In this document: in pieces, positions 1 to 21,864 of the stretch | How positions within the stretch are numbered: position 1 is the stretch's first letter | Layout: every line of letters begins with the position of its first letter | Virus record (IMG/VR): IMGVR_UViG_3300035205_000264 | Coordinates: 1 to 21,864 of that record | Strand: one strand, 5' to 3' | Source of the DNA: a virus | Length of the DNA: 21,864 bases | Notes under the pieces: generated by a model | Database searches by the model: none | The model's input: only the letters and a program-made list of their open reading frames with translations | What the model was told of the DNA's origin: nothing | Made by a program: the position numbers and the translations under genes

Positions 1-2
1 AC

Positions 3-554
3 CTCGCAGCCAACCCCGACCGCCGCTTCGGACCCAAGGCACTGGACGGCAAGGGCATCTGGCGTGGAAGTTGGCACATGCAGCAGGGCGATTCGTTCTG
101 CTATGCGGTCGATCTCCACCGCCTGAACAATGACCTGTCCACGTGGGAGATCAACAACATCGCCAAGGAATATGGCATCCACCCCACCGTGGCGAGCGAG
201 TGGTGGCACCATCAGCCACGCAAGACCTCCGAGTGGTTCGATGCCCCGGCGATGGGCGTGCGCCCCGAACCCGAGGACATCGTTGAGCCCAAGGTGGACT
301 GGGCAGCCATCGCCAAGTTCGTCAAGGACTTGGAGAACTACGTCGCCTCCAACCCCCTCCGCAGGGGCAGCAGGCACGAGGCGGTCAGGGTACTCCAGAG
401 GAAGTTGGGTGACAATGGCTACGATGCCGGGACACCCGACGGTATCTTTGGTAGAATTACTACTAGGACAGTTAAGCGGTACCAGCGGGCGAACAAACTT
501 GTGGTAGACGGCATCGTTGGTCCAAACACTTGGGCCAAGATTATGAAGGGTTAA
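3..554 (+). CDS. Peptidoglycan hydrolase: M15-type peptidase plus peptidoglycan-binding domain (5' truncated)
   Basis: The reading frame is open to the left edge, so the true start lies outside; 183 residues are visible. Visible residues 23-37 carry S-x-H-x3-G followed by A-V-D (S23, H25, G29, D37). Residues 66-70 read EWWHH, the E-x2-H end of the metal site. Together these match the Zn-binding pattern of M15 D-Ala-D-Ala carboxypeptidase/endopeptidases. Residues about 117-180 form one peptidoglycan-binding repeat, with VLQRKLG, the DGIFG turn and a final GPNTW. The product should cut peptide cross-links in the host cell wall. The gene ends 2 bases before the baseplate gene that follows, so it is either the endolysin of a lysis cassette (a holin-like gene lies at 4887) or a tail-associated wall hydrolase used at entry. 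The family is well supported; the role is not settled. Confidence 0.85.
   Translation, partial: LAANPDRRFGPKALDGKGIWRGSWHMQQGDSFCYAVDLHRLNNDLSTWEINNIAKEYGIHPTVASEWWHHQPRKTSEWFDAPAMGVRPEPEDIVEPKVDWAAIAKFVKDLENYVASNPLRRGSRHEAVRVLQRKLGDNGYDAGTPDGIFGRITTRTVKRYQRANKLVVDGIVGPNTWAKIMKG
545..550 (+). promoter_or_regulatory. Ribosome-binding site deciding the TTG start of the gp25-like gene
   Basis: GAAGGG lies 6 bases before a TTG at 557, inside the last codons of the hydrolase gene. It supports TTG 557 as start of the wedge gene over the longer in-frame TTG at 530, which lacks such a site. Confidence 0.6.
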
Positions 555-556
555 AG

Positions 557-982
557 TTGACTACTATCGCTGTACCGTTCACGTTCTCTGACGGGAACCT
601 CCAGACGACTGACGATCCCCACGACGTTGCTCGTCAGGAGATACTGGACGTTGTTATGACGGACAACTATGAACGAGTCATGCAACCCTCCTATGGAGCG
701 GCCACACGGAGGCTACTCTTTGAAACAGCGGACTCCTTGGCAGTTGCAGACTACAAACGGGAGACCGTGGACGGTCTAAACAGGCACCTGTCCAACTGCC
801 GCGCCATGTCCCTGTCAGTGACCCGTTTCCCACCTGACGGTTCGTGGAGCGGCCCCGGTGATCCAGACGCCTCAATGTACGTCAACATCGAATACCGCCT
901 GAACAGTGACCCAACCACCCCAGCGTCTGTGTCCGTCTCCGTGGCCGATCCAACCGCTATCAACGCGTTTACCCCCTTCTAA
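557..982 (+). CDS. Baseplate wedge protein, T4 gp25-like
   Basis: This is a 141-residue protein of the gp25/lysozyme-like baseplate wedge family, which joins the baseplate inner ring to the sheath-initiating region in contractile tails. The family hallmark is visible: a segment with DPHDVARQEI, then VVMTDNYERVMQPSYG and LLFE, equivalent to the usual T-x-x-G-E-R-V-M-x-P-x-Y-G signature. The usual glycine before ERVM is replaced here (NYERV). I chose TTG 557 because it has GAAGGG at good spacing and gives an N-terminus MTTIAVPF typical of the family. The frame can be extended to another TTG at 530. The gene is followed after 11 bases by the J-like baseplate gene, the usual order in myophage and phage-tail-like systems. 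Confidence 0.88.
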   Translation: MTTIAVPFTFSDGNLQTTDDPHDVARQEILDVVMTDNYERVMQPSYGAATRRLLFETADSLAVADYKRETVDGLNRHLSNCRAMSLSVTRFPPDGSWSGPGDPDASMYVNIEYRLNSDPTTPASVSVSVADPTAINAFTPF

Positions 983-993
983 GGACTTGACCT

Positions 994-2721
994 ATGCCAA
1001 CTGACTACACCAGTAGAGACTTTGCGTCGGTCAAAGCCGACCTGATCGGACGAGCGAGGTCCTCGCTTCCCGAGTGGGTCTCCAATACGACCCCCGACTT
1101 CGCCATGCTCTTGGTGGACCTCTGGTCCTACATCGCAGACGTGCAGAACTATTACATCGACCGGGCGCATACCGAGGCGTTCTTGGACACTGCTACCCAG
1201 AGTTCCTCTGTTCGGGCGCTCGCCCGCATGATGGGGTACGTACCGAACGTACGTACGTCGTCCTCAGCCACGCTCACCATATCCAATTCGTCTTCGGCAA
1301 CCATTGAGATTCTCGCAGGCACCCTCTTTCAAGTACCCGCCACCAGTTCCAAGTCGGCTGTCTACTTCACGTCCCGGTCCTCGGTCTCCCCGCTCGCCGG
1401 GGGGTCCGCCACGATCACCCTTGACGAAGGTAGGCAGGTCACTGAGACCTTGACCACCAACTTCACCGGGGACGCTGGGTCTGCGTTCCTGTTGACGGAA
1501 CAGAAAGTGGTTCCTGCGTCACTGTCCGTCACCGTCGGCACCACCACCTATACCCACACTCAGCGGATATTCGATGTGGGTGCCAACGTCCCTGCGTTCA
1601 CGTCCCTTACGGACAGTTCTGACAACACTCGTATCGTGCTGGGAAACGGCATCAATGGACGCATCCCTCCGGCTGGAAGTACCATCAAGGTGACATACCG
1701 TGTCGGCCAAGGACCCTTGGGCAATGTTGCTGCCAACACCATAACGGTTATGGATAGCCCCGTGCTACATCTTGCGATCTCCAGTTCGACGGCGGCTTCA
1801 GGGGGGTCGGACCCGGAGACGATGGTCTCCATCAAGAAGAACGCTCCAGCGCTACGAAACGTGCAGGACAGGGCCGTAACACTGGCCGACTACAAGACCC
1901 TGATGAAGGGGTTTGCTGGAGTAACCAAGGCTGTCGCTCTGTCTTCAGTGTCCTCAGGAGCGGTCACTGTCAAGTACGCAGCACTTCCAACGTACACCAA
2001 CTACGAGAACTTGGACAGTACGATCTCCACCCTGTGGCTGGCACCAACCTCGGTGGTGGACACGGGAACAGCACAGGCGGGCTCCACTACGACGATTACC
2101 CTGAAGTCAGGCTCGTCGGCAGTTAACGACTACTACAACGGTATGACGGTGACGATCTCATCGGGAACTGGTTCAGGACAGTCCGCCAGTATTACAGACT
2201 ACGTGGGTAGCACGAAGGTGGCAACGGCAGCGTTTACAACCGCTCCGGCCAGCAACTCGGTGTACTCAATCAGTGCTGGCACGACCCAGAACTTTGCTGC
2301 CGCCGGAGAGGAAGTCAACTCCGACATGACCGCCTACCTACAGGAGCGGTCGATGGTTGGAGTAACTGTGTCACCTATCAGCACTACAATCAATCTGACC
2401 AACGTGTACATCGTATTCAACAGCCTTGTGGTGTCGGAGGGGTACTACCAAGAGGCGGTCAAGACGGCTGTTGACACCACTCTTCGTAACCTGTTTGCTT
2501 GGGATAGACTTGATTTCAATACTGCGGTTAGTTATAGTGGACTAATGGCTGCTATCCAGAAGGTTGATGGTGTGAGCAGTGCCTACATCAGCCACCTCGG
2601 GGCGACATCCAGTGGCACCAGTGTGGGAGACCACATGCCTACGGCTACCACGACCAGCGCAGTGAGCCTTCCGGTGTTGCGTGGCATCACGTTCTCCGGG
2701 GTTAGCGGTGGCATTTCGTAA
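994..2721 (+). CDS. Baseplate J/gp6-like protein
   Basis: This 575-residue structural protein forms the baseplate ring in contractile tails (T4 gp6, P2 gpJ). Its N-terminus (YTSRDFASVKADL, then PDFAMLLVDLWSYIADV and YYIDRAHTEAFLDTA) is the conserved helical start of this family. The middle has the ALRNVQDRAVTLADYKTL stretch that precedes the core fold. Residues 356-427 look like a foreign beta-rich module inserted into the core (listed separately). The C-terminus ends with repeated V-x-GV/LxHLGA elements. An AAGGA motif 8 bases before ATG 994 supports the start. The stop overlaps the next ATG (TAATG), implying translational coupling with the tail protein. Confidence 0.9.
   Translation: MPTDYTSRDFASVKADLIGRARSSLPEWVSNTTPDFAMLLVDLWSYIADVQNYYIDRAHTEAFLDTATQSSSVRALARMMGYVPNVRTSSSATLTISNSSSATIEILAGTLFQVPATSSKSAVYFTSRSSVSPLAGGSATITLDEGRQVTETLTTNFTGDAGSAFLLTEQKVVPASLSVTVGTTTYTHTQRIFDVGANVPAFTSLTDSSDNTRIVLGNGINGRIPPAGSTIKVTYRVGQGPLGNVAANTITVMDSPVLHLAISSSTAASGGSDPETMVSIKKNAPALRNVQDRAVTLADYKTLMKGFAGVTKAVALSSVSSGAVTVKYAALPTYTNYENLDSTISTLWLAPTSVVDTGTAQAGSTTTITLKSGSSAVNDYYNGMTVTISSGTGSGQSASITDYVGSTKVATAAFTTAPASNSVYSISAGTTQNFAAAGEEVNSDMTAYLQERSMVGVTVSPISTTINLTNVYIVFNSLVVSEGYYQEAVKTAVDTTLRNLFAWDRLDFNTAVSYSGLMAAIQKVDGVSSAYISHLGATSSGTSVGDHMPTATTTSAVSLPVLRGITFSGVSGGIS
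2059..2274 (+). other. Inserted Ser/Thr/Gly-rich beta module inside the J-like protein
   Basis: Residues 356-427 (from DTGTAQAG to NSVYSIS) interrupt the J-like core between LDSTISTLW and AAAGEEVNSDM. The stretch has alternating short polar and hydrophobic residues, a YNGMTVTI strand and a TDYVGSTKVAT strand. From memory, similar modules occur in unrelated phage tail and fibre proteins, which suggests a movable domain. The boundaries are judged by eye. Confidence 0.5.
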
Positions 2722-4874
2722 TGGCTGACTCTCTCAGGCTGCGGGAAACCACAACCGACGCAGGTCTTCGGGCCACCAGTGGTGAAGGAGCCCTTCGTCA
2801 GGACGGCTTTGTCTCCAGCACCGCCCTCGCCGCTGCTCTTTATGCACGCGTCACGCCCAGACTGGGGGACTACAACCCGGAGACAGGGGAATGGACGGTC
2901 AGCGTCAGATGGAGAACAGCGTCGATCCCCACGACAGCCACTCCCACGTCGGGGTTAAACATTCGTGAGGCCCGGATCATGTACTCATGGGAAGGCTACC
3001 CGGAGTTCTGGACTGACGGAGAGTACCTAGACACCTACAGTACTACCGCTGACATGGCTAACCCGCTGGTGCAGTACGGGATCGTCACCACGAGGCACCT
3101 GAGTAACTGGTTGTACTACAGCATGTTCTACAAGTACACCGATTCGTCTGGAAACATCTACACGGAGCGGGTGGCTAAGAACTCCGTGCTCATCCCCACG
3201 TACCATGACACCGGGTCCAGCATGTTGAATCGGATACCGGCTTACTACCGCCGCTTGGATACCACGGGGCACCTAGAGAAGTTCCTCAAGGTCTTCGGCT
3301 GGGAGGCTGACATCTGTCGGTCCCTGATTGAGGAGATCATGTTCCTCAAGGACCCCCAGCGGGTACACCAAGGGTCTATCGACCATCTGGCTGACACCCT
3401 CGGGTGCATGTTCACCTCCGAAGAGTTGCGGTCCCACCAACTACGGGAACTGCTGGGCCAGACCCAGAGGTACCACAGCCAGCGGGGACGGGCCGACGCC
3501 CTGCTGTCACTCCTCGGTCTGGTCACTGACTCGGAAGTCAGTTACCGAGACTTCAGGGTCACCAGTGCCGCTGCTGCCTCAGAGCCCTACGCCCGCATCC
3601 AGTTCACGACGACAGCGAACAGGCTGAACCTGATCAAGGACCCACGACTGAACGCTGCTCCGGGGGCTGCTGCGACGTGGAACCACCTGACGAGCGCCTC
3701 GGCTGGGTCGATCACCGTAGGCAACACCTCCGCAGGGACCACCGGGGTCACGTTGACCACCAACGGGAGCAGCGCTGGCACTGCCTACATCTTTCCCGGT
3801 GACGCCGTTCAGATCAAACGCAGCGTCCCGTACTACACGTCCGTTGAAGCGTCGCTGACCAACGCCTCAGCAAAGGTCCGCCTGTACCGGGAGAAGCCCA
3901 CGAGCGCCGGGTCTCTCCCTCCTGAGTCACAGTACTACAGTACGGACGACACTACCTACGCCAACTACTACAAGACGTTGACGCTCAACAACGATGGCAC
4001 CACCTACTCCACCAGTGCGTTTGAGGAGCAGAGGGGATACGCACTGGAGTCTTCCACTGCCGTGGCCCACGCCGTGTACGTCACGGGTACTCTCAATGGC
4101 ACCCTGTTTCGTGCTCGGCTTTATGCTAATACTGAGAGTGCGTTGGGCGACTACAACCTGAAGTTGGACCAGCAGGTGGACTCTAGTACCAGCAGGTTCG
4201 ATCAGTTCGACCTGTCTGTGGTCACCTCTGCGGGCACAGAGGTTCTTGCAAAGGAGGACCTGACTGTGAACACCTCGGGAGAGGTCATAGACGAGGCCAA
4301 CAGCGATGCCGTGGTGACAAAGATCACCCAGACAACAGGCGGCGTTGACTACACCCTCTTGATCGACAACGTGGCGACTATTGCCTACGCCGCCGCAACC
4401 CAACTTCCGTCCGACGGTGTGTCCACCTATCCGTTCTTGGACACTGGAGTAGAAGACCTGTACCCGGTCATCGTGGTTACTCTGAACAACAGTGCCTCGG
4501 TGACCTTGGACAAATGGATATTCCAGCCCTTCGCAAATGGACCATACTTTGACGGCACCGTCTTGGATGGTTACTCATATCTGTCGGGGGGAAATGTGGT
4601 TAGTGACTACGCATGGTCGGGCACTGCAAACATCAGTGAGTCGCAGTACACGCCCTTCCGACAAAGAACAGCGGCTGCCATTCGCAAGGTCATTACCAAC
4701 AACATTCCCTTGACCATGTCCACGGAACTCACGTCTGCCAACTACCACACGTCCACGGATCACGGCCACCTCGTGACGTTCGACGCCAAGCCCGGAGACG
4801 AACGTGCGTTCGATCCACACTCGTGGAACTCCAACGTGTATAGTGAAGGGACCATCGTCTCACTGAGCGACTAA
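2721..4874 (+). CDS. Tail protein with P2 gpI-like central domain and beta-rich C-terminus
   Basis: This is a 717-residue structural protein. Residues about 168-277 (NRIPAYYRRLD, LEKFLKVFGWEAD, HLADTLGCMF, RGRADALLSLLGL) match the pattern of P2 gpI-type tail proteins, which link the baseplate to fibres. Residues 1-165 are beta-rich and include YSWEGYPEFWTDGEY. The last 430 residues are Ser/Thr/Gly-rich beta sandwiches, with WKF-type aromatic strands and a YAWSGTANISES motif like those seen in phage receptor- or carbohydrate-binding modules. The C-terminal part may therefore contact the host surface or anchor fibres; this is inference. The ATG overlaps the stop of the J-like gene. No separate fibre gene is visible downstream before the membrane protein. 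Confidence 0.75.
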   Translation: MADSLRLRETTTDAGLRATSGEGALRQDGFVSSTALAAALYARVTPRLGDYNPETGEWTVSVRWRTASIPTTATPTSGLNIREARIMYSWEGYPEFWTDGEYLDTYSTTADMANPLVQYGIVTTRHLSNWLYYSMFYKYTDSSGNIYTERVAKNSVLIPTYHDTGSSMLNRIPAYYRRLDTTGHLEKFLKVFGWEADICRSLIEEIMFLKDPQRVHQGSIDHLADTLGCMFTSEELRSHQLRELLGQTQRYHSQRGRADALLSLLGLVTDSEVSYRDFRVTSAAAASEPYARIQFTTTANRLNLIKDPRLNAAPGAAATWNHLTSASAGSITVGNTSAGTTGVTLTTNGSSAGTAYIFPGDAVQIKRSVPYYTSVEASLTNASAKVRLYREKPTSAGSLPPESQYYSTDDTTYANYYKTLTLNNDGTTYSTSAFEEQRGYALESSTAVAHAVYVTGTLNGTLFRARLYANTESALGDYNLKLDQQVDSSTSRFDQFDLSVVTSAGTEVLAKEDLTVNTSGEVIDEANSDAVVTKITQTTGGVDYTLLIDNVATIAYAAATQLPSDGVSTYPFLDTGVEDLYPVIVVTLNNSASVTLDKWIFQPFANGPYFDGTVLDGYSYLSGGNVVSDYAWSGTANISESQYTPFRQRTAAAIRKVITNNIPLTMSTELTSANYHTSTDHGHLVTFDAKPGDERAFDPHSWNSNVYSEGTIVSLSD

Positions 4875-4886
4875 CTGGAGCAGCAC

Positions 4887-5141
4887 ATGGTCTACATCAT
4901 CGGGGCACTGGCGGTTTGCAAGGCCGTCCAACTCTGTGAGATCGCTCTCCCCCGACCGGTCATGCCGTGGGTCAAGGTGGTCGCCTCGGTGGTCCTCGGC
5001 TACGCCGCTGCCCTGCTTGGTGGGGTGGACCAACTGCCCCTAGCGGGCCTCGCCATATCCAGTCTCGCTGCGGTGGTTCACGCTGTGCTAAGGTTGCTGA
5101 CCTTGGCCGGGGATCTGGTGATGAGACGCACGATCCGATAG
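4887..5141 (+). CDS. Small membrane protein, holin candidate
   Basis: This 84-residue, very hydrophobic protein has about three membrane segments: residues 1-20 (IIGALAVCKAVQLCEIAL), about 27-45 (VKVVASVVLGYAAALLG) and about 50-75. It ends in the basic tail RRTIR, expected to stay in the cytoplasm. GGAG sits 6 bases before the ATG. Size, topology and position in the late block, a few kilobases from a wall hydrolase, fit a holin that opens the membrane for lysis. No holin family signature is recognisable, so another small late membrane protein is equally possible. Confidence 0.5.
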   Translation: MVYIIGALAVCKAVQLCEIALPRPVMPWVKVVASVVLGYAAALLGGVDQLPLAGLAISSLAAVVHAVLRLLTLAGDLVMRRTIR

Positions 5142-5153
5142 GAAGGGATACCA

Positions 5154-5915
5154 GTGGGAAACTACGTAATAGCAGGTAGAGGGGATGTTTCCTCGGAGGT
5201 TCTGGCCGAGGGCCTGCTGGACCTTGGGAGGGACACCCACTTCTATGTCCCGTGGGTGGGCAGTCAGAACACCGTTCCCACGGAGGGCATGAAGAAGGTC
5301 TACGACTTCCTCGTTGACCACGAGGCGACCTTCACTCTGATCGCCAAGGACCGCAACGCTGTCCACCCCTCACTCCTGTCGGCGTGCGTGGTCGTGAAGG
5401 AGAGCGGCAACTCCTCTCCCGAACTCAACTTCGACAACGTCCCCCCCGACGCCACGGCTCTGGTCCTCTGGTCGGACGAGTTCCCCCAACATAGCGAGGG
5501 ACTCGTGTGCGACTACTTCGACCGGGGCCATCAACTGCTGGACCTGACCAACGGCCTCGTCCCCATCGTGGTCGAATCTGAGGCTACCACCCCCCCAACG
5601 CTGGGGACAGATAGCCCCGCCCTGAAAGATGCAATGCCCCCTCTGACGGAGGAGGACATAGTGTCAATGCCGGAAGGAGTGCGTAAGCAGTTGGACCGCT
5701 CTCTTGGCAACGCTGCTGTTGATGAACTGCCTAACCCAGTAGAGGATGACGAGGTTGAGGCGAAGATTCTCCAGTTCGTTAACCGGGAAGAGAAGACTGA
5801 CGAATCCCAGTTTGCGACCCTAGTGGTGGTCCTGCCTACGGGAAGGTCCTTCACCACGGCGGTACCACTGCTCAATCTTTGGGACCTGCTCAACGCAACG
5901 GCGTGGGAAGAATAG
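5154..5915 (+). CDS. Unknown protein with an N-terminal Rossmann-like alpha/beta pattern
   Basis: I do not recognise this 253-residue protein. Residues 1-140 alternate strands and helices: NYVIAGRG, a helix with VLAEGLLDL, the strand THFYVPW, the helix PTEGMKKVYDFLVDH, the strand TFTLIAKD, and ATALVLWSDE followed by a helix ending VPIVVES. This suggests a Rossmann-like, possibly nucleotide-binding, fold. Residues about 145-210 are acidic and proline-containing, probably a flexible linker. The C-terminal 40 residues form a small domain (FATLVVVLPTGRSF). The GTG start has GGAAGGG 6 bases upstream. It is the last gene before a strong terminator, at the boundary of late and replication genes. It contains one of the GATAGCCCC repeats. 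Confidence 0.7.
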   Translation: MGNYVIAGRGDVSSEVLAEGLLDLGRDTHFYVPWVGSQNTVPTEGMKKVYDFLVDHEATFTLIAKDRNAVHPSLLSACVVVKESGNSSPELNFDNVPPDATALVLWSDEFPQHSEGLVCDYFDRGHQLLDLTNGLVPIVVESEATTPPTLGTDSPALKDAMPPLTEEDIVSMPEGVRKQLDRSLGNAAVDELPNPVEDDEVEAKILQFVNREEKTDESQFATLVVVLPTGRSFTTAVPLLNLWDLLNATAWEE

Positions 5916-5917
5916 CG

Positions 5918-5975
5918 AAGGGCCGGGGACTGCGGGAAACAAACCGACTTTCAGTCCCCGACCCTTGCTTTATTT
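5918..5975 (+). terminator. Rho-independent terminator closing the late block
   Basis: Arms at 5918-5932 and 5952-5966 pair over 14 of 15 positions (AAGGG, then CGGGGACTG, against the complement), with one C-A mismatch and a 19-base loop. The T-rich stretch GCTTTATTT follows. It begins 2 bases after the stop of the unknown alpha/beta gene. The 105-base gap 5916-6020 also holds a small CCACC/GGTGG hairpin (5988-6002). I see no convincing -35/-10 pair there, although an early promoter would be expected. Confidence 0.85.
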
Positions 5976-6020
5976 CACACATGAGCACCACCTGAAGGGT
6001 GGCACTTGTAAGTGTAGCAG

Positions 6021-6686
6021 ATGGGAAGAGTGCCGTTGAGCGTCTTTGGGAAGTACCCGGTGTGGGTGAGGCCACAGTTGCGGGGGAAGTTTACAGCCGT
6101 AGCAGCATTGGTGGAGTTGGTGTGCTTGATGGATTACAAGACGTGTCGTGTGCGGATCAGCCACGAGCGTCTGGGACAGAGGATGGGGTGTTCTACCCGC
6201 ACGGCCAGACGGGCAATAGAGGTACTGGTAAACGCTGGAGCGATCCTTCGTTCCAGTACCAACTATTCCTCTAATGTGTACACCGTCCAGATGGAGGGAG
6301 TGGTAATGGATTGGGAAGAGTGGTCAACTCTGGGGGAGGACTCGGAGAAGGTTGAGGTCCCCGTAACCAAGGGCCGCATACCTCGCCTCTTGGCGTTCTT
6401 CACCAGCGAGATAGAGATGCACATCCCCATGTCTATCCAGTCACCGGTCAACGCCAAGGCTATGAGCCGACACTTCAAGGAGATGCTGGACACCCACGGG
6501 GTGACTGAACGCCAGATCAAGACGATGATCACGCTGTTCGCCATAGACCTTGAGCGGGGAGACAGGACGGTGGAGGACGTGCCCCCGTGGCAGATGTTCC
6601 TGTCTGATAGACAGGCCCTCCTCAAACGGGTGATGGAGGGGAATGAGGACATCGTGTACGTAGACGAGATGTACCCGGCAGACTGA
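6021..6686 (+). CDS. Winged-helix DNA-binding protein, replication initiator-like
   Basis: This 221-residue protein has a helix-turn-helix at about residues 46-75 (RLGQRMGCSTRTARRAIEVL), followed by a wing (GAILRSSTNYSSNVYTV). The pattern is that of winged-helix replication or regulatory proteins. Residues about 115-205 are largely helical, as in DnaD-like or initiator C-terminal domains. It is the first gene after the terminator and overlaps the helicase loader (TGATG). Initiator-like proteins commonly precede a DnaC-type loader in phage replication modules, so origin binding and loader recruitment is the likely role. The ribosome-binding site before ATG 6021 is weak. A purely regulatory role cannot be excluded. 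Confidence 0.7.
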   Translation: MGRVPLSVFGKYPVWVRPQLRGKFTAVAALVELVCLMDYKTCRVRISHERLGQRMGCSTRTARRAIEVLVNAGAILRSSTNYSSNVYTVQMEGVVMDWEEWSTLGEDSEKVEVPVTKGRIPRLLAFFTSEIEMHIPMSIQSPVNAKAMSRHFKEMLDTHGVTERQIKTMITLFAIDLERGDRTVEDVPPWQMFLSDRQALLKRVMEGNEDIVYVDEMYPAD

Positions 6687-7324
6687 TGGGCGAGTGGCAT
6701 GGCTCCAAGTACTGGAGGAACCAATCTAAGGACGAGAGGACTCGTCTGGCAGAGGTCCCTCCCATTCTGGAACATGCCCGCATCCACAACTACGAGGTTG
6801 GCGAGAACGCAGCGGCCCACGAAGAGGTGCTCAACTGGGTGCAGAACTACCCAGAGCATCAAGAGGCTGGCGTTGGGTTGCTGTTTTCAGGCACGCATGG
6901 CTCTGGCAAGTCGCATCTGTCAGTGGCTGCTCTGCGTGCCGTCATTAGGACGTATCGACAGAGCGGCAGGTTCATTACGGCCAATGACTACGTTCGGGCT
7001 CTAGATGATGAGAGAAACAACGACGGGGTGCTTCCAGACTCTTACCTTGAGGGAAACCTCATCCCGTATCTGCGGTCGGTGTACGACGTGGTGGTGCTTG
7101 ACGACGTGGACGCTATCCGACAGACCAGTTTCGCAAAGCGAGAACTCACCGACCTGCTCGCCAGCAGGTGTAGCAAGAAGTTGATCACCATCGTGTCGTG
7201 CCATGACAGCATAGACAAACTCAAGTACAACGTGAACACCAAGTTCCATGCTTTGGTGAGGGCCACCTGCATAGCAGTCCCGGCGTTGTCCGGGGAGTAC
7301 CGGAGCAGTCCCCGTGGAAGGTAA
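6686..7324 (+). CDS. DnaC-like AAA+ helicase loader
   Basis: This 212-residue ATPase carries Walker A GTHGSGKS at residues 69-76 and Walker B VVVLDDVDA with D139-D140. A sensor-1-like ITIVSCHDS strand follows at about 163-172. Size and motif spacing fit DnaC/DnaI-type loaders, which open the hexameric helicase and place it on single-stranded DNA at the origin. The gene lies between an initiator-like gene and, one gene later, the DnaB-like helicase. Its start overlaps the upstream stop and its 3' end overlaps the next gene by 11 bases, so it is part of one tightly coupled operon. The short basic tail ends RSSPRGR. Confidence 0.85.
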   Translation: MGEWHGSKYWRNQSKDERTRLAEVPPILEHARIHNYEVGENAAAHEEVLNWVQNYPEHQEAGVGLLFSGTHGSGKSHLSVAALRAVIRTYRQSGRFITANDYVRALDDERNNDGVLPDSYLEGNLIPYLRSVYDVVVLDDVDAIRQTSFAKRELTDLLASRCSKKLITIVSCHDSIDKLKYNVNTKFHALVRATCIAVPALSGEYRSSPRGR

Positions 7325-7757
7325 TGACATCCAGACTTTCGCCCCGATCCAGCAGGCGTGCCTGTTTGAGGGTGTGCTGGCCTCTCCCCCGAGCAAGACC
7401 ATCACGAAGATGCGAGCGTCCAAGGCCCTGCGACAACACGAGTGGAACCGATACATCGGGATGTGGCTTCCCCATGAGATGCCTCTCAAGTCCTTGGTGG
7501 ACAGCGTTCGTCGCCGTGGTATTGGGGTAGAGGTGTACACGTGCCTGCCTTCGGGGACAGAGGACGCCATCGACCAGTGGTTGTTCCGTAAAGGGGTGTC
7601 CGTCCCGGTCTACCACTTTGATGACATCACCGAGATCGCTGCTGAGATGAAGTACCACAGTCCATCCATGCGGGTACACGTGGCTACTGATGAGCAGGCG
7701 CAGGTGTTGGGTCTTAGGGCAAGGGTGGCCTCTCCACATAGCGAGTGGGTCCTGTAA
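7314..7757 (+). CDS. Small unknown protein of the replication operon, weakly HAD-like
   Basis: This 147-residue protein starts with GTG, with GGAG 8 bases upstream inside the loader gene. Residues about 60-145 show strand-helix alternation (GVEVYTCLP, AIDQWLFRKGV, MRVHVATDEQAQVLGLRARV). It recalls the distal half of a HAD-like phosphatase fold, but the N-terminal catalytic DxD motif is absent, so phosphatase activity is unlikely. Its place between the helicase loader and the helicase, overlapping both, suggests it is made in step with them and may be a replisome accessory. That role is inference from position only. Confidence 0.6.
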   Translation: MEGNDIQTFAPIQQACLFEGVLASPPSKTITKMRASKALRQHEWNRYIGMWLPHEMPLKSLVDSVRRRGIGVEVYTCLPSGTEDAIDQWLFRKGVSVPVYHFDDITEIAAEMKYHSPSMRVHVATDEQAQVLGLRARVASPHSEWVL

Positions 7758-9031
7758 TGGCAAGCGCCGAGCAACTCCTAGTCAGCAAGGTCCTGTCCGA
7801 TGGGGCACTGGTTGAGGCCATCGACATGGGAGTGCAGCCGAAGCACTTCTCAGCCGAGTACCAGAGCATCTGGGGCTGGCTGCTTGGGTTCTGGCACACC
7901 CATAGTGAGGTGCCCACAGAGAGGGCGCTGACTTCCGAGTACCCATCTATCACGTTGGGGGACTCCAGCAGTGAGTCGTTAAGCAGGCTGGTGGAGGAAG
8001 TCATTAACGGGTACCGTCGTACCGCCGTCACGGACACCTTAGCGAATGCCATGCCCCTCCTGAGCAGTGGCAAGACGGTGGAGGCCATCGGCCTGCTTAA
8101 CTCTGGTCTACAGGAGGTCTCCGGGGACACCACCTACTCGCGAGACGTGAACATCATTGAACAGTGGCAGGAGCGTCTCAACAAGTATGCAGCCATGCGG
8201 GAGCGTCCTGACGCTCTGATTGGTGTTTCCACGGGGTTCCCCGGTCTGGACAGGCTGACTGCTGGCATACGTCCACAGCAGTTGATCACCTTCGTGGGTG
8301 AGGCCAAGCGTGGTAAGTCCATGCTGACAATGGTGATGGCTGAACGTGCCAACGCTGAGGGGATCGTTCCCCTGTTGGTCTCCTTTGAAATGAGCGTGGA
8401 GGAGCAGGCAACTAGGTACGACGCTTACGTCTCCAAGGTGTCCCACACGGGACTGCTGCGAGGGATGTCCACCTCGGCGGAGGTGTCCAGACTGGATAAG
8501 GCTCTGAAGGCTCGCAAGAATAGCAACCCATTCATACTGGTCGAAGACATCGCCTCTGCTACCACCGTCTCTAGCCTCGCTGCCAAGATCAAGCAGCACG
8601 AACCGGGCATCGTGTTTGTGGATGGGGTCTACATGATGGACGACGAGAATGGTGAGGCTAAGGGAAGCCCGCAGGCCCTGACGAACATCACTCGGTCACT
8701 CAAGAGGCTGGCCCAACAGTTCAAGGTACCCATTGTGATAACGACACAGGTACTGTCATCTAAGTTGAGTAGTCGTACCTCTCGGAGGGTAACTGCTGAC
8801 GCCATCGGCTACTCGTCCTCCTTCGTACAGGACTCGGACACGGTCATGTCTGTAGAGCGGGACCCCGACTATGAGGACCGCTCTATCGTGCGGGTCATCA
8901 TGTCACGTACCTCCGGGCATGGCGAGGTGACAATCAAGTGGGATTGGGACAACATGGACTTCACTGAAGTAACTGATGCTGACGATGACACCGACGATGA
9001 GGAGCAGGCAGATGGATACAGCGACTGGTAA
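7757..9031 (+). CDS. dnaB: DnaB-like replicative helicase
   Basis: This is a 424-residue protein. Residues 1-105 resemble the helical N-terminal domain of DnaB (EQLLVSKVLSDG, then FSAEYQSIW). The RecA-like motor has Walker A GEAKRGKS at 181-188, SFEMSVEEQATR (motif H1a region) and Walker B IVFVDGVYMM. The stretch IVITTQVLSSK matches the Gln-containing segment near the conserved loop of this family. The last 20 residues are very acidic (DADDDTDDEEQADG). ATG 7757 overlaps the previous stop (TAATG) and is preferred to an in-frame GTG 12 bases upstream. It should unwind DNA ahead of the polymerase with help from the loader at 6686 and the primase directly downstream. It is slightly short for DnaB, as is common in phages. 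Confidence 0.93.
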   Translation: MASAEQLLVSKVLSDGALVEAIDMGVQPKHFSAEYQSIWGWLLGFWHTHSEVPTERALTSEYPSITLGDSSSESLSRLVEEVINGYRRTAVTDTLANAMPLLSSGKTVEAIGLLNSGLQEVSGDTTYSRDVNIIEQWQERLNKYAAMRERPDALIGVSTGFPGLDRLTAGIRPQQLITFVGEAKRGKSMLTMVMAERANAEGIVPLLVSFEMSVEEQATRYDAYVSKVSHTGLLRGMSTSAEVSRLDKALKARKNSNPFILVEDIASATTVSSLAAKIKQHEPGIVFVDGVYMMDDENGEAKGSPQALTNITRSLKRLAQQFKVPIVITTQVLSSKLSSRTSRRVTADAIGYSSSFVQDSDTVMSVERDPDYEDRSIVRVIMSRTSGHGEVTIKWDWDNMDFTEVTDADDDTDDEEQADGYSDW

Positions 9032-9929
9032 CGAACTCGTCGCCGTTCTAGAGCGGCTCGGGGTTGACATCACGACAGTGGGTGAGACGGAGGTTGGGGG
9101 CCGCTGCCCCGTACACCTTGCTGTCACTGGTAAAGAGGACCACAGCCCGTCGTGGTCAATGAATAGTGATACTGGGTTATGGATATGCTATTCCTGTGGG
9201 GCACGTGGGAATCTCTCCCAGTTGGTGACGCAACTGACCGGTACCGCCGACGATGCCTTGGTTGTCAACGAGTTACTGATCGAAAGCGGTTTGGCGCGCT
9301 TAAAGGAAAGGTTGGAGGACTCTGCACCCCCTCCGGCGGTGGACCTGACCGCCTTCAGGAGGTTCGTGTCCGTTCCAGAGCAGTTGCTGGAGTACCGCAA
9401 GTTGAATGTGGACGTGGCCTATCAGTATGGCATTCGTTGGGACCCACAGCCACGCCATTGGATCATTCCGATTGTCTCTCCACGTGGGCAACTGTGGGGC
9501 TGGCAAGCCAAGGCACCGGGGTACTTCAGGAACGTGCCCACGGGTGTGATGAAGTCCCACACCCTGTTTGGCATAGACAGAATCAGAGCACGGACAGCAG
9601 TACTGCTGGAGTCACCCCTAGATGTTGTACGCCTGTCGTCACTACGTCTGGGTAAGGGGATGCACGGGCTGGCATCATTCGGGGCACACGTCAGCAACGA
9701 GCAACTGAACCTGCTGACACACCATGCTGATATAATAGTGATAGCGCTTGACAACGACGAAGCAGGAATCTGTGCTGCCGAGAGGGTTGCTCGGGATTGC
9801 CCGAGGCCACGGGGTGGCATCAACTTCCTGCGCTACGAGCATACGACTGCGAAAGACATAGGCGATATGACGGACGACGAGATCACCGAAGCCCTCACCG
9901 GGGCCTCAGCCCTACCGTGGTGGTTGTAA
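9012..9929 (+). CDS. DNA primase: CHC2 zinc finger plus Toprim domain
   Basis: This 305-residue primase makes RNA primers on single-stranded DNA. The zinc-binding set is C32, H35, C59, C62 (CPVH, then CYSC). The Toprim domain has E200 and D204 in LLESPLD and D247/D249 in IALDNDEAG. The usual EG of Toprim motif 1 is ES here. ATG 9012, with GAGGAG 7 bases upstream, is chosen over an in-frame ATG at 8976 deeper inside the helicase gene; even so the gene overlaps the helicase by 20 bases. There is little sequence beyond Toprim, so a long helicase-binding C-terminal domain like that of bacterial DnaG is missing. The stop overlaps the next ATG. Confidence 0.9.
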   Translation: MDTATGNELVAVLERLGVDITTVGETEVGGRCPVHLAVTGKEDHSPSWSMNSDTGLWICYSCGARGNLSQLVTQLTGTADDALVVNELLIESGLARLKERLEDSAPPPAVDLTAFRRFVSVPEQLLEYRKLNVDVAYQYGIRWDPQPRHWIIPIVSPRGQLWGWQAKAPGYFRNVPTGVMKSHTLFGIDRIRARTAVLLESPLDVVRLSSLRLGKGMHGLASFGAHVSNEQLNLLTHHADIIVIALDNDEAGICAAERVARDCPRPRGGINFLRYEHTTAKDIGDMTDDEITEALTGASALPWWL

Positions 9930-11470
9930 TGGGCTTCACCGGGACGCTGTACCCCTTCCAAGACGAAGCCTACGAAGCCATGTGTGACCGTGGGCAGATG
10001 ATGCTCTGCATGGTCATGGGCTCGGGCAAGACCCCGACCACCATTGCCACGTTGGAGAAACTGTTCTCGCAGGACGACATCTCTCGTGCTCTGATCGTTG
10101 TTCCCTCCTCGTTGAAGTACCAGTGGCTGTCGGAGATCAACAGGTTCTCCACTTCCCGTGCCGTTGTCATTGACGGGGCACCCAAGGCCCGAGAAGCCCT
10201 GTGGCGGGCTGCCATCTCCTGCAAGTACGTGATTGTCAACGTGGAGATGCTGCGGCGGGATACGGCGTACCTTGACCGCATTCGCATCGACGCTATGGTC
10301 ATAGACGAGGCCACCCTCATCAAGTCTCCATCGGCAAAGCGCTCCCGCTTCCTCAAGCGCTTCGGTAAGCGGGTCCCGTACCGCTACGCCCTCACAGGGC
10401 AGCCCATTGAGAACCGTCCCGAGGAACTGTTCTCAATCATGGAGTTCGTGGACCCCACCATCCTCGGCAGGTTCGACCTGTTCGACCGCACCTTCATCGT
10501 CAGGGACAACTGGGGTAAGCCACAGAGGTACCGCAACCTGAACACCCTCCACGACAGTCTCAAGGACGTGATGATCCGTAAGACACGCGAGGACATTCAG
10601 GACCAGTTGCCGGAGTTGATCACTACGGTTGTGCCCGTGCCGTTCGACGTGTCCGGGGCCAAGGTGTACCGACAGATCACCAAGGACCTGCTAGGCAAGA
10701 TCAACGAGGCCATCGGGAAGTCTGGCAGGGGCTTCGACCTGTGGAGGCACTACAACGCTGCTGGAGGTGACGACGCTCAGGGTGAGATCATGTCGCGTAT
10801 GACAGTATTGCGGATGTTGTGTGACAACCCAGAGTTGGTTCGTATGTCTGCCCTGCACTACGACGACGACTCTCCACACGGCAGTGCGTATGCCAATGCG
10901 ATAGTGAAGGCGGGCTGGCTGAAGCCAGTCACGCGCTCACCTAAGTTGGACGCTGTGGTGGAGCATGTCACCCACATTCTGGAGGAGGACCCCCTCAATA
11001 AGGTGGTGCTCTTCTCGTTCTTCAAAATGAACCTACAATTACTGAACACTGCATTCACCGGAAAGACCAAGACCGTCCTGTTTACCGGAGGCATGTCTTC
11101 ACAGCAGAAAGACGACTCCAAACGGCAGTTTGCTAACGACCCAGATACCCGTTTGTTCCTGTCTTCTGATGCCGGTGGTTACGGGGTTGACCTACCGATG
11201 GCAAACCATCTGATAAGTTATGATTTACCGTGGTCTGCGGGAAAGTTGGATCAGAGGGAGTCGCGCATCATCAGGCTGTCATCGAAGTTTCCCCACGTCA
11301 CGGTGACCTCGTTCGTCATGCGTGGCAGCATTGAGGAGCGGCAGTACGACATGCTCCAAGAGAAGCGCCTCATCAACCGGGCGTTCATTGACAAGGGCTA
11401 TGATTCACAAGGTCGGTACGAGATCACACTCGGCTCGCTGTCCGACTTCTTATCATCATCGGAGGTGTGA
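9929..11470 (+). CDS. SNF2-family DNA-dependent ATPase/helicase
   Basis: This 513-residue superfamily 2 ATPase has an upstream Gln (Q11 in LYPFQ), Walker A MGSGKT at 30-35, motif Ia IVVPSSLKYQW and the DEAT box at 126-129. It also has motif III ALTGQPIENRPEEL, a second lobe with VVLFSFFKMN, and motif V/VI elements GGYGVDLPMANHLISYDLPWS and QRESRIIRL. These are typical SNF2-like features. Such proteins move along double-stranded DNA and remodel protein-DNA complexes. Phage members usually sit in replication modules, possibly for fork restart or displacing bound proteins. No nuclease or zinc domain is fused. ATG 9929 overlaps the primase stop (TAATG); an in-frame extension to 9797 lies wholly within the primase and is rejected. 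Confidence 0.92.
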   Translation: MGFTGTLYPFQDEAYEAMCDRGQMMLCMVMGSGKTPTTIATLEKLFSQDDISRALIVVPSSLKYQWLSEINRFSTSRAVVIDGAPKAREALWRAAISCKYVIVNVEMLRRDTAYLDRIRIDAMVIDEATLIKSPSAKRSRFLKRFGKRVPYRYALTGQPIENRPEELFSIMEFVDPTILGRFDLFDRTFIVRDNWGKPQRYRNLNTLHDSLKDVMIRKTREDIQDQLPELITTVVPVPFDVSGAKVYRQITKDLLGKINEAIGKSGRGFDLWRHYNAAGGDDAQGEIMSRMTVLRMLCDNPELVRMSALHYDDDSPHGSAYANAIVKAGWLKPVTRSPKLDAVVEHVTHILEEDPLNKVVLFSFFKMNLQLLNTAFTGKTKTVLFTGGMSSQQKDDSKRQFANDPDTRLFLSSDAGGYGVDLPMANHLISYDLPWSAGKLDQRESRIIRLSSKFPHVTVTSFVMRGSIEERQYDMLQEKRLINRAFIDKGYDSQGRYEITLGSLSDFLSSSEV

Positions 11471-11880
11471 TGGACGATTGCGAATGGACTGAAGGGGACG
11501 ATGCTGCATTCAACCTGAGGTTGGTGCAGGAGTATAAGGCTGCCAAGGAGATGGCCGACTCGGCCAAGAAGCGGGCCGATGGGCTCAAGGCGGCGTTGGT
11601 GGAACTCGTGGACGAGCGGGGTTACGAGGGAGAGAATGGGCACCGCTGGTTTGAGGTCGGAGAGTTCAGACTCAAGCGAGAGCGCCGTGTCAGCAAGTCA
11701 TTCGACACCGCTGCGTGCGAGGTATGGGCCAAGGAGGCGGGCCTCTGGGATAGTGTCAGTGAGGTGGTAGAGGTCCTGAACGAGGACAAGGTCCTAGCCC
11801 TTGCGTGGGACGATCCAGAGATACGTGACGAGATAGAAGGCTTCTATGTGGAGAAGGAGACGTGGGCATTTAAACTATGA
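11470..11880 (+). CDS. Small coiled-coil protein of unknown function
   Basis: This acidic 136-residue protein has a helix of about 35 residues (roughly 16-50: EYKAAKEMADSAKKRADGL and onward) likely to form a coiled coil. A short beta hairpin (WFEVGEFRLKRERRV) and a helical C-terminus follow. I do not recognise the family. GGAGG lies 4 bases before ATG 11470; GTG 11467 directly upstream is possible but too close to that site. It sits between the SNF2 ATPase and a MerR-type protein, overlapping both, so it is probably produced with the replication proteins. It could be a small accessory to the ATPase, which is a guess from position. Confidence 0.65.
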   Translation: MDDCEWTEGDDAAFNLRLVQEYKAAKEMADSAKKRADGLKAALVELVDERGYEGENGHRWFEVGEFRLKRERRVSKSFDTAACEVWAKEAGLWDSVSEVVEVLNEDKVLALAWDDPEIRDEIEGFYVEKETWAFKL

Positions 11881-12362
11881 CAACCAAGACTGGATACTTC
11901 AAACACCTGATGATGCGGGACCATTCGGACCTGATTGACGAAGACTCTGAATCTGAGGAATCCGATTATCCGGGTAGTACCCCCCCACGAAACCGGGGAG
12001 ATAGCCCCAGACCAAGGAACCCGTTAGACGACGTGATCAGCACCGCCAAGGCCAAGCACTACAAGGTAGGCGGCGAATTGCGTGAGTTCTATTCCATCGG
12101 CCAACTGGCGAAGTTACTAAGCCGGAAGGCGGTAACCATCCGCAAATGGGAGAGCAATGGGTGGATACCAAAAGCCAACTATCGAACGCCAGCCCCCAAG
12201 GGCGTGGGCGTGCAGGGCGGTGAACCCAAGGGTCGCCGCCTCTACAGTCGGGAGCAGGTAGAGTTCTTGCTTACCGCCGTTGAGGCGTATAACCTCAACA
12301 ACCAGAGAGAGGCCGACTGGGTCGGCTTCAGGAAACATGCCGCCACTAAGTGGCCGGTCTAA
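11877..12362 (+). CDS. MerR/excisionase-type DNA-binding protein
   Basis: This 161-residue protein has an acidic, proline-containing N-terminal tail (residues 1-55). A MerR-like winged helix-turn-helix follows at about 70-130: FYSIGQLAKLLSRKAVTIRKW, then GWIPKANYRTP, and GRRLYSREQVEFLL, which closes the domain. This pattern is shared by MerR regulators, excisionases and several phage DNA-binding proteins. No metal-binding or effector domain follows, so a small regulator or architectural protein is likely. The ATG overlaps the upstream stop (ATGA). The tail contains one of the GATAGCCCC repeats, with a run of seven C just before it. Confidence 0.75.
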   Translation: MTTKTGYFKHLMMRDHSDLIDEDSESEESDYPGSTPPRNRGDSPRPRNPLDDVISTAKAKHYKVGGELREFYSIGQLAKLLSRKAVTIRKWESNGWIPKANYRTPAPKGVGVQGGEPKGRRLYSREQVEFLLTAVEAYNLNNQREADWVGFRKHAATKWPV

Positions 12363-12383
12363 CGAGAGAGAAGAGATACGAAT

Positions 12384-13031
12384 ATGCCCATAGATTACGA
12401 TGTGACAGAGAAGCCTGCCACAGCCCCAACAGAGAACGTCCGTAAGGTGATCCGTTCCGGTTGGGCCGCTGTGGACAGCATGAGGTCGGATGACGCTAAC
12501 TACGCCGTCCGACTCAAGACCGGGGCAGACCCGGTGTTGATCAAGTTCCTAGAGGACGCCCCGTACGCCTCGTGGAGGCAGCACTGGGTGAACCGTCCGG
12601 GGCAGAAGTCCTTCATATGCCGTGATGGCATGGACTCCAACGACTGCCCACTGTGTGACGCCGGAAACCGGCCACGTCCTCTGTATGCCTTCAACGTGCT
12701 CCTCATGGAGCGTGGCGAGGAGCCTGCGTTGCGGTCGTACGAGGCAGGGACCCGTGTTATTGCCACCCTCCGCAACTTCAACGATGATGAGCGGCAGGGT
12801 CCCCTGAACAAGCACTACTGGGCCGTCAGCCGAAGTGGTACCGGGCCGCAGACCCAGTACAACCACCTCCTCGTGAAGGAGCGGGACCTCAAGGAAGAAT
12901 GGAATGCCGATCCTCTGGATTCAGACGCACTTGAGGACAGTCTCAAGAAGGCATACACGCCCGACATCCTGAGGATTTCGACGCACGACGAGATGATGAC
13001 CATCGTCAATGAAGACGTTGGAGTCATCTGA
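12384..13031 (+). CDS. Single-strand DNA-binding protein, T4 gp32-like with zinc site
   Basis: This 215-residue protein has H67, C79, C88 and C91 (FICRDG, then CPLC), spaced almost as the His64-Cys77-Cys87-Cys90 zinc site known for T4 gp32. Between and around them are VLIKFLEDAPY, HWVNRPGQ and YAFNVLLMERG, consistent with an OB-fold core. It should coat single-stranded DNA during replication and recombination. A purine-rich site (GAGAGAAGAG) precedes ATG 12384 after a 21-base gap, one of the few real gaps in the operon. A hairpin terminator follows directly, so this gene may be expressed at its own level. The C-terminus is only mildly acidic, unlike the strongly acidic gp32 tail. Confidence 0.75.
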   Translation: MPIDYDVTEKPATAPTENVRKVIRSGWAAVDSMRSDDANYAVRLKTGADPVLIKFLEDAPYASWRQHWVNRPGQKSFICRDGMDSNDCPLCDAGNRPRPLYAFNVLLMERGEEPALRSYEAGTRVIATLRNFNDDERQGPLNKHYWAVSRSGTGPQTQYNHLLVKERDLKEEWNADPLDSDALEDSLKKAYTPDILRISTHDEMMTIVNEDVGVI

Positions 13032-15129
13032 TCGGTTTAGTGGGGATCGGGGGTTGTTCCCTTCCTTTGCTCCCGGTCCCCGCTATTTATCCTCTCTAGA
13101 AGAAGTCAACGACGCTGTTGACATCATCCTACGAGAGCGCGTCTTCGCTTTCGACGTAGAGACCCTCGGGGTACTACAGCACCACCCCGACTTAGAGGAG
13201 TTGGTCGATCAGCAGGTGCGTAGTCATGCGCTGGGCTTAAAGACCACCTCTGAATCTGTCATTGAGCGCTCTCGGGTAGCCAAAGAGCGGAGCATGACCA
13301 AGAGCATCGCCTTGGACCCCCATCGCAATGAGGTCATTTGGCTGGGGCTCGCCACCTACGGGCATTCGTGGGCCATCCCTGTAGGTCACCCGAAAGGGCA
13401 GATTGTGGAGCCGGAGGAGAGCGGGGATGGCACTACCGTGCCCCCGGAGGGGTACCGGAAGGTGCTCAAGAACGGCACAGAGTCTCTGGCTAAGGCGCGC
13501 TACCTGAAGCCTGCCGTCTACTCAAAGCCCCCCCAACAGTTATCTCGTACAGAAGTCTTTGCGGCGTTAAGGCCCATTTTCTTCGATCCAGACATCGTGA
13601 AGGTGGGGCACAACGTCAAGTTCGATTCCCGCACCATCGCCAAGTACTACGGGGAACTCCCTGTGGGGCCGTTCCACGACACCATGCTGCTCCAGCACGT
13701 CTTGGACGAGAACATCTCCTCGTTCCGTCTGACCTCCCTCATCTCCAAGCACTTTCCCGAGCATGATCCGTACGCACGCCACGGGAAGGTGGGAGCCGTC
13801 ATCGGGCAGACGCCGTTCTCGGTGGCCTGCGACTACGTGCATCTGGACGCCCGATGGACGTGGCTGCTGTATCAAAGACTGATGCGGTCAGTCAGGCTTG
13901 TCCCGAAAATGCTCTCTGTGTTTGAGCAGGACGCTGAAGTGTTGGGAGTGCTCATGGCGATGGAGCATGAGGGTATGTCCGTGCATCGTGACGGCATGGC
14001 TGCGTTGGGGGTGGAACTGGATGACCGGATGCAGGAGGTGCTCTCTGAGATCACCGCTCTCACTTATCCCGGCTTCAATCCAGACTCGGTCAAGGACAAG
14101 CGTCTGTTCCTGTTCTCCAAGAAGGCTGATGGGGGTCTGGGGCTCAAGCCCAACAAGCAGACAGACAAGGGACAAGCCTCCGTGGACCAAGAGGCTCTAA
14201 AGGCAATGGGGGACAAGCATCCTGTAGTACCTCTGTTCTTGGCGTGGTCGGAATGCAAGAAGATGAAGTCAACTTATATTGACGGGCTGCTGGAGAAGAT
14301 CAATAACGAGCGCCTACACCCCAACTTCCATCTACACCGCACAGCCACTGGACGACTGTCATCGTCGGAGCCGAACCTCCAGAACATCCCTAGGGACTCC
14401 AGTATCCGTGGTCTCTTTCAGGCCGACCCCGGCTGCACCCTGATCGTTGCTGACTACGACCAGATCGAACTGCGGGTCATGGCGATGTTCAGCCGGGACC
14501 CCAACATGCTGGACATCTTCCATAAGGGTATTGACATTCATGCCGGTGCTGCTGCCTTGGTGTTTGACAAGAACGTCAATGCGGTCACGCACGAAGAGAG
14601 GCAACTCGGTAAGGCAGCGAACTTCCTCACGGCCTACGGAGGAGGGTCTGGCAAACTTGCCGCCACTGCTGGCATAACACAGACACGCGCCAAGTTCGTC
14701 ATCAATCAGTACTACGAGCAGTTCTCTGGGCTGAACAAGTGGAAGAGGAAGATCGCCGCTCAAGCGCAGCGAGACGGGTACGTGACGACAATCTCAGGCC
14801 GACGCCGCAGGCTGTTGGACATCAATTCGGACAAGGAAGACCTGCGTGCCCGAGCAGAGAGGCAGGCTGTGAATGCAGTAATTCAGGGCAGTGCCTCAGA
14901 CATCTGCAAGAAGGCCATGATCAAATCACACCCCGTAGTACTCCAGTTTGGCGGCAAGTTGATAGTGCAGGTTCACGATGAATTAGTGGTCAACGTACCA
15001 GATACAGATGAGGTAGACTTGAAGGCAGAGGCCCTACGCTCCGCTATGGGTCATGGCAAGACCATAAAGGATGTTCCGTTGATAGTTTCGTCACACTCCG
15101 GGCGTACGTGGGCAGAGGCCAAAGGGTGA
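13009..15129 (+). CDS. polA: Family A DNA polymerase with 3'-5' exonuclease domain
   Basis: The 706-residue reading extends from ATG 13009. Exonuclease motifs are present: D49/E51 (FDVETLG), N-x-KFD with D206, and Y276-x3-D280 (YVHLD). Polymerase motif A is D482-YDQIELR, motif B is RQLGKAANFLTAYGGG, and motif C is VHDE (655-658). No 5'-nuclease domain is present, as usual for phage enzymes. Exonuclease motifs I and II are 157 residues apart, far more than the about 70 in E. coli Pol I, implying two insertions of about 40-50 residues. The start is uncertain. ATG 13009 lies inside the preceding gene with a weak ribosome site, while TTG 13018 and TTG 13054 are alternatives. No start codon lies between the hairpin and motif I, so translation must begin before or within the hairpin. 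Confidence 0.95.
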   Translation: MKTLESSDRFSGDRGLFPSFAPGPRYLSSLEEVNDAVDIILRERVFAFDVETLGVLQHHPDLEELVDQQVRSHALGLKTTSESVIERSRVAKERSMTKSIALDPHRNEVIWLGLATYGHSWAIPVGHPKGQIVEPEESGDGTTVPPEGYRKVLKNGTESLAKARYLKPAVYSKPPQQLSRTEVFAALRPIFFDPDIVKVGHNVKFDSRTIAKYYGELPVGPFHDTMLLQHVLDENISSFRLTSLISKHFPEHDPYARHGKVGAVIGQTPFSVACDYVHLDARWTWLLYQRLMRSVRLVPKMLSVFEQDAEVLGVLMAMEHEGMSVHRDGMAALGVELDDRMQEVLSEITALTYPGFNPDSVKDKRLFLFSKKADGGLGLKPNKQTDKGQASVDQEALKAMGDKHPVVPLFLAWSECKKMKSTYIDGLLEKINNERLHPNFHLHRTATGRLSSSEPNLQNIPRDSSIRGLFQADPGCTLIVADYDQIELRVMAMFSRDPNMLDIFHKGIDIHAGAAALVFDKNVNAVTHEERQLGKAANFLTAYGGGSGKLAATAGITQTRAKFVINQYYEQFSGLNKWKRKIAAQAQRDGYVTTISGRRRRLLDINSDKEDLRARAERQAVNAVIQGSASDICKKAMIKSHPVVLQFGGKLIVQVHDELVVNVPDTDEVDLKAEALRSAMGHGKTIKDVPLIVSSHSGRTWAEAKG
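13039..13090 (+). terminator. Terminator-like hairpin after the single-strand DNA-binding protein gene
   Basis: Arms 13039-13051 (AGTGGGGATCGGG) and 13072-13084 pair at all 13 positions, counting two G-U wobbles. The loop is about 20 bases and CTATTTAT follows. It starts 8 bases after the upstream stop. It lies within the 5' end of the polymerase reading frame, with TTG 13054 in its loop, so it may act as a partial terminator or as a translation-controlling structure. The T-run is short, so full termination is uncertain. Confidence 0.7.
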
Positions 15130-15596
15130 TGGGGGATACTGCCGTCAGTACATCCATGAGGAACTTCTACCTCATGTTGTCTCCTCCAGATGGGCAGACA
15201 GTGGCTGTGAATGCTGGGCTGGTACCCTCGTCAGAAGAGGTGTACGAAGAAGAGCAGCGGGATGTCCTCAGGAGTTGGGCGCTGCTAACGGAATCGGGTG
15301 TCGTGGACTCCCTGTCCGACGCCGCTGACTGGATGTCGGACATCATGGTTTCTGGAGAGTTTGATCCTGATGAGATGGAGGATGACGATATAGTCACTGT
15401 GGGCTTCGACTTGGATCACCCAGAGGCGGATGACTTCATGCGGGCCATCCCCTATGGGGAACTGCGTAAGTTACACCAACAGGTCAAGGACTCTGCGTAC
15501 AACACGATCCTAGGTTGTCTGGTATCGTCTATCTCCAAGTTGCTGGACGAAGAACTAATAACTGTGGTCAACCTAGAGAGGGCAGTAGATGAGTGA
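15129..15596 (+). CDS. Acidic protein of unknown function
   Basis: This strongly acidic protein of 155 residues is not recognised. The first half has FYLMLSPPDGQTV and a helix rich in E (SSEEVYEEEQRDVL). The middle is DPDEMEDDD, and the C-terminal half is helical (LRKLHQQVKDSAYNTIL). There are no cysteines or catalytic-looking motifs apart from one scattered Cys. ATG 15129 overlaps the polymerase stop (TGATG) and is preferred to an in-frame upstream codon at 15108. Acidic phage proteins next to replication genes can mimic DNA or bind host enzymes, but nothing in the sequence proves that here. Confidence 0.6.
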   Translation: MGDTAVSTSMRNFYLMLSPPDGQTVAVNAGLVPSSEEVYEEEQRDVLRSWALLTESGVVDSLSDAADWMSDIMVSGEFDPDEMEDDDIVTVGFDLDHPEADDFMRAIPYGELRKLHQQVKDSAYNTILGCLVSSISKLLDEELITVVNLERAVDE

Positions 15597-16008
15597 TTGG
15601 TGGTCCGACCGGCTGGCCGGTAAAGCAGTAGTCCCCAAGACGGTACGTGAAGGCAGTACCCCCACATTGCGCTTTACGCCTGCCGTCCCCCCTCCCACCC
15701 CGATGGCGGGGATTCCTACGCCTCAGGCGCAGTACATGGCTACACAGCAAGCCATTAACCCTGACCAACGAAGTGACGCCAGCGCTCAGTTGACGATGGG
15801 GGAGGCTATTCGCATGTGGAAGGGTGGGGAAGCCCACCGCAAAGAACCAAACATGCTCTGTCCAGAGTGTGGTAGTAGTAACGTCTTTGGTCGGGTTGCC
15901 AAGGGTGCTGGTACAGCAATCAATGGTGCCCACCCTGCACCAAGATGCTACGAGTGTGGGTGGAACGGGATGTATGATCAGGGCATGGAAGCGAACTGGG
16001 TGGCATAA
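15589..16008 (+). CDS. Small zinc-ribbon protein
   Basis: This 139-residue protein has a proline-rich, probably disordered first half (residues 25-50, PAVPPPTPMAGIPTP). A C-terminal zinc ribbon is formed by two knuckles, CPECGSS and CYECGWNG, at about residues 91-130. A ribbon of this type usually binds nucleic acid or a protein partner. GAGAGGG lies 6 bases before the ATG, which overlaps the upstream stop region. It directly precedes the RecA-like gene, so a role in replication or recombination is plausible but unproven. Confidence 0.7.
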   Translation: MSDWWSDRLAGKAVVPKTVREGSTPTLRFTPAVPPPTPMAGIPTPQAQYMATQQAINPDQRSDASAQLTMGEAIRMWKGGEAHRKEPNMLCPECGSSNVFGRVAKGAGTAINGAHPAPRCYECGWNGMYDQGMEANWVA

Positions 16009-16018
16009 CAAGTAACGA

Positions 16019-16039
16019 CTAGAAGGGCTAGAAGGGCTA
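16019..16039 (+). repeat. Tandem 9-base repeat carrying the RecA ribosome-binding site
   Basis: CTAGAAGGG occurs twice in direct tandem followed by CTA. Each copy contains a GAAGGG ribosome-binding-like motif. The second is 9 bases before ATG 16046 and the first 18 bases before it. The region is one of the few gaps between genes. Confidence 0.7.
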
Positions 16040-16045
16040 CAACGA

Positions 16046-17056
16046 ATGAAGCAGTATGAGACGCTGGAAGAGATAGCACGAGCCGTAAACAAGAAGGTAG
16101 GTGACGACGTAGTCGTACAGGGAAGTCGCATCTCTGAGAGCCTTCCCCGCATCACCACAGGCATCCTTGCTTTCGACATGATGTTGGGCGGCGGCTGGCC
16201 GATGAATCAGTGGTCTGAGATTGTCGGGGACGAGTCCTCCGGCAAGACGGCTATCGCCTACAAGACCATCGCCGCCAACCAAGCACTGGACCCAGACTGG
16301 GTCGCTTTATGGGTGGCTGCCGAGGAGTACATCCCCGAGTACGCCGAGGCCATCGGTGTCGATCTGGACCGCATGTGGGTGCTTGAGACCAACCTCATGG
16401 AGCAGGCGTACGATCTGGTCATCCGTGCTCTGGACAATCGGGCTGTGGATTGTGTGGTGCTGGACTCACTCCCTGCCTTGGTTCCCGGTGACGAGTACGA
16501 GCGGAGCATGGACGAGTTCACCGTCGGACTGGGTGCCCGCCTCACTGGTAAGTTCTTCCGTAAGTCCTCCAAGGCCCAGCGCCGCTCCCTCATTGAAGAA
16601 GAGAGGGGCTGCACGGGCCTGATCATCAACCAATGGCGGGAGAAGATAGGTGTCATGTGGGGGGACCCACGCACCACCCCCGGAGGCAAGGCCAAGAACT
16701 TCCACTACTTCACCCGTGTAGAGGTGAAGAAGGACGAGTGGCTCAAGGATGGCAAGTCTGCTGTAGGACAGACCATCAAGGGCCGTACTCTCAAGAACAA
16801 GACGTACCGGCCTCAACAGCAGGCTGTCGTTGACTTCTACTTTGCCGAGACGACTGGCTTCCGTGTGGGGGACTTCGACACTGTCAAGGACGTGGTCAAC
16901 ATCGCAATCGCCTGTGAGGTGATCACCAGAGCCGGGGCGTTCTACTCGTATAAGAACGAGAAGTGGCAGGGCAAGGAGAAGGTGTTGGAGGCTATGCGGG
17001 CTGATTTGGACATGCAGGAGACGCTACGCAAAGAACTGATGGGAACGCTGGCATGA
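16046..17056 (+). CDS. recA: RecA-like recombinase
   Basis: This 336-residue strand-exchange ATPase has Walker A GDESSGKT at 61-68, the E93/E94 catalytic region, Walker B CVVLDSLPAL with D140, and a loop 2 segment. The latter, IINQWREKIGVMWGDPRTT followed by PGG, parallels the conserved RecA sequence around FINQIRMKIGV. The C-terminal domain (VDFYFAETTGFRVGDFDTV and onward) is of a phage type. It should coat single-stranded DNA and pair homologous strands, supporting replication restart and recombination alongside the nucleases downstream. The start is supported by the tandem GAAGGG repeat. The stop overlaps the next ATG. Confidence 0.93.
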   Translation: MKQYETLEEIARAVNKKVGDDVVVQGSRISESLPRITTGILAFDMMLGGGWPMNQWSEIVGDESSGKTAIAYKTIAANQALDPDWVALWVAAEEYIPEYAEAIGVDLDRMWVLETNLMEQAYDLVIRALDNRAVDCVVLDSLPALVPGDEYERSMDEFTVGLGARLTGKFFRKSSKAQRRSLIEEERGCTGLIINQWREKIGVMWGDPRTTPGGKAKNFHYFTRVEVKKDEWLKDGKSAVGQTIKGRTLKNKTYRPQQQAVVDFYFAETTGFRVGDFDTVKDVVNIAIACEVITRAGAFYSYKNEKWQGKEKVLEAMRADLDMQETLRKELMGTLA

Positions 17057-17313
17057 CAGAGACACTGGACCGGGGCTGGGTGGAGGACGCCAAGTGCCGG
17101 GGAGAAGACGTTAACCTGTTCCACCCCGTGAAGGGGGTGGGCATGATAGAAATACAGAGTCGGGCCGTGGAAATCTGCAACATGTGTAAAGTGCGAAAGC
17201 AGTGCTTGGAGTACTCTGTGAAGAATATGGAGGAAGTAGGAGTGTGGGGTGGCTATACCTCTCGGCAGAGGCGCTACTTTCGTAATAGGTACATAAGTGG
17301 AGAATGGCCGTGA
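17053..17313 (+). CDS. whiB: WhiB-family iron-sulfur transcription regulator
   Basis: This 86-residue protein has the four WhiB cysteines C15, C42, C45 and C51 (C-x26-C-x2-C-x5-C), the GVWGG turn at 63-67, and a basic tail (RQRRYFRNRY). WhiB proteins bind a [4Fe-4S] cluster and the primary sigma factor, and are essentially limited to Actinobacteria and their phages, which is the best host clue in this window. Phage copies are known to interfere with host WhiB regulation. It overlaps recA by the ATGA junction and is followed by a GTGA overlap with a tiny membrane protein gene. Confidence 0.95.
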   Translation: MTETLDRGWVEDAKCRGEDVNLFHPVKGVGMIEIQSRAVEICNMCKVRKQCLEYSVKNMEEVGVWGGYTSRQRRYFRNRYISGEWP

Positions 17314-17408
17314 AGTACTTCCTACTGACGATGGCTGGGGCTGGCGTGGTCTTCTGGGTTCTGTTCAGGCTAGACAAGGTGAGGAAGGCGAAAGCGCAGT
17401 ATGACTGA
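17310..17408 (+). CDS. Tiny single-span membrane protein (32 residues)
   Basis: GTG 17310 overlaps the WhiB stop (GTGA), with GGAG 7 bases upstream. It reads through to TGA 17406-17408, overlapping the next gene by 8 bases. The product has one hydrophobic segment (YFLLTMAGAGVVFWVLF), followed by a basic tail (KVRKAKAQYD), giving an N-out, C-in topology. A start at ATG 17304 in the same frame would add two residues but is too close to GGAG. The gene fills what would otherwise be an 87-base gap in a gapless operon, which supports it. Function is unknown. Confidence 0.6.
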   Translation: MKYFLLTMAGAGVVFWVLFRLDKVRKAKAQYD

Positions 17409-17895
17409 CATCCATAAAATGACTCCCGTCAAGATCACACCGGCAATGCGTAAGATGGCTACTCAGACGGCAAAGAAGCAGCCGGTCTTGAAGAACTCTA
17501 TTCGCTCTGGGACTGGGACCGTCTATGGGTGTTTGGGCGAACTGGTGTTCGTGTCTGTGAACGGAGGTAGATTAGAAAGGACTTACGACTACGATGTTGT
17601 AATGCCAGACGGTACAACGGTAGATGTGAAAACCAAATGTGTTACTTCAGAGCCCTACCCCTATTACGAGTGTTCTGTCGCTGCCTTCAACCCTAACCAA
17701 GACTGTGACTACTATGCGTTTGTCCGTGTCTTGAAAGATAAGTCTCGTGGCTGGTACTTGGGGGCCATGAAGAAGTCTGAATACTTCGATATAGCCGTGT
17801 ACATTAAGAAGGGTGCCGTGGACGAGTCCAATGGGTGGAAGGCTTCTGCCGATTGTTACAACGTGCCTATCAGCGCCTTGGGGACTGTGTTGTAG
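17401..17895 (+). CDS. PD-(D/E)XK-type nuclease
   Basis: This 164-residue protein shows the nuclease core: E47 in GCLGELVF, D65 in TYDYDVVMPDG, and D75-V-K77 in VDVKTK, followed by a strand (YECSVAAF). The spacing is that of small phage endonucleases of this superfamily. The substrate cannot be told from sequence; host DNA, a branched junction or a specific site are options. The N-terminal 40 residues are basic and helical. It begins with MTDIHK, the same peptide as the next gene, and that gene's ATG follows its stop directly. An in-frame ATG at 17419 is an alternative start. Confidence 0.8.
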   Translation: MTDIHKMTPVKITPAMRKMATQTAKKQPVLKNSIRSGTGTVYGCLGELVFVSVNGGRLERTYDYDVVMPDGTTVDVKTKCVTSEPYPYYECSVAAFNPNQDCDYYAFVRVLKDKSRGWYLGAMKKSEYFDIAVYIKKGAVDESNGWKASADCYNVPISALGTVL

Positions 17896-18198
17896 ATGAC
17901 TGACATCCACAAGCGCTCTCAAAAGCAGGAAGAGCGTACAGCCGAGAAGTACGACGGCAGCCGTAATGTCATGTCCGGGGCCGGGTGGGTACGCAAGAAC
18001 GACGTACGTGCTATCAACCTTCTGATAGAGAACAAGTTCACCGACAAGAAGTCGTTCTCCATCAAGGCCGAGGAGATGGTGAAACTGGCACGCACGGCCA
18101 TACTGGAGGATAGAGTTCCTGTATTGCAGGTTGATCTAGGAGGACGGTCTTACGTAGTGTTATTAGAAGACGACTTTCTGGCGATGGTGGCGGACTAG
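17896..18198 (+). CDS. Hjc/VSR-like small PD-(D/E)XK nuclease
   Basis: This compact 100-residue protein has E13 (or E17), the SGAG turn at 27-30, D36, and E45-N-K47 in LLIENKFT, followed by a helix (AEEMVKLARTAI) and strands ending in YVVLLEDDF. Order and spacing resemble archaeal Hjc-type Holliday junction resolvases and related phage endonucleases. It may cut branched DNA formed during recombination or before packaging. The start is abutted to the previous stop (TAG then ATG) without a clear ribosome site, so translation probably depends on the preceding nuclease gene, which begins with a near-identical 18-base sequence. Confidence 0.78.
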   Translation: MTDIHKRSQKQEERTAEKYDGSRNVMSGAGWVRKNDVRAINLLIENKFTDKKSFSIKAEEMVKLARTAILEDRVPVLQVDLGGRSYVVLLEDDFLAMVAD

Positions 18199-18200
18199 GC

Positions 18201-18317
18201 ATGACCGTACCCCTGTTACTCGTCGGAGGACTACTAGGACTGTTTCTGACATGCTTGATCTACGCCTTGTTGGGCTTTCTTTGGGAGATGCACCGTGATC
18301 GCCGCCGCCGTGACTAA
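18201..18317 (+). CDS. Tiny single-span membrane protein (38 residues)
   Basis: ATG 18201 begins 2 bases after the nuclease stop. The product has one long hydrophobic stretch (about residues 3-28, VPLLLVGGLLGLFLTCLIYA and onward), then a basic end HRDRRRRD, so it should insert with its C-terminus in the cytoplasm. No ribosome-binding site is clear; coupling to the upstream gene is likely. It overlaps the next tiny gene by 23 bases in another frame. Function is unknown. Confidence 0.6.
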   Translation: MTVPLLLVGGLLGLFLTCLIYALLGFLWEMHRDRRRRD

Positions 18318-18390
18318 CCCCCAACTATCAGCACTTCTGCTACTGATAGCAATCGTGGTGTACTGCACGTGGTACGACCGACTACCATGA
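18295..18390 (+). CDS. Tiny single-span membrane protein (31 residues)
   Basis: GTG 18295 has GGGAG 7 bases upstream (18283-18287), a well-placed ribosome-binding site inside the preceding tiny gene. The product MIAAAVTNPQ is followed by a hydrophobic span (SALLLLIAIVVYCTWY) and ends YDRLP. The stop overlaps the ATG of the next gene (ATGA), the normal junction in this operon. The nested pair of small membrane genes recalls two-component lysis or membrane proteins encoded in overlapping frames, but no family match can be claimed. Confidence 0.55.
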   Translation: MIAAAVTNPQLSALLLLIAIVVYCTWYDRLP

Positions 18391-18608
18391 AGCACGTCAT
18401 CCACGTTCACCAGCAGAAGATCAAGAAAGGCGAACCGGCCATCATCGACCGCACCTACAAGGGATCAAAGCACCTGACGAGGCTTCAGATACATGGCCCC
18501 TGTGAGATCATCCACTCCCTGACACCGGATCGTTGCGGTGCCCGTGTCTGGATTGAGACGGAGGGCCCCGTGACACACATAGCAACAGACTGGGAAGATG
18601 TAACATGA
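18387..18608 (+). CDS. Small conserved-looking protein of unknown function
   Basis: This 73-residue protein is rich in His, Lys and Ile at the N-terminus (KHVIHVHQQKIKKG). The strands DRTYKGSKHLTRLQI, HGPCEII and ARVWIETEGPVTHIA suggest a small beta-barrel-like fold. ATG 18387 overlaps the upstream stop. The longer frame from 18369 has no better start signal. It runs into the Cas4-like gene by ATGA overlap. I do not recognise a family; nucleic acid binding is possible from its basic character. Confidence 0.65.
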   Translation: MKHVIHVHQQKIKKGEPAIIDRTYKGSKHLTRLQIHGPCEIIHSLTPDRCGARVWIETEGPVTHIATDWEDVT

Positions 18609-19492
18609 CTGATGACGCTTGGAAGGTCGAAGCCATGAAGGCCACTATGGAGAACCGTTCTACGTTGGTCTCTCTGATACACCCTAAACTGCTTGCCGAC
18701 TACAAGGAGAACTCTTCTCTACGAGACAGTGAGCACTACCACCCCAGCGATATGTGCAAGAGGGACTGGTGCGTCAGGCAGAGCGTGTACCGCATGCTTC
18801 AGTTGCCGGAGAGCAACACGGAGCGGGCCAAGCCCTTCCAGACCCTTAACATCTTCGAGGAGGGCCACCGCATCCACCGTAAGTGGCAGGGATGGCTCAA
18901 GGACGCTGGGGTGCTCCGGGGCCAATGGTTCTGCAACCTCTGCTACCACGAGTGGTACGGGGAGCCCGTCTGTGGGTACTGCAAGTCTAAGGACGTGGGG
19001 TACAAGGAGGTTCCGGTCTACGACGAGGAGCATCACATCCTTGGGCACGCCGATGGTCACCTCGTACTACCAGACGGGGATGCTCTGCTGGAGGTCAAGA
19101 GCGTTGGCATCGGTACCTTTCGGTACGAGGACATGCCCTTGTTCAAGCAGTACGCTTCCAAGGAGATCACAGCCGAAGAGATGTGGAGGTCCGTCACCAA
19201 GCCCTTCCTGTCTCACCTGAGGCAGGGCACCCTCTACATGCACTGCACGGGCATCCACCGTATGATCTTTGTCTATGAGTGGAAGGCCGGTCAGGAGGTC
19301 AGGGAGTTCACGGTCAAGTATCAGCCCGAGGTCATTGCGGACATCCTCGCTGCCTGTAGGGTGGGCCTGTCGTACCTCAACCGTGAAGCCCTACCGCCCC
19401 GCCCGGTGTGGGTATCTCAGGACAAGGCACCCTGTAAGTACTGTTCCTATCGGACCACCTGCTGGGAGGACCCAGATAATGTCTCTTCCTGA
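18605..19492 (+). CDS. Cas4/RecB-like PD-(D/E)XK exonuclease with iron-sulfur cysteines
   Basis: This is a 295-residue protein. Nuclease motifs are H88 in EEGHRIH, D150 in LGHADGHL, and E163-V-K165 in LLEVKSVG, as in RecB/Cas4-type exonucleases. C51 together with C277, C280 and C286 (CKYC, then C) matches the cysteine layout that holds a [4Fe-4S] cluster in Cas4 and AddB. An additional four-cysteine knuckle, C110/C113 and C123/C126, is inserted between the histidine and aspartate motifs. The enzyme should resect DNA ends to make single strands for the RecA-like protein. No CRISPR array or other cas gene is present, so this is a phage recombination nuclease rather than part of a CRISPR system. 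Confidence 0.88.
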   Translation: MTDDAWKVEAMKATMENRSTLVSLIHPKLLADYKENSSLRDSEHYHPSDMCKRDWCVRQSVYRMLQLPESNTERAKPFQTLNIFEEGHRIHRKWQGWLKDAGVLRGQWFCNLCYHEWYGEPVCGYCKSKDVGYKEVPVYDEEHHILGHADGHLVLPDGDALLEVKSVGIGTFRYEDMPLFKQYASKEITAEEMWRSVTKPFLSHLRQGTLYMHCTGIHRMIFVYEWKAGQEVREFTVKYQPEVIADILAACRVGLSYLNREALPPRPVWVSQDKAPCKYCSYRTTCWEDPDNVSS

Positions 19493-19955
19493 AACCCATG
19501 CACGGTTCGACCTCAAGTTCACGCTCCCCGAGAGGCCCGGCAGCGACATGCCGAACCTCCCGCTGGAACTTGATGACCTAACTGATGCTAGTCTTATGTC
19601 TGTGTACAGTGAGACTGTGGCATGGGTCAACTACGCCAAGGCTGAACTAGCCAAGGCCGAGATACTGGAAGAAGGAGCACTGAGCGCTTTAAGGCAGACC
19701 GAGGCCGAGGCCCTGCTCGACCAGTGGGACTCCGTGAGCAAGGGTGACCGGGTGACGATGGCTAAGGCACGCCGTGACATCGACCCGCGAGTAGTAGAAC
19801 ATCACCATAGGCACTTGCAGGCAAGGGCCTACCGGAAGATGGTGGACACGGTGTTCGACCGGGGCGAGCGTAACGCCAATGTCCTCTCCCGGGAACTCAG
19901 TCGTCGTATCAGTGTTGCTCCCACCGAGCGGCGCCTTCAGTGGACTGGTGCGTAA
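19479..19955 (+). CDS. Helical protein of unknown function
   Basis: ATG 19479 has GGGAGGA 8 bases upstream and lies inside the end of the Cas4-like gene. The product has 158 residues. Residues about 40-75 form a long helix (AWVNYAKAELAKAEILEEG), and the rest is also helical and highly charged (RDIDPRVVEHHHRHLQARAY, then a basic end). The longer open frame from 19269 lies inside the nuclease gene and is rejected. Small helical proteins are often encoded beside phage recombination exonucleases, and a partner role is plausible. No family is recognised. Confidence 0.68.
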   Translation: MSLPETHARFDLKFTLPERPGSDMPNLPLELDDLTDASLMSVYSETVAWVNYAKAELAKAEILEEGALSALRQTEAEALLDQWDSVSKGDRVTMAKARRDIDPRVVEHHHRHLQARAYRKMVDTVFDRGERNANVLSRELSRRISVAPTERRLQWTGA

Positions 19956-19957
19956 CC

Positions 19958-20323
19958 GTGAGTAACCCGTCCAAGCAGAAAGGCACATCGTTTGAGACCC
20001 TGATACGGGACTATTTGCGTATGGTGGGGTTCAGGGCCGCTCATCGAGTAGCCCTATCTGGTAGTCAGGACACGGGGGACATCAATGGTATCTTCCATCC
20101 TTCCACAGGACGGGAAGTGGCCGTCCAGTGTAAGAACCAGAGGACGTTCAAACTCAGCGAATGGTTGAACGACACTGTTGAACAAGCACGTAAACTAGAT
20201 AATGCCGTGCCCCTGCTGACCGTGAAGCGTCCCGGCAAGGGCGAGAAGTCCCTTGATGACACCTACGTCGTGATGCGGTTGTGTGATGCGGTAGAACTAC
20301 TGAAGGAGGCTGGCTACACCTAA
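19958..20323 (+). CDS. Holliday junction resolvase-like nuclease
   Basis: From GTG 19958 the protein has 121 residues and begins MSNPSKQKGTSFE. It shows E13 in the first helix, D41 in DTGDINGIF, and Q57-C-K59 in VAVQCKNQ, followed by a helix (WLNDTVEQARK). This is the layout of resolvase-like PD-(D/E)XK proteins common in actinophages. The usual acidic residue of the ExK motif is a glutamine, a variant known in Mrr-type nucleases, so the enzyme may still be active. An alternative GTG at 19940 would add 6 residues. It likely cuts branched or newly recombined DNA. Confidence 0.82.
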   Translation: MSNPSKQKGTSFETLIRDYLRMVGFRAAHRVALSGSQDTGDINGIFHPSTGREVAVQCKNQRTFKLSEWLNDTVEQARKLDNAVPLLTVKRPGKGEKSLDDTYVVMRLCDAVELLKEAGYT

Positions 20324-20357
20324 ACTGGCAGACGGCACAACAATCGTCGTCTAACGT

Positions 20358-20364
20358 AAAGGAG
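20358..20364 (+). promoter_or_regulatory. Strong ribosome-binding site of the SpoVS-like gene
   Basis: AAAGGAG lies 7 bases before ATG 20372 and is the closest to consensus in the window. It lies in a 48-base gap (20324-20371) that otherwise shows only a weak AGACG/CGTCT inverted repeat. I see no clear promoter there. Confidence 0.8.
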
Positions 20365-20371
20365 TAGTCAT

Positions 20372-20668
20372 ATGTCAGAAGACCAGTCCCCCCATGTGGA
20401 CACTGAGGCGGTTATCAAGGTTTCTGGTTCCAGCAACCCACAGAGCGTGGGCTCTATTCTTGCTAGGGCCATCTCCTCCGGGCACACCCCCAAGATGCGG
20501 GCCATCGGGGCTAGCGCCGTCAACCAATCGGTGAAGGCATGCGCCATCGCCCGAGGATTTGTGGCCCCGAGAGGGCTGGATGTCGTGTACATCATTGGAT
20601 TTGATGATATTATTGGTGATGACGGTGTTACTATATCCGCTATGTTCTTCAGGCCGGTGATCCGATGA
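20372..20668 (+). CDS. spoVS: SpoVS-family protein
   Basis: The 98-residue product matches the whole SpoVS pattern. VIKVSGSSNPQSVGSILARA is followed by MRAIGASAVNQSVKACAIAR, then GFVAPRGLD and a final strand pair ending FFRPVI. Cellular SpoVS proteins are small, abundant and thought to bind nucleic acid; they act late in sporulation in Bacillus and occur in many non-spore-formers. The N-terminal eight residues are an acidic addition (SEDQSPHVD). It has the best ribosome-binding site in the window, so strong expression is expected. Its ATGA junction couples it to the next gene. A phage copy could compact DNA or act on host regulation; that part is inference. Confidence 0.9.
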   Translation: MSEDQSPHVDTEAVIKVSGSSNPQSVGSILARAISSGHTPKMRAIGASAVNQSVKACAIARGFVAPRGLDVVYIIGFDDIIGDDGVTISAMFFRPVIR

Positions 20669-20904
20669 CGATGGTTATACCCAATCAGAAGCAGGCCCTA
20701 GAGGACTTGGAGAAACTGCGCCCCATCGGTGAAATACGTGGGGGCAATCAGGTGTGGCCGTCCGAGATAACCCGTACCGGGAAGATCAAGAAGCACGCTG
20801 CGCGGTTCAAGAACCCCCGACCGGTCACTATCGCCGGTAACACCGATAGCCCCCCGACCAGCCCAGACTTCGGTGGTACGGGCCTGAAAGTGATGGGAAC
20901 CTAA
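20665..20904 (+). CDS. Small basic protein of unknown function
   Basis: This 79-residue protein overlaps the SpoVS stop (ATGA). A second in-frame ATG at 20671 is possible. The first half is a short helix (KQALEDLEKL), followed by EIRGGNQVWPSEI and a basic stretch (KIKKHAARFK). The C-terminus is proline/glycine-rich and disordered-looking (NTDSPPTSPDFGGTG), and contains one GATAGCCCC repeat. Coupling to SpoVS upstream and a DNA-binding-like gene downstream suggests a shared job, which remains unknown. Confidence 0.6.
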   Translation: MTMVIPNQKQALEDLEKLRPIGEIRGGNQVWPSEITRTGKIKKHAARFKNPRPVTIAGNTDSPPTSPDFGGTGLKVMGT

Positions 20905-21590
20905 TGCCAGTGGGGAAAGACACGGACCGGACTGGTCAGGGGCGTTTGCCTCGTGACTTCGACTTTGCAGGCTGGGGCCTCCACTCCGGCGAGTCAGGTG
21001 AGGATGTCTTCGACACCGAGAACCGCACCATGAGGCAGTTGACCGGTGCGCTTAACGAAACTGTTACTCTGAACGATATTTCTGAGTTGACTGGACACAC
21101 ATATGCGAACTTGCAGAACTGGGCGAGGAGGACTGATGATTTCTTCCCAAAGTCCATCCCGGGATCAGGCAATGTGGGTCCCACAGGGGCTGTCTCTGGT
21201 GTACTTTACCGTCTGACTGATGTCGTCAACTGGAACGACAACTTTGAACCATTAAAGAGGGGTCGGAAGTTGGGGAGCGGAAAGGCACCCACAGAAGAAG
21301 AATCTACGCCTAAGCCGTACGACCCCGAAACGGACATAAGTCGCAACCTCCAAAGACACATGGAGGCATTCCTGAGTGGGAGAATCGACCCCGACTCCAA
21401 GTGGCCCCAAAGGGTCGAGACTGGTGACCTACGGCCGGTCGAAAAGACTATGCCCACCGAGATACCGAAGTCCAAGAAGCAGAAGAGGGCTAAGGATCAG
21501 AGGCGGAAGATAGAGGATAAGTTGAAAGAAAGTAAAGAGAAAGACGAAGGCAGGGACATTGAGGGATACCCCGGAAAGAAGTTCTGGTAA
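20904..21590 (+). CDS. Putative DNA-binding protein with lysine-rich tail
   Basis: This is a 228-residue protein. Residues about 50-105 look like a MerR/excisionase-type winged helix (TLNDISELTGHTYANLQNW, then DDFFPKSIPGSG and VLYRLTDVVNW, which resembles the closing wing). The last 45 residues are highly charged with many lysines (KSKKQKRAKDQRRKIEDKL), probably a disordered or coiled tail. ATG 20904 overlaps the upstream stop (TAATG). Helix-turn-helix proteins of this shape include regulators and small terminase subunits. It is placed just upstream of an unseen region, so a packaging role is possible but unsupported. Confidence 0.62.
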   Translation: MPVGKDTDRTGQGRLPRDFDFAGWGLHSGESGEDVFDTENRTMRQLTGALNETVTLNDISELTGHTYANLQNWARRTDDFFPKSIPGSGNVGPTGAVSGVLYRLTDVVNWNDNFEPLKRGRKLGSGKAPTEEESTPKPYDPETDISRNLQRHMEAFLSGRIDPDSKWPQRVETGDLRPVEKTMPTEIPKSKKQKRAKDQRRKIEDKLKESKEKDEGRDIEGYPGKKFW

Positions 21591-21619
21591 TGCCGATAGG
21601 GCAAAGGAGAAGATGAGTA

Positions 21620-21864
21620 ATGCCAGAAGGATTTGATACCTATAGAGACGGATCGGTACGTGCTGCACGGTACGTTAATCCAGTCACTGTCCGAACCCCG
21701 GGCTCTGGGGACGCGCCATACCACGAAGAAGGTACACACTCGCAGGGCTTTGGGCAGATAATGCAGGGGGCTGGAGACATCATCAGCGGCGGTATGGATG
21801 TCGCTACCCACCCACTCGCCGTTGGGGCAATCGCTGGGTACTACGCCGGTAAGAAGAAGTTCAC
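21620..21864 (+). CDS. Unknown protein, 3' end beyond the window
   Basis: ATG 21620 follows AAAGGAG (21603-21609) by 10 bases and the frame is open to the edge, giving 81 complete residues. It starts MPEGFDTYRDGSVRAARY. Residues 49-78 are glycine- and alanine-rich with a moderately hydrophobic segment (MDVATHPLAVGAIAGYYAG), ending in KKK at the cut. An ATG at 21613 nearer the ribosome site opens only a seven-codon frame. The family cannot be told from this fragment; it may be membrane-associated or a structural protein. Confidence 0.6.
   Translation, partial: MPEGFDTYRDGSVRAARYVNPVTVRTPGSGDAPYHEEGTHSQGFGQIMQGAGDIISGGMDVATHPLAVGAIAGYYAGKKKF

Follow-up and report, generated by a model that had tools for sequence, protein, structure and literature searches.

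A SpoVS-family protein encoded directly behind exchangeable Holliday-junction resolvase-type genes in a lineage of actinophage-like viruses

SpoVS (PF04232) has been described from Bacillus subtilis and from Thermus (structures 2EH1/2EK0). The name comes from a sporulation phenotype (Resnekov 1995, as cited in PMC8940887). Its biochemical role has long been unclear and, as a result, metagenome papers have read viral spoVS as a sporulation switch. Viral copies have been reported as auxiliary or sporulation genes (PMC6172770, PMC8940887), and the family is also represented among phage proteins by PHROG_35646. A quite different system provides a point of comparison for what follows. In Sulfolobus, the double-stranded DNA-binding chromatin protein Sso7d releases Hjc, a resolvase, from product inhibition (Kvaratskhelia 2002, as related in PMC6776556). 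The presence of SpoVS in phages is therefore not new. What appears to be unreported is its unvarying position next to Holliday-junction resolvases that are themselves exchanged, and a link between SpoVS and a phage resolvase was not found in the searchable literature at the level of titles and abstracts. An earlier sequence-only reading of this DNA also missed the resolvase neighbor.

The window (the whole stretch of DNA analyzed) is a complete IMG/VR record of 21,864 bases. Its genes lie on the plus strand in the order baseplate/tail, DnaB, primase-like, SNF2-type helicase, family A DNA polymerase (PolA), RecA-type recombinase, WhiB, phrog_2002 "resolvase," Cas4-domain exonuclease, PDDEXK nuclease and SpoVS, followed by unknown genes. 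A chromosomal origin of the window, with SpoVS copies confined to cells, is ruled out by the virus record and its baseplate, PolA, DnaB, RecA-type and WhiB genes. The earlier description of the genome as actinophage-like is upheld by the WhiB gene, which suggests an actinobacterial host, and by the nearest cultured phages with this SpoVS, which are the Streptomyces phages LuckySocke, Alone3 and BRock. The lineage is a large phage group that comprises environmental viral contigs and Borockvirus-type Streptomyces phages. The features used below are as follows, with counts out of 80 viral relatives.

13009-15129, plus strand: family A DNA polymerase (phrog_17, E 8e-123; family in 74/80)
16046-17056, plus strand: RecA-type recombinase (PF00154, E 7.5e-49; family in 74/80)
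17053-17313, plus strand: WhiB-family transcription factor (PF02467, E 2.6e-19)
17896-18198, plus strand: small phrog_2002 "Holliday junction resolvase"-type protein (E 1.2e-19; 75/80)
18605-19492, plus strand: Cas4-domain exonuclease (phrog_2506, E 2e-33; 79/80)
19479-19955, plus strand: conserved protein between Cas4 exonuclease and resolvase, start approximate (family in 79/80; no Pfam match)
19940-20323, plus strand: Hjc-like PDDEXK nuclease, putative Holliday-junction resolvase, directly 5' of SpoVS (profiles and model; 80/80)
20358-20364, plus strand: Shine-Dalgarno sequence AAAGGAG, 7 nt ahead of the SpoVS ATG (sequence)
20372-20668, plus strand: SpoVS-family protein, 98 aa, predicted Alba-like fold, residues 12-98 structured (PF04232, AlphaFold model and fold matches)
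20665-20904, plus strand: small protein whose start overlaps the SpoVS stop, ATGA at 20665-20668 (sequence; 5/80)
20904-21590, plus strand: protein whose start overlaps the stop of the preceding gene, TAATG at 20902-20906 (sequence; 0/80)

It is clear that the 98-residue product belongs to the SpoVS family, as the sequence-only reading had proposed from a near-complete signature. The PF04232 profile matches residues 14-92 with 69.8 bits (E 1.6e-19) against a curated Pfam cut-off of 24 bits, and PHROG_35646, "sporulation protein," matches with E 3.1e-16. Thermus SpoVS is the sole convincing solved relative by sequence (E 7.6e-11). Judged by these scores, the match is not due to chance. The signature core named earlier is present, as are all of the family-invariant residues G46, A47, N51, Q52, K55, G68 and F77, which are constant in an alignment of 56 viral and cellular SpoVS sequences. 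For pairs with estimable dS, phage SpoVS has a dN/dS of 0.02-0.16, a sign of purifying selection.

The fold is predicted to be that of Alba. An AlphaFold model, made from an alignment of 56 sequences, has a pLDDT of 88.7 with low confidence in the first 11 residues. In VIA-align it matches Thermus SpoVS with Z 15.8 (rmsd 1.2-1.3 over 86 residues) and the SpoVS chain of 9a7h with Z 16.4. Many Alba entries, among them archaeal Alba and Sso10b, match with Z about 10, which exceeds the level described with VIA-align for chance matches; a Foldseek search of the model was also run. Phage SpoVS thus shares profile, fold and invariant residues with the cellular proteins. The likeness to the archaeal chromatin proteins is one of fold, at 13-19% identity. 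Alba is strongly basic, whereas phage SpoVS is close to neutral with a net charge of only about +1, and its binding of nucleic acid is a prediction.

The immediate surroundings of the gene are less exceptional than had been thought. The feature had been drawn at 20358-20668. Its end stands, but at 20358 it is the Shine-Dalgarno sequence that starts, and the reading frame begins at 20372. AAAGGAG at a spacing of 7 nt is indeed a good ribosome-binding site, and a Shine-Dalgarno sequence of at least 4 nt precedes SpoVS in 77/81 relatives. However, it is not the strongest site in the window, as had been claimed. By anti-Shine-Dalgarno hybridization energy it ranks about 7th among 28 genes, some of whose starts are approximate, and 11% of all the window's start codons reach a score as good. 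Likewise, the coupling to two downstream genes is real in the window and is not a conserved trait, as the first of these genes recurs in 5/80 relatives and the second in none. The product of the first (20665-20904) has weak similarity to mycobacteriophage proteins annotated as head-tail adaptors (49% over 48 aa, E 8e-3).

What is conserved lies upstream. A viral search with SpoVS gave 182 related contigs, 80 of which were kept as the group A sample. Besides the families counted in the list above, the helicase family was found in 58 of them; the absences are probably due largely to the ends of contigs or loci, and the wider order of the module is conserved. These contigs were selected by SpoVS, so sampling was repeated without that selection. 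Among RecA-selected viral contigs with at least 4.5 kb of downstream sequence, SpoVS was present in 28/28, and among PDDEXK-selected viral contigs it lay immediately 3' of the nuclease gene in 58/58. Exactly one copy was found in 14 of the 15 viral records checked, the 15th being an 18-kb fragment. In every sampled member, then, SpoVS is a core gene of a RecA/PolA/Cas4-exonuclease module, which it closes.

The gene directly upstream of SpoVS in the window encodes a putative resolvase. Its product matches PF24608 (E 1.4e-8) and Mrr_cat in Pfam, phrog_244 "HJ resolvase" with E 3e-27, and the profiles of Hjc structures 4TKK/1HH1 with E 0.001. The eight best fold matches of its model are all archaeal Hjc/Hje (Z 8.6-7.6), and Foldseek returns Hjc and then RecU. 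Together these are moderately strong grounds for placing the predicted fold closest to Hjc. In the E..D..ExK motif, D47 and K65 are conserved; the last element is QxK in group A, the window's clade, and ExK in group B rows. With this variant the enzyme is likely, but no more than likely, to be active. Further upstream in the same module, the phrog_2002 protein is a second small resolvase-type protein, and the phage may therefore have two junction or branch nucleases.

Group B, a second set of viral relatives (L088-L167), was collected using BRock SpoVS as query. In all 162 loci sampled from groups A and B, SpoVS is immediately preceded on its own strand by a resolvase-type gene. However, the enzyme is not always the same. 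It is PDDEXK (Hjc-like; PF24608/phrog_244) in 146 loci, RuvC (PF02075/phrog_159) in 10 and endonuclease VII (EndoVII; PF02945, E 3e-27) in 6, with median gaps to SpoVS of 43, 89 and 124 nt, respectively. The gap is at most 125 nt in 161/162 loci, the outlier (L112) having 658 nt. The three enzymes have unrelated folds, namely PDDEXK, RNase H-like (RuvC) and His-Me/HNH (endonuclease VII). The exchange is clearest between L102 (PDDEXK) and L103 (EndoVII), where SpoVS is 100% identical and the DNA alignment, at 84-86% on both sides, breaks off exactly at the resolvase gene. The same exchange recurs between L096 and both L098 and L094. By automatic gene models, the genes at positions -2 and +1 differ between the two groups and often within each. 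Only the pairing of resolvase and SpoVS is constant.

Is the association equally strict from the side of the other two enzymes? For loci selected by EndoVII, SpoVS was present in all 17 of the closest (at least 67% identity, downstream sequence present). More distant EndoVII genes, mostly at 64% identity or below, had no SpoVS nearby in 63 loci, two of which were cut by the contig end and many of which are isolate records of about 50-54 kb. Therefore, the EndoVII family is not generally dependent on SpoVS. The RuvC of BRock, used as query, found only BRock itself and one weak match without recognizable SpoVS context, and the RuvC count above rests on loci selected by SpoVS. Other viral SpoVS genes that were examined, from Lysinibacillus phage LysYB1 and Stenotrophomonas phage TS-12, have no annotated resolvase alongside, and the LysYB1 protein gave no matches as a viral query. 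In another setting, a Firmicutes-type viral contig (L182:5305-9255), SpoVS lies directly ahead of SSB-like and PolA-like genes, both recognized by eye. Here too the surroundings are a replication module.

The suggestion that phage copies form a clade of their own is borne out for this lineage. In a tree of 87 rows and only 93 columns, all SpoVS of groups A and B form one clade with support 100/99, apart from cellular SpoVS; the clade is firm, and the inner order and root are not. The cellular sample is almost all Bacillota. The SpoVS of gut, Lysinibacillus and Stenotrophomonas phages fall among cellular copies, as expected of separate captures. One record deposited as a gut bacteriophage (MT835471.1) was set aside as chromosomal because of its purA-ymdB-spoVS order, with purA and ymdB recognized by eye. 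No match in a cellular genome exceeded 57% over alignments of 67-71 residues, and these matches are mostly from Bacillota. Most cellular copies differ at the residues R43, V50, R67, G76, G85, I88 and S89 that the A and B proteins have in common, and the extra arginines R43 and R67 are invariant in the clade; with G76, I88 and S89 they mark it off from cellular SpoVS. The tree points to a deep clade of its own with no recent capture from a host. The gene neighborhood differs as well. The phage gene stands behind a Holliday-junction resolvase, whereas the cellular gene (L185-L264, mostly Bacillota) stands downstream of ymdB (63/77 loci), rny (66/75) and recA (52/75, counted within the fetched flank).

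What might SpoVS do beside a resolvase? The reading that we favor, and to which we give about even weight for and against, is that it is a dimeric nucleic-acid-binding accessory in the processing of recombination intermediates, acting with whichever resolvase the phage carries. As an Alba-like dimer, SpoVS would bind branched or duplex intermediates. Possible actions are to stack the junction or keep it in place, to shield its arms, or to help the resolvase off its product, and concatemeric or recombined DNA would thereby become packageable. Cooperation would run through the DNA substrate and not through a resolvase-specific contact, since swapping the resolvase would be expected to break any contact tied to a single enzyme fold. 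Sso7d and Hjc could serve as a precedent for such a mechanism, since they too are a small DNA-binding protein and an Hjc-type PDDEXK resolvase, although Sso7d has a different fold from phage SpoVS. A broader version, which we hold as a tentative and rather doubtful extension, makes SpoVS a fold-independent resolvase partner, an Alba-type protein that conditions the junction for PDDEXK, RuvC or EndoVII. By extension, the role of cellular SpoVS (recA-rny-ymdB-spoVS) would lie in recombining or segregating the chromosome, and the sporulation defect would follow from this.

Adjacency is not biochemistry, however, and if resolvases are exchanged in situ by way of homologous flanks, SpoVS would stay beside the slot even without cooperation. 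SpoVS might be a passive neighbor, essential for something unrelated and kept in place by an inflexible order of genes. The 84-86% identity around the swapped resolvase and the conserved order of the wider module fit this, yet the -2 and +1 genes vary between and within groups while the pair is constant in 162/162 loci, and we consider it unlikely. The low charge, less basic than that of Alba, also speaks against the favored cooperation. It speaks, too, against a nucleoid-like coat that compacts or protects phage DNA as archaeal Alba does, independently of the resolvase. The Alba fold and a core gene with a good ribosome-binding site would suit a coat, which nevertheless seems quite unlikely with a near-neutral protein, an unexceptional ribosome-binding site and the resolvase link left unexplained. 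For the first two of these reasons the earlier proposal of an abundant DNA- or RNA-coating protein, deduced from strong expression, is not supported, as coating proteins are strongly basic. Decidedly unlikely, too, is an RNA-binding regulator that tunes decay or translation. Alba-type folds often bind RNA (PMC11621453), and the SpoVS of the rny-ymdB-spoVS cluster is a relative with RNA-decay neighbors. The phage neighbors, however, are DNA recombination genes, and the cellular gene is also found near recA.

There remains the auxiliary sporulation gene or tool against host development, the latter being among the earlier proposals. This reading is highly improbable and the least compatible with the data. 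It has on its side the listing of viral spoVS among sporulation auxiliary genes (PMC6172770, PMC8940887) and the PHROG category "moron/host takeover." An auxiliary gene is optional, host-derived and patchy, whereas here SpoVS is a single-copy core gene inside a replication and recombination module (28/28 and 58/58), with a fixed resolvase neighbor and a clade of its own. Moreover, Corynebacterium glutamicum, the sole control genome matching the actinobacterial WhiB family, had no SpoVS. The auxiliary or sporulation reading of viral spoVS is thus unfit for this lineage, and viral spoVS should not be taken as evidence that a phage controls host sporulation. The pairing with three unrelated Holliday-junction resolvases offers instead a specific alternative, the processing of recombination intermediates, which is testable by a simple in vitro assay. 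As for cellular SpoVS, a crosslinking model outside the window (PDB 9a7h) places the SpoVS chain (SP5S) together with YunD, which may point to a partner in the cell.
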